From Mycobacterium sp. E796 (GTDB taxonomy: Bacteria > Actinomycetota > Actinomycetes > Mycobacteriales > Mycobacteriaceae): 64,000 nt of DNA. The position numbers and the translations under genes are program-made. The notes under the pieces are model-generated. The model was not told where the DNA came from, made no database searches, and saw nothing but the letters and a program-made list of their open reading frames with translations. Of the stretch, positions 1 to 64,000 are shown piece by piece. Every line of letters begins with the position of its first letter. The stretch's first letter is position 1. The stretch covers positions 36,762 to 100,761 of the forward strand of contig NZ_LZKK01000033.1 of the NCBI RefSeq assembly GCF_001672815.1, given 5' to 3'.

Positions 1-146
1 ACCAGTCCACCGCGGGCCGACATTGCCGCGGCGTGGTCGTTGAGGCGCTGAGCGGTTTCGCCGATCCAGTGCGCGGGCGCGCGGGGGCCATACCACTCGA
101 CAAGAAATGAGTGTGTACCCGCGTCGATGGTCGCCACCCCGGCCAC
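1..146 (-). CDS. Hypothetical protein, N-terminal part only (runs off the left edge)
   Basis: An open minus-strand frame enters from a GTG at 146 and continues past base 1 without a stop. It encodes about 48 residues, including THSFLVEWYGP and AHWIGETAQRLNDHAA. The frame has an in-frame stop just upstream, and its start lies 35 bp beyond the stop of the LuxR regulator on the same strand, so it could be the distal gene of that transcript. A second possible GTG start lies at 137. I do not recognise the family. The call rests only on frame openness and protein-like composition. Confidence 0.35.
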   Translation of the reverse strand, partial: MAGVATIDAGTHSFLVEWYGPRAPAHWIGETAQRLNDHAAAMSARGGL

Positions 147-180
147 GCTATAGACGATGGCGGCCGCTTACATCAGGGGT

Positions 181-2940
181 TTACCTACTCATATCCGATT
201 CTGATCTCCAGACCTGGAGGGCTTGGTAGAGCTCCGCGCGCGAGCGGATGTTGAGCTTGCGGTAGACGCGGCTGAGGGTGACCTCCACCGTCTTGGGACT
301 GACGAACAGCGCGGCGGCGATGTCGCGGTTGATCATGCCCGAGGCGGCCAGCTCCGCGACACGCTCTTCGGTCGCAGTTAATCCCTGCTCGCGCCGCCTG
401 CCCGAGGCCCGACGCGCCAATTCGGCCTCGGCGCGGGCAGCCCACACCGTGGTACCGAGCTGCTGGAACGTCCGGAGGGCCTCGCGCAGGGTCGGAGTCG
501 CATCGCGGCGCCGCTGGCGGCGTTGCAGCTGACCGAGCAACAGCTGGGTGCGGGCGCGCTCGAACGGCATTGCCAAGCGTTCGTGCTCGGCCATGGCGAG
601 CTCTGCGGTCGCGGCGGCGGCGGCGACATCGCCTTGTGCCGCCTGCAGCATCGCGCGGGATCGCATACCGACGGCCAGCGTCCACGCACGATCGAGCCGA
701 CGGCCGTTGCGCTCGAGGGCTTCAATCAATGGCTCGGCATCTTCGAAGCGGCCCAGGCCGATCATCGCCTCCACGGCCTCGGGAACGAAAGAGGACGAGA
801 TGATCTCGCTGGTCTCCGGAAAACTCTGCACCATCGGTATCAACGGTTCGAGCGCATTGAGAGCCGCTCGATAGTCACCACGTGACACCTCGGCAAACCC
901 GGCCAATGTCGGGGGCCACTCGGCCAAACGCGTTGAGCCGCAGCGCTGGCCGGCCGCGATGGCCTCGCCCAGATCGCGATGGGCGTCGTCGAGTCGGCCG
1001 ACGTAGGCGGCGACCGCAGCGCGCAGCGTCAGCGCGATAAACAGCGGTAAGTCACCGCCGAGCTGTGCCGCTCGTTCCATCGTCTCGTCGGCGATGCTGG
1101 CCGCGCTGTCCAGTCGGCCGAGCCAGATGTCAACCAAAACAAGGTGAAAGGCGACGAAGATCAGCTCAGCTTCCTCGCCAAGGACGAGACATTGCTGACC
1201 TAGCTCCGCAAGGTCCGCACGCGCCTGCTCGAGTTCACCCGTCCAAGCGCGCAAGAGTGTCATCTGCACGTGAGGCCGGAACGGCACAGGAATGCGGGAG
1301 CCGGGCTCTTCCATCTCGACAGCTCGACGCAGGGCGGAATGGTCGAAGCCCTGGCCACCCATGAAGTCCATCACCGCCCGCATCGAGAGGGCGGGGCTCA
1401 GCAGCGCCCTGACGCCGAGGCGCTCGGCGTCAGCCGCGGCCTGCTGAACACGCTCATAGGCATGCATCGGCCGCCCGGCGTTGAGGAGGGCGAACGATAG
1501 GCTGATCAAAACACTCACCCGTAAGTGCGCGTCATTACCGCTGTCGCGTAATGCGGCCTCGAGTACCTCGGCCGCCTCGGGGAAGCTGTCGTCATAGAGG
1601 CGCACCAACCCCAGCTGATGGAGAGCCTCGGCACGGATCGGGCCGGCGGGCAGCGCCGCCACGACACCCTCGAGGATTTGCCGCGCGCGTCCCGGGTCAC
1701 TCGCGTCGAAATAATGTGTTGCACAACGAATTTTGCGCTGCGGGTCGTCGGCCCCGAGGCCGATGGCAAGCTCGAGCAGTTCCGCGGCAGCCGCCGGTGC
1801 CCCCCTGTCGCGCGCAGCGTCTGCCGCCGCGTCGAGGGCGGCCACCGTCTCTGGCTGTCCAGACGTGTCGGCCAGGGCGAGGTGGCGGGCGCGCAACTCG
1901 GGCTCGGCGACGAGTTCGGCCAGGCGCGCGTGCATTTCGCGCCGCCGCTGCGGCGCTGCCGCGCTGTAAACCCCGTGCGCCAAAATCGGGTGGGTGAATC
2001 GCAGCTGGTGCCCCTCGATGGCCACCAAGGCTTCGTTCTCTGCTTCACCGAGCGACCGCACTACCTCTTCCGGCGTCGAGTCGGTGGCGCGAGCCACCAC
2101 CGGGACCGTCGGATCGGGAAGGCTGGCCATCGCAAGCAGCACATCTGGGGCACCAACCCGTCGAATCCTCGACTCAACTAGATCGGTGAGACTGCTAGGC
2201 AGGCCCAATTCGAAGGCGCGGCCGTGGGCACCGAGTTCCCGGACCAGTTCCAACGCGAAAAACGGATTCCCGCCGGAGATCTCATGAATACGCAACAACG
2301 TGGGACGGGCGACCGAGCGACCCAATCGCAGCAGCAAGACCTGATGTAGTTCACCAACCGACAAGGGCCGCAGTCGGATTCGGAGCATCCCGTCGGGACT
2401 TAGCAGCTGCAGGCGTGAAGCGGCCTGCTCGGTGCGCGTCGTGCACAGCAACGCGGCCCGGGCCGGGAGCCGACGCGCGGCATAGGACACCGCGTTTGCG
2501 CTGGAGGTATCCATCCACTGCAGGTCGTCGATCGCAATGATTACCGAATTTTCGGCGGCGAGCCGCTCGATGACCGTGACAAAGGCCGCCGCCACCGCTC
2601 GGGGATCGATGTTGTGGGCCTCGACGCGATGACGCAACAGCGCGCCGTCCAGGGCTTGCTGTTGCGGGATAGGCAAGTTCGCCCGAATCGAGTCGTCGAC
2701 ATCGCCGAGCAGGTCGGCCAACACGGTATAGGCCAACACCGACTCGGCGGAAGCCGCACGACAGCTCAACACCCGGAACCCACGCGCGCTGGCGCGGCCT
2801 ACCGCGTCCAACCAGAGCGTCGTCTTGCCGATGCCGGGCTCGCCCTGGATGACCAGTGCACATGACTCATGCGGCAGACAATCGAGAAATTCCGCAATGA
2901 CTCGTTCTTCAGCTCGCCGTCCGACGACCTGCTCCGCCAT
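181..2940 (-). CDS. Large LuxR-family transcriptional regulator with N-terminal AAA ATPase domain (paralogue 1)
   Basis: A 919-residue cytoplasmic regulator of the large MalT-like LuxR class. The P-loop GEPGIGKTT lies near residues 33-41 and a Walker B-like run AIDDLQWMD near 140. A long helical, TPR-like middle follows. The C-terminal LuxR helix-turn-helix (TATEERVAELAASGM, then VSPKTVEVTLSRVYRKLNI) covers about the last 65 residues. Such proteins use ATP and a ligand or partner to switch on DNA binding; the ligand here is unknown. It is clearly paralogous to the regulator at 5653-8421, nearly matching over the ATPase and HTH parts. The start follows the paralogue's conserved MAE-VVGRRAEE start. 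A conserved palindrome lies about 50 bp upstream, near 2990-3007. Confidence 0.93.
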   Translation of the reverse strand: MAEQVVGRRAEERVIAEFLDCLPHESCALVIQGEPGIGKTTLWLDAVGRASARGFRVLSCRAASAESVLAYTVLADLLGDVDDSIRANLPIPQQQALDGALLRHRVEAHNIDPRAVAAAFVTVIERLAAENSVIIAIDDLQWMDTSSANAVSYAARRLPARAALLCTTRTEQAASRLQLLSPDGMLRIRLRPLSVGELHQVLLLRLGRSVARPTLLRIHEISGGNPFFALELVRELGAHGRAFELGLPSSLTDLVESRIRRVGAPDVLLAMASLPDPTVPVVARATDSTPEEVVRSLGEAENEALVAIEGHQLRFTHPILAHGVYSAAAPQRRREMHARLAELVAEPELRARHLALADTSGQPETVAALDAAADAARDRGAPAAAAELLELAIGLGADDPQRKIRCATHYFDASDPGRARQILEGVVAALPAGPIRAEALHQLGLVRLYDDSFPEAAEVLEAALRDSGNDAHLRVSVLISLSFALLNAGRPMHAYERVQQAAADAERLGVRALLSPALSMRAVMDFMGGQGFDHSALRRAVEMEEPGSRIPVPFRPHVQMTLLRAWTGELEQARADLAELGQQCLVLGEEAELIFVAFHLVLVDIWLGRLDSAASIADETMERAAQLGGDLPLFIALTLRAAVAAYVGRLDDAHRDLGEAIAAGQRCGSTRLAEWPPTLAGFAEVSRGDYRAALNALEPLIPMVQSFPETSEIISSSFVPEAVEAMIGLGRFEDAEPLIEALERNGRRLDRAWTLAVGMRSRAMLQAAQGDVAAAAATAELAMAEHERLAMPFERARTQLLLGQLQRRQRRRDATPTLREALRTFQQLGTTVWAARAEAELARRASGRRREQGLTATEERVAELAASGMINRDIAAALFVSPKTVEVTLSRVYRKLNIRSRAELYQALQVWRSESDMSR

Positions 2941-2989
2941 GTCGAATCCCCACGCCCAGCCGCGCCCGTCATCGTATGCACCACTGCCT

Positions 2990-3007
2990 TTAGACAGGCT
3001 AAGACAG
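2990..3007 (-). promoter_or_regulatory. Conserved palindrome upstream of LuxR paralogue 1
   Basis: TTAG-ACAGG-CTAA is an inverted repeat followed by a second AGACAG, giving an 18-bp block that recurs exactly at 8578-8595 upstream of the other LuxR paralogue. A looser TTTGGCGC block follows in both places. The sequence between each block and its gene has diverged, so conservation of just this block suggests a binding site. The regulator that binds it is not known. Confidence 0.5.
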
Positions 3008-3063
3008 AGCGCGCCGTTTGGCGCTCCATCTGGGCTTCGCGGCGGGTGTGGGGAGCCCTGCCG

Positions 3064-4167
3064 TCAGGACATCGTCGCCGGCGCGGGGGAGCGGTGGTGT
3101 CGAGCTTGGTTTCCGCCGCATCTCTTGGCTTCGTACATGGCGGTGTCGGCATCGGCGACCAGCTGGCGCAGCGCTTGTTCGACGTCGTCGCAGCCCACGC
3201 TGCGCAACGGCAGGGTGGCGGTCCCCACGCTGGCCGTTACCGACGCGGGAATCGCCTCAACCGCTTTGCAGAACTTATGACCCCATCCCCGCGGCCGTTG
3301 TGTCGCGACGACGTCTGCGATCAGGAATTCCTCTCCGCCGACGCGGCCGACGACCGCACTCTCTCGGCACACGGCGGTTATCGCGCGGGCCGCCGCGACG
3401 AGCGCCTCGTCGCCCGCGGCATGTCCTCTGCTGTCGTTGACCGCTTTGAAGCGGTCTAGGTCGACCATCGCCACCGCCAGGAACATGTGGTCGTGGCCGG
3501 CAAGCATCCGGCCGATGATGGCGCGATCGCAGGCGCGCCGATTCAGCAGACCGGTGAGCGGGTCGCGGTCGGCGCGTAACAGATCTACGCCCAGCGCCCG
3601 GACGACGATATGGATAGCGAAGGGCACGATCACGTTGAGTTCGAGAACCAGAAAGTAGCCAGTGAGGGCCAGCGTCGTCTCGCCAGCCATGACCAGGCGA
3701 GCCACCTCGACACCGCCCGCCGCGCCGGCCAGCAAGAAATTCACGACCATATATCGGGCGGTGTGGAAAAACGCGAGGTAACCGCCCGACACGGCCAAGG
3801 CCGAGCATGCCATCAGCGCGACCATCGGCCGGGTCTGCGTCACGCAGCCGATCACGATGCTGGCGCTGCCCGTCATCGCAAAGAAGATCGATTGGCGGCG
3901 CGTGGGCCAGCGGGTCAGCCAGAGCGCCGCCATGACTAGCCCCATCAATCCGGCCAGCACCGACACCGCCAGCGTGAGGCCCGGGAAAAACGGCGTCACT
4001 CCCAACAGGACGTTTGCCGGCCATAAGGCCAGCGATGCCGAAACCCCCGCCATCAGGCGGCGCGTGGGGGTGCTCAGTCCGTGAGCCTGCAGGTAACCAG
4101 TCAGCCAGTCGAAGTGGTCAGGCCGTCGCCACGACGCCGCCAACCAACTCATCGCGAGCCTTCCCAA
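3064..4167 (-). CDS. Membrane-anchored GGDEF protein (probable diguanylate cyclase)
   Basis: A 367-residue protein. The N-terminal half (about residues 40-195) is a run of hydrophobic segments consistent with five or six membrane helices. The C-terminal half is a GGDEF domain with DPLTGLLNRRACD, the metal/substrate segment VDLDRFKAVNDSRGHAAGDEAL and an intact GGEEF signature. Intact GGDEF domains make cyclic di-GMP from two GTP. The usual inhibitory RxxD site five residues before the signature reads RESA, so product inhibition may be absent. The membrane half probably senses a signal. A perfect inverted repeat lies about 70 bp upstream. Two further c-di-GMP proteins are encoded at 20.1-22.6 kb. 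Confidence 0.9.
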   Translation of the reverse strand: MGRLAMSWLAASWRRPDHFDWLTGYLQAHGLSTPTRRLMAGVSASLALWPANVLLGVTPFFPGLTLAVSVLAGLMGLVMAALWLTRWPTRRQSIFFAMTGSASIVIGCVTQTRPMVALMACSALAVSGGYLAFFHTARYMVVNFLLAGAAGGVEVARLVMAGETTLALTGYFLVLELNVIVPFAIHIVVRALGVDLLRADRDPLTGLLNRRACDRAIIGRMLAGHDHMFLAVAMVDLDRFKAVNDSRGHAAGDEALVAAARAITAVCRESAVVGRVGGEEFLIADVVATQRPRGWGHKFCKAVEAIPASVTASVGTATLPLRSVGCDDVEQALRQLVADADTAMYEAKRCGGNQARHHRSPAPATMS

Positions 4168-4236
4168 CTGTGTGCATTCATCGACCGACGTCGCTGAAAC
4201 TGGGCTTGGATTTCTACCAAAGTAAACCGGATGGCG

Positions 4237-4257
4237 CGAATTGGGGAGACCAATTCG
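4237..4257. repeat. 21-bp inverted repeat between SRPBCC gene and GGDEF gene
   Basis: CGAATTGG and CCAATTCG form perfect 8-bp arms around a GGAGA spacer in the 240-bp non-coding gap. It lies about 70 bp before the GGDEF start and about 150 bp beyond the SRPBCC stop, on the same strand. It could be an operator for the GGDEF gene. It could also be a stem-loop ending the DUF899-SRPBCC transcript, although there is no clear T-run. Confidence 0.4.
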
Positions 4258-4408
4258 GGAACGCCGTTCTCGCGCAAATGCGCGCCCAAAACACCTGGTC
4301 TAAGCGAAAACCGCAGAATTCGATCCGGTCGACTTCATTCGGCGCCCGTACCGGAAAATGGGTTTCTTGAACGCCGGTTTGACGTACCCGAGGGCTGCGC
4401 GGCGATTG

Positions 4409-4885
4409 TCAATTCGCGACGGATTTTTCCAGGGCCGCCAGCGACGCGGCGAGGTAGTCCTCGCCGAACATCGGCATCTCGCCGACGCGCTCGCGGAAGT
4501 CCCGCGGCGTACCGCTCCAGTCGTAGGTGAGGGTGACGTCGGTGCCGTCCCCGTTCGGTGCGAGGTCGTAGCGCCAGAACCAGCCGCCGGGATTGTGGTT
4601 GCCGGCCTCGTCGAGCTGGCCCGGGATCCACCCGATCGCGCGGTCCTTGTCGAACACGTTCACCAGGTTGTGGACGACATAGTGACCGCCGGCCTGGGTG
4701 AGGAACATGTTCATCGCGAACATCTGTCCCAGGCCGGTGATCGGTCTGGTGTCCACCGCGTCGCGGACCCAGTCGGTGGGCTCGGTGTTGCAGTGGCGGG
4801 CGGGGTCGGCGAGGACGCTGAAAATCTGGTCCGGCCTCGCGGCGATGGTGCGGGTGACGACGAAGCGTTCGGTGGTCGTGGTCAT
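4409..4885 (-). CDS. SRPBCC-family protein (START/polyketide-cyclase-like lipid-binding fold)
   Basis: A 158-residue protein with typical SRPBCC order: an N-terminal strand with VVTRTIAARPDQIFSVLADP, a central RYDLAPNGDGTDVTLTYDWSGTP strand pair and a C-terminal helix ending LAALEKSVAN. These small proteins enclose hydrophobic ligands; a few act as cyclases or hydratases, but no catalytic signature is visible. The frame stays open further upstream, but ATG at 4885 was chosen because it overlaps the stop of the DUF899 gene in an ATGA arrangement. The two are therefore probably co-translated. Confidence 0.85.
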   Translation of the reverse strand: MTTTTERFVVTRTIAARPDQIFSVLADPARHCNTEPTDWVRDAVDTRPITGLGQMFAMNMFLTQAGGHYVVHNLVNVFDKDRAIGWIPGQLDEAGNHNPGGWFWRYDLAPNGDGTDVTLTYDWSGTPRDFRERVGEMPMFGEDYLAASLAALEKSVAN

Positions 4886-5589
4886 GCGTTGTCCTTGGGT
4901 CCATAGGCCGCGGCGATATCGGGGGAACCGAGCCAACCCGAGTATGTCGGCCGGGAGGGCCAGCCTGCGGGCGAATCGAGCCATTCCTCCTGCCGGCCCC
5001 ACGGCAGGATGTCGATCAGCCCGAACGAGTGGCTGAGCTGCTCGGTGCCCCGCCCGTTCGTATGCCAGGTGCGGTACACGGTGTCGCCGTCGCGAAGGAA
5101 CACGTTGACCCCGAAGCCCCCGCCCGGCGGGGCATCCATGTCGGCTCCGAACGAGCTCTCCGACGACGAATACCACTCCATCCGGTTACCGACCTTGCGC
5201 TTGTAGGCGAGTGCCTCGTCGATCGGTCCGTTGGTGACGATGACGAACCGGGCGTCGTAATTGTCGAGGAACTCGAGCCGGGTGAACTGCGACGTGAAGC
5301 CCGTGCACCCACCGCACTGCCACTCGGCGCCGTCGGACCACATGTGGTGATAGACGATGAGCTGCGAACGGCCGTCGAACACATCGGCCAGGCGGACGGG
5401 TCCGTCGGCCCCGATCAGGGTGTAGTCGGGCAATTGGACCATGGGCAGCCGGCGTCGCTGGGCGGCGATCGCATCAAGCTCCCGGGTGGCGGCCTTCTCA
5501 CGCTTGCGCAGATCGTCGAGCGCCGCGCGCCAGGTCCGCTGGTCAGCGATTGGTGGTAGTGCCGTGTTGGTGGAGGGCATGGGATTCAA
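4882..5589 (-). CDS. DUF899 thioredoxin-like protein
   Basis: A 235-residue protein of the DUF899 family, a thioredoxin-fold group of unknown reaction. Recognisable segments are VFDGRSQLIVYHHMW, the Cys pair in QCGGCTGFTSQF, RLEFLDNYDARFVIVTNGPIDE and the C-terminal TWHTNGRGTEQLSHSFGLID. The start may be at 5589 or at the next ATG, 5580. It begins 63 bp after the stop of LuxR paralogue 2 on the same strand and overlaps the SRPBCC gene by 4 bp. A LuxR-DUF899-SRPBCC transcript is likely, with the regulator possibly controlling the pair. Confidence 0.88.
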   Translation of the reverse strand: MNPMPSTNTALPPIADQRTWRAALDDLRKREKAATRELDAIAAQRRRLPMVQLPDYTLIGADGPVRLADVFDGRSQLIVYHHMWSDGAEWQCGGCTGFTSQFTRLEFLDNYDARFVIVTNGPIDEALAYKRKVGNRMEWYSSSESSFGADMDAPPGGGFGVNVFLRDGDTVYRTWHTNGRGTEQLSHSFGLIDILPWGRQEEWLDSPAGWPSRPTYSGWLGSPDIAAAYGPKDNA

Positions 5590-5652
5590 CCTCTTTCTTG
5601 GCGCTGTCGATTACTCCGATCTCAGAGTTATGACTGCCGGCACGCCCGGAAC

Positions 5653-8421
5653 TCATCGCTGATGATCGGGCACATCTGCTTTCCACGCTTGCAGTGCCTG
5701 GTAGAGCTCCGCGCGCGAGTGGATGTTGAGTTTGCGATAGACACGACCGAGGTTGACCTCCACCGTCTTCGGACTGACGAACAGCGCGGCGGCGATGTCG
5801 CGGTTGGTCATGCCCGAGGCGGCCAACTCGGCGACACGCTCTTCGGTCGCGGTCAATCCCGGCCCGCGCGCTCTGCCCTGGATGCCGCGTGCCAGTTCGG
5901 CTTCGGCACGGGCGGCCCACGCCGAGGCGCCGAGCCGGCGAAATGTCTCCAATACCTGGTGCAGGGTCGCGGCGGCGGTGTCGCGACGCCGTTGTCGGCG
6001 TTGCAGCTGACCGAGCAATAGTTGGGTGCGCGCCCGCTCGAATGGCATCGGCAGCCGTTCGTGCTCGGCCATGGCGTGCTTGGTGCTCGAGGTGGCCGCC
6101 CGAAGATCGCCGCGCCCCGCCTGCAACATGGCCCGGCCGCGCGTGCCAGTGGCCAGCATCCAGGGACGATCCAATCGTCGGCCGTTGCGCTCAAGGGCTT
6201 CGACCAACGGCTCGGCGTCATCGAAGCGTCCCAGACCGGTCAACGCCTCGATGGCGTCAGGAAGAAAGGGCGCGACAAAGATCTCGGTGCCCTCCGGCGC
6301 CTCTTTGAAGGTATCCAGCAGGGGCTCAAGTGTTTTCAGCGCGGCGTCGTAGTCACCGACGGAGACATCGAGAAAGCCCAGGGTTGTGATCGGCCACACC
6401 GTCACCAAGCCGGGGGAATCACACCGCGCGCCGACGGCGAGGGCCTCGGCGGCGTCGCGCCGGGCCTCGTGCTCCGCACCGGTGTACGCCGCGATGGCGG
6501 CCCGCAGCATGAGGGCCACCGCTAGCGGTAGGTCCCGGCCCAGCTGTAGCGCGCGCTCCATGGCGTCGTCCGCGATCAGCGTTGCCTCGGCGAAGTCGCT
6601 GCGCCAAATCTCGTTGAGACCGCTGTGGAACGCGAACAGCAGGAGTTCGCTCTCCTCGCCGCGCTCTATGTGGCTGCGTCGCATCGCCTGCAATTCCAGT
6701 CGCGCCCGGTCGAGGCGACCGGTTCCGGCAGCCAGGATCGCGCTGTGCATCCTCGGGCTGAGCTGAGCCGAGACCGGGACTTGTGGATCCGCCAGCTCGA
6801 GTGCGCGCTGCAGACGTGGCTCGTCGAGGCCGGCGCCGAGCAGAAACCGCACCAGGACCTGCATGCCCAACGCCTGGCTCAGGAGGTCGGGTTGTCCGTG
6901 CGCCTCCGCGCTGGCGACGGCGTCGTCGACGCTCAGCGCGGCACGATCGCGCTGGCCGAGATTGAGGAGCGCGAATGACAGCGGGACCAAGATCAGGGTG
7001 CGCAACGCGAGATCGTTTCCCACGTCGCCGAGCGCGCGGTCCAGCAGTTCGGCGGCCTCATGCGAGCTGCCGTCCAGCAGGCTCCATTGCCCCAGGAGGC
7101 GCAAGGCCGCCGCCCGCAGTCTTCCCGGCGCGGGTCGGTCAACCGTTTCCTCCAGCACGGCCCGGGCGCGCTCGGCGTCTCCGGCGTTGAAATGGTAAGT
7201 GGCCGATTGGATCCGGCGTTCAGGTGTATCCCCGCCGAGACCGATCGCCAGCTCCAGCAGTTCGGCCGCGGCGGCGGGGGCTCCGCGGCTGCGCGCCAGT
7301 TCCGCCGCGGCGTCGAGCGCTTCAATGGTTTGGGGCTCACCGGTCGCGTCCGACAGGGCAAGGTGGCGGGCGCGCAACTCGGGCTCGTCAACGAGTTCGG
7401 CAAGACGGCGGTGCATTTCGCGGCGGCGGTAAGCCGACGCCCCACCGTAGACACCGTGCGCCAGGATCGGATGCGTAAAGCGAAGCTGATTTCCTTCGAT
7501 GGCCACCACGGCTTGAATCTCGGCTTCACCGAGTAACTCTGCCACTTGATCCGGTGTCAAGTCCGTGGCACGCGCGACCAAGGGCATCGTTGGAGCGGGC
7601 AGGCTGGCCATCGCCAGCAGCACGTCCTCGGCACCGACCCGGCCGATCCTCGAACGGACCACCTCGTTGAGGCTGCTCGGCAGGCTCAACACGGTGCCGC
7701 GGCTCTGGGCGCCGAGTTCCCGGGCCAACTCCAACGCGAAAAACGGGTTCCCGCCGGCGATCTGGTGAATACGCAATAAGGCGGGGCGGGCGACCGAGCG
7801 ACCAAGCCGAAGTACCATGACCTGGTGCAATTCGCCAACCGTCAACGGCCGCAGTCGGATTCGTTGCACTCCATCGGGACTGGGCAACTGCAGGCGCGCC
7901 GCCGCCTCTTCAGTACGCGTCGTGCACACCATGGCCGCCCCGGGCGGAAGCCGCCGCGCGGCATACGCCACCACGCTCGCACTGGACGTGTCGACCCACT
8001 GCAAGTCGTCGATCGCTAGTACCAGCGGATTTTCGGTGGCGAGCCGGCCGATGACGGTCACAAACGCCGCCGCCACCGCCCCGGGGTCGATGTCGTGTGC
8101 TTCGATTCGGCGACGCAGCAGCGCCCCGTCCAACGCTTCCTGCTGGGGGACCGGCAGGTCGGCCAATATTGAATCGTCGACATCGCTGAGCAGATCGCCC
8201 AACACCGTATAAGCCAACACGGATTCGGCGGAGGCCGCGCGACAGCTCAGCGCGCGGAAACCGCGGCTGCGAGCCCGGTCTACGGCGTCCAACCACAGGG
8301 TGGTCTTGCCGATGCCGGGCTCGCCCTCGATGACGAGGGCGCAAGCCTCATGCGGCACGCGATCGAGAAAGTCGATGACGGCCTGTTCTTCAGCTCGCCG
8401 TCCGACGACTCGCTCTGCCAT
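5653..8421 (-). CDS. Large LuxR-family transcriptional regulator with N-terminal AAA ATPase domain (paralogue 2)
   Basis: A 922-residue paralogue of the regulator at 181-2940, with the same plan: P-loop GEPGIGKTT near residue 34, AIDDLQWVD near 140, a helical middle and a C-terminal LuxR HTH with VSPKTVEVNLGRVYRKLNI. An in-frame ATG at 8493 would add 24 residues. ATG 8421 was chosen because MAERVVGRRAEE matches the start of paralogue 1. Identity is highest in the ATPase and HTH regions and lower in the middle, suggesting divergent ligand sensing after duplication. DUF899 and SRPBCC genes follow closely. The 18-bp block at 8578-8595 is shared with paralogue 1. Confidence 0.93.
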   Translation of the reverse strand: MAERVVGRRAEEQAVIDFLDRVPHEACALVIEGEPGIGKTTLWLDAVDRARSRGFRALSCRAASAESVLAYTVLGDLLSDVDDSILADLPVPQQEALDGALLRRRIEAHDIDPGAVAAAFVTVIGRLATENPLVLAIDDLQWVDTSSASVVAYAARRLPPGAAMVCTTRTEEAAARLQLPSPDGVQRIRLRPLTVGELHQVMVLRLGRSVARPALLRIHQIAGGNPFFALELARELGAQSRGTVLSLPSSLNEVVRSRIGRVGAEDVLLAMASLPAPTMPLVARATDLTPDQVAELLGEAEIQAVVAIEGNQLRFTHPILAHGVYGGASAYRRREMHRRLAELVDEPELRARHLALSDATGEPQTIEALDAAAELARSRGAPAAAAELLELAIGLGGDTPERRIQSATYHFNAGDAERARAVLEETVDRPAPGRLRAAALRLLGQWSLLDGSSHEAAELLDRALGDVGNDLALRTLILVPLSFALLNLGQRDRAALSVDDAVASAEAHGQPDLLSQALGMQVLVRFLLGAGLDEPRLQRALELADPQVPVSAQLSPRMHSAILAAGTGRLDRARLELQAMRRSHIERGEESELLLFAFHSGLNEIWRSDFAEATLIADDAMERALQLGRDLPLAVALMLRAAIAAYTGAEHEARRDAAEALAVGARCDSPGLVTVWPITTLGFLDVSVGDYDAALKTLEPLLDTFKEAPEGTEIFVAPFLPDAIEALTGLGRFDDAEPLVEALERNGRRLDRPWMLATGTRGRAMLQAGRGDLRAATSSTKHAMAEHERLPMPFERARTQLLLGQLQRRQRRRDTAAATLHQVLETFRRLGASAWAARAEAELARGIQGRARGPGLTATEERVAELAASGMTNRDIAAALFVSPKTVEVNLGRVYRKLNIHSRAELYQALQAWKADVPDHQR

Positions 8422-8577
8422 ATCGAATCCCCGCGTCCGAACCGTCAGACCGATACGCCGGCATGCGGGGAATTTGACGGCTGCCGTTGCCAAGGCCCGA
8501 CACCGACGCCCATATTCCCGGCAACCTTCCGCTCACCGGCGCACCTCGCGGCGCCGCCCTGCGGGAACGACTATCCA

Positions 8578-8595
8578 TTAGACAGGCTAAGACAG
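8578..8595 (-). promoter_or_regulatory. Conserved palindrome upstream of LuxR paralogue 2
   Basis: This is an exact copy of the block at 2990-3007: TTAG-ACAGG-CTAA followed by GACAG, in the same orientation relative to its gene. Here it sits about 157 bp from the start codon rather than 50 bp, with unrelated sequence between. That separation argues for retention by selection rather than by recent duplication alone. Confidence 0.5.
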
Positions 8596-8668
8596 CGCGC
8601 GATTTGGCGCCGCTTATCAGGAAAGTTCACCGGGCCGGTGAACGGGCGTCGGGGCCGGGCGAACGGCG

Positions 8669-9514
8669 CTACGCGCTCACCGCGGTGATCGTCGCTATCG
8701 CGTCGATCACCGCATCCGGCTGATCAAGGGCGACAAACGTTTTCGCGTCGGGCACCTCGATCAGCTTCGCGCTGCTGAACAACCCGGCCAGGCGCCGGCC
8801 CAGGCCGGGGGTGAAGCAGCGGTCCCGCTGGCCCCACACCAGCGTGACGGGCTTGGTGAACCGGGGGAGCCGGGTGGCAACATCGGTCAGATCGAAGCGC
8901 GCCACGCTACGCGCCAACGCAGCCATGTCGCGGCGGATGCGTGAGTCCTTCAGGCAGGGTTGCAACCAGGCCAAGGTGAGGTCCGGATCGGCTTTGCTGA
9001 CGAGCAGGCCGAACCCTAACAGCGACTGTCGCACCGCGCGGAACCGCAGGGGTTGGGCCAGCGCCTTGATCGAGGCGGGGCCCCGTAGCGCCGCGAACGC
9101 GACGTCGAAGGGGAAGGGCGGGCACTTGTCGAAGGCGTCGCAGTTGGTGAGTACCAGACGGCCAATTCGGTCCGGATGAGCGTCGACGACCAGTTGGCAT
9201 ATTCCACCTCCGGTGTCGCTGCCGACCAGCGTCGCATCGGAGAGGTCGAGGGCGACGAGCGCGTCGTTGACCATCTCGGCAACCCCGGGCAGCGACAGCG
9301 CGGTGGCGTCATTGACCGGGATGGTGTGCGAGCCCAGCGGCCACGTCGGCACGATGCAGCGGAAGCCCCGACGCGCCAGGCCTTCGGCGACATCGCGCCA
9401 CAGTTGCCCGTCGACCAGGATGCCGTGGACGAACAGTACCGGCGGGTGCGGTGAATCCCGCGGTCCGAATTCCTGGTATTCGATCGTGGCCTGGCGAAGT
9501 GCGAGCTGCGGCAT
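8669..9514 (-). CDS. Alpha/beta-hydrolase-fold protein with Asp in the nucleophile elbow
   Basis: A 281-residue single-domain alpha/beta hydrolase fold. VLFVHGILVDGQLW carries the HG oxyanion segment. The nucleophile elbow is VGSDTGGG, which puts Asp at the nucleophile position as in haloalkane dehalogenases and epoxide hydrolases. VWGQRDRCF is the usual acid-loop region. Where a catalytic His is normal, the sequence reads PDAKTFVALDQP, so the His appears to be absent. It may act other than as a standard hydrolase. The ATG at 9514 is preferred over 9562 because GGGAGGAA lies about 10 bases ahead of it. It is transcribed away from the secreted repeat protein at 9865. Confidence 0.85.
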   Translation of the reverse strand: MPQLALRQATIEYQEFGPRDSPHPPVLFVHGILVDGQLWRDVAEGLARRGFRCIVPTWPLGSHTIPVNDATALSLPGVAEMVNDALVALDLSDATLVGSDTGGGICQLVVDAHPDRIGRLVLTNCDAFDKCPPFPFDVAFAALRGPASIKALAQPLRFRAVRQSLLGFGLLVSKADPDLTLAWLQPCLKDSRIRRDMAALARSVARFDLTDVATRLPRFTKPVTLVWGQRDRCFTPGLGRRLAGLFSSAKLIEVPDAKTFVALDQPDAVIDAIATITAVSA

Positions 9515-9864
9515 GTCGGTTGTTCCTCCCCTGAGCGTTCCGTCCCGACCCTTGTCTGTCATCGCACCTCAGGGCCGCTGCCAGGTCCACCCGATGAACT
9601 GCCAACTACTGCCAATGTCCTCCTCAGGGCTCCACGTTCAGCAGCCCGGCGCCCGTCGGGCACATCCAGAGGAGCCGACACGTGGTCGTGGGCGATGAAC
9701 CAGCGGCCAGTTCGCTGTCGAATGTCGGCCTCGTCATCCGAGCGTTCGGTAGCAAAGGTCACGGGATTCACGGTAGCCGCGCCGGAGCGGTGCCGGCTGC
9801 GGCCTTGACCTCGATGTCTCGGCTCGGTTCGATTGATGCATATGTCGACTGGGGGAGGCTCGAA
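9515..9864. other. Divergent intergenic region (350 bp)
   Basis: This region carries the 5' ends of two divergently read genes. A GGGGGAGG ribosome binding site precedes the plus-strand start at 9865, and GGGAGGAA precedes the minus-strand start at 9514. A TTGACC around 9815 is a possible -35 element for the plus gene. I see no convincing gene or repeat in the rest. Confidence 0.4.
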
Positions 9865-10257
9865 ATGAAGACGTGGATTACCCGTGCGGTGTCCGCCGCG
9901 GGCGTGGCGTTGGGGTCGATGGCGGCCGTGACCATCGCGATGCCGGCGGTGAGTCGGGCCGACTGCGCGAACGGCGAGTGGTGGGACGCGAAGGCCAACG
10001 TCTGTCGACCGCTCGGGGCGCCGATCCCGCTGCAATGCGACGCAGGACAGTGGTGGGATCCGACGGCCGACACGTGCCGGCCGCTGGGCGTCGGGCCGCA
10101 ACCCCTAGCGTGCGTTGCCGGCCAGTGGTGGGATCCGACGGCTAACGTGTGCCGCCCGCTCGGTGTCGGTCCGCAGCCGCTGGCATGCGACAACGGCTGG
10201 TGGTGGGATCCGACCGCCAACGCGTGCCGTCCGCCGCTGGTGCCGGCGCCCGGCTAA
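9865..10257 (+). CDS. Secreted Trp/Cys tandem-repeat protein
   Basis: A 130-residue protein with an N-terminal signal peptide (MKTWITRAVSAAG followed by a hydrophobic stretch ending near AVSRADC). Four tandem units of about 25 residues follow. Each unit has the pattern C-x2-G-x-WWD-x2-A-x2-C-RP, the best two reading GQWWDPTA with CRPLGVGPQPLA. Each unit has two Cys, eight in all, so each may close its own disulfide outside the cell. The repeats are also visible in DNA with a 75-base period. ATG 9865 was chosen for its GGGGGAGG site and the signal peptide. I do not know a function. Confidence 0.8.
   Translation: MKTWITRAVSAAGVALGSMAAVTIAMPAVSRADCANGEWWDAKANVCRPLGAPIPLQCDAGQWWDPTADTCRPLGVGPQPLACVAGQWWDPTANVCRPLGVGPQPLACDNGWWWDPTANACRPPLVPAPG
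9961..10246 (+). repeat. 75-base tandem coding repeats in the secreted repeat protein
   Basis: Four units within the gene at 9865-10257. The two central units are closest, each containing GTGGTGGGATCCGACGGC. The first and last units have diverged. The count could vary between strains through unequal recombination. Confidence 0.7.
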
Positions 10258-10332
10258 TCCCGCCTTCGGGTTGGCGGTTCCTGGCAGTGTCGCGCGTCGA
10301 GATGGCAGCACCCCGATCGGCATCGTGGGGGA

Positions 10333-10761
10333 GTGAACCCACACTCCCAGCCTGAAGAGTTCGTCACCAAGTTCGCCGATTTCTGGCACGACCCGTCACC
10401 GCAGCGGCTGCCGGAACTTCTGCACCCCAATGTGGTTCTCGTGCAACCTCTCGTGGGTCGGATGATCGGGATCGAGGCCGCGCAAGCGGAGTTCCAACGC
10501 ATCTGGTGCTGCCTTCCAGACTTACGAGGTGGCGTCGACCGTTGGTGCGGAGATGGCGACCTGTTGTTCATCGAGTTCCGGCTACGTGCCCCGATTGGGG
10601 GCCGAATCATCGAGTGGCCCAACGTGAACCGGCTCGTGCTACACGATGGCAAGGCAATCGAACGCGTCACGTATTTCGATCCTCTCGCGATCCTGCCCAC
10701 GCTCCTTCGGCACCCGTCAATATGGTGGCGATGGTGGCGCGCTCGCGCCGGTGAGTCGTGA
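10333..10761 (+). CDS. SnoaL/NTF2-like protein
   Basis: A 142-residue protein with the cone-shaped SnoaL/NTF2 pattern: an N-terminal helix (EEFVTKFADFWHDPSPQRLPELLHP), VVLVQPLVG, a central RIWCCLPDLRGGVDRW and later strands (DLLFIEFRLRAPIGG, HDGKAIERVTYFDP). The family includes small-molecule isomerases and hydratases as well as non-catalytic binders, so substrate cannot be assigned. The GTG start at 10333 follows a purine-rich GGGGGA. The C-terminus is Trp/Arg-rich (WWRWWRARAG). It stands 75 bp after the secreted repeat gene. Confidence 0.75.
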   Translation: MNPHSQPEEFVTKFADFWHDPSPQRLPELLHPNVVLVQPLVGRMIGIEAAQAEFQRIWCCLPDLRGGVDRWCGDGDLLFIEFRLRAPIGGRIIEWPNVNRLVLHDGKAIERVTYFDPLAILPTLLRHPSIWWRWWRARAGES

Positions 10762-10802
10762 CACCGGCGGCTTCGCCGTCAGGCCGCTGGGGCGACGCTC
10801 GT

Positions 10803-10831
10803 GTCTTACATTTTGTATTACACTCGATTCT
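10803..10831 (+). promoter_or_regulatory. Probable leaderless promoter and repeat of the MazEF-type pair
   Basis: GTCTTACA (10803) and GTATTACA (10815) form a direct repeat spaced 12 bp. A TACACT -10-like hexamer (10819-10824) ends 7 bases before the antitoxin GTG at 10832. That distance fits the leaderless promoters common in mycobacteria. The repeat is a candidate site for autoregulation by the antitoxin. Confidence 0.45.
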
Positions 10832-11065
10832 GTGGCTGACACGATCACCTTCCGCCCGGACGAGGATGCGTCCCGCGCGCTTGCCTTCTTGACCAGGGAT
10901 GGCACACCAGTTTCTGCGGCTGTGCGGGCAGCGCTCATCGAGGCCGCGCGTCGGAAGGCCGCCGCGGCCGTGCACGCCGAAGCCGAAAAGCTCGCCGCAG
11001 ACAAGGCAGACCGCGCCGAGGCATTGCAGGTGCTGCGCGACATGGAGACCCTGCGTGCGTGGTGA
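10832..11065 (+). CDS. mazE: MazE-like antitoxin of a type II toxin-antitoxin pair
   Basis: A 77-residue protein. TITFRPDEDASRALAFL and DGTPVSAAVRAALIEAARRK look like a ribbon-helix-helix DNA-binding N-terminus. A charged helical tail (AEKLAADKADRAEALQVLRDMETL) would wrap the toxin. Its stop overlaps the toxin's GTG start by 11 bp, so the two are co-translated. The GTG start at 10832 is supported by the -10-like element 7 bases upstream. The family is inferred from context and RHH-like pattern rather than a strong signature. Confidence 0.7.
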   Translation: MADTITFRPDEDASRALAFLTRDGTPVSAAVRAALIEAARRKAAAAVHAEAEKLAADKADRAEALQVLRDMETLRAW

Positions 11066-11366
11066 GGTTTTCCGGCTTCATGCTCCTCGGCGGGGACGCG
11101 GACACGAGCAGGCCGGCTCGCGATACGCCGTCGTAATTCAATCCGACCAACTGCCGTTGTCGACATGGCTAGTAGCACCCACCTCCGCATCCGCTCGGGC
11201 CGCAAGCTTTCGGCCCGAAGTCGAGATCGAGGGCCAAGTCACACGGGTGCTCGCCGAACAAACCGCGGCGGTCGATCCCGGTCGCCTCGGCAACAGCGTG
11301 GGTTATCTCAGCCTCGAAGAGTCGCGACGCGTCGACGCCGCTCTGCGGATCGTGCTCGACCTGTAG
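11055..11366 (+). CDS. mazF: MazF-like endoribonuclease toxin
   Basis: A 103-residue protein with the MazF/PemK pattern: MRGEVFRLHAPRRGRGHEQAG, a SRYAVVIQSDQL strand in the place of the family RPVLVVS segment, a core VTRVLAEQTAAVDPGRLGNSVGYLS and a C-terminal helix VDAALRIVLDL. MazF toxins cut mRNA or tRNA at short sites and are held inactive by the antitoxin. The GTG start at 11055 lies inside the antitoxin's last codons in the +1 frame. It converges on the PEP-mutase-family gene with a 42-bp gap. Confidence 0.85.
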   Translation: MRGEVFRLHAPRRGRGHEQAGSRYAVVIQSDQLPLSTWLVAPTSASARAASFRPEVEIEGQVTRVLAEQTAAVDPGRLGNSVGYLSLEESRRVDAALRIVLDL

Positions 11367-11408
11367 CGGCCCTGCCAGGGATTGACGAAATCGACTGGAC
11401 CGGCGACG

Positions 11409-12257
11409 TCAGCGGTCGCCCACGCGGGGATCGATGAGAGCGTTGAACTCGGCCACGCTGTACACGCCATCGAGATAGTTGAACGACCCGCTGTCGAGCA
11501 CCTCACGCGCGGCACGGACGACGGCGGTCAGCGCTGCGCGGCAAAACGAGGTCCCGATAGTCACCCTGCGCACCCCGAATTCCTTGAGCTCGGCGACGGT
11601 GAAACGGGCCGGCCCGATGCCGGCAACGTAGTTGAGTGGCTTCGAAACGCTGCTGCACGCGAGGCGAAGGGCCGCTTCGTCGGGAATGCCGGGCGCGTAA
11701 AGCACGTCGGCGCCGGCGGCTTCGAAGGCCTGAAGACGTGACAGCGTGTCTTCGAGGTCGGGTCGGCCGCGGATGAAGTTCTCGCAGCGAGCCGTCAGGG
11801 TGAAGGGGTACGGCAGGGACCGCGCCGCCTCCGCGGCGGCCTCGATTCGTTCGATCGCCAGTTCGCGTTCGAAGATCGGGTCGTCAGGCCGGTACGTCGC
11901 GTCTTCGATCGAGGCTCCCGCCAGGCCGACGTTGCCCGCGAGACGCACCGTCTCTGCCACGGTCTCGGGCGACGCTCCGAAACCGTTCTCCAAATCCGCA
12001 GTCACCGGCAACGACGTCGCGTCGACGATGGTGCGCACATGCTCGAGGGTTTCGCTCCTGCTGACCGCGCCATCGCCATCGCGCCGACCCAACGAAAACG
12101 CCAGTCCCGCACTGGTAGTCGCCAGTCCCTGAAATCCGAGGTTGGCGAACAACCGTGCGGTGCCAACGTCCCAGGGATTTGGGAGCACCAGCATCTCGTC
12201 GCCGTCGTGTAGCTGACGGAACCGTTCGCCACGCTGGGCCAGAGCTGCGCTGTCCAT
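11409..12257 (-). CDS. Isocitrate lyase/PEP mutase superfamily enzyme
   Basis: A 282-residue TIM-barrel protein. LVLPNPWDVGTARLFANLGFQGLATTSAG, the metal-binding region VTADLENGFG, GASIEDATY and LTARCENFIRG are typical of the PEP mutase/2-methylisocitrate lyase group. The members closest in plan are small mycobacterial proteins of the Rv1998c type, whose substrate is not established. They could be C-C or C-P lyases acting on 2-oxo- or hydroxy-acids. It starts 78 bp from the divergent DUF167 gene. Confidence 0.85.
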   Translation of the reverse strand: MDSAALAQRGERFRQLHDGDEMLVLPNPWDVGTARLFANLGFQGLATTSAGLAFSLGRRDGDGAVSRSETLEHVRTIVDATSLPVTADLENGFGASPETVAETVRLAGNVGLAGASIEDATYRPDDPIFERELAIERIEAAAEAARSLPYPFTLTARCENFIRGRPDLEDTLSRLQAFEAAGADVLYAPGIPDEAALRLACSSVSKPLNYVAGIGPARFTVAELKEFGVRRVTIGTSFCRAALTAVVRAAREVLDSGSFNYLDGVYSVAEFNALIDPRVGDR

Positions 12258-12335
12258 CCCGACTCCAATCTGTTGCTGCTTAAGGGATAGCAGCAGCCAC
12301 CGACAACCGCGTGAACGTCGGTAGCCTTACGCGGC

Positions 12336-12566
12336 ATGAACGACTTTGTCGTCGTCAAGGTCAAGCCCGGCAGCCGCAAGGGGCCCCTCGTCGAGGTCGG
12401 CCCCGACGGTGAGCTGACCATCTACGTCCGGGAGGCAGCGGTTGATGGCAAGGCCAACGAAGCGGTCACCCGCCTGCTGGCGGGGCACCTTCAATTGCCA
12501 AGAAGCCGAGTCGAATTGGTATCGGGGACGACGTCACGGGTCAAGCGTTTTCGGGTGAGTCGTTGA
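12336..12566 (+). CDS. DUF167 (YggU-family) small protein
   Basis: A 76-residue protein matching the DUF167/UPF0235 pattern: VVVKVKPGSRKGPLVEVGPDGELTIYVREAAVDGKANEAVTRLLAGHL, then SRVELVSGTTSRVKRFRV. These are small alpha/beta proteins found widely in bacteria, of unknown biochemical role. It is convergent with cspA, and a strong stem-loop separates the two. Confidence 0.88.
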   Translation: MNDFVVVKVKPGSRKGPLVEVGPDGELTIYVREAAVDGKANEAVTRLLAGHLQLPRSRVELVSGTTSRVKRFRVSR

Positions 12567-12593
12567 ACATTAGGTAAAGCCTCGAAAACTACA

Positions 12594-12625
12594 GTGGGCC
12601 GGTGCGGATTACCGCACCAGCCCAC
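12594..12625. terminator. Stem-loop terminator between DUF167 and cspA
   Basis: GTGGGC pairs with GCCCAC and GGTGCGG with CCGCACC around a 4-base ATTA loop, with one mismatch. This gives a 13-bp GC-rich stem between two convergent genes. No long T-run follows on the plus strand. On the minus strand TAGTTTTC follows. It probably serves both transcripts. Confidence 0.7.
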
Positions 12626-12644
12626 AGTCAGGTTTGTGAGTTTC

Positions 12645-12848
12645 CTAGACGGCTGTGACTCCAACTGCCTGAGGACCTTTCGCTCCTTGCCCAACCTCGA
12701 ACTGAACCCGCTGGTTCTCATCGAGGGTGCGGTAGCCGCTGCCCTGGATCTCCGAGTAGTGGACGAAGAGGTCCTTGTCACCCTCGTCCGGGGTGATGAA
12801 GCCGAAGCCCTTGTCCCCGTTGAACCATTTCACAGTTCCCTGTGCCAT
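12645..12848 (-). CDS. cspA: Cold shock protein CspA
   Basis: A 67-residue cold-shock-domain protein. It begins [17 protein letters not shown], with the RNP1 motif KGFGFI (residues 13-18) and the RNP2 motif LFVHYS (27-32), both complete. It binds single-stranded RNA and DNA and acts as an RNA chaperone. The length equals that of the usual mycobacterial CspA. The 110-bp stretch upstream to the FKBP gene includes an A/T-rich leader, as is common for cold-shock mRNAs. Confidence 0.95.
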
Positions 12849-12958
12849 TTACTTACTTCCCTCATTCAAATATGGATGTACCAAAAACATCCAAGCGACC
12901 AGGTTAGCACGCTTTGGCGAAGTTGTTGAAAATGATTCCGGCGCTGGAAAATCGATGC

Positions 12959-13504
12959 TCAGCTCGAGGCGCTGAGGATCTTGATTACGAAGACGAGTGT
13001 GTCGCCCGGCCGGATGCCGGCGCTGGGCTGACCGTTCGGGTACCCATCCGCGGAGGTCATCGCCACCGCGACGGTGGATCCCACCTTTTGCCCGGAGATG
13101 GCCTTCTGGAAGCCCGGCACGACTCCGCCAAGTGGAAAGTCGACCGGCGCGCCCCGTTCGTAGCTGCTGTCGAACACGGACCCGTCGCGGCCGTTGACCC
13201 CCATGTAGCAGACGGAAACCTTGGCCGTCGCCGGGACCACCGGTCCGTCGCCGGCGTGCAGCGTCTGCACCTGGGTCTGGGTCACGCTGAACGGCGTCGT
13301 CACGTTCACCCGCGGAGCCGTCGTATCCGTTGATCCGGTTACTGCGACGCTGCCAGTGGTTCCGGTCAGTGTCCATTCGGGAGTTCCACCGCTCGGCGGT
13401 GCGGCGGTCGGGCACGAGCCGGCCGCGGTTGCAGTCCCCGGTGCGGCCAGCGGTATGACGAGTGCCGCGACGCAAACGGCGAGCGTGATGGAGGAGGACT
13501 TCAC
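12959..13504 (-). CDS. Secreted FKBP-type peptidyl-prolyl cis-trans isomerase
   Basis: A 181-residue protein with an N-terminal signal peptide (KSSSITLAVCVAALVIPLAA, ending near ATAAGSC) and a C-terminal FKBP domain. The domain has VSVCYMGVNGRDGSVFDSSYERG, PVDFPLGGVVPGFQKAISGQKVGSTV and IRPGDTLVFVIKIL. These match the FKBP fold, which accelerates prolyl isomerisation, here outside the membrane. GTG 13504 was chosen over a longer open frame because it gives a clean signal peptide. The Cys after the signal lacks a classical lipobox, so lipidation is uncertain. cspA follows 110 bp downstream. Confidence 0.85.
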   Translation of the reverse strand: MKSSSITLAVCVAALVIPLAAPGTATAAGSCPTAAPPSGGTPEWTLTGTTGSVAVTGSTDTTAPRVNVTTPFSVTQTQVQTLHAGDGPVVPATAKVSVCYMGVNGRDGSVFDSSYERGAPVDFPLGGVVPGFQKAISGQKVGSTVAVAMTSADGYPNGQPSAGIRPGDTLVFVIKILSASS

Positions 13505-13566
13505 GGCCGTCACGCTACAGTCGCGTACCGCCTCCCTTACCGGTGGCCCACACTTGGTTTCTTCAA

Positions 13567-13962
13567 TCAGGATGCTTGAGGAGCGAGGCACTCCTCGGGT
13601 TGAGATTCGCACAACGGTGTGACTCCGCGGAATCGATACCGGTGCGCGGCGACCCAGCGGTAGACCGCCTCTTGCACCGAACGGATTCCCGGCACGCGGT
13701 AGATACGCAGCGGCAATTGCGTTCCCAGCGCCGTCGATAGCGCCGCGTTCATCGCCTCCGCGCCTGCGAACACCGCGCCAGACGAATCGAGCCACCAGCT
13801 AGTTTCCGGCACGCGCTCGGACGCAACTCCTAGCCGCTCGGGCACTCCTGGCTTCTGCATGGGCTCGGTTCGCAGCCGCCCGGTCCTGTCGAGCCGCAGG
13901 AGGCCGTTGCGCGCACGAGTGCACACCCCGCAGTGTCCATCGAAAATCAGAACGCCATCCAT
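13567..13962 (-). CDS. DCC-family thiol-disulfide oxidoreductase (DUF393)
   Basis: A 131-residue protein starting MDGVLIFDGHCGVC. This carries the D-x-x-C-x-x-C signature that gives the DCC family its name, with both Cys present. The family is predicted to be thioredoxin-like; physiological partners are unknown. The rest contains RNGLLRLDRTGRLRTEPMQ and GAEAMNAALSTALG. ATG 13962 was preferred to the longer frame from 14019 because the conserved domain starts there. Confidence 0.85.
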   Translation of the reverse strand: MDGVLIFDGHCGVCTRARNGLLRLDRTGRLRTEPMQKPGVPERLGVASERVPETSWWLDSSGAVFAGAEAMNAALSTALGTQLPLRIYRVPGIRSVQEAVYRWVAAHRYRFRGVTPLCESQPEECLAPQAS

Positions 13963-13997
13963 AATTTTGAGTGTGTCCCTCTGGCGCCTGGAGCGCG

Positions 13998-14162
13998 ATG
14001 TACCGACCGTCACTGGCAACTCTTATCGACGCACCCTTTGACAGGCCAACCGCGCCGATCGACGTTCACGCCCTGCGGGCGTGGTGGGAGCGCAAACGCC
14101 AGGAAAGCCGGGTAGTCAAGCGGCGGAGGCCAGAGCGGGTCACTTTTATTCGTCAGAGATAG
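13998..14162 (+). CDS. Small basic hypothetical protein
   Basis: A 54-residue open frame reading MYRPSLATLIDAPFDRPTAP, then IDVHALRAWWERKRQ and a basic RVVKRRRPERVTF tail. The composition is protein-like. A GGAG lies 4 bases before the ATG. Its end overlaps the convergent serine hydrolase gene by 17 bp, and its start is 35 bp from the divergent DCC gene. No family recognised. It could be a chance frame in high-GC DNA. Confidence 0.4.
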   Translation: MYRPSLATLIDAPFDRPTAPIDVHALRAWWERKRQESRVVKRRRPERVTFIRQR

Positions 14163-15339
14163 CCGCGGTGGGGGAGTCGGCCAGTTCGCCCGCCACCGCA
14201 TCGAATGCACGTAACGTGTCCAGCATGTGCGGCTCGTGCGAGTGAGGCTGGGTGGATAGCTTGGCAGCAACTATCTCCGCGCCGCGGTTGACGTAGATCA
14301 TTTGACCGCACATGCCCAGGCACAGCGCGACGTTGCTGTCGGGATAGGGCAGCCACACTTGATTGCGGTACATGCCGCCGGGCAGCTCGGTGTCGTCGGG
14401 GCTGGCGGCGAAAGCCTCGCGTGAGTCGGGACCGCCGTCGAGGGTATCGGCGATCCACGCCGCCGGCACCACTTGCTGGCCGGTCAACGAGGCGCCGTCG
14501 TGCAGGAGGAGCGACCCGAACCGGATCATGTCGGTGAGGCAGGCGCTCACGCCGCCGTCGAAGAATCCAGTGCCCGCCGCGTCGACGGCAATCGTGGCGT
14601 CGTCTTGGGCGCCGATGCGGCTCCACAGCAGTTCGGACATCAGCTCCGGCATCCGCTGGGCGGCGGCGACTTCGCAGATCCAGCCGAGGACGTCGGTTTC
14701 GCACGAGCGGTACTGGAAGGGCCCACCGTGAGCCGACTTCTGCCGCAAGGTCAGCAGGAACTCCTGCAGCGCGGCGGGTGCGTCCGGCCGAGTCCTGGGC
14801 GTCCAACCCATCGCCTGGTCGAGCAGGTGGATCTCCGCGGCCGGGTCGTCGTAGTTTTCGGAGAAGGCGATGCCGGATCTCATGTCCAGCAGGTCGCGCA
14901 CCGTCGCGCCGGCGTAGCCGCAATTCGCCAGGGCCGGAACGAATCTCGTGACCGGCGAACCAAGATCGATCGCGCCGGCGCCATGGAGCGCGCCGACGAC
15001 GGCTGCGACCAGCGACTTGCTCACCGAAAACAGCAGGTGCCGGGTCTCGGCCCCCATGCCGTCCAGATACTCCTCCGCAATCAGCGATCCGCGGTAGGCG
15101 ACGGCCCAGCCGTCGGTGGCCGTGGCGGCCATCACCGCGCCGACGGTGGTGGGCGTCCCGTTGGTGGTGGTCACCGGGATCTCGGACAGGGGAGCCGGGG
15201 CGGCGGCGATCGCGGCGACCGGTCCGGTCCCACGCGAAATTCGCGCGGTCGGCACGAAGTCTTCGACGTGTTGAAACGACCAATGCGCGTAGGGCGGCGC
15301 CAGCCAGTTATCCAGTGAGATGCCGTCCGGGCGGCTCAC
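14146..15339 (-). CDS. Serine hydrolase of the beta-lactamase/NylB-like fold
   Basis: A 397-residue class-C-beta-lactamase-fold enzyme. The catalytic S-x-x-K is in LLFSVSKSLVAAVVG (about residue 105). QYRSCETDVLGW provides the second-motif Tyr region. Related proteins include 6-aminohexanoate-dimer hydrolases and esterases that act on amides or esters. No signal peptide is seen, so it is likely cytoplasmic. Its GTG start overlaps the stop of the ATP-grasp gene (GTGA), so the two are translated together. That suggests the hydrolase acts on the ligase product or on a substrate precursor. Confidence 0.85.
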   Translation of the reverse strand: MSRPDGISLDNWLAPPYAHWSFQHVEDFVPTARISRGTGPVAAIAAAPAPLSEIPVTTTNGTPTTVGAVMAATATDGWAVAYRGSLIAEEYLDGMGAETRHLLFSVSKSLVAAVVGALHGAGAIDLGSPVTRFVPALANCGYAGATVRDLLDMRSGIAFSENYDDPAAEIHLLDQAMGWTPRTRPDAPAALQEFLLTLRQKSAHGGPFQYRSCETDVLGWICEVAAAQRMPELMSELLWSRIGAQDDATIAVDAAGTGFFDGGVSACLTDMIRFGSLLLHDGASLTGQQVVPAAWIADTLDGGPDSREAFAASPDDTELPGGMYRNQVWLPYPDSNVALCLGMCGQMIYVNRGAEIVAAKLSTQPHSHEPHMLDTLRAFDAVAGELADSPTAAISDE

Positions 15340-16811
15340 GCGCGTGCGACGAGCCGCGAGACGATCGGCGCGGCCGGCGTCAGGGGGGTCGAGATGAACT
15401 TCGCTTTCATGCCTTTGACCCAGCGCTGGCAGCGCTCACTGAGCTGATAGTCATCCGTCTGCAGGTGCGAGCGAGTGACCAGCACGCCCAGTTGGGCGCC
15501 CTCGGAACGTAAGTCGCCGGGCGCCGCGACCCGCATGTAAAACGCTTCGGAGCCGTCGAGCAGCGTGGCCCAGTCGTTGGCGGTCCGCGAAAAGGAGACC
15601 CGGCCCTCGTCGTCGATGCGCCAGACCCCGGTGCGCGGCGTCGCGGTGAAAATCTCGATGTCCGGCGAGGTCTCGGTGAGTATCACCTGGCCCCAGACCT
15701 CGTCCTCGCCATAGCCCCGCTCCCAACGCGAGTTGATCTCGTCGATGTCGAGCTCGTACTCCACGTCCATGTACTCGAGCAGGTGAAAGAGGAACAGCGG
15801 CATGTCAGCGTAGGCCTCGGTGGTCAGGTTCGTCATCGGGCTGGCGCCGCTCAGGCGCGGGTTCACCTCGCCGAGGTAGAGCTCGTCGGAGTCGAGGTCA
15901 TGCAAAAGGTCCACCTCGAAATAGCCGAGATAACCCTCGCGGCGCATGACGTCGCCCAGCTTTGTCACCATTTCTCGGGCGGCGTGCGTCTGAGCGGGCG
16001 GCAGCACCTCGTGCCAAATGTCGTTGCCACACCAGCTGCCCCGGCTCGGCGTCAGCTCCGAGTAACCGACGAGGCTCGTCATCGCGGGGCCGACCACGGT
16101 GCCGTGGCGGGTGACGGCACCCTCGAGGCACACTTCGACGTTGCGGATCCGCTTCATGACCTTGAGCTCCTGCCCGACCAGGTCACCGGCGTGCTGGTCC
16201 CAGTCGCGCTGACCGTGCACAAAGAACGTCCCGCTGCCGGCGTTGCCGTAAGCGATCGAGATGACGAGGTCATCTCCCAAGCCGGCGTCTTGGGCAAGCG
16301 CCAGTAATTCGTCGTAGGAGCCGGCCCGTCCGATCGTGTTAGGCACGCTGGGTACGCCCGCCTCGTCGGCCAGGCGCGTCATGACGATCTTGGAGCCCAG
16401 GCGATTGCGCAGCTCGATCGGCGGATGCATGACCTCGAGACCCGCCGACCGCGCGAGGGCCTGGATCTCCTCGTTCATCATCACAAAGCAGCACTTGCCT
16501 CCGGGACCTTTACCCGCGATGAACTCGAGCGTCTCGGGATCGGACAAGAGGTGGCTGCATACCTCGTCCATGGAGTCGAAATCACGACGGTCGCGTCGCC
16601 GGGGCACGAACACGCGCGAGTGTGAGCCCTCGAACGAGTCAAAGTAGGTCAGGTAGAAGAAGTTTCGTATCCAGCGGTCCACGCCCAACAGGTTGAACGG
16701 GGTCGGGGAGATGAAGAAAAGCGGCGTCTTGTTGGTGTGGAAAAACGCCCGCACATCCGAGAGGCCGTTCAGCTTGCGACGCGGCTGCGGCTGCATGGTC
16801 ACACCACCCAT
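15336..16811 (-). CDS. ATP-grasp ligase of unknown substrate
   Basis: A 491-residue ATP-grasp protein, of the kind often labelled biotin-carboxylase-like. ELRNRLGSKIVMTRLADEAGVP leads into the ATP-binding half. DLVISIAYGNAGSGTFFV replaces the glycine loop. The metal/ATP site region reads GYFEVDLLHDL and ELYLGEVNPRLSGASP, with the expected acidic E...N-x-R pattern. ATP-grasp enzymes join a carboxylate to an amine, thiol or alcohol through an acyl phosphate. The C-terminal 130 residues are not a known carrier domain. Starts at 16811 or 16796 (MQPQPRRKL) are both possible. It is coupled to a serine hydrolase and divergent from an exporter. Confidence 0.85.
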   Translation of the reverse strand: MGGVTMQPQPRRKLNGLSDVRAFFHTNKTPLFFISPTPFNLLGVDRWIRNFFYLTYFDSFEGSHSRVFVPRRRDRRDFDSMDEVCSHLLSDPETLEFIAGKGPGGKCCFVMMNEEIQALARSAGLEVMHPPIELRNRLGSKIVMTRLADEAGVPSVPNTIGRAGSYDELLALAQDAGLGDDLVISIAYGNAGSGTFFVHGQRDWDQHAGDLVGQELKVMKRIRNVEVCLEGAVTRHGTVVGPAMTSLVGYSELTPSRGSWCGNDIWHEVLPPAQTHAAREMVTKLGDVMRREGYLGYFEVDLLHDLDSDELYLGEVNPRLSGASPMTNLTTEAYADMPLFLFHLLEYMDVEYELDIDEINSRWERGYGEDEVWGQVILTETSPDIEIFTATPRTGVWRIDDEGRVSFSRTANDWATLLDGSEAFYMRVAAPGDLRSEGAQLGVLVTRSHLQTDDYQLSERCQRWVKGMKAKFISTPLTPAAPIVSRLVARA

Positions 16812-17032
16812 GCTGACGTCGGCGCCTGGGATGGGCGTGAGGACGGCGGAGGCAGCAGCTCAGTGGTGGGCGCGAGCGAGACGACATGACAAATCTGCAT
16901 TGCACAAGTGTGCTCGATGCCGATCGGCGGGGAAAGTGGCGAGTCCCCGAGCCCGCGCCGCACGCTTTCTGAAATCGACGTTTCCGCCTTGGCGATTAAG
17001 CACGTGTGCAAAACTCGCGGTAGTGCGGCGTC

Positions 17033-18694
17033 ATGTGGCCCGGACCGGAGGGGGGTGTCCAGGTCGCCGACAAATCTTCCAAGGTGATTCAGCAAGAACG
17101 CGACGACGGAGCGCATCCGTCTACCTGGGCGCCGTTGGGGAGTCGCGTATTTCGCGCTCTGTTCATTGCCCAATTCGCCTCCAACATCGGCACCTGGATG
17201 CAGATCGTGGCGGCCCAGTGGTTCCTGGTGGAATCGCACAGCAGCGACGTCGTCGTGGCACTGGTTCAGACGGCGAGTCTTGGGCCGACCCTGTTATTGG
17301 GGTTGTTCGCCGGAGCGCTCGCCGACCTTTTCGACCAGCGCCGCCTCCTCATCGTCCTGCAGTCCTATGCAGTGCTGGTAGCGCTGGCGCTGGCCGCGGT
17401 GACTTACCTCGGACGGCTCAGCCCGGCAATGCTATTGGCGTTCACCGTGGCCATCGGTTGTGCCTCGGCCCTCACTGCTCCGGCCTGGCAAGCGATCCAA
17501 CCCGAGGTCGTGGCACGTCAGCAGATATCTGCTGCCGCGACACTCGCCAGCGTTTCGGTCAACGTCGGCCGTGCGCTCGGGCCTGCGCTCGGCGGCGTCG
17601 TTGTTGCTCTCGTCGGACCCGCCGCGGCGTTTGCTTCGAATGCGGTGTCGTTTGCGGGCATCATCGTCGCGCTGATGAAGTGGCAGCGGTCCCGGCAGCT
17701 AACGCCCCTGGAGCGTGAACGTTTCAGTCAAGCCGTCGTCAGCGGACTCCGATACGTCCGCCATGGGCCGATATTTCGCAGGATTCTGCTACGCGCAGCG
17801 CTCTTCCTGTTTCCCGCGTCGGCCCTGACGGCGCTGTTGCCGGTGGCGGCCGCACAGCGGTGGGAGACCGGGTCCAGCGGTTACGGTGTCGCGTTGGGCG
17901 CCATCGGGCTTGGTGCAGTCCTGGCCGTCGCGGTAGCGACGCCCCTGCGCCGGCGGTTCTCGGACAACGTGTTGTTGGCGGCGTGCGCCGTCGTCTACGG
18001 TTTTGCCCCGTTGGCCGCGGTGTGGCTGCCGTTCGTCGCCGCGACGCCGTTTCTCATATTGTCCGGGACGGCGTGGCTGATCACCCTCACGACGTTGAAC
18101 GCCGCGGCACAGTTGTCCTTGCCGCGATGGGTTCGAGCCCGCGCGCTGTCGATCTATCTTCTGGTCTTCACGGGTTCGCAAGCGATCGGCTCTTATGTCT
18201 GGGGGCTCGTCGCCACACGTGCGGGACTCGACGTCGCGATGACCGCCTCTGCCATCTTGTTGGCGGCGGTCGCACTCAGCGTCTGGCCGTTTCCCTTGCG
18301 CCCCGCGACCGGCAAGGTGAACGTCTTCGACGTTTCCTCGACCTTGCCGGTGCCGACGCTGATGACAGAGCCCTCTGCCAACGATGGGCCGGTACTAGTG
18401 AGTGTCCGTTACGAAGTACCGGCCGAGAATCTCAACGATTTTGTGACGGCGATGGGCGCGGTCAGGCGGTCGCGGCTGCGCACGGGCGGCCACAGTTGGC
18501 AGCTGTATCAGCGTGTGGGAGAACCGGACACGTTCATCGAACGGTTCACCGTGGCGTCGTGGACCGAATTCGAGCGTCAGCGTACGGAGCGCTGGTTGGC
18601 CTATGACTCACAGGGCACTGCGGAGGCCATTGGCTATACGGTCGACAAGAAGCGGCGCCCCGAGTATTACCTCGCGGTCCGTGTTCCTCGATGA
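17033..18694 (+). CDS. MFS exporter (EntS-like, MFS_3) with C-terminal alpha/beta-barrel extension
   Basis: A 553-residue protein. Residues about 30-430 form a twelve-helix MFS transporter of the EntS/MFS_3 group, with FIAQFASNIGTWMQIVAAQWF at the first helix, AGALADLFDQRRLL for the loop-2 signature, and PAWQAIQPEVV. From about residue 445 a soluble domain follows (VLVSVRYEVPAENLNDFVTAM, WQLYQRVGEPDTFIERFTVASW). It resembles the dimeric alpha/beta-barrel (ABM) fold and is a known companion of this MFS subgroup. It is divergent from the ATP-grasp gene by 221 bp, so it may export that system's product. The ATG at 17033 has no strong ribosome site. Confidence 0.88.
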   Translation: MWPGPEGGVQVADKSSKVIQQERDDGAHPSTWAPLGSRVFRALFIAQFASNIGTWMQIVAAQWFLVESHSSDVVVALVQTASLGPTLLLGLFAGALADLFDQRRLLIVLQSYAVLVALALAAVTYLGRLSPAMLLAFTVAIGCASALTAPAWQAIQPEVVARQQISAAATLASVSVNVGRALGPALGGVVVALVGPAAAFASNAVSFAGIIVALMKWQRSRQLTPLERERFSQAVVSGLRYVRHGPIFRRILLRAALFLFPASALTALLPVAAAQRWETGSSGYGVALGAIGLGAVLAVAVATPLRRRFSDNVLLAACAVVYGFAPLAAVWLPFVAATPFLILSGTAWLITLTTLNAAAQLSLPRWVRARALSIYLLVFTGSQAIGSYVWGLVATRAGLDVAMTASAILLAAVALSVWPFPLRPATGKVNVFDVSSTLPVPTLMTEPSANDGPVLVSVRYEVPAENLNDFVTAMGAVRRSRLRTGGHSWQLYQRVGEPDTFIERFTVASWTEFERQRTERWLAYDSQGTAEAIGYTVDKKRRPEYYLAVRVPR

Positions 18695-18886
18695 TTCCGC
18701 GGCGGCCGGGACAACTGGCACGCGCTATGTGCTGTGCGCCTGGCAGTTTCGCGTGAGTGGGTTTACAGCAGGTGCCGGGGCGAAAAGCAGGTAGCGCACT
18801 ACGCATGCGGCCGCCCCGGCGACAGTGACACGATCCAATCAGGCCAGCCCGCGGGTGGGTCGGCCGTCAGGGGAAAGGCACATGCG

Positions 18887-19096
18887 ATGACACTACCCGC
18901 AAGCTCTGATAAGACGACCGACACGGATAAAGGTCTGCTGGCCAACGCAGCAACGGCGGATCTGCCGGTAGTCGCCGCGCACCACAAGCCGGGTGCCAGC
19001 GAGCATCCGCCCGGCCACGTCGAGGCGCCGCGATCCGATTCCGATGACACGGCCGGCGCGGCTCGCCGTGCGCCACGGGCAGGGGGTTCGCGATGA
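18887..19096 (+). CDS. Small hydrophilic hypothetical protein, coupled to the DUF1036-like gene
   Basis: A 69-residue protein starting MTLPASSDKTTDTDKGLLAN and ending in an Ala/Arg/Gly-rich tail (TAGAARRAPRAGGSR). No membrane segment or known domain is visible, and much of it is likely disordered. A GGGGAAAGG lies upstream of the ATG, and its TGA overlaps the next gene's ATG (ATGA), which argues it is translated. Role unknown. It may be a partner or chaperone of the next product. Confidence 0.55.
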   Translation: MTLPASSDKTTDTDKGLLANAATADLPVVAAHHKPGASEHPPGHVEAPRSDSDDTAGAARRAPRAGGSR

Positions 19097-19443
19097 GCCT
19101 TCGGTTCAAAAACGGCTATCCGTCGACCATCTGGACGATGATCGAGTGGTACCACCCCGGCTGTCCCGATGGAGGAGATTGGGAGAAGGCGGGCTGGTGG
19201 AAGATCGATCCCGGGGGCTCGGCGATTGTCTACGGCGACGATCTCGAAGACGTGAATAGGTATTGGTACTTCTACGCCCAAGCCGCCGACGGCGCGTACT
19301 GGGCCGGCCCGTACGACGAGATCGTTCCGTACATCGCGTTCGACTGGTGCTCGAATACCGCAAACAGCAACTCATTCGAGATCGGTATGCGCGAACTCGA
19401 CATCAACGACAACGACGACTACACGCTAACCTTCGTGCCTTAG
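19093..19443 (+). CDS. DUF1036-like aromatic-rich small protein
   Basis: A 116-residue protein rich in Trp and Tyr. LRFKNGYPSTIWTMIEWYHPGC, EKAGWWKIDPGGSAIVYGDD and RYWYFYAQAADGAYWAGPY follow the DUF1036 pattern (uncharacterised beta-rich proteins with a WW-x-I-x-PG core). Two Cys (in HPGCPDG and DWCSNTANS) could form a disulfide. No signal peptide is visible. It is translationally coupled to the preceding 69-residue gene. Confidence 0.7.
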   Translation: MSLRFKNGYPSTIWTMIEWYHPGCPDGGDWEKAGWWKIDPGGSAIVYGDDLEDVNRYWYFYAQAADGAYWAGPYDEIVPYIAFDWCSNTANSNSFEIGMRELDINDNDDYTLTFVP

Positions 19444-19520
19444 AAGGAACGAGCTCACCGAGGTGGTCGGCGTTCGCGCGGGAGCCCCATTGTGCTCGAA
19501 AGTCCGGATGCAGCTCACCT

Positions 19521-19883
19521 CTACTGTCGTTCGGAGAGCATAAATCGGTGTCCTTCAGGCGAGCGCAGACCCATCTCGCGCAGACCCCACGGCTCGGTCG
19601 TCGGCGGCTTCAGAATGTCGGCGCCCTCAGAGACAGCGCGCCGGTAGTACTCATCGAGACCTACAACGTTTAAATACGCGATGTAGCTGTGGTCACCGAG
19701 GTCCGATGCCGGCAACGCCTCCGGACAGCGGCCGAGCCTGAACGTCACCGACCCAGCGGAGCAGAAAGCCCAATTACCGGGATCAGGCTCAGTCACTGTG
19801 CAATTCAATATTCGGGCAAACCACTTCGTCGCACGGTCGAGGTCATGCACGGCCAGGACCGGGTCGGCGCCAAGGAGTGTCAC
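19521..19883 (-). CDS. VOC-superfamily (glyoxalase/bleomycin-resistance-like) protein
   Basis: A 120-residue single-domain VOC protein. VLAVHDLDRATKWFARILNC, NWAFCSAGSVTFRLGRCPE, LNVVGLDEYYRRAVSEGADI and WGLREMGLRSPEGHRFMLSE show the paired beta-alpha-beta3 units. The family uses a metal centre for isomerisation, dioxygenation or binding of electrophiles. The substrate is not evident. It is divergent from the GAF-EAL gene by 180 bp. Confidence 0.85.
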   Translation of the reverse strand: MTLLGADPVLAVHDLDRATKWFARILNCTVTEPDPGNWAFCSAGSVTFRLGRCPEALPASDLGDHSYIAYLNVVGLDEYYRRAVSEGADILKPPTTEPWGLREMGLRSPEGHRFMLSERQ

Positions 19884-20062
19884 GTGTCAAGTGTGTCGCA
19901 TTCGATTGCGCCGGGTACCTTGTCCATTCGTCGTCCATTCGCTGTCATGGGGTCGCGACTGCTCGACAACTCTGATCTTGGGTCCGACCTCGAATATCGC
20001 CCGCGTCGGGTGGACGGCCGTTATCGTAAACCCCGCAACGCTCACACGCCGCTGCGATCGGG

Positions 20063-21352
20063 GTGAATGTGGAGAGCCTGGTGCGGTCACTGGCCGCGTC
20101 GATGGACCCAGTGTCTTTGATGGGACGCATTGCTGAGCAGGCTTGCGCGTTTATGCAGAAAGCCGATGGAGCGGCCGTCACGCTGCTTCGCGCCTCTGAT
20201 AACGCTTACGTGACCGTTTCCGGATACGGTGTCCTAGCCACTACGCCGGGTTTTGTGGTGCCCAGACAGAGCAGTATTCAGGGCGTCGCGGCGCGGGAAA
20301 AACACCCAAAGCTGATAGACGATGCCCTGGTAGATCGACGACTATCGGCACGTGTTCGGGCGATGAACAAGCAGTGGGGGACCCGCTCGTGGGCGGCGAT
20401 ACCCCTGATGTACAACGACCACGCCATCGGTTCGCTGCTGCTGGCCGCGACGGCCCCCGGCGCGTTCACCGAAACAGATGTCGACGCGATGCTGGCTATC
20501 AGTGAATTCGTCTCCGCTGTGATCGGCTCTCAGTCACAACTGTCCACCCTGCTGACCCACGTAATGACCGATTGCGCCGATCGCGGGCAACGCGCCCTAA
20601 CGGCGCGATTCATCGCCTCGGTGATGTTGCCCGAGGCAGCCGAAACTGAGGGCTTGCGAGGCCAACTCGACGCACTGTTGTCCGAGCCGAACGCTCTCAG
20701 CGCGGCTTTTCAACCCATCGTCCATTTGGTGAGCGGCACGACGTTCGCCTACGAAGGGTTGATCCGCTTTCCCGCGTCGCCTGAGTTGACCCCGTCGCAA
20801 TGGTTCAGCGTTGCCCGGCGCCTGGGCCGAGGTATCGAATTAGAACATGTCGCGCTGTGCACCATCCTGAGCGCTGCTCACGGCATCCCCAGCGACAGTC
20901 CAGTCGCCGTCAACCTGAGCCCGAGCGCCGCGCTCGAGCCAGGGATTCAAGATGTGCTTACAGCCCAGGACCGGGCGTTGGTCGTGGAAATCACTGAGCA
21001 CGAACCGTTCCCCGACGACCTCGGCCCGAGCCTGAGGCAGCTGCGCGATCGCGGGATACGTGTGGCGGTCGACGACGCCGGCGCCGGATATGCCAGCTTC
21101 ACCCAACTGCTGCGATTACATCCGGACATCATCAAGATCGACGGAGAGTTGATCATCGGCATCGACAACGATCCCGTCAAACGTGCGTTGGCGACCGCAC
21201 TCAACTCGCTGGCCTCCGAGCTCCACGCAAAATTGGTGGCCGAGGCAGTTGAGACACCCAGCGAGCTCCAGACGCTGATTCGTCTCGGCATCGAATACGG
21301 CCAAGGCATTCACCTTGGGGCGCCTCAACCGGGCGCTCGCACGCCGGTATAA
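20063..21352 (+). CDS. GAF-EAL protein (probable cyclic di-GMP phosphodiesterase)
   Basis: A 429-residue protein. A GAF sensor domain covers about residues 10-160 (ACAFMQKADGAAVTLLRA, RSWAAIPLMYNDHAIGSLLLA) and an EAL domain residues 180-420. The signature reads YEGLIRF (EGL instead of EAL, tolerated by many active members). Further motifs are AVNLSPSA, VEITEHEP, VDDAGAGYASF, IIKIDGELI and VAEAVE, so the catalytic acids and Lys are present. It would hydrolyse c-di-GMP under control of the GAF ligand. It starts with GTG 20063. A GGDEF gene follows 100 bp downstream, making an opposing pair. Confidence 0.9.
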   Translation: MNVESLVRSLAASMDPVSLMGRIAEQACAFMQKADGAAVTLLRASDNAYVTVSGYGVLATTPGFVVPRQSSIQGVAAREKHPKLIDDALVDRRLSARVRAMNKQWGTRSWAAIPLMYNDHAIGSLLLAATAPGAFTETDVDAMLAISEFVSAVIGSQSQLSTLLTHVMTDCADRGQRALTARFIASVMLPEAAETEGLRGQLDALLSEPNALSAAFQPIVHLVSGTTFAYEGLIRFPASPELTPSQWFSVARRLGRGIELEHVALCTILSAAHGIPSDSPVAVNLSPSAALEPGIQDVLTAQDRALVVEITEHEPFPDDLGPSLRQLRDRGIRVAVDDAGAGYASFTQLLRLHPDIIKIDGELIIGIDNDPVKRALATALNSLASELHAKLVAEAVETPSELQTLIRLGIEYGQGIHLGAPQPGARTPV

Positions 21353-21452
21353 GGGGCGGAGATCACCTGTAATATCGGTCGCTGATCTTCGTGCAGTAAT
21401 GCGTTGAATAGCGGCAATATTCTCAGGGCGGTCGAGGAGGCGTCTCTAACAG

Positions 21453-22598
21453 ATGGCTTCGCTGGCCGAGTCCAGAAGTTTCGCGGTGTTTCGAGGTCTT
21501 GTCGGTGAATGGTGGAATTCACCGGTCGACTACGCCGCGCAGGTGCAGTACTTCGCCAAACGGTCGATGGCCGAGGCCATCCGAGTAATGATCGGGGTGG
21601 GTAACGGGCTGACGGTCATGACTGCCCTGGCGATTCTTCTGCCCTGGGCCGGCCCGGATCGTCTCGTATCTCGGGTCGTCGTGGCATCGTTCGCGGTCCT
21701 GGTGATGTTCTGGGTGATCCGGTGGTGTTCTCGGCCATGGCCGACGTTGCCGGTGTCGCGCGCGTTCGTCATCTCCTGCGACATCGGCATCGCCACGCTG
21801 GCGTTGTACGAACCAACGTGGCTCGCGGGCCTGTACGGGTTCAACGCGTTTACGCAACTCTCGGTCTATCTGCTGTTCTTTGACGGACCGAGATTCCTTG
21901 CGCTGCATACCCTGTGGATCTTCGCGTCGACGGCGGTGTTTGCCGTGCGGGCGGCTGCGGACGCACACTTTGACGGTTTGGTCTTCGCCGCCAGCATCCT
22001 CGCCGTGACGACACCAGTCCTTGCCGCACCGGTGGGAATCCAGTTCGGGATCCGGACGCTGCGCAATGACGCCAACGAGTCGGTCACCGATCCGCTGACC
22101 GGTCTACTCAACAGGCGGGGTCTGCACCTCCACTTCGCCGAGTTGTTGAGCGACCATCATCCCTCGGGCAGGCACCTGGCCGTGATGGTCGCCGACCTCG
22201 ACCGCTTTAAAAACATCAACGACACCTTTGGCCATCCGATCGGCGATGACGTCTTGATCCGCACTGCTCGGCAGATCGAATCCGCCGTGCGCGGCAGCGC
22301 ATTAGTGGCCCGCTTCGGGGGAGAAGAATTCGTCGTCATCGAGGTCAGCGATCCCGGCCACATAGAACAAACTGCTGAACGAGTCAGGTGTGCGGTAGCC
22401 GAACCGGCCGATCACGCTCAAGTCACCGCCAGCATCGGCGTCACTCACGTCGAACTCGGCTTCTTCACAGCACCAGAGGCCGACCCGATGGCCCTCCTCG
22501 ACGCCGTCCTTAGTCGAGCCGACCAAGCGATGCTCGATGCGAAACGCAAGGGCGGCAACATCACCGTCTTCACAACGCCTGTCGATCAAGACATTTGA
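21453..22598 (+). CDS. Membrane GGDEF protein (probable diguanylate cyclase)
   Basis: A 381-residue protein. Six or so hydrophobic segments occupy residues about 45-195, then a GGDEF domain: SVTDPLTGLLNRRGLHLHF, VADLDRFKNINDTFGHPIGDDVL and an intact RFGGEEFVV. The active-site residues for making c-di-GMP are present. The I-site position reads RGSA rather than RxxD, as in the protein at 3064-4167. The two share architecture and are likely paralogues. GAGGAGG lies 12 bases upstream of the ATG. It pairs with the upstream EAL gene. Confidence 0.92.
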   Translation: MASLAESRSFAVFRGLVGEWWNSPVDYAAQVQYFAKRSMAEAIRVMIGVGNGLTVMTALAILLPWAGPDRLVSRVVVASFAVLVMFWVIRWCSRPWPTLPVSRAFVISCDIGIATLALYEPTWLAGLYGFNAFTQLSVYLLFFDGPRFLALHTLWIFASTAVFAVRAAADAHFDGLVFAASILAVTTPVLAAPVGIQFGIRTLRNDANESVTDPLTGLLNRRGLHLHFAELLSDHHPSGRHLAVMVADLDRFKNINDTFGHPIGDDVLIRTARQIESAVRGSALVARFGGEEFVVIEVSDPGHIEQTAERVRCAVAEPADHAQVTASIGVTHVELGFFTAPEADPMALLDAVLSRADQAMLDAKRKGGNITVFTTPVDQDI

Positions 22599-22688
22599 GT
22601 TCGTCGGTCCGGTACAGGACACACCCGCCCGCGGCTGTGGGATCCAGCGTCGGCCGCGCGAGTGCTGCTCAGTAGCCTTGCCGCCGAC

Positions 22689-23441
22689 TCAGCCCCAGTA
22701 CGCGGCGGTCGTCGCGTACAAGCGTCCGGTCAGCTCGTCGACGCGAAGGTCGCGCAGTTGCGCGCTGAGCACCTCGACGCTGACCGGACCGTCCCAGCCG
22801 CGGTCGAGCAGCGTTGCCGCGAAACGGTTTAAGTCGAGAACACCTCGGCCGGGCAGGGCGCGGCGGTGTAGGCTCTCGCGGATCATCCGGTCTCGGTGCT
22901 CGGGTTCCAGCGCGTCGGTGAACTGCACGTAGGCGATGTCGTCCAGCGGCACCGCCGCCAAGTCCTCCCACGTGTTGGTGCTGAAGCTGAAATGCCACGA
23001 GTCAATCATCAGCCCGGCCCGCGCCGCCCCGCCTGCGGCCCGCACGTACTCCATACCGTCGCTGATCGTCGGAATTGCGCCCAGCGGTGTGAATTCGACC
23101 GCAATACCCGCACCGGCATCGTCGAAGAGCCTGGCGCAGCGCCGAATTCGCTCGGTCGGCACCTTGTCGGTGAACACCGTAAGCACCCAATCCGCCCCAA
23201 TAGTCTGCGCGCGGTCAGCTAACTGCTCGGCACTTGCCATGGTGGCGGATTCGTCGTCACCGACGATGAAGGCGAGCAATTCATGGCAACGAACTCCGGC
23301 CGCGGCATATGCCTCGACGGCGGCCGCGTCGATTCGGTCGGCGTTGATCCCCACTGCGCTGAACCCCGCCGCGCTCGCCGCCGACACCAGCTCGGGTGTT
23401 GCGATGTCCCACTTCCCGTCGGGTGTCAGAGCAAGCTGCAC
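22689..23441 (-). CDS. Sugar phosphate isomerase/epimerase-like TIM-barrel protein
   Basis: A 250-residue protein of the xylose-isomerase-like TIM-barrel (AP endonuclease 2) family. IAVEFTPLGAIPTI, GLMIDSWHFSFS, IAYVQFTDAL and GPVSVEVLSAQLRDL carry the metal-binding Glu, Asp-x-x-His and Glu residues at the expected barrel-strand ends. The family isomerises or epimerises sugars, inositols and related keto compounds. The divergent alcohol dehydrogenase starts 174 bp away, so the two could share a catabolic pathway. Confidence 0.8.
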   Translation of the reverse strand: MQLALTPDGKWDIATPELVSAASAAGFSAVGINADRIDAAAVEAYAAAGVRCHELLAFIVGDDESATMASAEQLADRAQTIGADWVLTVFTDKVPTERIRRCARLFDDAGAGIAVEFTPLGAIPTISDGMEYVRAAGGAARAGLMIDSWHFSFSTNTWEDLAAVPLDDIAYVQFTDALEPEHRDRMIRESLHRRALPGRGVLDLNRFAATLLDRGWDGPVSVEVLSAQLRDLRVDELTGRLYATTAAYWG

Positions 23442-23615
23442 AGTCGCAGAACGCTACTCCGCTGCCGCGGTCGACGAAAAGCGTGTTGCCGCTCACCATG
23501 CTGCACTGTTCGCGACGAAGAACGGGTTTCCGGCGATGCTTGCATGAATGGCGCGCGCAGCGTCGCCCCTCTACGTTTGCAGACACATCCAGTTGCGCAA
23601 ATCGGGGGAGGAACC

Positions 23616-24689
23616 ATGAAAATGCGGGCGGCACGCATGCACGGGTACCACGAGCCGTTTCGTTTAGAAGAGGTCCCGGTGCCGGACCCCGCACCTGACG
23701 AGGTCCTCGTCAGGGTGGCGGCGTGCGGAATGTGTCGGAGCGACTATCAGCTCATCGACGGATACTTCGCCGCCGCAGCGCCGATGGAGTTCCCGGCGAT
23801 TCCGGGACACGAGGTCGCCGGCCACGTGGCCGGCCTCGGTTCTGCCGTACCTGCCGCGGCCGGTCTGTCCGACGGCGATCTGGTGGTAGTCAATCCAGGG
23901 TGGGGGGACGGCACATGCCGACAGTGCCACGAGGGCAACGAACAGTTATGCAGCGGCACCGGCGGATGGATCGGGTTCGGGCCGCCGGGCGGCTTCGCCG
24001 AGTACGTCGCCGTGCCGTACCGCCATCTCATTGCCGTCGCGGCAGCTGACGGTCAGAAGCCAGAGATGTTCGCGCCACTGACCGACGCTGGTCTCACGCC
24101 GTACCGGGGTATGAAGAAGCTGCGGGATGCCGGCAAGCTCGGACCCGGTAGGACTGTGGTGGTCGCTGGCATTGGCGGGCTCGGCGGCTACGGAGTGCAA
24201 TACGCGAAGCTGCTCGGCGGCGGTGCGACTGTGGTCGCCTTCTCACGCACCGACGACAAGCTCGCGGTCGCCAAGGCCAACGGCGCAGATCACACCGTCA
24301 ACACCCGCGGCAGAAGCGCCCTCGAGGTAAAGGCCGAGCTGGAGAACCTTACTGGGAGAGGCACTGTGGACGCCATCCTCGACTGCGCGGGGGCCGCGGA
24401 GTCAATCGAGCTGGACTTTTCCATCCTCGAGCCAGAGGGTGCCGTCGCTTCGGTGGGTCTGATGGGCACAAAGGTTGAGGTTCCACTGAACGTCATCGTC
24501 GGCACGGAATTGTCTTATTTCGGCTCGTTCTGGGGCAACTACAACGATCTGACCGAAGTCCTTGCGCTCGCCGCCGCCGGACAGATCAAGCACACCATCA
24601 CCACCGTGTCACTCGAGGACATCAACGACAAGCTTGCGGCGCTCGCCATCGGAGATGTGGTAGGCCGCCAGGTTGTCGTCTTCGACTGA
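23616..24689 (+). CDS. Zinc-containing alcohol dehydrogenase (MDR family)
   Basis: A 357-residue medium-chain dehydrogenase. VAACGMCRSDYQLIDG supplies the first catalytic-zinc Cys and IPGHEVAGHV the His-Glu pair. The structural-zinc loop reads GDGTCRQCHEGNEQLC, with three Cys and Asp in place of the first. VVVAGIGGLGGYGVQYAKLL is the nucleotide-binding GxGGxG. It oxidises alcohols or reduces aldehydes with NAD(P)H. The long open frame begins at 23283, but ATG 23616 follows GGGGGAGGA and starts the conserved domain. Confidence 0.9.
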   Translation: MKMRAARMHGYHEPFRLEEVPVPDPAPDEVLVRVAACGMCRSDYQLIDGYFAAAAPMEFPAIPGHEVAGHVAGLGSAVPAAAGLSDGDLVVVNPGWGDGTCRQCHEGNEQLCSGTGGWIGFGPPGGFAEYVAVPYRHLIAVAAADGQKPEMFAPLTDAGLTPYRGMKKLRDAGKLGPGRTVVVAGIGGLGGYGVQYAKLLGGGATVVAFSRTDDKLAVAKANGADHTVNTRGRSALEVKAELENLTGRGTVDAILDCAGAAESIELDFSILEPEGAVASVGLMGTKVEVPLNVIVGTELSYFGSFWGNYNDLTEVLALAAAGQIKHTITTVSLEDINDKLAALAIGDVVGRQVVVFD

Positions 24690-25027
24690 GGAATGGCGCA
24701 GGTTGCCGGCAAACCGTCATATGCGATTTCGTCGTATTCACGAAGACGGCCCGAAGCTGCCATGGCGCTTCGTCGCCGGAGACCGCACCGCTCAAATGCC
24801 CCAAGTGGCTGCCGCGGTTTCGAACGGACTTCGGTCTCCCGCTGTCTCCTGGATGACCGAGTCCAGGTGCCGACGAGCGTGGTTGGCGCGCATCGAATCC
24901 GTGCTGTGTTCGTTAGGAATCGTTAGCCGCGATCGTGATTTTCACACTCTTATCTTGGATATACGAGAGGGCCGACGCCTTCGACGCACATGACGCCTAA
25001 GGGCGTCCGCCAGCCTGGGGGGCTGAT
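24690..25027. other. 338-bp intergenic stretch with a start-proximal hairpin
   Basis: No convincing gene. The last 70 bases before the start at 25028 look like a promoter and leader, with A/T-rich TTATCTTGGATATACG around 24950-24965. GACGCC and GGCGTC (24992-25007) then form a 6-bp perfect stem with a TAAG loop. A GGGGGG ribosome-site region follows at about 25016. The hairpin could affect translation of the small membrane protein. Confidence 0.4.
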
Positions 25028-25264
25028 ATGACCACAGCAATCACCGCGCACGACCCCGTCGAGCAATGCGCGGCGCAAGGACGTGACGATCTCAGTTCGG
25101 CAGTCGCAAGACTCAACTCGAATGCCTACAGCGATCTCGTCGAATTGAAGCCGCGCTGGCAACTCACTGAAGAAGAGATCGTCCACGCGGCGATCACGGT
25201 GATCTTGGTGGCCCTCGTGGCGGTGATCTGCGTCGCGGGCGGCGCGATCGTGACTATGGGTTAG
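25028..25264 (+). CDS. Small single-pass membrane protein, unknown function
   Basis: A 78-residue protein. The N-terminal 50 residues are soluble and contain LNSNAYSDLVELKPRWQLTEEEI. The rest, ITVILVALVAVICVAGGAIV, is one membrane helix close to the C-terminus, fitting a tail-anchored topology. A G-rich ribosome site precedes the ATG. No family recognised. It lies beside a decayed chloroperoxidase gene on the other strand. Confidence 0.5.
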   Translation: MTTAITAHDPVEQCAAQGRDDLSSAVARLNSNAYSDLVELKPRWQLTEEEIVHAAITVILVALVAVICVAGGAIVTMG

Positions 25265-25289
25265 CACCCGGTCCGCCCGACGCATCCGA

Positions 25290-25402
25290 TCAGGACGCGA
25301 TGAACGCGAGCAGATCTGGGTTGAGAACTTCCACGTCGGCCGGCCAGATCCTCAGTCGTTAAAGAAGATCTCGACACCGTCCGACGTGGTGATGGTAGGC
25401 AC
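25290..25402 (-). pseudogene. Remnant of a non-haem chloroperoxidase-type alpha/beta hydrolase
   Basis: The GTG at 25402 follows a strong GGAGGGG site and reads PTITTSDGVEIFFND, the usual start of this family, but then hits TGA where families have Trp (ND-W-GSGRP). GSGRP follows in frame. After a frame change the sequence reads VEVLNPDLLAFIAS and stops, which matches the typical extreme C-terminus. About 230-240 central residues, including the catalytic triad, are gone. This is a gene reduced to its two ends by an internal deletion plus a nonsense change. Confidence 0.7.
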
Positions 25403-25513
25403 AGTCGTCCCCTCCAGTCGCCTGTCGCGGGCACTCGCGGCGATCGAATGACAGTCAACCGCAAGTCACAAGTTTTTTCTCGCGGGCTTTGCGGCGGTTG
25501 AGTGTGCGTCCGA

Positions 25514-26080
25514 TCAATCGTGTTTCGCCTCGTAGCGCAGCAGGACGGTGCCGCCCGGGAAGGTGCGGTTCTCCAACAGTCGCAACGAGATCCATGAGGG
25601 CAGTGTCGGGAAGAACGGGGTGCCGCCGCCCACGGCAGCGGGTGTGACCACGATCCGGTATTCGTCCACCAGTCCGGCTTGGACGATCGGTGCGGCCAGC
25701 GTCGCGCCGCCCACCTCCAGCCTGCCGTCGGTTTCGGCTTTCAGCTTCGTTACCACCTCGACCGGGTCACCACGTTCCAGGCGGGAGTTCCAGTCGACGG
25801 ACTCCAAGGTGCGCGAGAACACGACCTTGGGCATGTCGCGCCAGATGTGAGCGAAGTCGACAATCAGGGGGGTGGCGTCCGGGGACTTGTCGGCGGTCGG
25901 CCAGTACGCGGACATCAGTTCGTAGAGCCGCCGGCCGTAGAACGACAAGGCGGTCTCCCGCTCGAAGTCGTTCCAGTACTGGTGAAGTTCTTCGCTCGGC
26001 TCGGACCAGTCGATGTTGCCTTGTGCATCGGCGATGTACCCGTCCACCGACACGTTGAAGCCATAGATGAGTTTGCCCAT
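25514..26080 (-). CDS. Dihydrofolate reductase-like (RibD C-terminal domain) protein
   Basis: A 188-residue protein of the DHFR-like/RibD_C superfamily. GKLIYGFNVSVDGYIADAQGNI, TALSFYGRRLYELMSAYWP, KVVFSRTLESVDWNSRL and RLEVGGATLAAPIVQAGLVDEYRIVVTPAAVGGGTPFF follow the NADPH-binding pattern. These proteins reduce pterin- or riboflavin-related or other small compounds; the substrate is not assigned. ATG 26080 was chosen over 26119 because the family starts at MGKLIYG. It lies 44 bp beyond the stop of the DHA2 exporter on the same strand and may share its transcript. Confidence 0.85.
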   Translation of the reverse strand: MGKLIYGFNVSVDGYIADAQGNIDWSEPSEELHQYWNDFERETALSFYGRRLYELMSAYWPTADKSPDATPLIVDFAHIWRDMPKVVFSRTLESVDWNSRLERGDPVEVVTKLKAETDGRLEVGGATLAAPIVQAGLVDEYRIVVTPAAVGGGTPFFPTLPSWISLRLLENRTFPGGTVLLRYEAKHD

Positions 26081-26124
26081 ACAGATCAGACTGCCCTGGA
26101 GGGCGAAACTGATCGCCACTCACG

Positions 26125-27552
26125 TCACGACATTTCGACGACTTGGTCAGTCAGCGAGCGCCCCGGAACCGCCGCGGAGGCGGATACCTCGGAACGGACG
26201 TGCGGCAGGGTGAGACTGATGACCACGGTCGCGGCGATGAAGGCGAGCGCCAGCCACCAGCCGAGGTCGAAGTCGCGCACCGAGGCGGTGGGCCCCAGGG
26301 CGGTCACCAGGATAGCCACGCCCAGCGCCGAGGCCACCTGGCGACCGGAGTTGACCAGCGCCGAACCCGTGGCGGCGCGTGCCGGCGGCAGGGCGGTCGC
26401 GCCGGCGGCCATGAGAGTGCTCAGCGTCAGTCCGACCCCGATTCCGCTGAGCAGCATGCTGGGCAGCAGATCGGTCACGTAATGTGGCGCGGCCCCGGCG
26501 AAGACGATTCGCCAAACTAGGGAGGCGGCGAACAGCGCGCTTCCGATCGCGGCCACCGGGCCGGGACCGATGCGGTGGACGAGCCGGGCGGACCCGAAGG
26601 TGACGATCGGTACCAGGGCCGGGCTGGGCGCCATCGCGAGACCGGTGCGCAACACGCTGTAGTGCCAAATATTCTGACACCAAAGCGAGTTCGACAGCAG
26701 CATGATGGCGAAGGCGGCGCCGAAGCAGAAGAACGCAACGTTCGCGACAGCGAAATTGCGGATCTTCAGCAGCGGCAGTTCGAGCAGCGGGTGCGGGTGC
26801 CGCGCCGTCCGCCACAGGAACGCCGCCGTACCCAGCAATGCGAGCGCCGCCAACGCGACCGTCCCTGCCGAGACCCATCCCCAAATGGGCGCCTGCACCA
26901 GCGCACCGGTCAGGGCGGCCACCGCGACGATCAACAGGGCACTGCCGACGAGGTCGGGCATTCGCTCGTCGCGACGGGCCGGTTCGAACGGCAGGACACG
27001 GCGGCCGAGGAGCCACGCCGCGAGCCCGACAGGCAGGTTCACCAGGAAGACCCACCGCCAGCTGACGGTGACCAGGAGCCCGCCGAGCACTGGGCCGCAG
27101 ACCGCGGCCAGCCCGCCGACGGCGGCCCAGCCACGGGCCGCGTTGGTACGACGATGCGGTTCCACCGAGGCCATCAGCAAAGCCAGGGAGGTCGGCAGTT
27201 GCGCGGCGGCGCCGACGGATTGCAGGACGCGGGCGGCCACCAGGATGGCGAGATTGGGAGCAACGGCGCAGGCCAGCGAGGCGACAGTGAAAACCGCGAT
27301 GCCAATGAGGAAAACCCTTCGCTGGCCGAACCGGTCACCGAGGCGCCCCGCCGGTATCAGCAGCGCGGCGAGCGCGATGGCGTAGGCGTTAAGCACCCAG
27401 GAGGCGGCGGACAGCGAGTTGCCGAAGCCGCGCCCGATGTCCACCAGGGCGACGTTGACAATCCAAAGGTCCAGGTTCGACATGAACACCGCCGCCACGA
27501 CCACGGTGGCCATGATCCACCGCGCCGCAGCATGGTTTGATTTCCGGACCAT
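26125..27552 (-). CDS. DHA2-family MFS drug exporter (14-helix, EmrB/QacA-like)
   Basis: A 475-residue polytopic protein. ATVVVAAVFMSNLDLWIVNVALVDIG is the first helix with its D/N-containing motif. WVLNAYAIALAALLIPAGRLGDRFGQRRVFLIG covers the loop signature. Further helices run to ALAFIAATVVISLTL, about 14 in all. The group exports drugs and dyes using the proton gradient. The GTG directly before (27555) could also start. It is divergent from an HxlR regulator with a 48-bp gap holding a palindrome, so drug-responsive repression is likely. Confidence 0.9.
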   Translation of the reverse strand: MVRKSNHAAARWIMATVVVAAVFMSNLDLWIVNVALVDIGRGFGNSLSAASWVLNAYAIALAALLIPAGRLGDRFGQRRVFLIGIAVFTVASLACAVAPNLAILVAARVLQSVGAAAQLPTSLALLMASVEPHRRTNAARGWAAVGGLAAVCGPVLGGLLVTVSWRWVFLVNLPVGLAAWLLGRRVLPFEPARRDERMPDLVGSALLIVAVAALTGALVQAPIWGWVSAGTVALAALALLGTAAFLWRTARHPHPLLELPLLKIRNFAVANVAFFCFGAAFAIMLLSNSLWCQNIWHYSVLRTGLAMAPSPALVPIVTFGSARLVHRIGPGPVAAIGSALFAASLVWRIVFAGAAPHYVTDLLPSMLLSGIGVGLTLSTLMAAGATALPPARAATGSALVNSGRQVASALGVAILVTALGPTASVRDFDLGWWLALAFIAATVVISLTLPHVRSEVSASAAVPGRSLTDQVVEMS

Positions 27553-27578
27553 CACAGGCAGCAGACTAGCGGCACGAC

Positions 27579-27595
27579 GGTTTGATATGCAAACC
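27579..27595. promoter_or_regulatory. Operator-like palindrome between MFS exporter and HxlR gene
   Basis: GGTTTG-ATATG-CAAACC is a perfect inverted repeat with a 5-bp spacer inside the 48-bp divergent gap. Its position allows one dimer to block both promoters. HxlR-type regulators bind such short palindromes next to their own gene. Confidence 0.6.
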
Positions 27596-27603
27596 TAGGG
27601 CGT

Positions 27604-28077
27604 ATGTCCGTACGTGCCGCCCAAAACCCGGAACCGTTGCAGACCCCGACGGTCCGGGGCAGGCCCTGCGCGATCGCAGCCGCATTGGAGATCGTCGGGG
27701 ACCGGTGGTCCCTGCTGATCATTCGCGAGGTCCATCTAGGGCACCACCGCTTCGGCGAGATCGCGCGGAACACCGCCGCCCCACGCGACCGTCTGGCCGC
27801 CCGGCTCAAGGAACTCGTCGCCGCTGGTGTCCTCGAGCGAACAACGTACCAAGAGGCGCCGCCGCGCTGGGGCTATTACCTCAGCGAGGCAGGGCGTGAC
27901 CTGATACCCGTGCTGCAGGTGCTGCGCCAATGGGGTAACCGGTGGGCGGTCGAGCAGCCGCCGATCTCGATGCGTCATCGCGACCACGAGTTGTCGGTAG
28001 GTCACACCTGTGACGCCTGTGGGGAGCCGGTCGACTACGCCGAAGTGAAGCGCGTCCGAGTCACCGACGAGTGTTGA
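27604..28077 (+). CDS. HxlR-family transcriptional regulator
   Basis: A 157-residue winged-helix protein. CAIAAALEIVGDRWSLLIIREVHLGHHRFGEIARN is the HxlR signature. The single Cys before the first helix is the redox/electrophile sensing Cys in some members. APRDRLAARLKELVAAGVLER is the recognition helix and wing. A C-terminal extension with GHTCDACGEPVDYAEVK carries CxxC and may bind metal. It probably represses the divergent exporter through the palindrome at 27579-27595. Confidence 0.9.
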   Translation: MSVRAAQNPEPLQTPTVRGRPCAIAAALEIVGDRWSLLIIREVHLGHHRFGEIARNTAAPRDRLAARLKELVAAGVLERTTYQEAPPRWGYYLSEAGRDLIPVLQVLRQWGNRWAVEQPPISMRHRDHELSVGHTCDACGEPVDYAEVKRVRVTDEC

Positions 28078-28398
28078 TCGATGTCCGCGCGGCGCGTCGG
28101 CGTAGCACCGGTCGCGGTAAGCGGAAAGGCTTGGGCTGCAAGAGAACACGATGAACTGCGCGTACAACCTTCTTCGCGACGAAGACGGTCCGCTCACGGG
28201 CGCATTCGAGGATGTGATTACTTGACGTCCAGTGGCTCAGCGAATCGATTCGACACCTTTGGCTCCAGGTTGGCGATGATGTTGGTTACCGGCGCTGCGG
28301 GGCTCGCCCGTCGGAAGGCGCATTGATGTTCACGCCGTTGGAAGTGGTTGGGACAGTGTCGGTCTCTGACACTGTTGAATGCCGTGGGGGAGAATAAG
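28078..28398. other. 321-bp intergenic region between HxlR and DoxX genes
   Basis: It holds no intact gene. Near 28277 a 17-codon frame starts MMLVTGAAGLARRKAH, resembling only the first turn of a Rossmann epimerase; it may be a gene remnant or chance. The operator-like repeat at 28353-28375 lies near the DoxX start. Confidence 0.35.
28353..28375. promoter_or_regulatory. Long operator-like inverted repeat before the DoxX gene
   Basis: ACAGTGTC and GACACTGT are perfect 8-bp arms around a 7-bp GGTCTCT spacer, 24 bp ahead of the DoxX start. Arm length and position suggest a TetR-like dimer site. No adjacent regulator has the same site at its own promoter, so the binding protein is unknown. Confidence 0.5.
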
Positions 28399-28842
28399 AT
28401 GCCAGCCGCAGGAGAAGATCGCACTTTGGCCTATCTCGTCGTGCGCCTTGCCATTGGGGTCAGTCTGCTTGGGCATGGCGTAGTTCGGCTGCCGAAGCTG
28501 GGTGCCTTTCACGCTCACTTGATGAGCGAGTTTCAGACATCGCTTCTGCCTCGGGCGCTGGTCTCCGGGAGTGGCTACGTTTTGCCGTTTGTGGAGTTGC
28601 TCAGCGGATTGCTGTTAGTGGCCGGCGCAATGACGCGTATGGCCGCGGTGGCGGCCACCTGCGTCATGATGATCCTGATCTTCGGCGCGACGTCGATTGA
28701 ACGTTTCGACCTTATCGGCGATCAGCTCGTTCACACGATCTTTCTCGCTGCGGTCATTGCGTTCCGCGCTGATAACAGATACTCCCTAGACCGGCTCCTA
28801 TCGCGACGCCAACAGCTCAACACCGGGCCCTCAGGGACTTAG
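28399..28842 (+). CDS. DoxX-like small membrane protein
   Basis: A 147-residue protein with four hydrophobic segments. LAYLVVRLAIGVSLLGHGVVRLPKL at the N-terminus is typical of DoxX. YVLPFVELLSGLLLVAGAMTRMAAVAATCVMM and VHTIFLAAVIAFRADNRYSLD follow. DoxX-family proteins sit in the membrane and are linked to redox stress or quinone metabolism, but the reaction is uncertain. ATG 28399 was chosen for the GGGGGAGA site. The frame is open for 17 codons upstream. Confidence 0.8.
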   Translation: MPAAGEDRTLAYLVVRLAIGVSLLGHGVVRLPKLGAFHAHLMSEFQTSLLPRALVSGSGYVLPFVELLSGLLLVAGAMTRMAAVAATCVMMILIFGATSIERFDLIGDQLVHTIFLAAVIAFRADNRYSLDRLLSRRQQLNTGPSGT

Positions 28843-28921
28843 AGGAGCCGCTCGCTCGCGTGCGTCAAGCTGGCCGCTTTGCAAAGGACACCGTTGGCGC
28901 GGCAGCCGTGCGCCTACCGAC

Positions 28922-28965
28922 TTGACATCCTGTTAGGAGCCTAACAATATTGTTAGGTGGCTAAC
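28922..28965 (+). promoter_or_regulatory. Leaderless MarR promoter covered by overlapping palindromes
   Basis: TTGACA (28922-28927) and CAATAT (28945-28950) have a 17-bp spacing. The GTG start at 28957 falls where transcription would begin, so the mRNA is probably leaderless. GTTAGG-AG-CCTAAC (28932-28945) and GTTAG-GTGG-CTAAC (28952-28965) are centred 20 bp apart, and the 18-bp CCTAACAATATTGTTAGG (28940-28957) between them is itself a perfect palindrome. A MarR dimer bound here would cover both promoter boxes and the start codon. Confidence 0.7.
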
Positions 28966-29418
28966 GATCGGTTGGTGCACCGGCCGGAGTCGGTTGGGGG
29001 ATGGGCTAAGCGGTGCTATCTCGCTGCGCGCGTCGCGATGGAAAATGCTCTGCGGCCGTATGGCCTCGGCGCCACCCAGTGGTACGTGCTGTATCAACTC
29101 GCGAACGTGGGTCCCACCATGCAGCGCGAACTGCAGTCGATACTGCAGGTAGAACGAGCAACGTTGAGCGTTGTTGTCGGCTCCCTGGTGCGAAAACAAC
29201 TCGTCGAGCAAGTGCCAGACCGGGTCGATCAGCGACAAAAACTTCTTCGGCTGACCTCTGCAGGAACCAAACTCTGGAATGACCTGCCCGACTTGACGCA
29301 GATCCACGCGGTGGCTTTTGACGGCATCGACCACGCCGAAATCGCAACTGCAGTAAAGGTTTTGCGGACTGCTACCGAGCGTCTCGAGCTTCTGTCGCGA
29401 GAAAGGAATGACGGATGA
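28957..29418 (+). CDS. MarR-family transcriptional regulator
   Basis: A 153-residue winged-helix regulator. YLAARVAMENALRPYGLGATQWYVLYQLANVGPTMQRELQSILQVERATLSVVVGSLVRKQLVEQ is the MarR DNA-binding core. VPDRVDQRQKLLRLTSAGTKL provides the wing with the D-x-R-x3 pattern. It probably represses itself and the coupled epimerase gene. Its TGA overlaps the next ATG (ATGA). The effector is unknown. Confidence 0.9.
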   Translation: MANDRLVHRPESVGGWAKRCYLAARVAMENALRPYGLGATQWYVLYQLANVGPTMQRELQSILQVERATLSVVVGSLVRKQLVEQVPDRVDQRQKLLRLTSAGTKLWNDLPDLTQIHAVAFDGIDHAEIATAVKVLRTATERLELLSRERNDG

Positions 29419-30230
29419 CCGTGTTGGTTACTGGGGCGACCGGTTTGGTTGGGGCGCGCCTTCTCCCGCGGCTGGTCGACGACGGTGTGGATTGCCGCGC
29501 CCTGGTACGCGAGGGGAGCACGGTTCCCGACGGTGTGACGCCCGCGTGGGGCGACCTTTTGCAGCCTGAGTCGCTCGCGCCCGCAATGGAAAACGTCTCG
29601 GCGGTCATCCATCTGGCCGCGGTATTCCGGACCAACGACACCGACTTGATTTGGAAGGCCAATCTGGTCGGCTCACGTAACCTCATCGCCGCAACGCGGA
29701 CGCACGCGCCGCGAGCTCGTTTCATCATGGCAAGCACCGGCCAGGTCTACGACCACGACAGCCCACATCCGGGTCGCGAAAACGATGCGGCCGAACCGAA
29801 GCTGGCTTATCCCGCGAGCAAGCTGGCGGCCGAGAACGAACTACGCAGCAGCGGCCTCACATGGTCGATCCACCGGTATGGCTTCGTCTACGGCGATCAG
29901 GACGGACACCTGCAGTCGCTGTCCGAGCTCGCCGCGAACGCCTCTTTTCACCCAGCGCAGAGAATGAGCATGGTGCACCATCGCGACATCGCGACCGCAA
30001 CCAAACTTGCCTTGGCCGGCGCACTGGACGGACGCATTGTGAACATCGTTGATGAGGCTCCGACTTCGATTTACGAACTCGTCCAACTCATCGGCGGTGC
30101 GATGCGACCCTCATCGCAACCCTTGGAAAACCCTTGGCGACTTCACATGGACGGGACGCTGGCGCGTCACCTGGGCTTCCAACCCGCTGTGCGCACCGTG
30201 TACCAAGCCGCGCAAGAAAACTCGCTCTGA
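29415..30230 (+). CDS. NAD(P)-dependent epimerase/dehydratase (extended SDR)
   Basis: A 271-residue extended short-chain dehydrogenase. The N-terminal TVLVTGATGLVGARLL has the GxxGxxG nucleotide site. VIHLAAVFR, IMASTGQVYD and the catalytic YPASK (in KLAYPASKLAAE) are present. The family acts on nucleotide sugars, sterols or other carbonyl compounds. It overlaps the MarR gene and is probably its regulated target. Confidence 0.87.
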   Translation: MTVLVTGATGLVGARLLPRLVDDGVDCRALVREGSTVPDGVTPAWGDLLQPESLAPAMENVSAVIHLAAVFRTNDTDLIWKANLVGSRNLIAATRTHAPRARFIMASTGQVYDHDSPHPGRENDAAEPKLAYPASKLAAENELRSSGLTWSIHRYGFVYGDQDGHLQSLSELAANASFHPAQRMSMVHHRDIATATKLALAGALDGRIVNIVDEAPTSIYELVQLIGGAMRPSSQPLENPWRLHMDGTLARHLGFQPAVRTVYQAAQENSL

Positions 30231-30387
30231 CGCCCGCGGAACGTCGCCATCCCGTACGTCGAACGAATTGCTCTTGACGGTGACGCAAGAGATAGAGACC
30301 GGTACAGGCCCAAGGTCGTCGCGCTGCAGCGGGGGGAGGCCGGCACGGGAGACGGAACAAGCCAAGCACACGGTCGCGCTCCGCTCA

Positions 30388-30415
30388 ACCTGACATAATG
30401 TCGCTTATCGGTAAA
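30388..30415 (-). other. dif-like XerCD recombination site
   Basis: Read on the minus strand, the 28 bases are an 11-bp left arm TTTACCGATAA, a 6-bp centre GCGACA and an 11-bp right arm TTATGTCAGGT. From memory, the actinobacterial dif consensus has TT--CCGATAA, a 6-bp centre and TTATGTCAAGT, giving agreement at about 24 of 28 positions. TTATGT is the most conserved XerD-arm core across bacteria. The site lies in an 800-bp gene-free region. That and the nearby terminus-type genes (fabG3, PEP-mutase-like) fit the chromosome-dimer resolution site. It could instead be an attachment site for an element that exploits XerCD. Confidence 0.65.
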
Positions 30416-30659
30416 ACGCTCAGCAGGAGACTTCGAGACGGGCCGCCTGTACTGCACAATTGGCCCGGAGCGCCCACAACCGCGGCCGCTCACCATCGCC
30501 CCGACCCATTAGTTCGTACATGGGTGCTCGGCACATCGGACCCGAGCCGACGGCTCAATCGATGAAACGTGATGGCGCCGACTCGGCGCTCCGCCGCGGT
30601 CGGCCAACCCAGTGCGGCGACCCGGAAGCCCTTCTTTCCCCTTCCGCCCTACCTCAGTG

Positions 30660-30677
30660 ATACGTCACAGTGACGAA
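30660..30677. repeat. Palindrome copy 1 (CGTCAC-A-GTGACG)
   Basis: A perfect 13-bp palindrome (30663-30675) with flanks giving ATACGTCACAGTGACGAA. It recurs with one central change at 30951-30968, in the same orientation, 291 bp away. No gene lies between. It could be paired operators, protein-binding sites for chromosome organisation, or ends of a lost element. Confidence 0.55.
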
Positions 30678-30950
30678 ATGGTCTGTCGCGCAGTGTTAAT
30701 GATGCACCGCATTGGACGGACAGAACTCCGCCGAGGACCGTCGCTGCTACGAAGCCGCTGACGGGAAAGACCATTCGGCGCCCCGCCAACGCTCAATGCG
30801 ACGACAACACTTCTCGGTGCTTGAAAGCCACCCGCTTGCCGGACCGGCTCACCGCCACCGTCTGGTGCTCCGTAATCCACCCCCACAATCAGGATTTCCC
30901 GCTCAGCACCATCGCCGCGGCAACCAGGCGCGGTCCGTGCGCCATGGACA

Positions 30951-30968
30951 ATACGTCACTGTGACGAA
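30951..30968. repeat. Palindrome copy 2 (CGTCAC-T-GTGACG)
   Basis: This matches copy 1 at 17 of 18 positions, differing only at the central base. It lies about 65 bp beyond the 3' end of the Doc-like toxin gene. Confidence 0.55.
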
Positions 30969-31032
30969 TCGCCATGCCGCGCAAGTCCTTTGGGCGTTTC
31001 GGGTACCGTCTGCTCGCTAAGAAATGCCGCAG

Positions 31033-31413
31033 CTACGAAGCGGCGTACGAAGCCAGCTTTTCAGCGATGATGTTGACCGACATGGTCCCATCCGTCGCGA
31101 CAGCGTTGACGAACTCCTCGGCGTCGTCGACGTCAAACTCACCCAGTTGGATTCCGTTGATGTACAAGAAAGTCCATGCCGACGCCCAAGCGGTGCGCTT
31201 GTTGCCATCGGCAAGCGCGTGGTTGCGCGCGAGCGATTGCATCAGCGCGGCCGCCTTGGAAAGGTGGTCGGGGTACGCGTCAATGCCGAAGACGGTTGTG
31301 CGAGGCCTCGCAACGGCCGCGTCGAGAAGCCCGTAATCGCTCACCGTGAGGACCTCTCCGACAGCCGCCGCGCCGGCGGTGAGGATGTCATCGCGGTCGA
31401 GAAATTCGGTCAC
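31033..31413 (-). CDS. Doc-like (Fic-fold) toxin
   Basis: A 126-residue protein of the Doc group of the Fic fold. The active-site motif reads [13 protein letters not shown], keeping His, Gly-Asn-Lys-Arg. [20 protein letters not shown] precedes it. Doc toxins phosphorylate elongation factor Tu and stop translation. Its ATG overlaps the stop of the antitoxin by 4 bp. It lies next to the gene-free dif-like region. Confidence 0.88.
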
Positions 31414-31607
31414 GCCAAACGCTGGTTGAGTTCGGCCGACCTCGACGCGACGATTCTCGCGGCCTCAGCGACCCGGCGCTTGTGCTCACTGGCCGCCGAC
31501 AGGATCGCCTGGTGGGCAAACGCGCGGAGAGACAGATCATCGCCCGCGGCCGCGATACGGATGGCCTCAAGTTCTTCGTCGGTGAACGGGATATTCAACG
31601 AAGGCAT
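31410..31607 (-). CDS. Antitoxin of the Doc-like pair (ribbon-helix-helix type)
   Basis: A 65-residue protein starting [20 protein letters not shown], then [32 protein letters not shown]. The first part looks like a ribbon-helix-helix DNA-binding unit, the rest a helix that would bind the toxin. An ATG at 31625 would add six residues. The stop overlaps the toxin start (ATGA). The palindrome at 31627-31646 is directly upstream, fitting autoregulation. Confidence 0.75.
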
Positions 31608-31614
31608 GCGCCTA

Positions 31615-31646
31615 TGGTACTGCATTTGGTACTAAATTCAGTACCA
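31615..31646 (-). promoter_or_regulatory. Operator repeats of the Doc-like toxin-antitoxin pair
   Basis: TGGTACT-AAATTC-AGTACCA (31627-31646) is a perfect inverted repeat with 7-bp arms. A further TGGTACT lies 12 bp to the left (31615-31621), giving three half-sites in register beside the antitoxin start. Such arrays are usual for antitoxin-toxin binding. Confidence 0.6.
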
Positions 31647-31670
31647 CAGATCGCTGCATGCGCGTGGTGC

Positions 31671-32249
31671 CTAACCCGACGCCACCACCGAGGCGGAGCT
31701 CCATGGCGCCACGCGTTCCGACGGAGCCGTCGTCTCCGGAAGGTCGTCGCTGACGTCCCAAGTCGCCGAGAGCCGCCCGACCCCCAGCGCGATCGCGCAG
31801 TGCACACCGAGTTCAACGAGCTGGTCTTCGCTGAAGTGCTCGCGGAGCTCGTCGTAAACCGCGTCATCGATGGCGAGGTGGTCGGTGGCGAACAGCTCCG
31901 CGAAGCGCAGGGCGGATCGCTCGGCCGCCGAAAGGTTTTCGGCCTCGGCCGGCCGTTCGAGCGAGCAGACCGCATCCTGATCGAGGCCGTCGTCGATGGC
32001 GCTTTGGTAACGCAGCGCGATGCAGCTTCGGCACTGATTGAAAAACGCGATGCGCAGTCGCACCAGTTCGAGCAGTCGGGGCGGCAGCGTGCCGTTGCCG
32101 CGCAGCGCCCCAGTCAACGAGCCCAGCGCCTCGGCCACCGCAGGCAGTCGACCCATGATGGCGGCAACGCCGAGATTGATCCGATCGCCTTGACCGAGAT
32201 CTTGGGTAGGCACCGCGGCGAACGCGCTCGAAGGCTGGATTCGTGTCAC
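31671..32249 (-). CDS. AhpD-like/carboxymuconolactone decarboxylase-family protein
   Basis: A 192-residue all-helical protein. RLLELVRLRIAFFNQCRSCIALRYQSAIDDGLDQ carries the AhpD-type CxxC in its usual setting. LSAAERSALRFAELFATDH and LREHFSEDQLVELGVHCAIALGVGRL complete the fold. CxxC members reduce peroxides or act as disulfide reductases. A broken TetR gene lies 55 bp upstream on the same strand and may once have regulated it. Confidence 0.85.
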   Translation of the reverse strand: MTRIQPSSAFAAVPTQDLGQGDRINLGVAAIMGRLPAVAEALGSLTGALRGNGTLPPRLLELVRLRIAFFNQCRSCIALRYQSAIDDGLDQDAVCSLERPAEAENLSAAERSALRFAELFATDHLAIDDAVYDELREHFSEDQLVELGVHCAIALGVGRLSATWDVSDDLPETTAPSERVAPWSSASVVASG

Positions 32250-32304
32250 GTCATCGTCTCCCGTTCACCGAACAGTCTGGCGTTATCTCTTGGAGTATTG
32301 CGGC

Positions 32305-32707
32305 CTACCGAACCGGATGCCACTCCCCTTGCGTGACTCCTTGGGGCAGCTTGGTCAGCGCCTCAAAGGCTTCGGTGAAGATCGCGGCGATAATCCGGTC
32401 GTCGGCGGTGGCGATGGGATCCTTGTTCAGTAGGGTCCGCTGCACCCCGATTCCTAGGAGCAGGGCGGCGACCATGTCGGCGCGAAGTCGGGCTTGGTCG
32501 GCCTTGATTCTGCGGGAGAGGGTGCGGGTCAGGCCGGTCTCGAGCTGTTCGTTGAGGCGCGCGACGACGTCAGGGTCACCGCTGGACCGCAGCAGCGCAA
32601 AAAGGGGGGGCGTCGACGTCTCGGCGTGCGCGCAGCACCCGTTCGATCAGCATCGGGCGACCTCCCTCGGTCTGGCAAAGCGGCGTGCCCACGAATGGCC
32701 CGCACAT
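32305..32707 (-). pseudogene. Broken TetR-type regulator (HTH missing, frameshifted)
   Basis: The minus strand encodes a TetR-like C-terminal ligand domain: ALLRSSGDPDVVARLNEQLE, LRADMVAALLLGIGVQRTLL and IIAAIFTEAFEALTKL, ending EWHPVR. Upstream, in another frame, are TEGGRP and MLIERVLRARRDVDAPP. The join is at a run of seven C and five T (minus strand); one base fewer would restore the frame. An in-frame stop lies just before an ATG at 32707, and no helix-turn-helix is encoded. So the N-terminal DNA-binding part is lost, and the homopolymer shift is either real or a sequencing error. Confidence 0.65.
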
Positions 32708-32750
32708 AAGACCTCGCCTTCAAAAACGCGGACAGTCAGGAGGATCCATC

Positions 32751-33038
32751 ATGACCGGAATAATGCTCGTCAAACAGCGAGTCACGAGCGTCGAGCGTTG
32801 GAACACCGTCTTCCGCGATCCAGAGCTCGACGCGGTGCGCCGCGAACACGGCCTGGTGGTCACCGGAACCTACGTCGACAGCGACGACATTGACACCGTC
32901 ATCGTGGTCATGGACATGCACGATGTGGACAAGGCCCGCCAATTCGCTAACTCGCCGGAACTGGCCGCGGCCCGCGAACGGGCCGGCGCGATCGGGGCCC
33001 CCGACGGCGTTTGGTACGGGGCGCAACAGATCCGGTGA
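32751..33038 (+). CDS. Small ferredoxin-like alpha/beta-barrel protein (ABM-like)
   Basis: A 95-residue protein. MLVKQRVTSVERWNTVF, REHGLVVTGTYVDSDDIDTVIVVMDMHDVDKARQFANSPEL and a C-terminal GVWYGAQQI fit a dimeric alpha/beta barrel as in antibiotic-biosynthesis-monooxygenase-like and cyclase-like proteins. No catalytic residues can be named. A near-perfect AGGAGG precedes the ATG. It converges with the nitroreductase gene. Confidence 0.65.
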   Translation: MTGIMLVKQRVTSVERWNTVFRDPELDAVRREHGLVVTGTYVDSDDIDTVIVVMDMHDVDKARQFANSPELAAARERAGAIGAPDGVWYGAQQIR

Positions 33039-33045
33039 GACCCGG

Positions 33046-33711
33046 CTAGGCGCCGAACGGTTTTCCGTCGAAGCGCTCGCGGGTAACGAATTCTGGAACC
33101 GGCCGCCGTCGCAGCTTCGTCACCCGGCGCACCGGCTTACCCAGCGGCACCACCGCGGCGATCGCGTACGGGTCGGGCACACCGAGCAGCTCTTTGACGC
33201 GCGGCTCCTCGGCGACGGCCATCGTGGTAAGCACCCCGCCGTAGCCCTCGTTGCGCGCGGCCAGCAGCACGTTCCACACGAACGGGTAGACCGAGGCTCC
33301 GGGCACCACGCCGATGCGATCGAGGTTCTGATCGGTGGCCGCCACGACTGAAAGGTCCAGACACACCACGAGCACCACCGGAGCCTCGCGAAGCGGGGCC
33401 GACATCTGCGCGGGCGCCTCCGTCGCCTCGATTTCCGTCGCGTCGACGCCGGTCGGCTGCAACGGATTCCACGGCGTCTCGCCGTTGGCGAGTTGCGCGG
33501 TGTACCGGCGCGCGGCGGGAAGTCCAAGGTCGGCCAGCGCGGCCCGGGTGTCCTTGTCTCGCACCACGATGACGCGCACGCCCTGCCGATTGCCGCCGGA
33601 CGGCGCGAAGCGGGCGTTGTCGAGGATCCGTGCCAGGACGTCGTCGGGAAGCGGGTCGTCGGTGTATTCGCGCACCGCGGGCGTCGATCGCATGACGTCG
33701 TAGAGCTCCAT
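33046..33711 (-). CDS. Nitroreductase-family flavoprotein
   Basis: A 221-residue protein. ELYDVMRSTPAVREYTDDPLPDDVLARILDNARFAPSGGNRQGVRVIVV is the FMN-binding start of the nitroreductase fold. SVYPFVWNVLLAARNEGYGGVLTTMAVAEEPRVKELLGVPD is its second signature. It would reduce nitro groups, quinones or enones with NAD(P)H. An ATG at 33720 is the alternative start. It lies 23 bp behind the 2OG-Fe(II) oxygenase on the same strand, so it is probably the third gene of the ogt-led operon. Confidence 0.88.
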   Translation of the reverse strand: MELYDVMRSTPAVREYTDDPLPDDVLARILDNARFAPSGGNRQGVRVIVVRDKDTRAALADLGLPAARRYTAQLANGETPWNPLQPTGVDATEIEATEAPAQMSAPLREAPVVLVVCLDLSVVAATDQNLDRIGVVPGASVYPFVWNVLLAARNEGYGGVLTTMAVAEEPRVKELLGVPDPYAIAAVVPLGKPVRRVTKLRRRPVPEFVTRERFDGKPFGA

Positions 33712-33734
33712 GCACGCCATCGTGCCGCATGCCG

Positions 33735-34448
33735 TCAGGCGGCGTCGTGAAAGATCAACCCGAGCGTGCAACGGTGACCGGTGCGGACCACCGAGACCCC
33801 GTGTCGCACGGGCGCAGCCGACCATCCCCGAGTCGAGGGGACCGGTCGTTCCCTGGTGGTGAAGATGTAGCCGTGTCCGCGCGGCAGCGTGGTCGCGGTT
33901 CCGCGCGACTGCGCTCGGGGCCGCTGCTCGACGAGCAGGAATTCGCCGCCGCTGTGTGCCACGCCGGGCTCGGTGAGGTTGATGACGACTTGAAGCGGAA
34001 AGACCAGGTCTCCGTAGAGGTCTCGGTGCAGCGCGTTCCAGTCGCCCGGCCCGTATTTGAGCAACAACGCGGTGGGTTTGGTTTGGCCGGCGCGATGGCA
34101 GATGTCCAGCCATTCGTCGAGCGTGTCGGGCCAGGGCGGGTCGCGTCGCAGCTTCGTCCACCAGTCGCGGGCTATCGGCAACAACCGGGGGTAGAGCGCC
34201 TGTTTCAGCTCGTCGATCGGATGCGGGTAGGGCCGTTTGAAATAGCGGTACTCACCTTGCCCATAACGGTGGCGCCCCATGTCGATGGTGGCGCGGAATC
34301 GAGCGTCGTCGGGGTAGAGATCGAGCACCGCCGCGCACTCTCTTGGGGTGAGCAGCTGCGGAAGCAGTGCGCCGCCAACATCGTTCATGTCGGCGGTCAC
34401 CGCGTCCCAGTCCGCGGCGTTCACCCGTCGATCCCATTTCGACGGCAT
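33735..34448 (-). CDS. 2OG-Fe(II) oxygenase (DUF2086/COG3826 type)
   Basis: A 237-residue protein of the DUF2086 group. GGALLPQLLTPRECAAVLDLYPDDARFRATIDM and GEYRYFKRPYPHPI lead to the iron site. LHRDLYGDLVFPLQV gives the H-x-D pair, PVRHGVSVVRTGHRCTLGLIFHDA gives the distal His and the 2OG-binding Arg. All expected ligands are present. The reaction is not established for the family. Its ATG overlaps the Ogt stop by one base (TGATG), which ties it to DNA-alkylation repair and makes oxidative dealkylation a reasonable guess. Confidence 0.85.
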   Translation of the reverse strand: MPSKWDRRVNAADWDAVTADMNDVGGALLPQLLTPRECAAVLDLYPDDARFRATIDMGRHRYGQGEYRYFKRPYPHPIDELKQALYPRLLPIARDWWTKLRRDPPWPDTLDEWLDICHRAGQTKPTALLLKYGPGDWNALHRDLYGDLVFPLQVVINLTEPGVAHSGGEFLLVEQRPRAQSRGTATTLPRGHGYIFTTRERPVPSTRGWSAAPVRHGVSVVRTGHRCTLGLIFHDAA

Positions 34449-34960
34449 CAGAACAATCGGCCGGCCGCCGCGGCTACCGGCGCCTCCAGGTCTAACAGGA
34501 ATCGTTTTCGCTTCAGGCCGCCAGCGTAACCGGTGAGGACGCCGTTCTTGCCGACGACGCGATGGCACGGGACGACGATGCTCAGCGGGTTGCGCCCCAC
34601 CGCTTGACCGACTTCGTAGGCGGTGTAGCCGTCGGCCAGCGTCGCGGCCAGCTCGCCGTAGGTGGTGGTTTCTCCGTAGGCGATGCCGGGCAGGAGATCC
34701 CAGACTCTTCTCTGACGCGGATCGCCATTCAGGGCGATGGGGACATCGAACTGTGTCCGCTTTCCGGCGAAGTATTCGTGCAGCTGATCTGCCGCGCACC
34801 GAAAGAGTTCATCGACGACGGGTTGCACCGACCGACCGAGAACTTCGGCAGCGGGCGGATGCCAATGGCGCCGGAAGTACACGCCCGTGAGGGCGTCGCC
34901 ATCCGCGGCCAGTGTCAGCTCCCCGAGAGGGCTATCGACCACCGTGTGTCGTGCCTGCAT
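34448..34960 (-). CDS. ogt: Methylated-DNA--protein-cysteine methyltransferase (Ogt)
   Basis: A 170-residue O6-alkylguanine-DNA alkyltransferase. TVVDSPLGELTLAADGDALTGVYF starts the N-terminal domain. The C-terminal domain has AYGETTTYGELAATLA, the arginine finger region VGQAVGRNPLSIVV, and the acceptor PCHRVV with the catalytic Cys. It takes the alkyl group irreversibly onto Cys. AAAGGAGG lies 8 bases before the ATG. It heads a minus-strand operon with the 2OG oxygenase and nitroreductase and is divergent from the ECF sigma gene. Confidence 0.93.
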   Translation of the reverse strand: MQARHTVVDSPLGELTLAADGDALTGVYFRRHWHPPAAEVLGRSVQPVVDELFRCAADQLHEYFAGKRTQFDVPIALNGDPRQRRVWDLLPGIAYGETTTYGELAATLADGYTAYEVGQAVGRNPLSIVVPCHRVVGKNGVLTGYAGGLKRKRFLLDLEAPVAAAAGRLF

Positions 34961-35003
34961 CGTTCAACCTCCTTTCCCGGTAGACGACGAGCGGCCGGAA
35001 AAC

Positions 35004-35028
35004 GTGAGACCGCATCTCGGTGCCTCAC
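35004..35028. repeat. Hairpin/inverted repeat in the ogt-sigma divergent region
   Basis: GTGAG-ACCG and CGGT-GC-CTCAC form a stem with a two-base bulge and a CATCT loop. It sits in the middle of the 135-bp divergent promoter region between ogt and the ECF sigma gene. It could bind a regulator controlling both directions. No clear ECF-type promoter pair could be fixed. Confidence 0.4.
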
Positions 35029-35095
35029 ATCTGGGGCCGGCCCAGCGTCTTCAACAATGGGAGTCGCGGACAGTCACGGAGGAAATGGCGCGAGG

Positions 35096-35602
35096 ATGAA
35101 TGTCGACCGGCACGTCAAGCCGCCTTTCGAGGTGGTTGTTGCTCGACACGGCGCCACGGTGTGGCGAGTTGTTCGCGCGGTGATCGGCCAGGTCGACGCC
35201 GATGACGCCTGGTCGGACACGTTCCTGGCCGCGTTGAAGGCCTACCCGCAGTTGCCGGCCGACGCCAATGTCGAAGCGTGGCTGGTGACCATCGCCCACC
35301 GTAAGGCCATCGACATCACGCGGGGGGCCGCGCGGCGTGCTGTCCCCGTCGCCGATCCCCCCGACTCCCCCGCTCGCGAACGGGCCGACGCCCACGATCT
35401 CGACCTGGACGCCGCGGTCGGCGCGCTGCCGCCCAAACAGCGCCAGGCCGTTGCCTACCACTATCTGGCCGGCCTGCCCTACGCCGAGGTCGCGGCGATC
35501 CTCGACAGTAGCGTCGACGCCGCCCGCCGGGCCGCCGCCGACGGTATCGCCACCCTCCGCCGCACCTATCCCCGTATCAATACGACAAGGAATCACCAAT
35601 GA
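35096..35602 (+). CDS. ECF-family RNA polymerase sigma factor
   Basis: A 168-residue sigma factor of minimal ECF size. Region 2 is VVARHGATVWRVVRAVIGQVDADDAWSDTFLAALKAYPQ with EAWLVTIAHRKAIDITR. Region 4 is LDAAVGALPPKQRQAVAYHYLAGLPYAEVAAILDSSVDAARRAAADGIATLRR. No extra C-terminal domain and no anti-sigma gene next to it. It overlaps the downstream Ogt-like gene by 4 bp. That coupling suggests the sigma factor drives alkylation-repair genes and that a repair protein may replace the anti-sigma factor as sensor. GGAGG lies 13 bases upstream of the ATG. Confidence 0.87.
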   Translation: MNVDRHVKPPFEVVVARHGATVWRVVRAVIGQVDADDAWSDTFLAALKAYPQLPADANVEAWLVTIAHRKAIDITRGAARRAVPVADPPDSPARERADAHDLDLDAAVGALPPKQRQAVAYHYLAGLPYAEVAAILDSSVDAARRAAADGIATLRRTYPRINTTRNHQ

Positions 35603-36201
35603 CCGCAATGAATCTCACCCAGCACTATCCGGTCGATCGCGATCGGCTCCAGCGCCTGCATGCCCGTCTGGAACGGGATGCCCAGGCGGGCGATCTCCTC
35701 GACATCGCCTATCGCACAGTGGACTCCGCCCTGGGACCGCTACTGTTGGCGGCCACCCCCCTGGGGCTGCTACGGGTGGCGTTCGCCAACGAAGACCGCG
35801 ACAGCGTGCTGCAGAACCTCTCGGAGCGCATCAGCCCGCGCGTGCTCGAATCGCGCCCACGGCTGGATCCTTTTGCGCAACAACTCGACGAATACTTCAA
35901 CGGTCGCCGTCACAGGTTTGACGTCGCGCTGGACTGGTCGCTGTCACAGGGTTTTCGGCGGACCGTGCTGGAACACCTCAACGCCGACGTCGCCTACGGC
36001 AACACCGCGAGTTACGCCACCTTGGCCCGACTGTCCGGTTCCCCCAGGGCCGTTCGCGCCGTCGGCACCGCGTGCGCGACGAACCCGATCCCCATCTTCG
36101 TGCCGTGTCATCGGGTGATCCGGTCCGACGGAACAGTGGGCGCCTACCGCGGCGGGCCGGCCGCCAAGCGCGTCCTGCTCGACCTCGAACGGAACCAATG
36201 A
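35599..36201 (+). CDS. Ogt-like alkyltransferase with N-terminal extension
   Basis: A 200-residue protein. The C-terminal alkyltransferase domain is complete: VAYGNTASYATLARL, VRAVGTACATNPIPIFVPCHRVI with the acceptor Cys, and GAYRGGPAAKRVLLDLE. About 40 N-terminal residues (HYPVDRDRLQRLHARLERDAQAGDLLDIAYRTVD) precede the usual start and are helical and charged. It is diverged from the 170-residue Ogt across the promoter. It is coupled on both sides (sigma stop, Ada-like gene start), so it could repair DNA, sense alkylation, or both. Confidence 0.88.
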   Translation: MTAMNLTQHYPVDRDRLQRLHARLERDAQAGDLLDIAYRTVDSALGPLLLAATPLGLLRVAFANEDRDSVLQNLSERISPRVLESRPRLDPFAQQLDEYFNGRRHRFDVALDWSLSQGFRRTVLEHLNADVAYGNTASYATLARLSGSPRAVRAVGTACATNPIPIFVPCHRVIRSDGTVGAYRGGPAAKRVLLDLERNQ

Positions 36202-36821
36202 CCGACGGGCCCGCCCGCAATCGGGTTTCCCCGTTGGGCGAGATCATCGCCGCGCCGGGTCGCGGCGCGTTGATGGGCAACCGCGGCCGCCTGCACGAGG
36301 GTCGCGGAACCCGCGAAATTGTGCGCAATCACCAACACAAGGCTTGGATCACGTGCGCGCTGTCATTCAAGGACCGTCGTGTCGCGCAGTGGGAGCCCAA
36401 CCGCTACACGCCGCTGTTCTTCCTCGACGAGGCCGTCGCGCTTGCCGCCGGACATCGTCCTTGCGCCGAATGCCGCCGTCGCTCGTACAACGAATATCGA
36501 AGGCGCTGGGCCGAAACCCACTCCGGTCCAACGCCTTACGCCCGCGACATCGACGCGCAACTGCACTTGGAGCGAATGAGCCCGGTCGGCCAACGCGCCG
36601 ATTGGAGCACCCTGCCCGACGGCGTGTTCGTGCTGACCGAGTCCGGGCCCGCGGTCGTCGTCGGCGACCACCTTGTGGTCTGGGATCGGCGCGACTACAC
36701 CTATGCGGCCAGGCTGGCGCGGCCCGAAACCGGCGCCGCGGTCGTCGTCACTCCGCCGTCCAACGTCGCCATCCTACGTGCCGGCTATCCGGTGCAACTC
36801 GGACCGCGAAACTGCCACTAG
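36198..36821 (+). CDS. Protein with an Ada-like Cys motif, third gene of the sigma operon
   Basis: A 207-residue protein. YTPLFFLDEAVALAAGHRPCAECRRRSYNEY resembles the second half of the Ada N-terminal zinc domain (FF...EA-AGFRPC-x2-C). A single Cys upstream (WITCALSF) lies where Ada has its first Cys pair, so the four-Cys site is incomplete. The C-terminal half (LPDGVFVLTESGPAVVVGDHLVVW, VVTPPSNVAILRAGYPVQL) looks like a beta domain I do not recognise. The ATG overlaps the Ogt-like stop (ATGA). The setting and motif point to alkylation sensing, but the function is inferred. Confidence 0.65.
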   Translation: MTDGPARNRVSPLGEIIAAPGRGALMGNRGRLHEGRGTREIVRNHQHKAWITCALSFKDRRVAQWEPNRYTPLFFLDEAVALAAGHRPCAECRRRSYNEYRRRWAETHSGPTPYARDIDAQLHLERMSPVGQRADWSTLPDGVFVLTESGPAVVVGDHLVVWDRRDYTYAARLARPETGAAVVVTPPSNVAILRAGYPVQLGPRNCH

Positions 36822-38185
36822 CGATTTCGCGACGAATCAAGCGGCGACCAGTGCACCACCTTCGTGGCGGTCATCTCGTCGAGCAGCTCCGGACCGAAGC
36901 CGAAGCCGGTGCCGCTGGCCCTGCGGGGCTCGGACGCTCCCCCGGGGGCGCCCCCGAACACGTTGTTGATCTTGACGGTGCCGACCGGCAGGCTGCGCCA
37001 CGCCTCCTGCGCATGCGCCATGTCGCCGGTCAGCACGGTGGCGGCCAAGCCGAAGCGGTCGTCGGCAGCCTCGGCCAGTGCCGCGGCAAAATCCGGCACC
37101 ATCCGCACCGGCGCGATCGGACCGAACGTTTCCTCGCGCAGCACCAGCATGTCCGGCGCGCAGTCCGTCAGCACGGTCGGCGGATAGAACGAACCCGGTC
37201 CCGGCTGCGGTTCGCCGCCCGCCAGGACGTGGGCGCCGCGCCGCACCGCGTCCTCGACGTGGGCGTGCACGTGCTCGCGGTGGCGCTGGTCGACCAACGG
37301 CCCGATCCGATCAGCCCACACCAACGCCTCGTCGACCAACGCATCGACGAACGCCTCGGCGATCGGCTGGACGACATAGACCCGCTCCACCGACACACAG
37401 ATCTGACCCGCGTTGGCGAAGGCGCCGAGCGCCGCCTGGCTGGCCGCCCAGCGGGGGTCGACGTCCGCGTCGACGATCAGGGCGTCGTTTCCACCGTTCT
37501 CCAGCAGCGCCTTGGCGCCGCGTTCCACGCAGGCCCGGGCGATCTCCCGGCCGGTCGCGCTGCTGCCGACATGCGCGACCACGTCGACGCCCTCCGCCTC
37601 GGCCAACCGCGCACCGACCGTCCCGTCGCCGTCAACGATTTCGAGCACCCCCTCGGGCAGCCGCGCGGCCAGGAGTTCGGCGAACCGCCGACCGGTCCCG
37701 GGGCAGCGCTCACTGGGCTTGTGAACCACGGTGTTTCCGGCGACGAGCGCCGCGCCGAGCAGTCCGGCGGCCACCGCGACGGGGTCGTTCCAGGGCGTGA
37801 GCACCGCGACGACACCGCGCGGCTGTGGAACCATCAGATCGGTTGCCGACCAATCGCCCTGCAGGCTGCGCCCGCGATGCAATGGACCGAGTTGCGCGTA
37901 CTGCAACAGGGTGCCCACTCCGGCCTCCACGCCGCCGCGAGCATCGTCGCGCAGTTTCCCGGTTTCCCGCTCGTTCAGTTCGGCGAGTTCGTCGGCGGCG
38001 CCGCGGACGTCGGCCGCGGCCGCCGCGATCGCCTCGGCCCGCTCGGCGGGCGCCGTGCGCGCCCAGCCGGCGGTGGCATCCGCGGCGCGCCGGACCGCAT
38101 CGTCGCAGTCCGACGGCTCGGTGATGGGCACCTGCGTCACCTGGTCGCCGGTGCGAGGATCCAGGACGTTGATGACCTTGGTCAT
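36818..38185 (-). CDS. Aldehyde dehydrogenase
   Basis: A 455-residue NAD(P)-dependent aldehyde dehydrogenase. VAVLTPWNDPVAVAAGLLGAALVAGNTVVHKPSE is the cofactor entry. VVAHVGSSATGREIA is the Rossmann turn, LLENGGNDALIVD carries the catalytic Glu and GAFANAGQICVSVERVYV the catalytic Cys. LREETFGPIAPVR and GTVKINNVFGGAPGG follow as expected. It oxidises an aldehyde to the acid; the exact substrate is not clear (the type includes succinate-semialdehyde dehydrogenases). An ATG at 38197 is the alternative start. It converges with the Ada-like gene and is divergent from the esterase. Confidence 0.92.
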   Translation of the reverse strand: MTKVINVLDPRTGDQVTQVPITEPSDCDDAVRRAADATAGWARTAPAERAEAIAAAAADVRGAADELAELNERETGKLRDDARGGVEAGVGTLLQYAQLGPLHRGRSLQGDWSATDLMVPQPRGVVAVLTPWNDPVAVAAGLLGAALVAGNTVVHKPSERCPGTGRRFAELLAARLPEGVLEIVDGDGTVGARLAEAEGVDVVAHVGSSATGREIARACVERGAKALLENGGNDALIVDADVDPRWAASQAALGAFANAGQICVSVERVYVVQPIAEAFVDALVDEALVWADRIGPLVDQRHREHVHAHVEDAVRRGAHVLAGGEPQPGPGSFYPPTVLTDCAPDMLVLREETFGPIAPVRMVPDFAAALAEAADDRFGLAATVLTGDMAHAQEAWRSLPVGTVKINNVFGGAPGGASEPRRASGTGFGFGPELLDEMTATKVVHWSPLDSSRNR

Positions 38186-38282
38186 GGTCGAAGCCACGAC
38201 CCCGTTTACCCTCTCGGTGCGCGGGCCAATCAGTTAATGACCACGTCATGTATGGTCGGCGCACTGGAGCGGAGGGCACGCA

Positions 38283-39209
38283 ATGGCAAACCCGCACGCC
38301 GGCAACGCCTTCACGTCGCGGCACGCGTTGGACCCGGGTCTGCGCAGGGCGGCCCACTTCTTGCCCCGCGGATACGCCCTGCACCGCGGCTACCGCGTCC
38401 AGCGCACCCTGATGAACCTCATGGGCAACGCGGGCCGGATGCGCAACGTCCCCGTGGCCGCCGTCGACGAGCACGTCACGGTTCGCCTGCACCGTCCCGT
38501 CGGCCTTTCCCATCCGGCGGCCGCGATGCTGTGGATCCACGGCGGCGGCACGATCATGGGACACGCCGCCCAGGACGACAAGTTTCTGCGCAAGCTGTCA
38601 GACCGCACGGGTGTGGCGGTGGCCGCGGTGGAACACCGGCTGGCGCCGGAGCACCCTTATCCGATACCGGTCGAGGACTGCTACGCGGCGTTGCGGTGGT
38701 TGGCGCACCAACCGTGGGTCGACCCGGACCGCGTCGCGGTCGGCGGGGCCAGTGCCGGTGGACATTTCGCGGCCGCCGTGGTCCAACGGGCGCACGATCG
38801 CGGCGACGTCAAGGTCGCGTTCCAGATGCTGGTCTACCCGATGCTCGACGACCGCACCGGCGCCCGTCACGACGGCCAAAAGCGGCTGATGTGGACCGAA
38901 ACCGACAATCAGCTGGCGTGGCGGTGGTACCTCAACGGCGCGGATCCTCGCGAGGCGGCGCCCGCCCGTCGGGAAGATCTCTCGGGCTTGCCGCCGGCCT
39001 GGATCGGCGTCGGGACGTTGGACCTGTTCTACGAGGAGTGCTTGGACTATGCGCGCCGCCTTCGGGAGGCCGGGGTGCCCGTTCACGAAGAGATCGTCCA
39101 GGGCGCGTTTCACGCGTTCGATCAGATCGCAGACAGGGCGCCCGTTTCGGTGGAGTTCTTCGCCAGTCAGTGCGCTCACCTGCGCGCGGCCCTCGCTCCG
39201 CGCGACTAG
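38283..39209 (+). CDS. HSL-family alpha/beta-hydrolase esterase
   Basis: A 308-residue esterase of the hormone-sensitive-lipase group. MLWIHGGGTIMGHAAQDD carries the HGGG oxyanion loop. VAVGGASAGGHFAAAVV is the G-x-S-x-G nucleophile elbow. WIGVGTLDLFYEE has the acid and VQGAFHAFDQIA the catalytic His, so the triad is complete. No signal peptide. The group hydrolyses short- to medium-chain esters. A TetR gene follows 30 bp downstream, suggesting a shared transcript or shared regulation. Confidence 0.9.
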   Translation: MANPHAGNAFTSRHALDPGLRRAAHFLPRGYALHRGYRVQRTLMNLMGNAGRMRNVPVAAVDEHVTVRLHRPVGLSHPAAAMLWIHGGGTIMGHAAQDDKFLRKLSDRTGVAVAAVEHRLAPEHPYPIPVEDCYAALRWLAHQPWVDPDRVAVGGASAGGHFAAAVVQRAHDRGDVKVAFQMLVYPMLDDRTGARHDGQKRLMWTETDNQLAWRWYLNGADPREAAPARREDLSGLPPAWIGVGTLDLFYEECLDYARRLREAGVPVHEEIVQGAFHAFDQIADRAPVSVEFFASQCAHLRAALAPRD

Positions 39210-39215
39210 TTGACT

Positions 39216-39226
39216 GCAAAGTTTGC
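39216..39226. promoter_or_regulatory. Short palindrome at the TetR promoter
   Basis: GCAAA-G-TTTGC is a perfect 11-bp palindrome 14 bp ahead of the TetR ATG at 39240. A TATCGT box follows and ends 6 bases before the ATG, so the gene may be leaderless. The half-site CTGCAAA also occurs in the mmpS operator at 39902-39920. Confidence 0.45.
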
Positions 39227-39239
39227 GTATCGTGCAACG

Positions 39240-39866
39240 ATGAGTGTCATGCGCAACCAGTGCCACCCCATGGGTCTTCGTGAGCGACGTCGTCGCCAGA
39301 CGAGCGCGGACATCCGCGACGCCGCGGTGCGCCTGGCGACCAGCCGCGGTTTCGACAAGGTGACCATCGAGGAGATCTGCATCGAGGCGGGAATCTCGAC
39401 GCGGACGTTCTTCAACTACTTCCCCACCAAGGAATCCGCGATCGCCTACGGCCCCTCCGATCTGCCCCCCGAGCTGGCCGAAGACTTCGTCGCGGCCGGG
39501 CCGGCACCGTATCGGGTGATCCTGGCGGAGCTGATCACGCTGGCGGCGCACCATCTCCGCGACGTGCCCCCGCGACGCGAACAGGCCGTCGGCATGCTCG
39601 AGCTCGCCAAGACCAGCCCCGCCGTGATGGCCGCGTTTCTCGCCGAGCTGGAGCGGTTCCAGAACCAGCTGACCGACATCGTCGCCCGCCGCCAGGCGAT
39701 GCGGCCGGACGACGAGATACCCGCCTTGATCGCCGCGCTGGCGTTGACCGCCGTGCGGTCGGGCATCGAACGCTGGGCCAGTGGCGTGCCGAAGGATTCC
39801 GACGACACGCCGATGCCCTACGTCGAAAACGCTGCCGCGCTGGTCAACAGCATCTTCGTGAAGTGA
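39240..39866 (+). CDS. TetR-family transcriptional regulator
   Basis: A 208-residue regulator. GLRERRRRQTSADIRDAAVRLATSRGFDKVTIEEICIEAGISTRTFFNYFPTKESAI is the TetR helix-turn-helix with its usual Tyr-Phe ending. The remainder is a helical ligand domain (LAELITLAAHHLRDVP, IAALALTAVRSGIERWA). Starts at 39249 and 39270 are possible. It sits between the esterase and the MmpS/MmpL operon. Shared half-sites suggest it controls itself and mmpSL. Confidence 0.88.
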   Translation: MSVMRNQCHPMGLRERRRRQTSADIRDAAVRLATSRGFDKVTIEEICIEAGISTRTFFNYFPTKESAIAYGPSDLPPELAEDFVAAGPAPYRVILAELITLAAHHLRDVPPRREQAVGMLELAKTSPAVMAAFLAELERFQNQLTDIVARRQAMRPDDEIPALIAALALTAVRSGIERWASGVPKDSDDTPMPYVENAAALVNSIFVK

Positions 39867-39890
39867 CGGACGGATAGTTAGCTAGATCAC

Positions 39891-39930
39891 TTTTTTGCAC
39901 TGTCTGCAAACTATGCAGACGATGTATTAT
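39891..39930 (+). promoter_or_regulatory. mmpS/mmpL promoter with TetR-type operator
   Basis: GTCTGCA-AACTA-TGCAGAC (39902-39920) is a perfect 7-bp-arm palindrome lying just ahead of a TATTAT -10 box (39925-39930), overlapping the expected -35 position. TTTTTTGCAC (39891-39900) and TATGCAGACG (39912-39921) are echoed by TTTTTTGCAC with CATACAGACG upstream of fabG3 at 44253-44272. Confidence 0.6.
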
Positions 39931-40104
39931 GCTCGGGTGGCATCAGGCGGGGGTTCGGCGATGCAGGGGCAGATTTCCCAGGGCCCGACGGCTCAAACTG
40001 CGCAAATCGCGGCGTGCGAACTCCGTTGTGGCGCAACCTAATACGGTGATCACCTCGAAGGCGACGCACCAACGTTGATTTGACGACGAGAGGAATCCAC
40101 GCAG

Positions 40105-40539
40105 GTGCAGCTGTCCAGGATCGTGCGCAACGCGTGGTTGCCGCTGTTGATCGTCGCGGTGGTGGTGATCGGCGGGTTCACCGTGGCGCGGGTCAAGTCG
40201 TTCTTCACCGCCAACGACACCGGCGTCCTGACCAGCCCACGGCAGGAGGACTCCAAGCCGTTCAAGCCCAAGGTCGTCAAATATGAGATCTTCGGCTCGG
40301 CCAGCCACGCCAACGTCAACTACCTCGACCTGTCCGCCGACCCGAAACGTGTCGACGATGCGCCGCTGCCCTGGACGCTGGTCCTGAGCACGACGGCCCC
40401 ATCGGTGTTCCCGAACCTCTCTGCCCAAAGCGACGGTGACCGCCTCGGTTGTCGCATCACGATCGACGACGAAGTGAAGGACGAGAACATAACCAACGGC
40501 GTGCACGCCCTGACCTTTTGCTTGGTGAAATCCGCATGA
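40105..40539 (+). CDS. MmpS-family membrane protein
   Basis: A 144-residue MmpS protein: a short cytoplasmic start, one membrane helix ([19 protein letters not shown]) and a periplasmic beta-rich domain ([56 protein letters not shown]) with two Cys. MmpS proteins partner MmpL transporters, as in siderophore and drug export. GTG 40105 follows AGAGGAA. The stop overlaps the MmpL ATG. Confidence 0.93.
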
Positions 40540-43430
40540 GCGCAAGCACCGAACACCCGACCGATACCCTTCCCGTCGCCAAACACGCCGAGCGCCCGGC
40601 GATCCCGCGAATCATCCGAAAGTTCGCCCTACCCATCGTCCTCGGCTGGATCGCGATCATCGCGGTGCTCAACACGATCGTCCCGCAGCTGGACGAGGTC
40701 GGGAAGATGCGCTCGGTGTCGATGAGCCCGGACGACGCGCAGTCGGTCATCGCGACCAAACACATGGGTGAGGTGTTCCACGAGTACAAGTCCAACAGCT
40801 CGGTGATGATCGTCCTCGAGGGCCAAAACCCGTTGGGCGCCGACGCGCACGCCTACTACGACCAGATGGTCAAAAAGCTGGACGCCGACACCAAACACGT
40901 CGAACACGTCCAGGACATGTGGAGCGATCCCTTGAGTGGGGCCGGTGTCCAGAGCAACGACGGTAAGGCCGCCTACGTCCAGGTCTACCTCGCTGGCAAC
41001 CAGGGCGAGGCCCTGGCCAACGAGTCGGTCCAGGCCGTGCAGAACATCGTCAAGAGCCTGCCGGCGCCCAACGGGGTCAAGGCCTACGTCACCGGTCCCG
41101 CCGCCGTGCAAGCCGATCAGAACATCGCCGGTGACCGCAGCCTGCAGGTGATCACCACGGTCACGTTCGTCGTGATCATCGCGATGCTGCTGATGGTCTA
41201 CCGGTCCATCATCACGGTGCTGCTGACGTTGGTGATGGTCATGCTCGAACTATCCGCCGCGCGCGGCATGGTGGCGTTCCTCGGCTACTACAACATCATC
41301 GGGCTCTCCACCTTCGCCACGAACCTGTTGGTGACGCTGGCGATCGCGGCCGCGACCGACTATGCGATCTTCCTGATCGGCCGATATCAGGAGGCACGGT
41401 CGGTCGGCGAATCGCGAGAAGACGCGTACTACACCATGTTCGGCGGCACCGCCCACGTGGTGGCCGGCTCCGGCCTGACAATCGCGGGCGCGACGTTCTG
41501 CCTGCACTTCACCAACCTGCCCTACTTCCAGACGCTGGGCATCCCATTGGCCATCGGCATGGTGGTCGTCGTCGCGGCGGCCCTGACGCTCGGCCCCGCG
41601 GTGATCTCGGTAGCGTCGCGGTTCCGCCAGACGCTGGAGCCCAGGCGGGCGCAGCGAACCCGCGGCTGGCGCAAGATCGGCGCCGTCGTCGTCCGGTGGC
41701 CCGGCCCCGTCCTGATCGTGACGATCGCGATCGCACTCGTCGGCCTGCTGACCCTGCCCGGCTATCGGACCAACTACAACGACCGCAAATACCTGCCCGC
41801 CGATCTGCCGGCGAACGCCGGTTACGCGGCGGCGGACCGGCACTTCTCGAACGCCCGGATGAACCCCGAGCTGCTGATGATCGAAAGTGACCACGACCTA
41901 CGCAATTCCGCCGACTTCCTGGTCATCGACAAGATCGCCAAGTCGATCTTCCGGGTGCCCGGAATCTCGCGCGTGCAGGCGATCACCCGTCCGCAGGGCA
42001 CCCCGATCGAGCACACCTCGATCCCGTTCCAGATCAGCATGCAGGGCGTTACCCAGCAGATGAATCAGAAGTACCAAGCGGATCAGATGGCCGACATGCT
42101 GCACCAGGCCGACATGATGCAGACGACCATCGACAGCATGGAAAAGATGCAAAGCATCACCGCGCAGATGGCCAACGACATGCACCTGATGGTCAGGAAA
42201 ATGCATGACATGACCATCGACATCGAGGAATTGCGCCAGCACATGGCCGATTTCGAGGACTTCTTCCGGCCGATCCGCAGCTACTTCTACTGGGAAAAGC
42301 ACTGCTACGACATCCCCGTGTGCTTCTCGCTGAGGTCGGTGTTCGACGCCCTCGACGGCATCGACACGATGACCGACGACATCCAGAGCCTGCTGCCGGT
42401 CATGGATCATCTCGACACGCTGATGCCCCAGATGGTGGCTCTGATGCCCTCAATGATCGAGAACATGCGGGCCATGAAAACGACGATGCTGACGATGTAT
42501 TCGACCCAGAAGGGCCTGCAGGATCAGCAGAACGAGGCCCAGAAGAACTCCAACGCCATGGGCAAGGCGTTCGACGCCTCCAAGAACGACGACTCGTTCT
42601 ACCTGCCCCCGGAGACGTTCAACAACGCCGAGTTCAGGAAGGGCATGAAGAACTTCCTTTCGCCCGACGGCCACGCCGTGCGGTTCATCATCAGTCACGA
42701 CGGCGATCCCATGACGCCAGAGGGCATTTCGCACATCGACGCCATCAAGAAGGCCGCCTACGAATCGCTCAAGGGAACGCCGCTGGAGGGCTCCAAGATC
42801 TACCTCGGCGGCACCGCGGCCACCTACAAGGACATGCAGGACGGCAGCAACTATGACCTGCTGATCGCCGGGATCGCCTCGCTGTGCCTGATTTTTATCA
42901 TCATGCTGATCATCACGCGCAGCGTCGTCGGCTCGGCCGTGATCGTGGGCACCGTCCTGATCTCTCTGGGCGCATCCTTCGGACTGTCGGTCCTCATCTG
43001 GCAACACCTGATCGGCATCGAACTGCACTGGATGGTGCTGGCGATGTCGGTCATCATCCTGCTCGCCGTCGGGGCCGACTACAACCTGCTGCTGGTAGCT
43101 CGGTTCAAGGAAGAGATCCACGCCGGCCTGAACACAGGCATCATCCGCGCGATGGGAGGCACCGGGTCGGTGGTCACCTCGGCGGGCCTGGTGTTCGCGT
43201 TCACGATGATGACGATGGCGGTCAGTGAACTCACGGTCATCGGCCAGGTCGGCACCACAATCGGCCTCGGCCTGCTCTTCGACACGCTGATCGTGCGGTC
43301 ACTGATGATGCCGTCGATCGCCGCGCTGCTGGGCAAGTGGTTCTGGTGGCCGCAGCGGGTGCGGCAACGGCCGTTGCCGTCACCCTGGCCCACGCCGGCC
43401 AAGAAAGCCGAATCCCTGGCGACGGTCTGA
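40536..43430 (+). CDS. MmpL-family RND transporter
   Basis: A 964-residue transporter with the MmpL plan: a first helix ([20 protein letters not shown]), a periplasmic loop, six helices, a large second loop and five more helices. Asp-Tyr pairs that relay protons appear in each half ([18 protein letters not shown] and [17 protein letters not shown]). The second loop holds a Met-rich coiled section ([33 protein letters not shown]), as in the MmpL4/MmpL5 group, and PVCFSL with Cys. It exports lipids, siderophores or drugs; the substrate here is unknown. The preceding TetR and palindrome suggest inducible export. Confidence 0.95.
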
Positions 43431-43443
43431 GTAGCTTGAGGGC

Positions 43444-44226
43444 CTACGTCACCCACTCCGGCTGCTGGCTGGCGTCGACCACGGAGAAGTCCTTGTGTGC
43501 CAGGCCCGCGGTGGTGCCGCCGTCGACCACGAACTCCGAGCCGGTCGAGTAGCTGGACTCGTCGCTGGCCAGATACACGACGAGACTGGACACCTCCTTC
43601 GGCTCGCCGATCCGGCCCACCGCGGTATTGAAGATGTCCTCGGGAACCCATTCGGTCATCGGCGTCTTGATCAGCCCGGGATGGATCGAGTTGACGCGGA
43701 TCCCGCTGGGCCCCAGTTCCAGCGCGGCCGACTTCGTCAACCCGCGGACCGCGAATTTGGTTGCGGTGTACCCATGGCAACCGATGGTGCCGGCCATGCC
43801 CTCGATCGAGGAGATGTTGATGATCGATCCCCGTCCCGCTTCCTTCATGGGTTTCACCACGGCGCGGATGCCGAGGAACACTCCCGTCAGGTTGATGTCG
43901 AGGATGCGGTGCCACTCCGAGAGCTCGTAATCCTCGAACGTGCCGATGTTGATGATGCCGGCGTTGTTCACCAAGACATCGACCCCGCCGAACTCGGTGA
44001 CGGCGGTGGCCACCGCGGCTTCCCACTGTTCGGGTTTGGTGACGTCCAGATGCACGTAGCGAACGGTGTCGCCGAGCTCCGCCGCGACTGCCTTGCCCTC
44101 GTCGTCGAGGATGTCGCCGAACACGACCTTGGCGCCTTCCGCGACCAGGGTCCGCACATGCGAAGCACCCATCCCCCGAGCCCCGCCGCTGACGAGCGCA
44201 ACCTTCCCCGCCAACCGTTCTGCCAC
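43444..44226 (-). CDS. fabG3: Short-chain dehydrogenase FabG3 (20-beta-hydroxysteroid dehydrogenase type)
   Basis: A 260-residue classical SDR very close to M. tuberculosis FabG3 (Rv2002) as I recall it, including GKVALVSGGARGMGASHVR, AEGAKVVFGDILDDEGKAVA and the C-terminal AGLAHKDFSVVDASQQPEWV. The NAD site is TGxxxGxG-like (SGGARGMG). The catalytic residues are in NAG, INISSIEG and YTATK. Rv2002 reduces 20-oxo-steroids with NADH. GTG 44226 was chosen for the AGGAGA site and the matching length. It converges on mmpL with a 13-bp gap. Confidence 0.92.
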   Translation of the reverse strand: MAERLAGKVALVSGGARGMGASHVRTLVAEGAKVVFGDILDDEGKAVAAELGDTVRYVHLDVTKPEQWEAAVATAVTEFGGVDVLVNNAGIINIGTFEDYELSEWHRILDINLTGVFLGIRAVVKPMKEAGRGSIINISSIEGMAGTIGCHGYTATKFAVRGLTKSAALELGPSGIRVNSIHPGLIKTPMTEWVPEDIFNTAVGRIGEPKEVSSLVVYLASDESSYSTGSEFVVDGGTTAGLAHKDFSVVDASQQPEWVT

Positions 44227-44252
44227 TGTGCATCTCCTGTCGTGCCGGTACG

Positions 44253-44272
44253 TTTTTTGCACCATACAGACG
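44253..44272 (-). promoter_or_regulatory. Sequence shared between fabG3 and mmpS promoters
   Basis: TTTTTTGCAC followed by CATACAGACG, about 25 bp upstream of fabG3. The same two blocks occur at the mmpS promoter with 11 extra bases between them, and there they form part of a palindrome. It may be a half-operator for the TetR at 39240. Confidence 0.4.
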
Positions 44273-44338
44273 CTCACAGGTGTGTGACCAGGGCTTCGAC
44301 GCGTCGCGATCCCCGCAGTCGCGACCCGACGTGCGCCG

Positions 44339-44683
44339 TTAGCTGCTGCTCGGCTTGCTCGGCGGGTGCTTTGCGGGGCAGTAATCCGCGGTCGCCGCGG
44401 CGACGAACATTTGGGCTTGGGCCTCGTTCAACCGATGCGAGCCCGTCAGTTGGTCTATCTCGTCCTTCTGGCTGTAGCCGGCGTTGAGGTCTTTGCACAT
44501 CATCTGCGCCGCCTTCACGTCCATTGCCGGGCCACCGAGGTCGACGCCATGCGCCTGCAGATAGCTGGTGAAGTCCTGGTCCGTCTGGTCGGCGCGCGCG
44601 ACGGTCGACGGCGCCAGCATCAGAGTCGCCAGCGCGCCGAGCGCGCAGGCGGAAACCTTCCTTGCCATTCCGTGCTGCATCAT
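44339..44683 (-). CDS. DUF732 secreted protein
   Basis: A 114-residue protein with a signal peptide (KVSACALGALATLMLAPSTV, cleavage near ARADQ) and a DUF732 domain: FTSYLQAHGVDLGGPAMDVKAAQMMCKDLNAGYSQKDEIDQLT with LNEAQAQMFVAAATADYCP. The two Cys are those that form the family disulfide. DUF732 proteins are small mycobacterial exported proteins of unknown role. ATG 44683 or the next ATG at 44680 starts it; GGGGGAA lies just upstream. It is not coupled to neighbours. Confidence 0.88.
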   Translation of the reverse strand: MMQHGMARKVSACALGALATLMLAPSTVARADQTDQDFTSYLQAHGVDLGGPAMDVKAAQMMCKDLNAGYSQKDEIDQLTGSHRLNEAQAQMFVAAATADYCPAKHPPSKPSSS

Positions 44684-44902
44684 CGTTCCCCCATCACTTT
44701 CAAGGTTCGACACGTAGTTCGGATTGACCCGAACCGCCGCAATTACACATCGGACTGTTTCTAGCATCTATCGTTTCTCATATCGACAATTGCCTATAGC
44801 AAAGATCATTGCTGGCCAGGTCACGCGAGTCAAGGGGCAACACACGCCGGGGCCGTCGGGGCGAGGAGCTTTACCGCCCGTTGGCCGTCAATTCCGGCTG
44901 AA

Positions 44903-45778
44903 TTAAATGCCGCGGGTCACCGTCTCGAAGATCGCCGCGGCGGAAGTGACGGCCTTGTCCGCGTTTCCTTCGTCGTGCAGGAGCATGCGCACGCCGATGC
45001 GTCCGGGCCCGCCGGCATGCGCCGTGCCCTCGACGCGGAAGGGGCCCACCTTGCCGCGGGACATGAACATCACGTGCCAGCTGATGACCTGAAGCTTCCG
45101 GGTGGCGGCGACCTCGGCGGCCAGGTCGGTCGCGGCGGTCTCGAGGACCACGTGCTGAGGCCCGATGTGCAGCGCGGCGTCCGGTGAGGCGAGCTCGGCG
45201 CTGAGCGCGGGCAGCACCCAATGGCCGTCGTCGCGCTTATCGGCACCGAAGGCCTGCCACAGCGGGGGCAGATCGGGCGAATCCTCGATGACCAGCTCGG
45301 TGCCCGAAACGTCCATCTTGCCAAGGCCTTCCGGCGGGACACCGATGACGGCTCCCTGGCCCTCGTTGAACGCGATTACCCGTTCGGGGTTGTCGGCGTC
45401 GACGATCTTGCACCGCCCGTAACCCATGGTCCGGCCCTGGTGCACGATGCCCGAGCCGACGATCTCGATCCGCGAGACGTCGTAGCCGGGGTCGATGATC
45501 TGTACCGACGCGATGACCGGGTTCGGCACCGCGACCATGTCGGTCTGGCATCCCTCCGGCGACGAGATCGCCAACGGCGCCACCATGAGTCCGCCGGCCT
45601 CGTTGCGCATGTCGCGGCGAATGGTGACGGTGTCGTCGGTCTCGCCGATGTTCATCGCCGAGTGGTTGCGGCCGATGTAGCGATAGCTGAGCAGCCCGGT
45701 CCAGCGTCGGTACAACTCGTCGCGGTAGGCGCCGGCGTCGTTGGCCAGCTCTCGGATGTCGCGAAGTTGGTCGCTCAT
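44903..45778 (-). CDS. Hotdog-fold thioesterase-family protein
   Basis: A 291-residue protein. NEAGGLMVAPLAISSPEGC and GRTMGYGRCKIVDADNPERVIAFNEGQGAVIG are typical hotdog strands and helix. The length and LQVISWHVMFMSRGKVGPFRVEGTAH in the second half suggest a double hotdog. It would hydrolyse or hydrate acyl-CoA. Its ATG overlaps the acyl-CoA dehydrogenase stop by one base (TAATG), so the two act on a common acyl-CoA path. Confidence 0.75.
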   Translation of the reverse strand: MSDQLRDIRELANDAGAYRDELYRRWTGLLSYRYIGRNHSAMNIGETDDTVTIRRDMRNEAGGLMVAPLAISSPEGCQTDMVAVPNPVIASVQIIDPGYDVSRIEIVGSGIVHQGRTMGYGRCKIVDADNPERVIAFNEGQGAVIGVPPEGLGKMDVSGTELVIEDSPDLPPLWQAFGADKRDDGHWVLPALSAELASPDAALHIGPQHVVLETAATDLAAEVAATRKLQVISWHVMFMSRGKVGPFRVEGTAHAGGPGRIGVRMLLHDEGNADKAVTSAAAIFETVTRGI

Positions 45779-47019
45779 TAGTTCCCCTTTGCCGCTTTGC
45801 CCCGGCGCACCTGGTTGAACGGCACACCGCGGTCGGCCGCGTACTCGCGCGGAAAGTTCAGGACCCGCTCGCCAATCACGTTGCGCGCCATCTCCGTCGT
45901 GCCGCCCCCGATACTGGCGATCTGACGACCCAGGTATCGCGTGCCGATGCCGAGCAGCCCCGCGTCGTCGTCGACCACGCCCGCCGAACCGGCGATGGCG
46001 AGGGCGGTGTCGTTCTCGACGTCGTGCACCTCGGCCATGTCGAGCCGGATGATCGACCCCCCGGCGGGCGGCAGGGACCCGTCGACGACGGCGTGGTAGA
46101 CGTGCTCGCTCAGTTGCCCGTGCACAGCCCGGTGGACCAGGACGCGGCCCACCATCTCGCGGACGCGTTCGCTGCCCCCTTGCCTGGTGCTATCGACCAA
46201 CGACATCAGGTCGATCGAAATGTCCTCGGCCTCAGCGATTCCGGGTCCGCTGGTGTACTCCGAGCCGTCGCCCATGGTGCGGCGCTCGTGGTAAAGCTGT
46301 CGTGACGCGACGTCCCACCCCTTGCCCGGTTCCCCGACGACGGCGTCGTCGCCCACGTCGACGTCGTCGAAAAACTCCTCGCAGAACTCGACCGAGCCGT
46401 TGACCTGACGGATGCGGTTGATCGTCACCCCGGGGTGTCGAAGCGGCAACAAAAACATCGTCAGGCCGTTGTGTTTGGGTGCGTCCCAGTCGGTTCGGGC
46501 CAGGCACAACCCGTAGTCGGCGGCGAACGCCCAGGTGCTCCACGTCTTGGCGCCGTTGATGACCCACCGCCCGTCGCGGCGGTCGGCGCGCGTGATGACC
46601 CCGGCGAGGTCCGAACCCCCGCTGGGTTCGGAGAGCAGCTGGACGAGCACTTCGTCGCCGCGCAGCGCCGCGCCGATGTGGTCGCGCTTCTGCTCCTCGG
46701 TGCCCATGTCCAGGATCGTCGCGCAGCAAATGGCGAACGACGGGACGTTGAGCAGCAAGGGTGTCTCGTAGGCGGCCGCCTCGGCGTCGAAAGCCTTCTT
46801 GTACTCGTAACTCAGCCCCAGGCCACCGTACTCGCGGGGAAAGCAGATCCCGGCGAATCCGCCGTCGTACAACTTCCGTTGCAATTCGCGGGCGCGCCGC
46901 CAGGACGCCAGTTCGTCTCGCTCGAGGACCATCGCGTCTTCTGAGCCGAGCCTTGGCAGGTTGGCGGTCAGCCAGGCTTTGGCGCGGCCGCGGAATTCTT
47001 CGACCGCCTCGGCGGTCAT
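45778..47019 (-). CDS. Acyl-CoA dehydrogenase
   Basis: A 413-residue flavoprotein. GFAGICFPREYGGLGLSYEYKKAFDAEAAAYETP begins the helical domain. VLVQLLSEPSGGSDLAGVITRADRRDGRWVINGAKTWSTWA is the central beta domain with the FAD-contacting E-P-x2-GSD. IGGGTTEMARNVIGERVLNFPRE is the C-terminal signature. It introduces a double bond into acyl-CoA (possibly steroid side-chain CoA in mycobacteria). It heads the pair with the hotdog gene. Confidence 0.92.
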   Translation of the reverse strand: MTAEAVEEFRGRAKAWLTANLPRLGSEDAMVLERDELASWRRARELQRKLYDGGFAGICFPREYGGLGLSYEYKKAFDAEAAAYETPLLLNVPSFAICCATILDMGTEEQKRDHIGAALRGDEVLVQLLSEPSGGSDLAGVITRADRRDGRWVINGAKTWSTWAFAADYGLCLARTDWDAPKHNGLTMFLLPLRHPGVTINRIRQVNGSVEFCEEFFDDVDVGDDAVVGEPGKGWDVASRQLYHERRTMGDGSEYTSGPGIAEAEDISIDLMSLVDSTRQGGSERVREMVGRVLVHRAVHGQLSEHVYHAVVDGSLPPAGGSIIRLDMAEVHDVENDTALAIAGSAGVVDDDAGLLGIGTRYLGRQIASIGGGTTEMARNVIGERVLNFPREYAADRGVPFNQVRRGKAAKGN

Positions 47020-47124
47020 CGAATTCGCCTGTGCGTCATCGCCGATGGCCTCCTCGGGCTTGTGCTGGGCGACTGTACAGCACCGCTTGACGCCTGTACA
47101 GGTCGTTGCCTTCAGGTGGTTTGG

Positions 47125-48144
47125 TCAGGGGATGGTGATGGCGATCTTGCCGACGTGTTCGCCGGCACGCATCACCGCCAGCGCCTCGTCCAGCTGCTGC
47201 CAGTCGAAGACGTGGCTGATGTGGGGCTTGATGCCGGTGGCCGATATCAAATCGCACAGCGCCTGGTGCGAACGAACGCTGCCCACCGTGATTCCGACGA
47301 TTCTCAGGTTGTTGAGCATCACTTCGGCGACCGAGATGGGCGCCGTGTCGAATCCGCTGAGGACGCCGATCACCGCGACAGTGCCTCCCACCCGCGCCGA
47401 GTGCACCGACTTCGCCAGCGTGGCGGGCCCGCCGAGGTCGACAATCAGGTCGGCGCCCCTTCCGGCGGTCAGTCGCTTCACCTCGATCTCCCAGTCCTGG
47501 GTCGCCCGGTAGTTGATGAGATGCGTTGCGCCCAAATCGGATCCGATTTTCAGCTTGTCGTCGGACGACGACGTCAAAATCACCGTGGCGCCCAACGCCC
47601 GGGCGAGCTGCACCGTGAACAGCGATACGCCGCCAGTTCCCTGGGTCACCACGACGTCGCCGGGACCGATGTTGGCCTCCGTCAGCGCACTGAATGCCGT
47701 CACGCCGGCACACGGCACGGTTGCGGCTTCAACGTCGTTGAGGTGCGCGGGCGTGCGGACCAGACCCGAGGCGGCGGTGACGCGGTACTGCTGCAACCAC
47801 CCGTCTTCGGTGTCGCCGGGCAGCTCAAGTTTCGATTCCGGCGTGGGCGGCCCATCGAGCCAACCGGGGTGGAACGCCCCCATGACGCGGTCGCCCACTT
47901 GCAGCTCGTCCACGTCGGGCCCGACCGCGACCACCTCTCCCGCACCGTCGCTCATCGGCACGCGCGGCCACGGGCCCGGGAGCAGCCCCATGAGGTTGAT
48001 GTTGTCGTGAAAGTTCAGGCTCGACGCCCTCACCCTGACCAGGGCCTGGCCCGGGCCCGGTTCGTCGACCGGCCGGTCCACGGTCTCGAGGGGCGCGCCG
48101 GGCCCCGGCATCACCACCGCACGCTGACGATCGGGGATGTTCAT
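47125..48144 (-). CDS. Zinc-independent quinone oxidoreductase-like MDR protein
   Basis: A 339-residue medium-chain dehydrogenase/reductase without zinc Cys clusters. VRVRASSLNFHDNINLMGLLP, VPMSDGAGEVVAVGPDVDELQVGDRVMG and VVVTQGTGGVSLFTVQLARALGATVILTSSS (GxGGxxxF-type NADPH site) are seen. It probably reduces quinones or enoyl compounds. ATG 48144 is the conserved start; a longer frame exists. It is divergent from the TesB-like gene. Confidence 0.88.
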   Translation of the reverse strand: MNIPDRQRAVVMPGPGAPLETVDRPVDEPGPGQALVRVRASSLNFHDNINLMGLLPGPWPRVPMSDGAGEVVAVGPDVDELQVGDRVMGAFHPGWLDGPPTPESKLELPGDTEDGWLQQYRVTAASGLVRTPAHLNDVEAATVPCAGVTAFSALTEANIGPGDVVVTQGTGGVSLFTVQLARALGATVILTSSSDDKLKIGSDLGATHLINYRATQDWEIEVKRLTAGRGADLIVDLGGPATLAKSVHSARVGGTVAVIGVLSGFDTAPISVAEVMLNNLRIVGITVGSVRSHQALCDLISATGIKPHISHVFDWQQLDEALAVMRAGEHVGKIAITIP

Positions 48145-48281
48145 GCGATTCGGCTCCTCACGTTCGGCGTGGCACCAGCCGTGACCCCGACCCGGCGGCC
48201 AAGCCCGGCGGGAAGTAGTCTGCCGACGACTCGCATCGGCGTGCGACCACTGCCTGATGCTATGGCGATCAAGGAATCCGC

Positions 48282-49091
48282 GTGACGGGCACACACCCTT
48301 TTGACACCGCGCTCGACCTCGGCGTGATCGATGCCGACGTCAGGCGGGGCGCGACCCATCCGGAGTGGGCCAACATGGTGGGCCCGTTCGGCGGAATCAC
48401 CGCGGCCGCCATGGTGCGGGCCATCGACACGCACCCCGACCGGATCGGTGAGCCGTTGGCATTGACCGTCAACTTCGCCGCGCCGGTCGCCGACGGCAGC
48501 TTCGACCTGTCACTTCGGGCCGTTCGCACAAACCGCACCAATCAGCACTGGAACGTCGAACTCGGCCAGGACGGCGAGGCCAAGGCCACGGCGACGGCGG
48601 TGTTCGCGACGATCCGCGAGAGCTGGGCGGACACCGAAGCCCGCCCGCCGAGCGCGCCGCCGCCGGAAGAGATCGAACCCAGGAGCATGGGTCACGTCGT
48701 CCGTTGGGCGGACCTCTACGACATGCGGTTCGCCGAAGGCCCGCTCCCGGGCGCCGACGAGCGACCCAGTCCGTCGTCGACGACCACGTTGTGGGTGCGC
48801 GACAAAGCGCAACGCCCCGTCGATTATCCGGCACTCGCCGCCCTTAGCGACGTGTTCTACCCGCGGGTCTTCCTGCGCCGCGGCGGTGTCGCGCCGGCCG
48901 GGACGATCTCGATGACGGCCTATTTCCTTGCCGATCAGGACCAGCTTGACGCCGTTAAGGGTGACTTCGTCTTGGCCACCGCCCACGCCAACCGCTTCTC
49001 CGGCGGTTACTTCGACCAGAGCGCCCAGGTATGGAGCCGGGACGGTGTACTGCTGGCCACCACCCACCAGATCGTCTACTTCAAAGGCTGA
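48282..49091 (+). CDS. TesB-like acyl-CoA thioesterase
   Basis: A 269-residue double-hotdog thioesterase. WANMVGPFGGITAAAMVRAIDTHPDRIGEPLALTVNFAAPV is the first hotdog with its helix. FYPRVFLRRGGVAPAGTISMTAYFLADQDQL and RFSGGYFDQSAQVWSRDGVLLATTHQIVYFK form the second, ending in the usual Q-x3-F/Y. It cleaves acyl-CoA to acid and CoA. GTG 48282 starts it. The SnoaL-like gene and epimerase follow, possibly in one transcript. Confidence 0.85.
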   Translation: MTGTHPFDTALDLGVIDADVRRGATHPEWANMVGPFGGITAAAMVRAIDTHPDRIGEPLALTVNFAAPVADGSFDLSLRAVRTNRTNQHWNVELGQDGEAKATATAVFATIRESWADTEARPPSAPPPEEIEPRSMGHVVRWADLYDMRFAEGPLPGADERPSPSSTTTLWVRDKAQRPVDYPALAALSDVFYPRVFLRRGGVAPAGTISMTAYFLADQDQLDAVKGDFVLATAHANRFSGGYFDQSAQVWSRDGVLLATTHQIVYFKG

Positions 49092-49131
49092 AAGGTTACA
49101 GTTTCGGGGTGAAGTGTCACGCTGGGCCGCG

Positions 49132-49650
49132 ATGACGGGGCGCGCCGCCGAAGATCACGCCACCGCGTCGCTGGCGATCGAGGCCATCAAACAGCTCAAA
49201 GCCCGCTACTGCCGGTACCTCGACACCAAGGACTGGGCGGCGTGGCGGGCGCTGTTCGCCGACGACTTCGTCAGCGACACGTCCGAGGCCGGCGGCAAGC
49301 TCGTCGTCGGCGCCGACGAGTTCGTGGCGTTCACCCGCAAAGGCATCGGACGCCCCACGCAGGCGACGGCGCACCAGGTGCACGCGCCCGAGATCGAGCT
49401 GACGTCGGCGACGACGGCGCGCGGCGTATGGGCCCTGCAGGATGTGGTTCGCTTCGGGCCGGGCGTGACGCTGGTCGGCTACGGCCACTACCACGAGACC
49501 TACGAGAGCATCGACGGGCAGTGGCTTATCAAGAGCTCCAAGCTGACTCGGCTGCGGGAGGACATCGTCACCCCGCTGTTCTCGATCTATATCTCCGACC
49601 GTATTCGGCGGGCGGCCACCAAGCTCGCCGGCCGACTGATGGAGCCGTGA
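49132..49650 (+). CDS. SnoaL_4-type NTF2-like protein
   Basis: A 172-residue protein. AIEAIKQLKARYCRYLDTKDWAAWRALFADDFVSDTSEAGGKLVVGADEFVAFTRKGIG is the standard SnoaL_4 start with its Tyr-Asp pair. TLVGYGHYHETYESIDGQWLIKSSKLTRLREDIVT provides the later strands. Members are isomerases or dehydratases, several in steroid and aromatic degradation. GTG 49114 (six codons earlier, with GGGG ahead) is an alternative start. It begins 40 bp after the thioesterase. Confidence 0.82.
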   Translation: MTGRAAEDHATASLAIEAIKQLKARYCRYLDTKDWAAWRALFADDFVSDTSEAGGKLVVGADEFVAFTRKGIGRPTQATAHQVHAPEIELTSATTARGVWALQDVVRFGPGVTLVGYGHYHETYESIDGQWLIKSSKLTRLREDIVTPLFSIYISDRIRRAATKLAGRLMEP

Positions 49651-49657
49651 TACGCCG

Positions 49658-50752
49658 ATGGGTGTTGGCACCATTTTGATCACCGGGGCGTTCGGCCAGG
49701 TTGGGAGGCGATGCGCGCAGATCCTGCTCGACCGGGGACGGACAGTCGTCGCCACCGACCTGCGGACCGACAAGACCGTCGCCGCCGAGGCCGAGTTGTC
49801 CCAGGGCGCGGGCAAGTTGATCCCGGCCTACATCGACCTGCTGAACGCCGAGGCGGTGGGCGATCTGGTCGCGACCCATCGGCCCGAAGCGATCATTCAC
49901 CTCGCCGCCCTCATTTCGCCGCCGTCGTATCGCAATCCCGCGCTGGCCAGGCGAGTCAACGTCGGGGGTACCGAGACCCTGCTGGCGGCGGCCGCCCAAC
50001 TGCCCGATCCCCCGCTGTTCCTGATGGCCTCCAGCGCCGCGGTCTACGGGTCGCGCAATCCGTACCGCTACCCCGAGCGGATCACGCCGGAGACGCCGGT
50101 GCAGCCGATCGACCAGTACGGCGAGGACAAGGTGCTGGCCGAGGCGGCGATCCGGGCCAGCGGCCTGCCGTATGCGATGTTTCGGCTGGGCGGGGTGATC
50201 TCGCCGGATACCCAAGCGAGCATCAGCGGCGACCACTTGCTCCTGATGCGTTCGCTACCCAGCGACAACCGCATCCACATGGTGGACGCGCGCGACGTGG
50301 CGCTGGCGTTCGCCAACGCCGTGGATCGGGGTGCCAGCATCGCCGGCAAGGTGCTGCTGATCGGCGGCAACGAATCGTATGTGATGCTGCAGCGCGACCT
50401 CGAGGACGAGCTGATGACCGCCGCGGGCCTGGGGCGGCTCGGCCCCTCGGCGAGCCTGCCCGGCGACCCCGGCGACGACCGCGGCTGGAGTTTCACCGGA
50501 TGGTTCGACACCACTGAAGCCCAAGCGCTGCTTGACTTTCAGGAGCACGACTGGCACGAGTCCAAGGCCTGGGTCGCCGAATCCCAGGGCCGCATTCGCA
50601 TCGTCCTGTGCGCCCTGGGCCCGATCCTGCGACCGGTGCTGCGCGCCCTGCTCAAGCTGCAGCGCCGCGTGGAGGGCAGGGGTCCGTACGCCGACCCGTG
50701 GGCGCTGATCGAGAAGAAGTACGGGCCCGCGGCGCTGGCCGCCGCGGAGTAG
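49658..50752 (+). CDS. NAD-dependent epimerase/dehydratase (extended SDR) with long C-terminus
   Basis: A 364-residue extended SDR. ILITGAFGQVGRRCAQILLDRG is the GxxGxxG site. IIHLAALISPPSYRNPALARRVN, LMASSAAVYGSRNPYRYPE and the catalytic YGEDK are present. The last 60 residues (RIRIVLCALGPILRPVLRALLKLQRRVEG) are hydrophobic and basic, not usual for soluble epimerases, and could attach the enzyme to membrane. It follows the SnoaL gene by 8 bp and converges on the second epimerase with a 2-bp gap. Confidence 0.88.
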   Translation: MGVGTILITGAFGQVGRRCAQILLDRGRTVVATDLRTDKTVAAEAELSQGAGKLIPAYIDLLNAEAVGDLVATHRPEAIIHLAALISPPSYRNPALARRVNVGGTETLLAAAAQLPDPPLFLMASSAAVYGSRNPYRYPERITPETPVQPIDQYGEDKVLAEAAIRASGLPYAMFRLGGVISPDTQASISGDHLLLMRSLPSDNRIHMVDARDVALAFANAVDRGASIAGKVLLIGGNESYVMLQRDLEDELMTAAGLGRLGPSASLPGDPGDDRGWSFTGWFDTTEAQALLDFQEHDWHESKAWVAESQGRIRIVLCALGPILRPVLRALLKLQRRVEGRGPYADPWALIEKKYGPAALAAAE

Positions 50753-50754
50753 GG

Positions 50755-51726
50755 CTACTTCCGGGAAGCGAAGAAGACCGCGGCCTTGCGGATCGAGTCT
50801 TCGACGGGTTCCGGTTTCCACCCCAGTTCGCGCTCGGCCTTACCGTGGTCGAGTGGCGACATCAGCTCCGCCATGCGAATTCCCGCGTAGGCGAACGGAA
50901 GATCTCGGTGCAGCAGCCGCGCCACCAGATCGTTGACGCGTGCACCGGCGCGCAGCACCGAAATCGGAATGCCGAAGCGCGGCGGTCGCCTGCCGACGGC
51001 GGTGGCGGCGATCTGGTGCAGCTCCCGGACGCTCATGTATCGGTCGGAGACGATGTAACGCTCGCCGTTTCGTCCCCGTTCGGCGGCCAAAAGCATTGCC
51101 CTGGCGGCATCTTCGATGCCCACGACCTCCGACGAGTAGCCGAAGTAGAACGGGAAACGCCCCTTGGCGACGAGGGCGATCAGGGAGCCGTGCGGCGTCG
51201 GCGCCCAATCGCCGGGACCGTAGGTGGTGGAGATGCACATCGCCACGGCGGGCAGCCCCCGCTCTCGGGCGTACGACAGCAGCAGGTTCTCGCCGGCCAC
51301 CCGGGCCTCGATGTAGGGGCCGCCCTGGTCCCAGTTGTGCGGGTCGTCTTCGGTGACCGGCCGGCTGTCGCTGATCGCCAAAGACCCCGCGGTGCTGGTG
51401 TATACGAACCTCTGCAGGTCGGCATCCAGGGCGGCGTCCAGAACGTGCCGCAGCCCTTCGACGTTGGTACGAAACAATGGCGCCGGATCGCGCAGCCACA
51501 TCCGGGCGTCGACCACGCAGTAGTACACGACGTCACAGCCGGCCATCGCGACACGCAGGGCGTCGTCGTCGAAGACGTCGCCGTAGCAGCGCTCGACGGG
51601 GAGGTCCTCGATCCCCTGGGTGGAACTGGTGCGGCGCAACATGACTCGCACATCGGCGCCCGAGGCGACGAGCTGCCGCGTGACATGGGACCCGAGGAAA
51701 CCGCTGGCCCCGATCACCAGCTTCAT
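50755..51726 (-). CDS. NAD-dependent epimerase/dehydratase with altered active site
   Basis: A 323-residue extended SDR. KLVIGASGFLGSHVTRQLVASGADVRVMLRR is the nucleotide site. DVVYYCVVDARMWLRD, RFVYTSTAGSLAI and TTYGPGDWAPTPHG follow the 3-beta-HSD/DFR-like plan. The Y-x3-K motif reads YIEAR, with Arg for the catalytic Lys. ATG 51726 starts the conserved domain. It follows the aldo/keto reductase by 11 bp on the same strand, so both are probably co-transcribed. Confidence 0.85.
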   Translation of the reverse strand: MKLVIGASGFLGSHVTRQLVASGADVRVMLRRTSSTQGIEDLPVERCYGDVFDDDALRVAMAGCDVVYYCVVDARMWLRDPAPLFRTNVEGLRHVLDAALDADLQRFVYTSTAGSLAISDSRPVTEDDPHNWDQGGPYIEARVAGENLLLSYARERGLPAVAMCISTTYGPGDWAPTPHGSLIALVAKGRFPFYFGYSSEVVGIEDAARAMLLAAERGRNGERYIVSDRYMSVRELHQIAATAVGRRPPRFGIPISVLRAGARVNDLVARLLHRDLPFAYAGIRMAELMSPLDHGKAERELGWKPEPVEDSIRKAAVFFASRK

Positions 51727-51737
51727 CTTGGCGCCCA

Positions 51738-52709
51738 CTAGCGATCGATCCATCCCATTTGCGCCTCGGCGTGGTGGCCGCCGACGGGTGGGGTGAGTCG
51801 GTCGATCCTCGCCAGTTGGTCGGGGGTGAGCTCGACGGTGTCGGCGGCAACGTTCTCTTCCAGGAGGGCGACGCGCTTGGTCCCCGGAATCGGCACGATG
51901 TCAGGACCTTTCGCCAGCAGCCAGGCCAACGCCACCTGGGCCGGGGTGGCGCCCACGTCGGCGGCGATGTCACGCAGCTCGTCCGCGCTGCGCAGGTTGT
52001 GCTCGAAGTTCTCGTCGAAGAAGCGGGGGTTGGTCTTGCGATAGTCGCTGTCGGGAAGCTCCCCGTTGGAGCGAATGGCGCCGGTGAGGAACCCGCGGCC
52101 CAGCGGCGAGTAGGCGACGAACCCGATGCCGAGTTCGCGTAGCACGTCGAGCACCCCGTCCTCGGGGTCGCGGGTCCACACCGAGTATTCGGACTGCACC
52201 GCGGTGATGGGATGCACGGCCTGGGCCCGGCGAATGGTGTTGACGCCCACTTCGGAAAGACCGATGTGCCGGATCTTTCCGGCTGCCACCAGCTCGGCCA
52301 GGGCTCCGATGGTGTCTTCGATCGGGGTCTCGCGATCGAGGCGGTGTTGGTAGTAGAGGTCGATGTGGTCGGTCGCCAGCCTCTTCAGGGACCCCTCCAC
52401 CGCGGTGCGGATGCTGGCGGGGCTGCTGTCGAGGCCGTTACGCCCGGTGTGCGAGATCAGGCCGAACTTTGTCGCCAGCACCACCCGGTCGCGGCGGCCC
52501 TGCAGGGCGCGGGCGACGAGTTCCTCGTTCACGTAGGGCCCGTAGACCTCGGCGGTGTCGATCAACGTGACGCCGAGGTCGATGGCGCGATGAATGGTGC
52601 GAATCGATTCGGGGTCGTCGGTGCCAGCGCCGGCATAGGCGACGGACATGCCCATCGCGCCCAGGCCAAGCCGTCCGACTTCGAGTTGCGCGAGATGAGC
52701 CCGTTTCAT
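51738..52709 (-). CDS. Aldo/keto reductase
   Basis: A 323-residue (beta/alpha)8 reductase. [46 protein letters not shown] has the catalytic Asp and Tyr, VVLATKFGL the Lys, and LYYQHRLD the His. [13 protein letters not shown] and [17 protein letters not shown] are the NADPH-binding part. It reduces aldehydes and ketones. ATG 52709 was taken as start; the longer open frame upstream runs into the divergent acyltransferase gene. Confidence 0.93.
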
Positions 52710-52750
52710 GGCCCCATTGTGCGCCGGGCGCCTCCGGGCCATCGGGCGGG

Positions 52751-52763
52751 TAGCGTTGCGCTC
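52751..52763 (+). promoter_or_regulatory. Probable leaderless promoter of the acyltransferase gene
   Basis: A TAGCGT -10-like hexamer (52751-52756) ends 7 bases before the GTG at 52764. That spacing fits transcription starting at the start codon. No ribosome site is visible. Confidence 0.35.
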
Positions 52764-54107
52764 GTGCAGGACACAGCGCGACCGGCCCGCAATCTGGCGG
52801 TCGACTTCTACCGCGTGTCGGGTGTGGTCCTGATCGTCCTGGGGCATTGGTTGGCCGGCTCGGTGACGTATCACGACGGATCTTTCGGTCGGCAGAACCC
52901 GCTCGTCGACATACCCTGGACCCAGTGGCTGACCTGGATTTTCCAGGCGGTTCCGGTGTTTTTTCTGGCGGCCGGGTACGCCGGCGCGGTGTCGTGGACC
53001 CATCGATGCGGCGCCGAGGGGTTCTCCCGAGAGGTCTGGCTTCGGCATCGTCTGGCGCGAGTGCTCGGGCCGACGGCGGTCTACATCACGATCGTGTCGG
53101 TAACCGTCATGGTTCTAGTTGCCTGCGGTGTGCCCAGCGCGGTGCTGGAATATGCGGGTTGGGCGGTGGCGATGCATCTATGGTTCCTCGCCGTCTACCT
53201 AGTGGTGGTGTCTCTGACGCCGATTGCGATTGCGGCGCAACGCCGCTGGGGGCTCTTGGTGCCGGGCGTGCTGGCGGTGGGGGTAGCGGTCCTGGATGTC
53301 GCCACGATCGTGGGCCACGTGCCCTACATTGGCTGGCTGAACTACTTCGTCTGCTGGGGGGCGCTCTATCAGCTCGGAATAGCGTGGTATTGCGGGCTAT
53401 TGGCCGGCCGCAGACCGGTGCTGCTGGCGGCCGGTTCGGGGGTTGCGCTGGCGCTGTTGATCTGGCTCGCGGGGTATCCGGTCAGCATGATCGGCGTTCC
53501 CGGCCAGGCGGTGCAGAACACGACGCCGCCCACCGTGGCGATGCTGGCCTTCGCCTGCGCGCAGGCGGGGTTGGTGATGACGCTCGCGCCCGCGCTCAAC
53601 CGGGCGCTGCGCGCGCGTTGGGTCAAGCGGGCGCTGGCCGTCGGCAACAACAACGTGATGGCGCTGTACCTCTGGCACATGATTCCGGTCGTGATCGTTG
53701 CAATCGTCGCGTATCCGGCGGGCCTGCTGCCCCAACCGCCGGAGGGAACGGGGCTGTGGTGGCTGGCTCGGCTGGAGTGGGTGGTCGTCCTCGGCGTGGT
53801 GACGGCGGTCGAACTCGTGTTGTTGTGGTCGTTGCGGCGTCTTTTCGCCGCTCCGCTGCCCATGCTCGGTGTGCCCCTCACCGAACGCTGGGGGGAAGTG
53901 ATCATGCTGGTCGGTGCCGCGCTGGCCGCCGCTGGCCTGCATTTCTTTGCCTACGCGGGGTTCGCCCCGGACGGCCGCTTACCATGGGCGACCGCCGCGC
54001 TGTTCGCCGGCGGAGTGCTGCTGGTGGCCCTTCGCCCGACGAAGACCCGCCGCGGCGCGGTCGATCCGGCACCGCCGACCGGGCGGACTCGGGCGCACCG
54101 GGGATAA
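52764..54107 (+). CDS. Membrane acyltransferase (acyltransferase 3 family)
   Basis: A 447-residue polytopic protein with ten or more hydrophobic segments. [24 protein letters not shown] carries the family's first-helix pattern with the conserved His. [20 protein letters not shown] and [21 protein letters not shown] are typical later helices. The group transfers acyl groups to sugars or lipids at the membrane. GTG 52764 starts it. It is divergent from the aldo/keto reductase by 54 bp and ends at a stem-loop terminator. Confidence 0.85.
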
Positions 54108-54132
54108 CGGCCTGGCCTCTTCGGCAAGCGAC

Positions 54133-54158
54133 TTACGACCCCTTGAGAGGGGCCGTAA
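54133..54158 (+). terminator. Stem-loop terminator after the acyltransferase gene
   Basis: TTACG pairs with CGTAA and CCCCT with AGGGG around a TGAG loop, with one A/C mismatch. This is 10 paired bases 26 bp beyond the stop codon. No T-run follows, as is often the case in mycobacteria. Confidence 0.6.
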
Positions 54159-54232
54159 TGCCCTGGTCGGAGGCCGGATCTGGGAGAAACGTCTCTGGCA
54201 GGTCCCAATGCCCTCGCTAAGGGAGTACGCAG

Positions 54233-54547
54233 ATGTTAGACAGCCTAGCGGTCACCAACAACCACGGCCCTCAAGGGTGCGCCCAGGATGCCGAAGTATT
54301 GAAGGAATCCGGTGTGCACAAGCTCGTCGTTCTGGACCGCGATGGCAACTGCTTAGCGTTCGTATTGGCCTGGGACAGTTTCGAATACGATGCGGAGACG
54401 GACGCCTACGTGTGCGTCGCCGATCGCGATGGCTCCGAACTTCTGACCGTGTACGCCGCCGGTGAGATCCACTCTGCGCCCGGCGAGAACATGTATGCCG
54501 TGACGGCGCCGGACGGGTCCGGTCCGCCACATCGCGGCCACCGCTGA
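54233..54547 (+). CDS. Hypothetical protein
   Basis: A 104-residue acidic protein: ESGVHKLVVLDRDGNCLAFVLAWDSFEYDAETDAYVCVADRDGSELLTVYAAGEIHSAPGENMYAVTAPDG. The alternating hydrophobic strands suggest a small beta fold. No signal peptide, membrane segment or known family. An AAGGGAG site precedes the ATG. It lies between a terminator and the TetR promoter and seems to be a single-gene unit. Confidence 0.6.
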   Translation: MLDSLAVTNNHGPQGCAQDAEVLKESGVHKLVVLDRDGNCLAFVLAWDSFEYDAETDAYVCVADRDGSELLTVYAAGEIHSAPGENMYAVTAPDGSGPPHRGHR

Positions 54548-54588
54548 CCAAACCGTTACGTGTATTCGCGTCGCCTCACGCTATGATA

Positions 54589-54604
54589 GACCGTTCGTAC
54601 GGTT
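54589..54604. promoter_or_regulatory. Operator-like palindrome at the mce-linked TetR promoter
   Basis: GACCGTTCGTACGGTT has perfect ACCGT/ACGGT arms, 21 bp ahead of the TetR ATG. The related GACCGCACGTACGGTC lies upstream of the yrbE/mce operon at 55463. The two agree at 13 of 16 bases. Confidence 0.65.
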
Positions 54605-54625
54605 AGTTATGCCGAAGGGTTCAAC

Positions 54626-55294
54626 ATGCCCAGGTCTCCTGGCAGGCGTAGCGAGATTCTGGACGCGTTCGTCCGCTATGTCGCCGAACGTGGCTATGAC
54701 AGAACGAATATCGGCGACATCGCCGACGAACTCGGCATGTCAAAGGGCACAATCGTTCATCACTTCGGCACCAAAGCCCAGATGTTGCGGGAGCTCGAAG
54801 AGACCCACCTCGCCCTCCAGCTCGACGTGCTACGGATGGTCTGGGATCGCCTGACGGCCCCGCACGAACGCATCGCCGCAATCATTTTCGCGTCGGCGAT
54901 GCTGCAGGTGAGCGCCCGCCACGCGACGGTCGCGAGCCAGCGCGAGGTGGTTCAACTGTCCGACGACCCGGCAATGCAGCACGTGCGCAAGCTGCGCGAT
55001 CAGTTGCAGACGCACGCGATTGACGAAATCCGGAACGGGATCGACGTCGGCGTGTTCCGAAGCGTGGACGTCGAATTGGCGGCGCTGCAGCTGTGGGGAT
55101 CGCTGGAGTGGATGTGGGTGTGGTTCGATCCGGCCGATTCACGGACGCCTGAAGAAGTCGGCGCCGCTTTCGTCGACGTCTTCCTCGGCGGGCTCCTGCT
55201 CGACCGCCTCGGGCTCGCCAAGTGGGCGAACCCGTCCGCGGGCGTCGTCACGGTGGTGCGTGAGTGCCTCGCCGCGGTCACGGCCGGTCGGTGA
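54626..55294 (+). CDS. TetR-family regulator preceding the mce operon
   Basis: A 222-residue regulator. RRSEILDAFVRYVAERGYDRTNIGDIADELGMSKGTIVHHFGTKAQMLRELEE is the TetR helix-turn-helix. The ligand domain includes IFASAMLQVSARHATVASQREVVQL and LWGSLEWMWVWFDPADSRTPEEVGAAFVDVFLGGLLL. It is a single TetR unit, unlike the double-length Mce3R. Matching palindromes at its own promoter and before yrbE suggest it represses itself and the mce operon. Confidence 0.9.
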   Translation: MPRSPGRRSEILDAFVRYVAERGYDRTNIGDIADELGMSKGTIVHHFGTKAQMLRELEETHLALQLDVLRMVWDRLTAPHERIAAIIFASAMLQVSARHATVASQREVVQLSDDPAMQHVRKLRDQLQTHAIDEIRNGIDVGVFRSVDVELAALQLWGSLEWMWVWFDPADSRTPEEVGAAFVDVFLGGLLLDRLGLAKWANPSAGVVTVVRECLAAVTAGR

Positions 55295-55849
55295 AACGCG
55301 TTGCGCGGGAGCCAAGTTCGCCGATAGTCGGCGTGGACGCGCACCGCTGAGCCGGCTGCGCCGGCAAGTCGCCATGCAACACAAAAAGCCCTGGTAAAAC
55401 CGGGCGTTCGGCGGATAGCGCACTTTGTTTTGGGCGAAAGCGGGCGAGTTTTGCAATTTATTGACCGCACGTACGGTCTAATGCGATAGTTGCATCGTGG
55501 CGCAAACGATGGCGGCGTGGGGCCGGAGGGCGGGGATCCGGGCCGTCGCCTGGGAGGACCACGGTGTCCGCCCGCACCTCGAACGGCGTGGTGCGCGACG
55601 CCGGGGGTCGCCCCGAGCACCGTTGGGCCGGATCGTGACGCTCGGCGGTCGGCAAGCGTCATCATTCAAGCCGTCATCGAAATGCCTTATGTCACATATG
55701 TTTCTGTGGCATGACCGCTCTACGGGCACGGTTGCGAGTCGGAACGACGCCGGCCGGCTCCGCCTCTCCCCCGCGCCGCCGCGTCGCTCACGTGACCGGC
55801 CGGCTAAAGAGCCACAATCCCTTACGCATCCGCCCCGCGGGCCGCGCCG
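55295..55849. other. 555-bp region between TetR and the mce operon
   Basis: It contains the operator-like palindrome at 55463-55478 and, beyond it, about 370 bp before yrbEA. A GATAGT box (55485-55490) lies 6 bases before a GTG at 55497, and a strong GGGAGG precedes a GTG at 55563 that opens a 24-codon frame. Neither frame resembles a known protein. The stretch may be a long leader or the remains of a first gene. Confidence 0.4.
55463..55478. promoter_or_regulatory. Operator-like palindrome upstream of the yrbE/mce operon
   Basis: GACCGCACGTACGGTC has perfect GACCG/CGGTC arms. It is related to the site at the TetR promoter (54589-54604). A GATAGT box follows at 55485. It probably lies on the promoter of the mce operon. 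Confidence 0.65.
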
Positions 55850-56644
55850 ATGACCACCACGCACTCGTTTGCCGGCAAAGTGGGCCAGCGGATCCGGCCG
55901 GGTACCGAAGTCGCCGGCGGGTTCTTTCGGATGTGCGTGCTGACCGGCAAGGCCCTGAGGCAGCCGTTCGAGTGGCGCGAGTTCATCTGGACCGGCTGGT
56001 TCCTGATGCGGGTGTCGCTGCTGCCGACGATCGCGGTGTCCATCCCGGAAACCGTGCTGCTCATCTTCACGCTCAACCTGCTGCTGGCCGAGATCGGCGC
56101 CGCCGACGTCTCCGGTGCAGGTGCCGCGATCGGCGCGGTCACTCAGCTCGGCCCGATCGTGACCGTGCTGGTGGTCGCCGGCGCCGGGGGCACCGCCATC
56201 TGCGCCGACCTGGGCGCCCGCACCATCCGCGAGGAGATCGACGCTCTCGAGGTCCTCGGCATCGACCCGATCCACCGGCTGGTGGTGCCGCGGGTTGTCG
56301 CGTCGACGATGGTCGCGGTGCTGCTCAACGGGCTCGTGGTCGCAGTGGGCCTGGGCGGTGGCTACCTTTTCAGCGTTTACCTGCAGAACGTCTCGAGCGG
56401 CGCTTATCTCTCCACGTTGACGGCGCTGACCGGCCTGCCCGAGGTGGTGATCGCGTTCATCAAGGCCGCGACGTTCGGGCTGATCGCCGGCCTCGTCGGC
56501 TGTTACCGCGGGCTCATCGTCCGCGGCGGGTCCAAGGGTCTGGGCACCGCCGTCAACGAGACGGTGGTGCTGTGCTTCATCGCGTTGTTCGCGGTCAACG
56601 CGGCGCTGACCACCATCGGTGTCCGCTTCGGAACGGGGCGCTGA
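55850..56644 (+). CDS. yrbEA: YrbEA, MlaE-like permease of the Mce transporter
   Basis: A 264-residue membrane permease. LMRVSLLPTIAVSIPETVLLIFTLNLLLAEIGAADVSGAGAAIGAVTQLGPIVTVLVVAGAGGTAICADLGARTIREEIDALEVLGIDPIHRLVVPRVVA carries the MlaE-domain signature (EEIDALEVLGIDP). It forms, with YrbEB, the inner-membrane part of an ABC-like lipid importer powered by MceG encoded elsewhere. The ATG at 55850 has no clear ribosome site. The stop overlaps the yrbEB ATG by one base. Confidence 0.93.
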   Translation: MTTTHSFAGKVGQRIRPGTEVAGGFFRMCVLTGKALRQPFEWREFIWTGWFLMRVSLLPTIAVSIPETVLLIFTLNLLLAEIGAADVSGAGAAIGAVTQLGPIVTVLVVAGAGGTAICADLGARTIREEIDALEVLGIDPIHRLVVPRVVASTMVAVLLNGLVVAVGLGGGYLFSVYLQNVSSGAYLSTLTALTGLPEVVIAFIKAATFGLIAGLVGCYRGLIVRGGSKGLGTAVNETVVLCFIALFAVNAALTTIGVRFGTGR

Positions 56645-57516
56645 TGACCGTCACCGCAGCGGATTCCACGGCGCCCGCGCGCTTCTCATGGCCCAGCTTC
56701 AGCCGATACGGGGAGGCCCCGGCCCGGGTACTGGTCGAGATCGGGCAGATGGTCTGGTTCGCGATGACGGCCGTCGGGCAGATCCCCTTCGCCATGCGCC
56801 GCTACCGCAAAGAGATGTTGCGGATGGTCGCCCAGATGGGAATGGGCACCGGCGCGATGGCCGTGGTCGGCGGCACCGCCGCCATCGTCGGCTTCATCAC
56901 CCTGTCCGCGGGCTCGCTGGTCGCCATCCAGGGCTACGCGACGCTGGGCAACATCGGTGTCGAGGCGTTCACCGGGTTCTTGGCCGCGCTGGTCAACGTG
57001 CGATTCGTGGCGCCCGTGGCCGCGGGTCAGGCGTTGGCCGCGACGGTCGGTGCCGGCGCCACCGCGGAACTGGGCGCCATGCGCATCAGCGAGGAGATCG
57101 ACGCGCTGGAGGTGATGAGCATCCGGTCCGTCGCGTTCCTGGCGTCCACCCGTGTGGTGGCGGGGCTGGTCGTCATCATCCCGCTCTACGGGTTGGCGAT
57201 CACCCTGGCCTTCGTGTCCCAACAGGTCACGACGGTTTTCTTCTACGGGCAGTCCGCCGGCACGTACAACCACTACTTCCACACATTCCTGCGCCTCAAC
57301 GACGTGGGCTGGTCGTTCGCGGAGGTGATCCTGGTCGCGGTGGTCGTGATGACCACCCACTGCTACTACGGCTACACCGCCAGCGGCGGACCGGTCGGCG
57401 TCGGCGAAGCCGTCGGCCGGTCGATGCGGCTGTCGTTGATCACGATCGTTGTCGTCGTCGTGCTGACCGCGATGGCGGTCTACGGCAAGAGCCCGAACTT
57501 CAACCTCACGGTGTAG
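56644..57516 (+). CDS. yrbEB: YrbEB, MlaE-like permease of the Mce transporter
   Basis: A 290-residue permease, partner of YrbEA. GMGTGAMAVVGGTAAIVGFITLSAGSLVAIQGYATLGNIGVEAFTGFLAALVNVRFVAPVAAGQALAATVGAGATAELGAMRISEEIDALEVMSI is close to YrbE1B/2B as recalled. THCYYGYTASGGPVGVGEAVGRSMR is the C-terminal signature. TGATG overlap with yrbEA, 6 bp before mceA. Confidence 0.94.
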   Translation: MTVTAADSTAPARFSWPSFSRYGEAPARVLVEIGQMVWFAMTAVGQIPFAMRRYRKEMLRMVAQMGMGTGAMAVVGGTAAIVGFITLSAGSLVAIQGYATLGNIGVEAFTGFLAALVNVRFVAPVAAGQALAATVGAGATAELGAMRISEEIDALEVMSIRSVAFLASTRVVAGLVVIIPLYGLAITLAFVSQQVTTVFFYGQSAGTYNHYFHTFLRLNDVGWSFAEVILVAVVVMTTHCYYGYTASGGPVGVGEAVGRSMRLSLITIVVVVVLTAMAVYGKSPNFNLTV

Positions 57517-57522
57517 CCGCCC

Positions 57523-58848
57523 ATGACGACCCCGACCGCCCCGGCCCCGCAGATCAAGGACCATCCGCCACGGATCCCGCCGTACAAGACGGCGGCCGTC
57601 GTCTTCTTGGTGATCGCCGCGGTGGTGTTGTCGTTCGTGTGGCTGCAGTTCCGGGGCCGGCTCACGCCGAAGACGCCCCTGACGATGGTGGCCCCCCGGT
57701 CCGGTCTGGTGATGGATCCGAATTCGAAGGTCACCTACAACGGGGTGGAAATCGGCCGGGTGGCCAGCATTTCGCAGATCCAGCGTGATGGCGTGCCGGC
57801 GGCCAAGTTCGTCTTGGACGTCCAGCCCAAGTACATCGACCTGATCCCGGCCAACGTGGAAGCCAATATCAAGGCGACCACGGTGTTCGGCAACAAATAT
57901 GTGTCGCTGACCTCTCCGAAAAACCCTACGCCGCAACGCGTTACCACGAGTCAGGTGATCGAGGCGCGGTCGGTGACGACTGAGTTCAACACGTTGTTCG
58001 GGACGATCACCTCGATCGCGGACAAGGTGGACCCGGTCAAGGTGAACCTCACGCTGGCCGCCGCCGCGCAGGCATTGACCGGGCTGGGCGACAAGTTCGG
58101 GCAATCGATCGTCAACGGCAACACCATCCTTGACGACATCAATCCGCAAATGCCGCAGATTCGCCACGACATTGCGCGGCTCGCGACCCTCGGCGACACC
58201 TACGCGAACGCCGCTCCGGATCTGCTGGACTCCCTCAACCACGCCGTGGTCACGGCGCGCACCCTGCACCGACAGGAGGCCGACCTGGACGCCGCGTTGC
58301 TGGCCGCGGCCGGGTTGGGCAACACGGGTGAAGACATTTTCCGACGCGGCGGGCCCTACTTCCAGCGGGGCGCCGCGGACCTGGTGCCCACCGCCCAGCT
58401 GCTCGACACCTACAGCCCCGAATTCTTCTGCACCATCCGCAATTACTACGACGAAGAACCCGCCGCCTTCGCGACGACGGGCGGCGGCAACGGCTACGCG
58501 CTGAGGACGATGACCGAGCTGACGTCGGGGTTGGGCGGCATCCTGACGCTCCCGGGGCTGGCCGGCACGGTGGCCACCATGGGGCTCCTCGGGCTGGCCG
58601 GACTGGTGGGCGGCGCGCCGAATCCCTATGTGTACCCGGACAATCTGCCGCGGGTGAACGCCCGCGGCGGGCCCGGGGGCGCTCCGGGTTGCTGGCAGGG
58701 CATCACCCATGACCTGTGGCCCGCGCCCGAGCTGGTGCTGGACACCGGCGCCAGCCTCGCGCCGTACAACCATCTGGACACCGGCTCGCCGTACGCCATC
58801 GAGTACGTGTGGGGCCGCCAAGTCGGGGACAACACGATCAACCCATGA
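57523..58848 (+). CDS. mceA: MceA, substrate-binding subunit of the Mce lipid importer
   Basis: A 441-residue protein. The N-terminal membrane anchor is TAAVVFLVIAAVVLSFVWLQF. The MCE domain follows (TMVAPRSGLVMDPNSKVTYNGVEIGRVASISQI, then TTVFGNKYVSLTSPKNPTPQRV). A long helical section with DKVDPVKVNLTLAAAAQALTGLGDKFG and DTYSPEFFCTIRNYYDEEP come next. Sequence and length resemble Mce1A/Mce2A rather than Mce3A or Mce4A. It would sit in the envelope as part of a six-protein tunnel for fatty acids. ATGA overlap with mceB. Confidence 0.93.
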   Translation: MTTPTAPAPQIKDHPPRIPPYKTAAVVFLVIAAVVLSFVWLQFRGRLTPKTPLTMVAPRSGLVMDPNSKVTYNGVEIGRVASISQIQRDGVPAAKFVLDVQPKYIDLIPANVEANIKATTVFGNKYVSLTSPKNPTPQRVTTSQVIEARSVTTEFNTLFGTITSIADKVDPVKVNLTLAAAAQALTGLGDKFGQSIVNGNTILDDINPQMPQIRHDIARLATLGDTYANAAPDLLDSLNHAVVTARTLHRQEADLDAALLAAAGLGNTGEDIFRRGGPYFQRGAADLVPTAQLLDTYSPEFFCTIRNYYDEEPAAFATTGGGNGYALRTMTELTSGLGGILTLPGLAGTVATMGLLGLAGLVGGAPNPYVYPDNLPRVNARGGPGGAPGCWQGITHDLWPAPELVLDTGASLAPYNHLDTGSPYAIEYVWGRQVGDNTINP

Positions 58849-59885
58849 AGATCACCGGCTCCGCCATCAAGCTCAGCATCGTCTCGTTCGTGCTGGCGCT
58901 GATCACCGTCTCGATCGTGGTGGTGTTCGCCCAGCTGCGCTTCAACCGCACCAACAGCTATACCGCGGAGTTCAGCAATGCCAGCGGCCTCAAAGACGGT
59001 CAGTTCGTCCGCGCCTCGGGAGTGGAGGTCGGCAAGGTCAAGAAGGTGAGGCTGGTCGATGGTGGCCGCAAGGCGCAGGTGGACTTCGCCGTCGACCGCT
59101 CGATTCCGCTCTACCAGTCGACGACGGCCCAGATCCGCTACCTCGACCTGTTCGCCAACCGCTTCCTGGAACTCAAGCGCGGCGACGGTGCGGGCGCCGA
59201 CCGCGTGTTGCCGCCGGGCGGATTCATCCCGCTGTCCCGCACCTCGCCGGCCTTAGATCTCGACGCCCTGATCGGTGGTTTCAAACCCCTGTTCCGGGCG
59301 CTGGAGCCGGAAAAGGTCAACACCATCGCGTCGGCGATCATCACCGTGTTTCAGGGTCAGGGCGGCACCATCAACGACATCCTCGACCAGACCGCGCAGC
59401 TGACCTCGCACCTCGCCGAGCGTGACGAGGCGATCGGCGAGGTGGTCAAGAATCTGAATGTGGTGCTGGACACCACGGTTCGGCATCGCAAGGAATTCGA
59501 CCAGACGGTCGACAACTTCGAGCGGTTGATCACCGGGCTGGAAAACCACGCCGACCCGCTTGCCGCCGGCACCGCGAACATCAGCAACGCCGCCGGCACC
59601 GTGGCCAACCTGCTGGCCGACAACCGCGCTCTGCTGCACAAGGAGATCGACTACCTGCAGGCGCTCCAGCAGCCGCTCGTGGACCAACGCGATCAGCTCA
59701 GCGATCTGATCCACAAGACGCCGACCGCGCTCAACCTGATCGGGCGCAGCATCGGCCTCTACGGCGACTGGGTGAACTTCTACCTCTGCGACCTGACGAT
59801 CAAGTGGAACGGGCTACAGGCCGGCGGCCCGGTCCGGACGGTCAGGATCTGGCAGCAGCCCACGGGCAGGTGCTCACCGCAATGA
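58845..59885 (+). CDS. mceB: MceB subunit of the Mce lipid importer
   Basis: A 346-residue protein. KLSIVSFVLALITVSIVVVFAQLRF is the anchor helix. The MCE domain runs YTAEFSNASGLKDGQFVRASGVEVGKVKKVRLVDGG. PPGGFIPLSRTSPALDLDALIGGFKPLFRALEPEKVNTIASAIITVFQGQGGTINDILDQTAQL and the end VRIWQQPTGRCSPQ agree with Mce1B-type proteins. The helical part would form the tunnel with the other subunits. ATGA overlaps on both sides. Confidence 0.94.
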   Translation: MKITGSAIKLSIVSFVLALITVSIVVVFAQLRFNRTNSYTAEFSNASGLKDGQFVRASGVEVGKVKKVRLVDGGRKAQVDFAVDRSIPLYQSTTAQIRYLDLFANRFLELKRGDGAGADRVLPPGGFIPLSRTSPALDLDALIGGFKPLFRALEPEKVNTIASAIITVFQGQGGTINDILDQTAQLTSHLAERDEAIGEVVKNLNVVLDTTVRHRKEFDQTVDNFERLITGLENHADPLAAGTANISNAAGTVANLLADNRALLHKEIDYLQALQQPLVDQRDQLSDLIHKTPTALNLIGRSIGLYGDWVNFYLCDLTIKWNGLQAGGPVRTVRIWQQPTGRCSPQ

Positions 59886-61441
59886 GAACGCTGACCGAAT
59901 TCAACCGCAGCCGTGTGGGTCTCATGGGCATTACGGTGTTGATTCTCGGCGTCGTGGTCGGCCAAAGCTTCACCAGCGTACCGATGATCTTCGCCACTCC
60001 GAGCTTCTACGGCCAGTTCACCGACACCGGCCAACTGAACAAGGGCGACAAGGTACGCATCTCCGGCGTGAATGTCGGCAAGGTGGAGTCCTTCGCGATC
60101 GACGGCGACCATGTCCTGATCAAGTTCAACATCGGCGCCAACACCATCGGCACCGAAAGCCGGCTCGCGATCAAGACCGACACCATCCTGGGCAAGAAAG
60201 TTCTCGAGATCGAGCCGCGCGGAAACCAGACGTTGAAGCCGGGCAGCGTCTTGCCGCTGAGCCAAAGCACCACCCCCTATCAGCTCTACGACGCGAACTT
60301 CGACATCACCCGGGCCGCCGCCGGCTGGGACATCGACACCGTCAAGCGCTCGCTGAACGTCTTGTCGCAGACCATCGACCAGACCTACCCGCACCTGAGC
60401 GCCACGCTCGACGGGTTGACCAAGTTCTCCGACACCATCGGCAAGCGCGACGAACAGATCAAGCACCTCCTCGCGCAGGCCCATCAGGTGGCCGGCGTGC
60501 TCGGTGACCGCAGCGAACAGATCAACCGATTGCTGGTCAACGCCAAGACGCTGCTGGTCGCGTTCAACGAGCGCGGCCGGGCCATCGACGCCCTGCTGCA
60601 AAACGTTTCGGCATTCTCGACGCAGGTGCAGAGGTTCATCAACGACAACCCGAACCTCAACCCCGTGCTGGAGCAGTTGCACGCCATCACCGACGTGCTG
60701 GTGGCGCGCAAGGACGACCTGGCCCAAACCCTCACCTATGTGAGCCAATTCGCCGCGTCGCTGGGCGAATCCGTCGCGTCGGGACCGTACTTCAAGATCG
60801 TGCTGTCCAACCTCTTGCCGTACTGGATCCTGCAGCCGTTCGTCGACGCCGCCTTCAAGAAGCGTGGTATCGATCCGGAGGACTTCTGGCGTAGCGCCGG
60901 GCTGCCCGAGTTCCGCTGGCCCGACCCGAACGGGACCCGGTTCCCCAACGGGGCGCCACCGCCGGCACCTCCGGTGCTGGAGGGCACGCCCGATCATCCG
61001 GGACCGGCCGTCCCGCCGGGAACGGCGTGTTCGTACACACCACCGGCCGACGCGCTGCCGCGGCCGTGGAACCCGTTGCCGTGCACGGGCGTTAACGTCG
61101 GCCCGTTCGGCGGCAGCTTCCCGGCGCCGATGGACGTGCAGGCCTCGCCGCCGAACCCGAACGGTCTGCCCCCGACGCCGGGAATCGCGATCGCCGGGCG
61201 GCCGGGCGAACCGCCCCCGGACGTGCCGGGCACACCCGTGCCACTGCCGACCCAGGCACCGCCGGGCGCGCGCACCGAGAACCTGCAGCCTGCCGGCCCG
61301 CTGCCGCCACCGTCGACATTCGCGCCCGCCCTGCCTCCGGGGCCACCCGCGCCGCCCGGACCCGGGAATCAACTGCCGGCCCCGTTCATCAATCCCGGCG
61401 GCACGGGAGGCAGCGGCATCACGGGAGGTAACCAGAATTGA
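59882..61441 (+). CDS. mceC: MceC subunit of the Mce lipid importer, with Pro-rich tail
   Basis: A 519-residue protein. LMGITVLILGVVVGQSF is the anchor helix. The MCE domain is YGQFTDTGQLNKGDKVRISGVNVGKVESFAIDGDHV. SLPTVWLG-like variation is absent; instead LSQTIDQTYPHLSATLDGLTKFSDTIGKRDEQIKHLLAQAHQVAGVLGDRSEQINRLLV forms the helical part. The last 150 residues are Pro/Gly-rich (for example PPAPPVLEGTPDHPGPAVPP) and likely disordered, with two Cys at CSYTPPAD and LPCTGVN. Mce1C-type. ATGA overlap with mceB and a TTG-TGA overlap with mceD. Confidence 0.93.
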   Translation: MRTLTEFNRSRVGLMGITVLILGVVVGQSFTSVPMIFATPSFYGQFTDTGQLNKGDKVRISGVNVGKVESFAIDGDHVLIKFNIGANTIGTESRLAIKTDTILGKKVLEIEPRGNQTLKPGSVLPLSQSTTPYQLYDANFDITRAAAGWDIDTVKRSLNVLSQTIDQTYPHLSATLDGLTKFSDTIGKRDEQIKHLLAQAHQVAGVLGDRSEQINRLLVNAKTLLVAFNERGRAIDALLQNVSAFSTQVQRFINDNPNLNPVLEQLHAITDVLVARKDDLAQTLTYVSQFAASLGESVASGPYFKIVLSNLLPYWILQPFVDAAFKKRGIDPEDFWRSAGLPEFRWPDPNGTRFPNGAPPPAPPVLEGTPDHPGPAVPPGTACSYTPPADALPRPWNPLPCTGVNVGPFGGSFPAPMDVQASPPNPNGLPPTPGIAIAGRPGEPPPDVPGTPVPLPTQAPPGARTENLQPAGPLPPPSTFAPALPPGPPAPPGPGNQLPAPFINPGGTGGSGITGGNQN

Positions 61442-63006
61442 GTGCCGTCAACACATTTCGCAACCTGCGGGCCCGGAGGGTCATCGGGGTGCTGGTGGTG
61501 GCGCTGGCGGTGCTGGCCGGATACCTCGGGTTGCAGCTCTACAACAAGCTGACGACCAACACGGTGGTCGCGTACTTCCCGGAGGCGAACGCGCTCTATG
61601 CCGGGGACAAGGTGCAGATTATGGGCGTCCGCGTTGGTGCGGTCGACAAGATCGAGCCGGCCGGCGACAAGATGAGGGTGACGTTTCACTACGAGAACAA
61701 ATACAAGGTGCCCGCCAACGCGTCCGCCGTGATCGTTAACCCAACCCTGGTGGCGTCGCGCAACATTCAGTTGGAGCCGCCCTACAAGGGCGGCCCGGTG
61801 ATGGGCGACAACGCGGTGATCCCCATCGAGCGCACGCAGGTCCCGACGGAGTGGGACCAACTGAGCCAGAGCGTCGCCAACGTCATCAACAAGTTGGGCC
61901 CGACACCCGAGCAGCCGAAGGGCCCGTTCGGTGACGCCATCGAGTCGTTCGCGGACGGGCTGGCCGGCAAAGGCAAGCAGATCAACACCACGCTGAACAG
62001 CCTGTCGCGGGCGCTGACCGCGCTGAACGAGGGCCGCGGGGACTTCTTCGCGGTGGTGCACAGCCTGGCACAGTTCGTCAACGCCCTGCACAAGGACGAT
62101 CAGCAGTTCGTCGCGCTGAACCAGAATCTGGCCCAATTCACCGACAAGCTGACCGGGTCCGATCGCGAGCTGGCCACGGCGATACAGCAGTTCGACTCCC
62201 TCCTGTCCACGCTGCGGCCGTTCTTGGACAAGAACCGCGGGGTGTTGACAAGCGACATCGACAACCTCGCCACCGTGACCAACACGCTGGTGCAGCCCGA
62301 TCCGCTGAATGGTTTGGAGACCGCCCTGCACGTGCTTCCCACGCTGGAGACGAACCTCAGCCAGATCTATCACCCGACGCACGGCGCGGTCATGTCCATC
62401 CCGGCGATCCCGAACTTCGCGAACCCAATGCAGTTCGTCTGCAGCATGATTCAGGCCGGCAGCCGGCTGGGCTACCAAGATTCCGCCGAACTGTGTGCGC
62501 AATACCTGGCGCCGGTCCTCGATGCGATCAAGTTCAACTACCTGCCCTTCGGGCTGAACCTGTTTTCCACCGCCGAGACGCTGCCCAAGGAGGTCGCCTA
62601 CTCGGAGCCCCGGCTGCAGCCGCCGAACGGGTACAAGGACACGACGGTGCCCGGGATCTGGGTGCCCGACACCCCGTTGTCGCACCGCAACACCCAGCCC
62701 GGCTGGGTCGTTGCCCCGGGGATGCAAGGGCAGCAGGTGGGGCCGATCACCGCGGGCCTGTTGACCCCCGACTCGCTGGCCGAACTGATGGGCGGCCCGG
62801 ACATCGCGCCCCCGCAATCGGGGCTGCAGACGCCGCCGGGACCACCGAATGCCTACGACGAGAACCCGGTGCTACCACCGATCGGCGTGCGCGCCCCGCA
62901 GGTGCCGATCCCGCCGCCGGCGCCCGGGCCGGGTGTGATCCCGGGGCCGGTCGCACCGACGCCCCCGCCCGCAGCGGCGGCCGTTTCGGCGGGACTGGGA
63001 TCGTGA
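61438..63006 (+). CDS. mceD: MceD subunit of the Mce lipid importer
   Basis: A 522-residue protein starting with TTG at 61438 after GGGAGG. VIGVLVVALAVLAGYLGLQLY is the anchor, and VVAYFPEANALYAGDKVQIMGVRVGAVDKIEPAGDKMRVTFHY the MCE domain. From recall it is highly similar to Mce1D, including GPTPEQPKGPFGDAIESFADGLAGKGKQINTTLNSL and PGIWVPDTPLSHRNTQPGWVVAPGMQG. That similarity is the main reason to place this operon in the Mce1/Mce2 clade. The tail is Pro-rich. Its stop overlaps the mceE GTG. Confidence 0.94.
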   Translation: MSAVNTFRNLRARRVIGVLVVALAVLAGYLGLQLYNKLTTNTVVAYFPEANALYAGDKVQIMGVRVGAVDKIEPAGDKMRVTFHYENKYKVPANASAVIVNPTLVASRNIQLEPPYKGGPVMGDNAVIPIERTQVPTEWDQLSQSVANVINKLGPTPEQPKGPFGDAIESFADGLAGKGKQINTTLNSLSRALTALNEGRGDFFAVVHSLAQFVNALHKDDQQFVALNQNLAQFTDKLTGSDRELATAIQQFDSLLSTLRPFLDKNRGVLTSDIDNLATVTNTLVQPDPLNGLETALHVLPTLETNLSQIYHPTHGAVMSIPAIPNFANPMQFVCSMIQAGSRLGYQDSAELCAQYLAPVLDAIKFNYLPFGLNLFSTAETLPKEVAYSEPRLQPPNGYKDTTVPGIWVPDTPLSHRNTQPGWVVAPGMQGQQVGPITAGLLTPDSLAELMGGPDIAPPQSGLQTPPGPPNAYDENPVLPPIGVRAPQVPIPPPAPGPGVIPGPVAPTPPPAAAAVSAGLGS

Positions 63007-63818
63007 ACACGCTGCGCGCCTTCGGCATTCGCGTCCGGCACCGGGCGCGGCAGGCGGTGGCCCTGCTGGTCGCCACCGCGGCGCTGACGTCCTGCGCGAA
63101 GTGGCACGGAATCGCGAACGTTCCGATGCCGGGCGGGCCGGGCAGCGGGCCCGGCTCGTACATCATCTACGTGCAGATGCCCGACACGCTGGCCCTGAAC
63201 GACAACAGCCGGGTGCGGGTGGCCGATGTCTTCGTCGGCACGGTGCGCGCGATCGCCCTGAAGAACTGGGTGGCCACGCTGACGCTGCGGGTGGACAAGA
63301 GCGTCAAGTTGCCGCGGAACGCGACCGCCAAGATCGGGCAGACCAGCCTGCTGGGCTCCCAGCACATCGAGCTGGCCGCGCCACCCAACCCCTCGCCGGA
63401 GCCGCTGAGGCCGGGCGACACCATCCCGCTGCAAAACGCGTCGGCTTACCCCACGACCGAGCAGACGCTTGCGAGTCTCGCCATGATCTTGCGCGGGGGT
63501 GGCATCCCGAACCTCGAAACGCTGCAGAACGAGGTGTACAACATCGTGCACGGGCGGGCCGACCAGATCCGTGCCTTCCTCGGCAAGCTGGACACCTTCA
63601 CCGCCCGGCTCAACGAGCAGACCGATGACATCACCCGAGCCATCGACTCCACCAACCGGCTGCTGGCGTACGTGGGTCCCCGCTCGGACGTCATCGATCG
63701 GGTCCTCACCGAATTCCCGCCCCTGCTCAAGCATTTCGCCGACAAGCAAAACCTCTTGATCAACGCGGTCGACGCGACCGGCCGCACCAGGATCAGCTTC
63801 AGCGCGCGGATCAGATAG
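63003..63818 (+). CDS. mceE: MceE lipoprotein (LprK-like), truncated by the fold-back at the window's end
   Basis: The frame encodes 271 residues from GTG 63003. A lipoprotein signal ends at LTSCAKW (lipobox LTSC). The MCE domain follows (YIIYVQMPDTLALNDNSRVRVADVFVGTVRAIALKNWVATLTL, then SLLGSQHIELAAPPNPSPEPL). The helical part runs as far as NLLINAVDATGR. At 63785 the sequence changes: the last ten residues (TRISFSARIR) are out of context, and a stop follows. The true continuation is present inverted on the minus strand. Family members are about 380-400 residues, so roughly a third is missing or rearranged. Confidence 0.88.
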   Translation: MNTLRAFGIRVRHRARQAVALLVATAALTSCAKWHGIANVPMPGGPGSGPGSYIIYVQMPDTLALNDNSRVRVADVFVGTVRAIALKNWVATLTLRVDKSVKLPRNATAKIGQTSLLGSQHIELAAPPNPSPEPLRPGDTIPLQNASAYPTTEQTLASLAMILRGGGIPNLETLQNEVYNIVHGRADQIRAFLGKLDTFTARLNEQTDDITRAIDSTNRLLAYVGPRSDVIDRVLTEFPPLLKHFADKQNLLINAVDATGRTRISFSARIR

Positions 63819-64000
63819 GGGGCGCCACGGCCCAGTTCCCGCAACGGGCATTGCAGCGCCAGCAGGTCCTGGTGCAGGTCGCCCCGGGAGGCGGACAGGT
63901 ATTGGTCGGCGACCTGGCTGAGTCGGCCGGTCGCGTCGACCGCGTTGATCAAGAGGTTTTGCTTGTCGGCGAAATGCTTGAGCAGGGGCGGGAATTCGGT
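63708..64000. repeat. 77-bp perfect inverted repeat forming a fold-back in mceE
   Basis: Bases 63708-63784 are exactly the reverse complement of 63924-64000. The 139-bp loop between (63785-63923) is mceE sequence in reverse. The right arm reaches the last base of the window and may extend beyond it. This is the structure of a chimeric fold-back read or contig end, or of a real inversion next to an inverted duplication. Confidence 0.95.
63785..64000 (-). pseudogene. Inverted segment of mceE
   Basis: Read on the minus strand from 64000, the frame repeats TEFPPLLKHFADKQNLLINA, then VDATGR, and continues as LSQVADQYLSASRGDLHQDL, then LALQCPLRELGRGAPYLIRA and LKLILV. That is the expected MceE continuation. 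So the segment is real mceE, but on the wrong strand relative to the rest of the operon. Confidence 0.85.

Follow-up and report, generated by a model that had tools for sequence, protein, structure and literature searches.

The probable dif site of Mycobacterium sp. E796 and a palindromic box kept on its XerC-arm side

Introduction

The genome of Mycobacterium sp. E796 contains, in a region without genes, a 28-mer that a first-pass annotation, made from the letters alone, had proposed as the dif site of the chromosome. The site lies on contig NZ_LZKK01000033.1, in a stretch of 64,000 nucleotides, bases 36762-100761 of that contig, that was analysed as a whole and is called here the window. XerC, XerD and FtsK are commonly regarded as sufficient for chromosomal dif; the locus raises the question of whether the 28-mer is such a site and, if so, whether it stands alone. 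The answer developed below is that the 28-mer appears to be an ordinary mycobacterial dif, and that what is new is a palindromic companion, hereafter the box, together with the occurrence of this box at dif-like sites of plasmids and a second place that it takes beside parB.

The 28-mer and its surroundings

Read on the minus strand, the 28-mer is TTTACCGATAA-GCGACA-TTATGTCAGGT, that is, exactly the two 11-bp arms around a 6-bp centre that had been described. By analogy with E. coli dif, we take the left arm to be that of XerC and the right arm that of XerD. The site and its borders comprise the following features.

30388..30415, minus strand: dif core site, 28 bp (11-6-11); exact sequence, single in the genome, genus-wide pattern
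30405..30415, minus strand: left arm TTTACCGATAA, XerC-type by analogy with E. coli dif
30399..30404, minus strand: central hexamer GCGACA
30388..30398, minus strand: right arm TTATGTCAGGT, XerD-type; conserved TTATGTCA across the genus matches
29415-30230, plus strand: NAD-dependent epimerase-like gene, left border of the gene-free stretch
31033-31413, minus strand: Fic/Doc-like gene, right border of the gene-free stretch

The gene-free stretch itself, put earlier at 800 bp, measures 802 bp (30231-31032), and the two genes that had been cited as neighbours typical of a terminus are both found in the window: a PEP-mutase-type gene (11409-12257, minus strand) and an SDR/FabG-type gene (43444-44277, minus strand). 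The Fic/Doc-like gene at the right border is probably half of a toxin-antitoxin pair. Elsewhere in the window, a GAF-EAL gene (20063-21352) is followed by a GGDEF gene (21453-22598), both on the plus strand, and the pair resembles those of cyclic-di-GMP turnover.

The source genome is a 6.53 Mb draft of 380 contigs, 99.99% complete, in which the contig carrying the site is 100.8 kb long. A search of the whole genome returned a single match to the 28-mer with up to 3 mismatches, and the reversed control returned 0. The agreement with the actinobacterial consensus, put in the first-pass annotation at about 24 of 28 positions, was about right: the 28-mer shares 20 of 28 positions with the dif of Frankia alni and 26 of 28 with TTTGCCGATAAGCGACATTATGTCAAGT, a form frequent in the genus among the dif matches listed. 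The reference sites of E. coli and F. alni, GGTGCGCATAATGTATATTATGTTAAAT and CACGCCGATAATGCACATTATGTCAAGT, respectively, are those given in a passage of PMC3025954.

Conservation extends well beyond this strain. When up to 2 mismatches are allowed, 136 of 148 genomes of the genus contain the pattern TTNNCCGATAAN6TTATGTCARNT (reversed control, 0/148), as do 129 of the 136 genus genomes with at least 90% completeness and at most 5% contamination; the conserved core is CCGATAA-N6-TTATGTCA, set in the 28-bp, 11-6-11 layout. Of the family genomes, 107 of 121 have similar patterns, as have 67 of 81 of the order, and the ten named records with the exact arm pattern all belong to Mycobacterium or Mycolicibacter. 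The position opposite the origin was measured in 22 relatives with a chromosome-size contig, the source genome being a draft: in these, dif lies at 0.436-0.562 of the chromosome from dnaA, with a mean of 0.504. As for the recombination machinery, the source genome encodes an XerD-type ORF (TIGR02225, 340.6 bits against a cut-off of 329.6), an XerC-type ORF whose best match, TIGR02224, scores 319.6 bits, slightly below the cut-off of 335.15, and one FtsK gamma domain.

Polar octamers and GC skew

The polarity of FtsK-type sequences, which had been suggested as a check, switches as anticipated: in the source contig, the octamer CGGGGGAG points toward the 28-mer 11 times and away from it once (p = 0.003). 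The nearest copies flank the 28-mer at 6.8 kb on the left and 5.0 kb on the right, both pointing inward. The copies that point toward dif in the window are the following.

3084..3091, plus strand: CGGGGGAG
8862..8869, plus strand: CGGGGGAG
22316..22323, plus strand: CGGGGGAG
23603..23610, plus strand: CGGGGGAG, last copy on the left side
35365..35372, minus strand: CGGGGGAG, first copy on the right side
36937..36944, minus strand: CGGGGGAG
55766..55773, minus strand: CGGGGGAG

In a relative, G084, the same octamer counts 34 copies toward dif and 0 away over 200 kb on each side, and it is the most polar octamer among those with at least 25 occurrences; in a second relative, G091, the ratio is 45:0 and it again ranks at the top. 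These counts suggest that CGGGGGAG guides FtsK in mycobacteria. Octamers of the form (T/C)GGGGGAG are reported as architecture-imparting for Corynebacterium in a passage of PMC3022926. As in that case, GGGGGAG points to dif on both arms here; the difference is that the present counts come from mycobacteria, with ratios for the 7-mer of 57:0 and 74:0 in the two relatives and of 18:3 in the source contig. The E. coli-type sequence GGGNAGGG was also tried as a polar guide and was set aside, being mildly polar only (33:17, 37:14, 10:3). Most of the others among the 15 most polar octamers of G084 are not polar in the source contig, such as CGGGGCAG (1:3) and GGTGCTGG (6:17).

The GC skew, which had been named as a further indicator, agrees in part. 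Within the window, the cumulative skew peaks at 29551, at a distance of 0.8 kb from dif; taken over the full 100.8 kb contig, its maximum is displaced by 49.6 kb, and the displacement in G084 is 112 kb. With maxima so far off, GC skew was rejected as too weak a proof of the terminus. The skew is 0.009 on the left of dif and -0.020 on the right in the window (p = 0.01 by permutation of 1-kb blocks), and the drop at dif over the whole contig has a p of 0.045 with 5-kb blocks.

Assignment as chromosomal dif

The dif-site reading is thus upheld: the single copy, the conservation in the genus, the position opposite dnaA in relatives and the convergence of the octamers, together with the XerC-type, XerD and FtsK gamma genes, point to an ordinary XerCD dif site, and on sequence grounds the 28-mer at 30388-30415 is very likely the dif site of this chromosome, at which chromosome dimers would be split. 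XerCD recombination would accordingly be expected to take place at the 28-mer itself. In M. smegmatis, dif-flanked genes are excised by the endogenous XerCD, according to a passage of PMC4789726; PMC12327846 deals with the control of the xerC promoter and not with the flanks of dif.

That the 28-mer may instead be a dif-like site derived from a plasmid or a phage has some ground in the genus, where 20 of 148 genomes contain more than one dif match. The 20 further dif-like sites that were fetched, which have other central hexamers, lie on contigs of 3-473 kb in 17 cases, on one of 735 kb in one and on chromosomes in two, although a small contig in a draft genome is no proof of a plasmid. However, the centre GCGACA is a chromosomal form, which several relatives, G142, G006 and G104 among them, have in the middle of the chromosome; moreover, the 28-mer is the sole copy in the source genome, which speaks against a plasmid or phage origin, the polarity switch of the source contig falls at this place, and no match to the stretch extending from dif to the box was found in collections of plasmids and phages. 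A mobile origin is thus most improbable.

A palindromic box beside dif

The gene-free stretch also holds two copies of CGTCAC[A/T]GTGACG, neither of which is mentioned in the first-pass annotation; each copy is included in one unit of an imperfect direct repeat.

30663..30675, no strand: proximal box, the palindrome CGTCACAGTGACG; 254 bp separate its centre from the XerC-arm end of dif
30954..30966, no strand: distal box, the palindrome CGTCACTGTGACG; 545 bp separate its centre from the XerC-arm end of dif
30660..30763, plus strand: direct repeat copy 1 (imperfect, about 100 bp), holding the proximal box; spacing 286-291 bp
30951..31049, plus strand: direct repeat copy 2 (imperfect, about 100 bp), holding the distal box

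Across loci the palindrome is CGTCACWGTGACG, with an extended form CAATTCGTCACWGTGACGWATTG, and its usual place is 220-330 bp from dif, on the side of the XerC arm; the extended consensus was derived from 60 dif-linked copies, secondary sites included. The presence of 2 such palindromes (up to 1 mismatch) in the window is unremarkable, as shuffled sequences contain 0.84 on average and 21 of 100 shuffles reach 2; the case for the box rests, therefore, on the comparison between loci. The source genome contains 8 exact CGTCACNGTGACG palindromes, 3 of which have an A/T centre, and 2 of these 3 are the boxes of the window.

The comparison started from 30 loci of the genus dif search and 20 more from the same search, arranged in sets of different size. 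In the set of 54 mycobacterial loci, L017 (short XerC-arm flank), L031 (the same site as L046) and L203 (the same as L065, an odd-centred site of G101) were dropped, and a further 4, of 58, were skipped as short or duplicate; in this set, 48 of 54 loci have the core of the box (GTCACNGTGAC or CGTCAN3TGACG) no farther than 700 bp from dif on the XerC-arm side, compared with 0 of 54 on the other side. When 53 loci with 1 kb on both sides were collapsed to 47 non-redundant ones, exact CGTCACNGTGACG was found within 1 kb on the XerC-arm side in 43 and on the other side in none, compared with 1 match in 9400 shuffled control sequences. Allowing one mismatch, the same 47 loci give 44 on the XerC-arm side versus 2 on the other, and a one-mismatch box is seen on the other side in 5 loci of a wider set of 59, from which L017 and L031 were dropped and in which L203 was kept, as one of the 8 loci of 59 devoid of the box.

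The distance is also conserved: the centre of the box is 218-329 bp from dif in 42 of the 50 loci that have a box within 1 kb, and the spacing between the boxes of loci with a pair of them is 161-326 bp in 13 of 14 cases. Three loci that lack a box within 1 kb (L013, L014 and L196) have one at 1.0-1.8 kb, and two genomes of 3.27 Mb, G114 and G074, show CGTCAN3TGACG with one mismatch at -296 and -300. No convincing helical phasing between box and dif was obtained, the best of the 5 periods tried giving p = 0.009. The DNA that surrounds the box is poorly conserved, since the XerC-arm side could not be aligned in 922 of 1081 locus pairs; where local alignments do exist on this side, 292 of 386 (pairs counted both ways) cover a box, and the 3 loci whose XerC-arm flank aligns to no other include an exact box in one. 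On the opposite side of dif, the word GATGAATC recurs in 14 of 57 mycobacterial loci, no more than 150 bp outside the XerD arm, and is almost never expected from shuffles; it is possibly limited to one clade.

The orientation of dif relative to dnaA is the same in 10 and opposite in 12 of 22 genomes, and nonetheless an exact A/T-centred box is found within 2 kb on the XerC-arm side in 20 of the 22 and on the other side in 0. The side of the box is constant in both orientations, which indicates that the box moves together with dif and belongs to neither chromosome arm in particular. The 22 chromosomes (119.8 Mb, from 22 of the 30 genomes, with 7 copies on small contigs left out) contain 55 A/T-centred copies, of which 30 are within 2 kb on the XerC-arm side and 0 on the other; of the remaining ones, the XerC-arm side has 1 at 2-10 kb and 7 at 10-200 kb, the other side has 1 at 10-200 kb, and 16 are more distant.

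Copies of the box beside parB

The box recurs at a second place, upstream of the dnaA C-terminal domain at a distance of about 7 kb, where it is exact in L072, L075, L076 and L082. In L076 it occupies the gap between parB, with parA adjoining, and a GNAT-type gene of the same direction; ParB and ParA were confirmed by Pfam, and the ORF layout is the same in L075 and L082. In these three loci (L075, L076 and L082) the box is 173-197 bp upstream of the GNAT-type gene, which is presumably Rv3916c in M. tuberculosis. A sample of 20 further genomes, taken by the distance from the dnaA C-terminal domain, contains a box with up to 1 mismatch to CGTCACNGTGACG at the 7 kb place in 19, the exception being G114.

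The longer word GTCACNGTGACGWAWT is almost confined to these two places: in 12 genomes, 27 of its 28 exact matches (24 of 25 distinct sites) fall either to the XerC-arm side, at distances from dif of up to 149 kb, or in the parB-side region, and the 1 remaining match adjoins dnaA. In the source genome this holds for 3 of 3 exact matches. One of the 19 copies, TGTCACAGTGACGTAATT, with one mismatch, is at G000:C257:37551-37563 (L204:552), again some 7 kb upstream of the dnaA C-terminal domain, in the region that corresponds to the parB-GNAT gap of L076; in another genome, an exact extended box (G083:C1:1752767) and the start of the match to the dnaA C-terminal domain are about 350 bp apart.

The product of the GNAT-type gene, for which searches of Pfam and NCBIfam gave no confident domain match, was considered as the protein that binds the box. 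A profile built on three mycobacterial sequences gave no match in 5 of 5 genomes of families f16 and f3, which have the box at dif, although such a search would miss a very diverged homologue, and it matched 4 of 4 genomes of f15, 2 of 2 of f12 and 2 of 2 of f5, families devoid of the box; this distribution, opposite to that of the box, makes the GNAT-type gene a disfavoured candidate.

Taxonomic distribution and plasmids

Outside the genus, the box is found at the same place in 15 of 24 cases from other genera of the family (f1) and in other families of the order, namely f16 (8/8, often as CGTCAN3TGACG only), f14 (4/8), f4 (2/5) and f3 (2/3). It was not found in genus g3 (0/4), nor in families f2, f5, f7, f9, f10, f11, f12 and f15 (0/25 together), and a rough search of the families without the box revealed no other shared palindrome at equal distance from dif.

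The box accompanies secondary dif-like sites as well: within 700 bp it is present on the XerC-arm side in 13 of 18 and on the other side in 1 of 18, in a set that skips L052 and L061 (short flanks; both with a box) and includes the chromosomal L064 and L065, both without a box. The dif-like sites with other central hexamers that are located on small contigs or on named mycobacterial plasmids (L046-L063, L288 and L289) mostly have the box on the XerC-arm side. Among named plasmids, pMSPYR101 of M. gilvum Spyr1 has the box at -324 from its dif-like site and a plasmid of M. vanbaalenii JOB5 has it at -323 from a degenerate one; in a plasmid of M. arabiense (L290) the dif-like site is very degenerate and the box is on the other side. 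The dif-like sites on two plasmids of Gordonia, one of Rhodococcus and one of Cellulosimicrobium show no box within 1.5 kb.

Some contigs from other genera of the family (G186:C8, G248:C10, G220:C99/C101, G235:C35 and G182:C12) contain several dif-like sites each, and recall the pdif modules of Acinetobacter plasmids. On the chromosome G135:C1, dif-type sites of equal orientation occur at 3223256 and 3311460 (L064), 88 kb from each other, the second with a weak XerC arm; the pair possibly marks an element integrated at dif.

Comparison with known systems

Like other chromosomal XerCD dif sites, the site described here has 28 bp in an 11-6-11 arrangement, conserved inner bases, a single copy, a terminus position and XerC-type, XerD and FtsK gamma partners; it differs from them in the conserved palindromic box that is placed on the XerC-arm side at a near-fixed distance, and the passages of the dif literature examined contain no description of an accessory palindrome at dif. 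Accessory DNA is instead well known in the plasmid sites cer (ColE1) and psi (pSC101), where it adjoins the core on the XerC side at no more than a few hundred bp, is occupied by ArgR, ArcA and PepA, proteins that are otherwise regulators, and is strictly required for recombination. The likeness to cer and psi, at the level of sequence, consists of a conserved element on the XerC side at a near-fixed distance; here, however, the site is chromosomal, the distance is somewhat longer and the centre has 6 bp. Furthermore, the consensus of the box appears unlike the ARG box of the ArgR-dependent cer-type sites.

The matS site of gamma-proteobacteria, that of MatP, has the sequence GTGACRNYGTCAC and occurs in many copies on both sides of dif. 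The box shares with it the nature of a 13-bp palindrome at the terminus with GTGAC half-sites; in contrast to matS, the order of the half-sites is opposite (GTGAC first in matS, GTCAC-N-GTGAC in the box), the box is one-sided and mostly one or two copies are found near dif, where matS sites are spread through a broad Ter region. Identity with matS was rejected, given the reversed half-sites and the count of 0 in 54 loci for a box within 700 bp on the XerD side.

Possible role of the box

Considering dif and box together, it is fairly probable that the two constitute, with the box about 250 bp out on the XerC-arm side, a larger conserved unit, and that a predicted dimeric protein assists or regulates recombination there. 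A homodimeric DNA-binding protein would occupy the box on the XerC-arm side and, once bound, might shape or gate the synapsis of two copies of dif; the box would then be an accessory or anchoring site, laid out much as the accessory DNA of Xer sites on plasmids, and may have been retained by the plasmids of these hosts along with their own dif-like sites. The binding of a protein to the box is thus a prediction, as is its effect on Xer recombination. For Proteobacteria, it is argued in a passage of PMC2731167 that dif sites with a 6-bp centre need no accessory elements; this, with the excision of dif cassettes described in part of PMC4789726 for M. smegmatis, speaks for a box that modulates or anchors and is not essential, and if the excision constructs of the latter study carried no box, the box would not be essential for excision.

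Other readings start from the place of the box near parB, which fits a general regulator or a segregation factor as well as an Xer accessory factor. If dif is plain, the box may be a general site of segregation or terminus organisation, with a MatP-like role, that marks the parB and dif ends. This would agree with the box-like site that 19 of 20 further genomes have upstream of the dnaA C-terminal domain, some 7 kb away, with the 27 of 28 exact GTCACNGTGACGWAWT matches (12 genomes) located at the XerC-arm side of dif or in the parB region, and with the copies at 10-200 kb from dif, 7 on the XerC-arm side versus 1. A terminus organiser, however, is expected on both sides of dif, while the box is one-sided and flips with dif; its presence at secondary dif-like sites argues against a pure segregation mark, and no exact box was seen among the fetched f14 and f4 loci of the GNAT-type gene, though members of these families do have the box at dif. 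Overall, we regard this reading as rather unlikely.

Palindromes of this size are typical operators, and the box might likewise be an operator or promoter element for transcription of a gene or small RNA adjacent to dif. The copy 173-197 bp upstream of the GNAT-type gene in L075, L076 and L082 is in keeping with such a function, as is the mention, in a passage of PMC8562490, of a promoter and a putative non-coding RNA for Rv3916c. At dif, however, the XerC-arm-side DNA is unalignable between most species, so that no common target gene is apparent, and the spacing of the box is held relative to dif; an operator function is therefore considered improbable. Even less can be said for the box as a replication fork barrier or as an FtsK-related polar sequence of one arm: its location at the terminus is where a fork barrier would lie, but it is palindromic and lies toward either arm depending on the orientation of dif (10 versus 12 genomes), and a separate polar motif, CGGGGGAG, already behaves as an FtsK guide should, which renders this role very unlikely.

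The preferred reading thus remains that of a conserved unit of dif and box on which a dimeric protein would act. A more specific form of it, in which one and the same dimeric protein binds a palindrome of 13-23 bp both by parB and by dif, gates Xer recombination from the side of the XerC arm and has passed, along with dif, to plasmids that borrowed both, is offered as a tentative and somewhat doubtful proposal.

Conclusions

In the portions of the open-access literature searched, no description was found of the box, of its occurrence at plasmid dif-like sites or of its parB-side copy. Kept in several families of one order and tied to one arm of dif, the box may point to a missing component of dimer resolution in mycobacteria. 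It would provide a direct bait for finding the protein that binds it, and box and dif together could serve as a landmark of the terminus in draft mycobacterial genomes.
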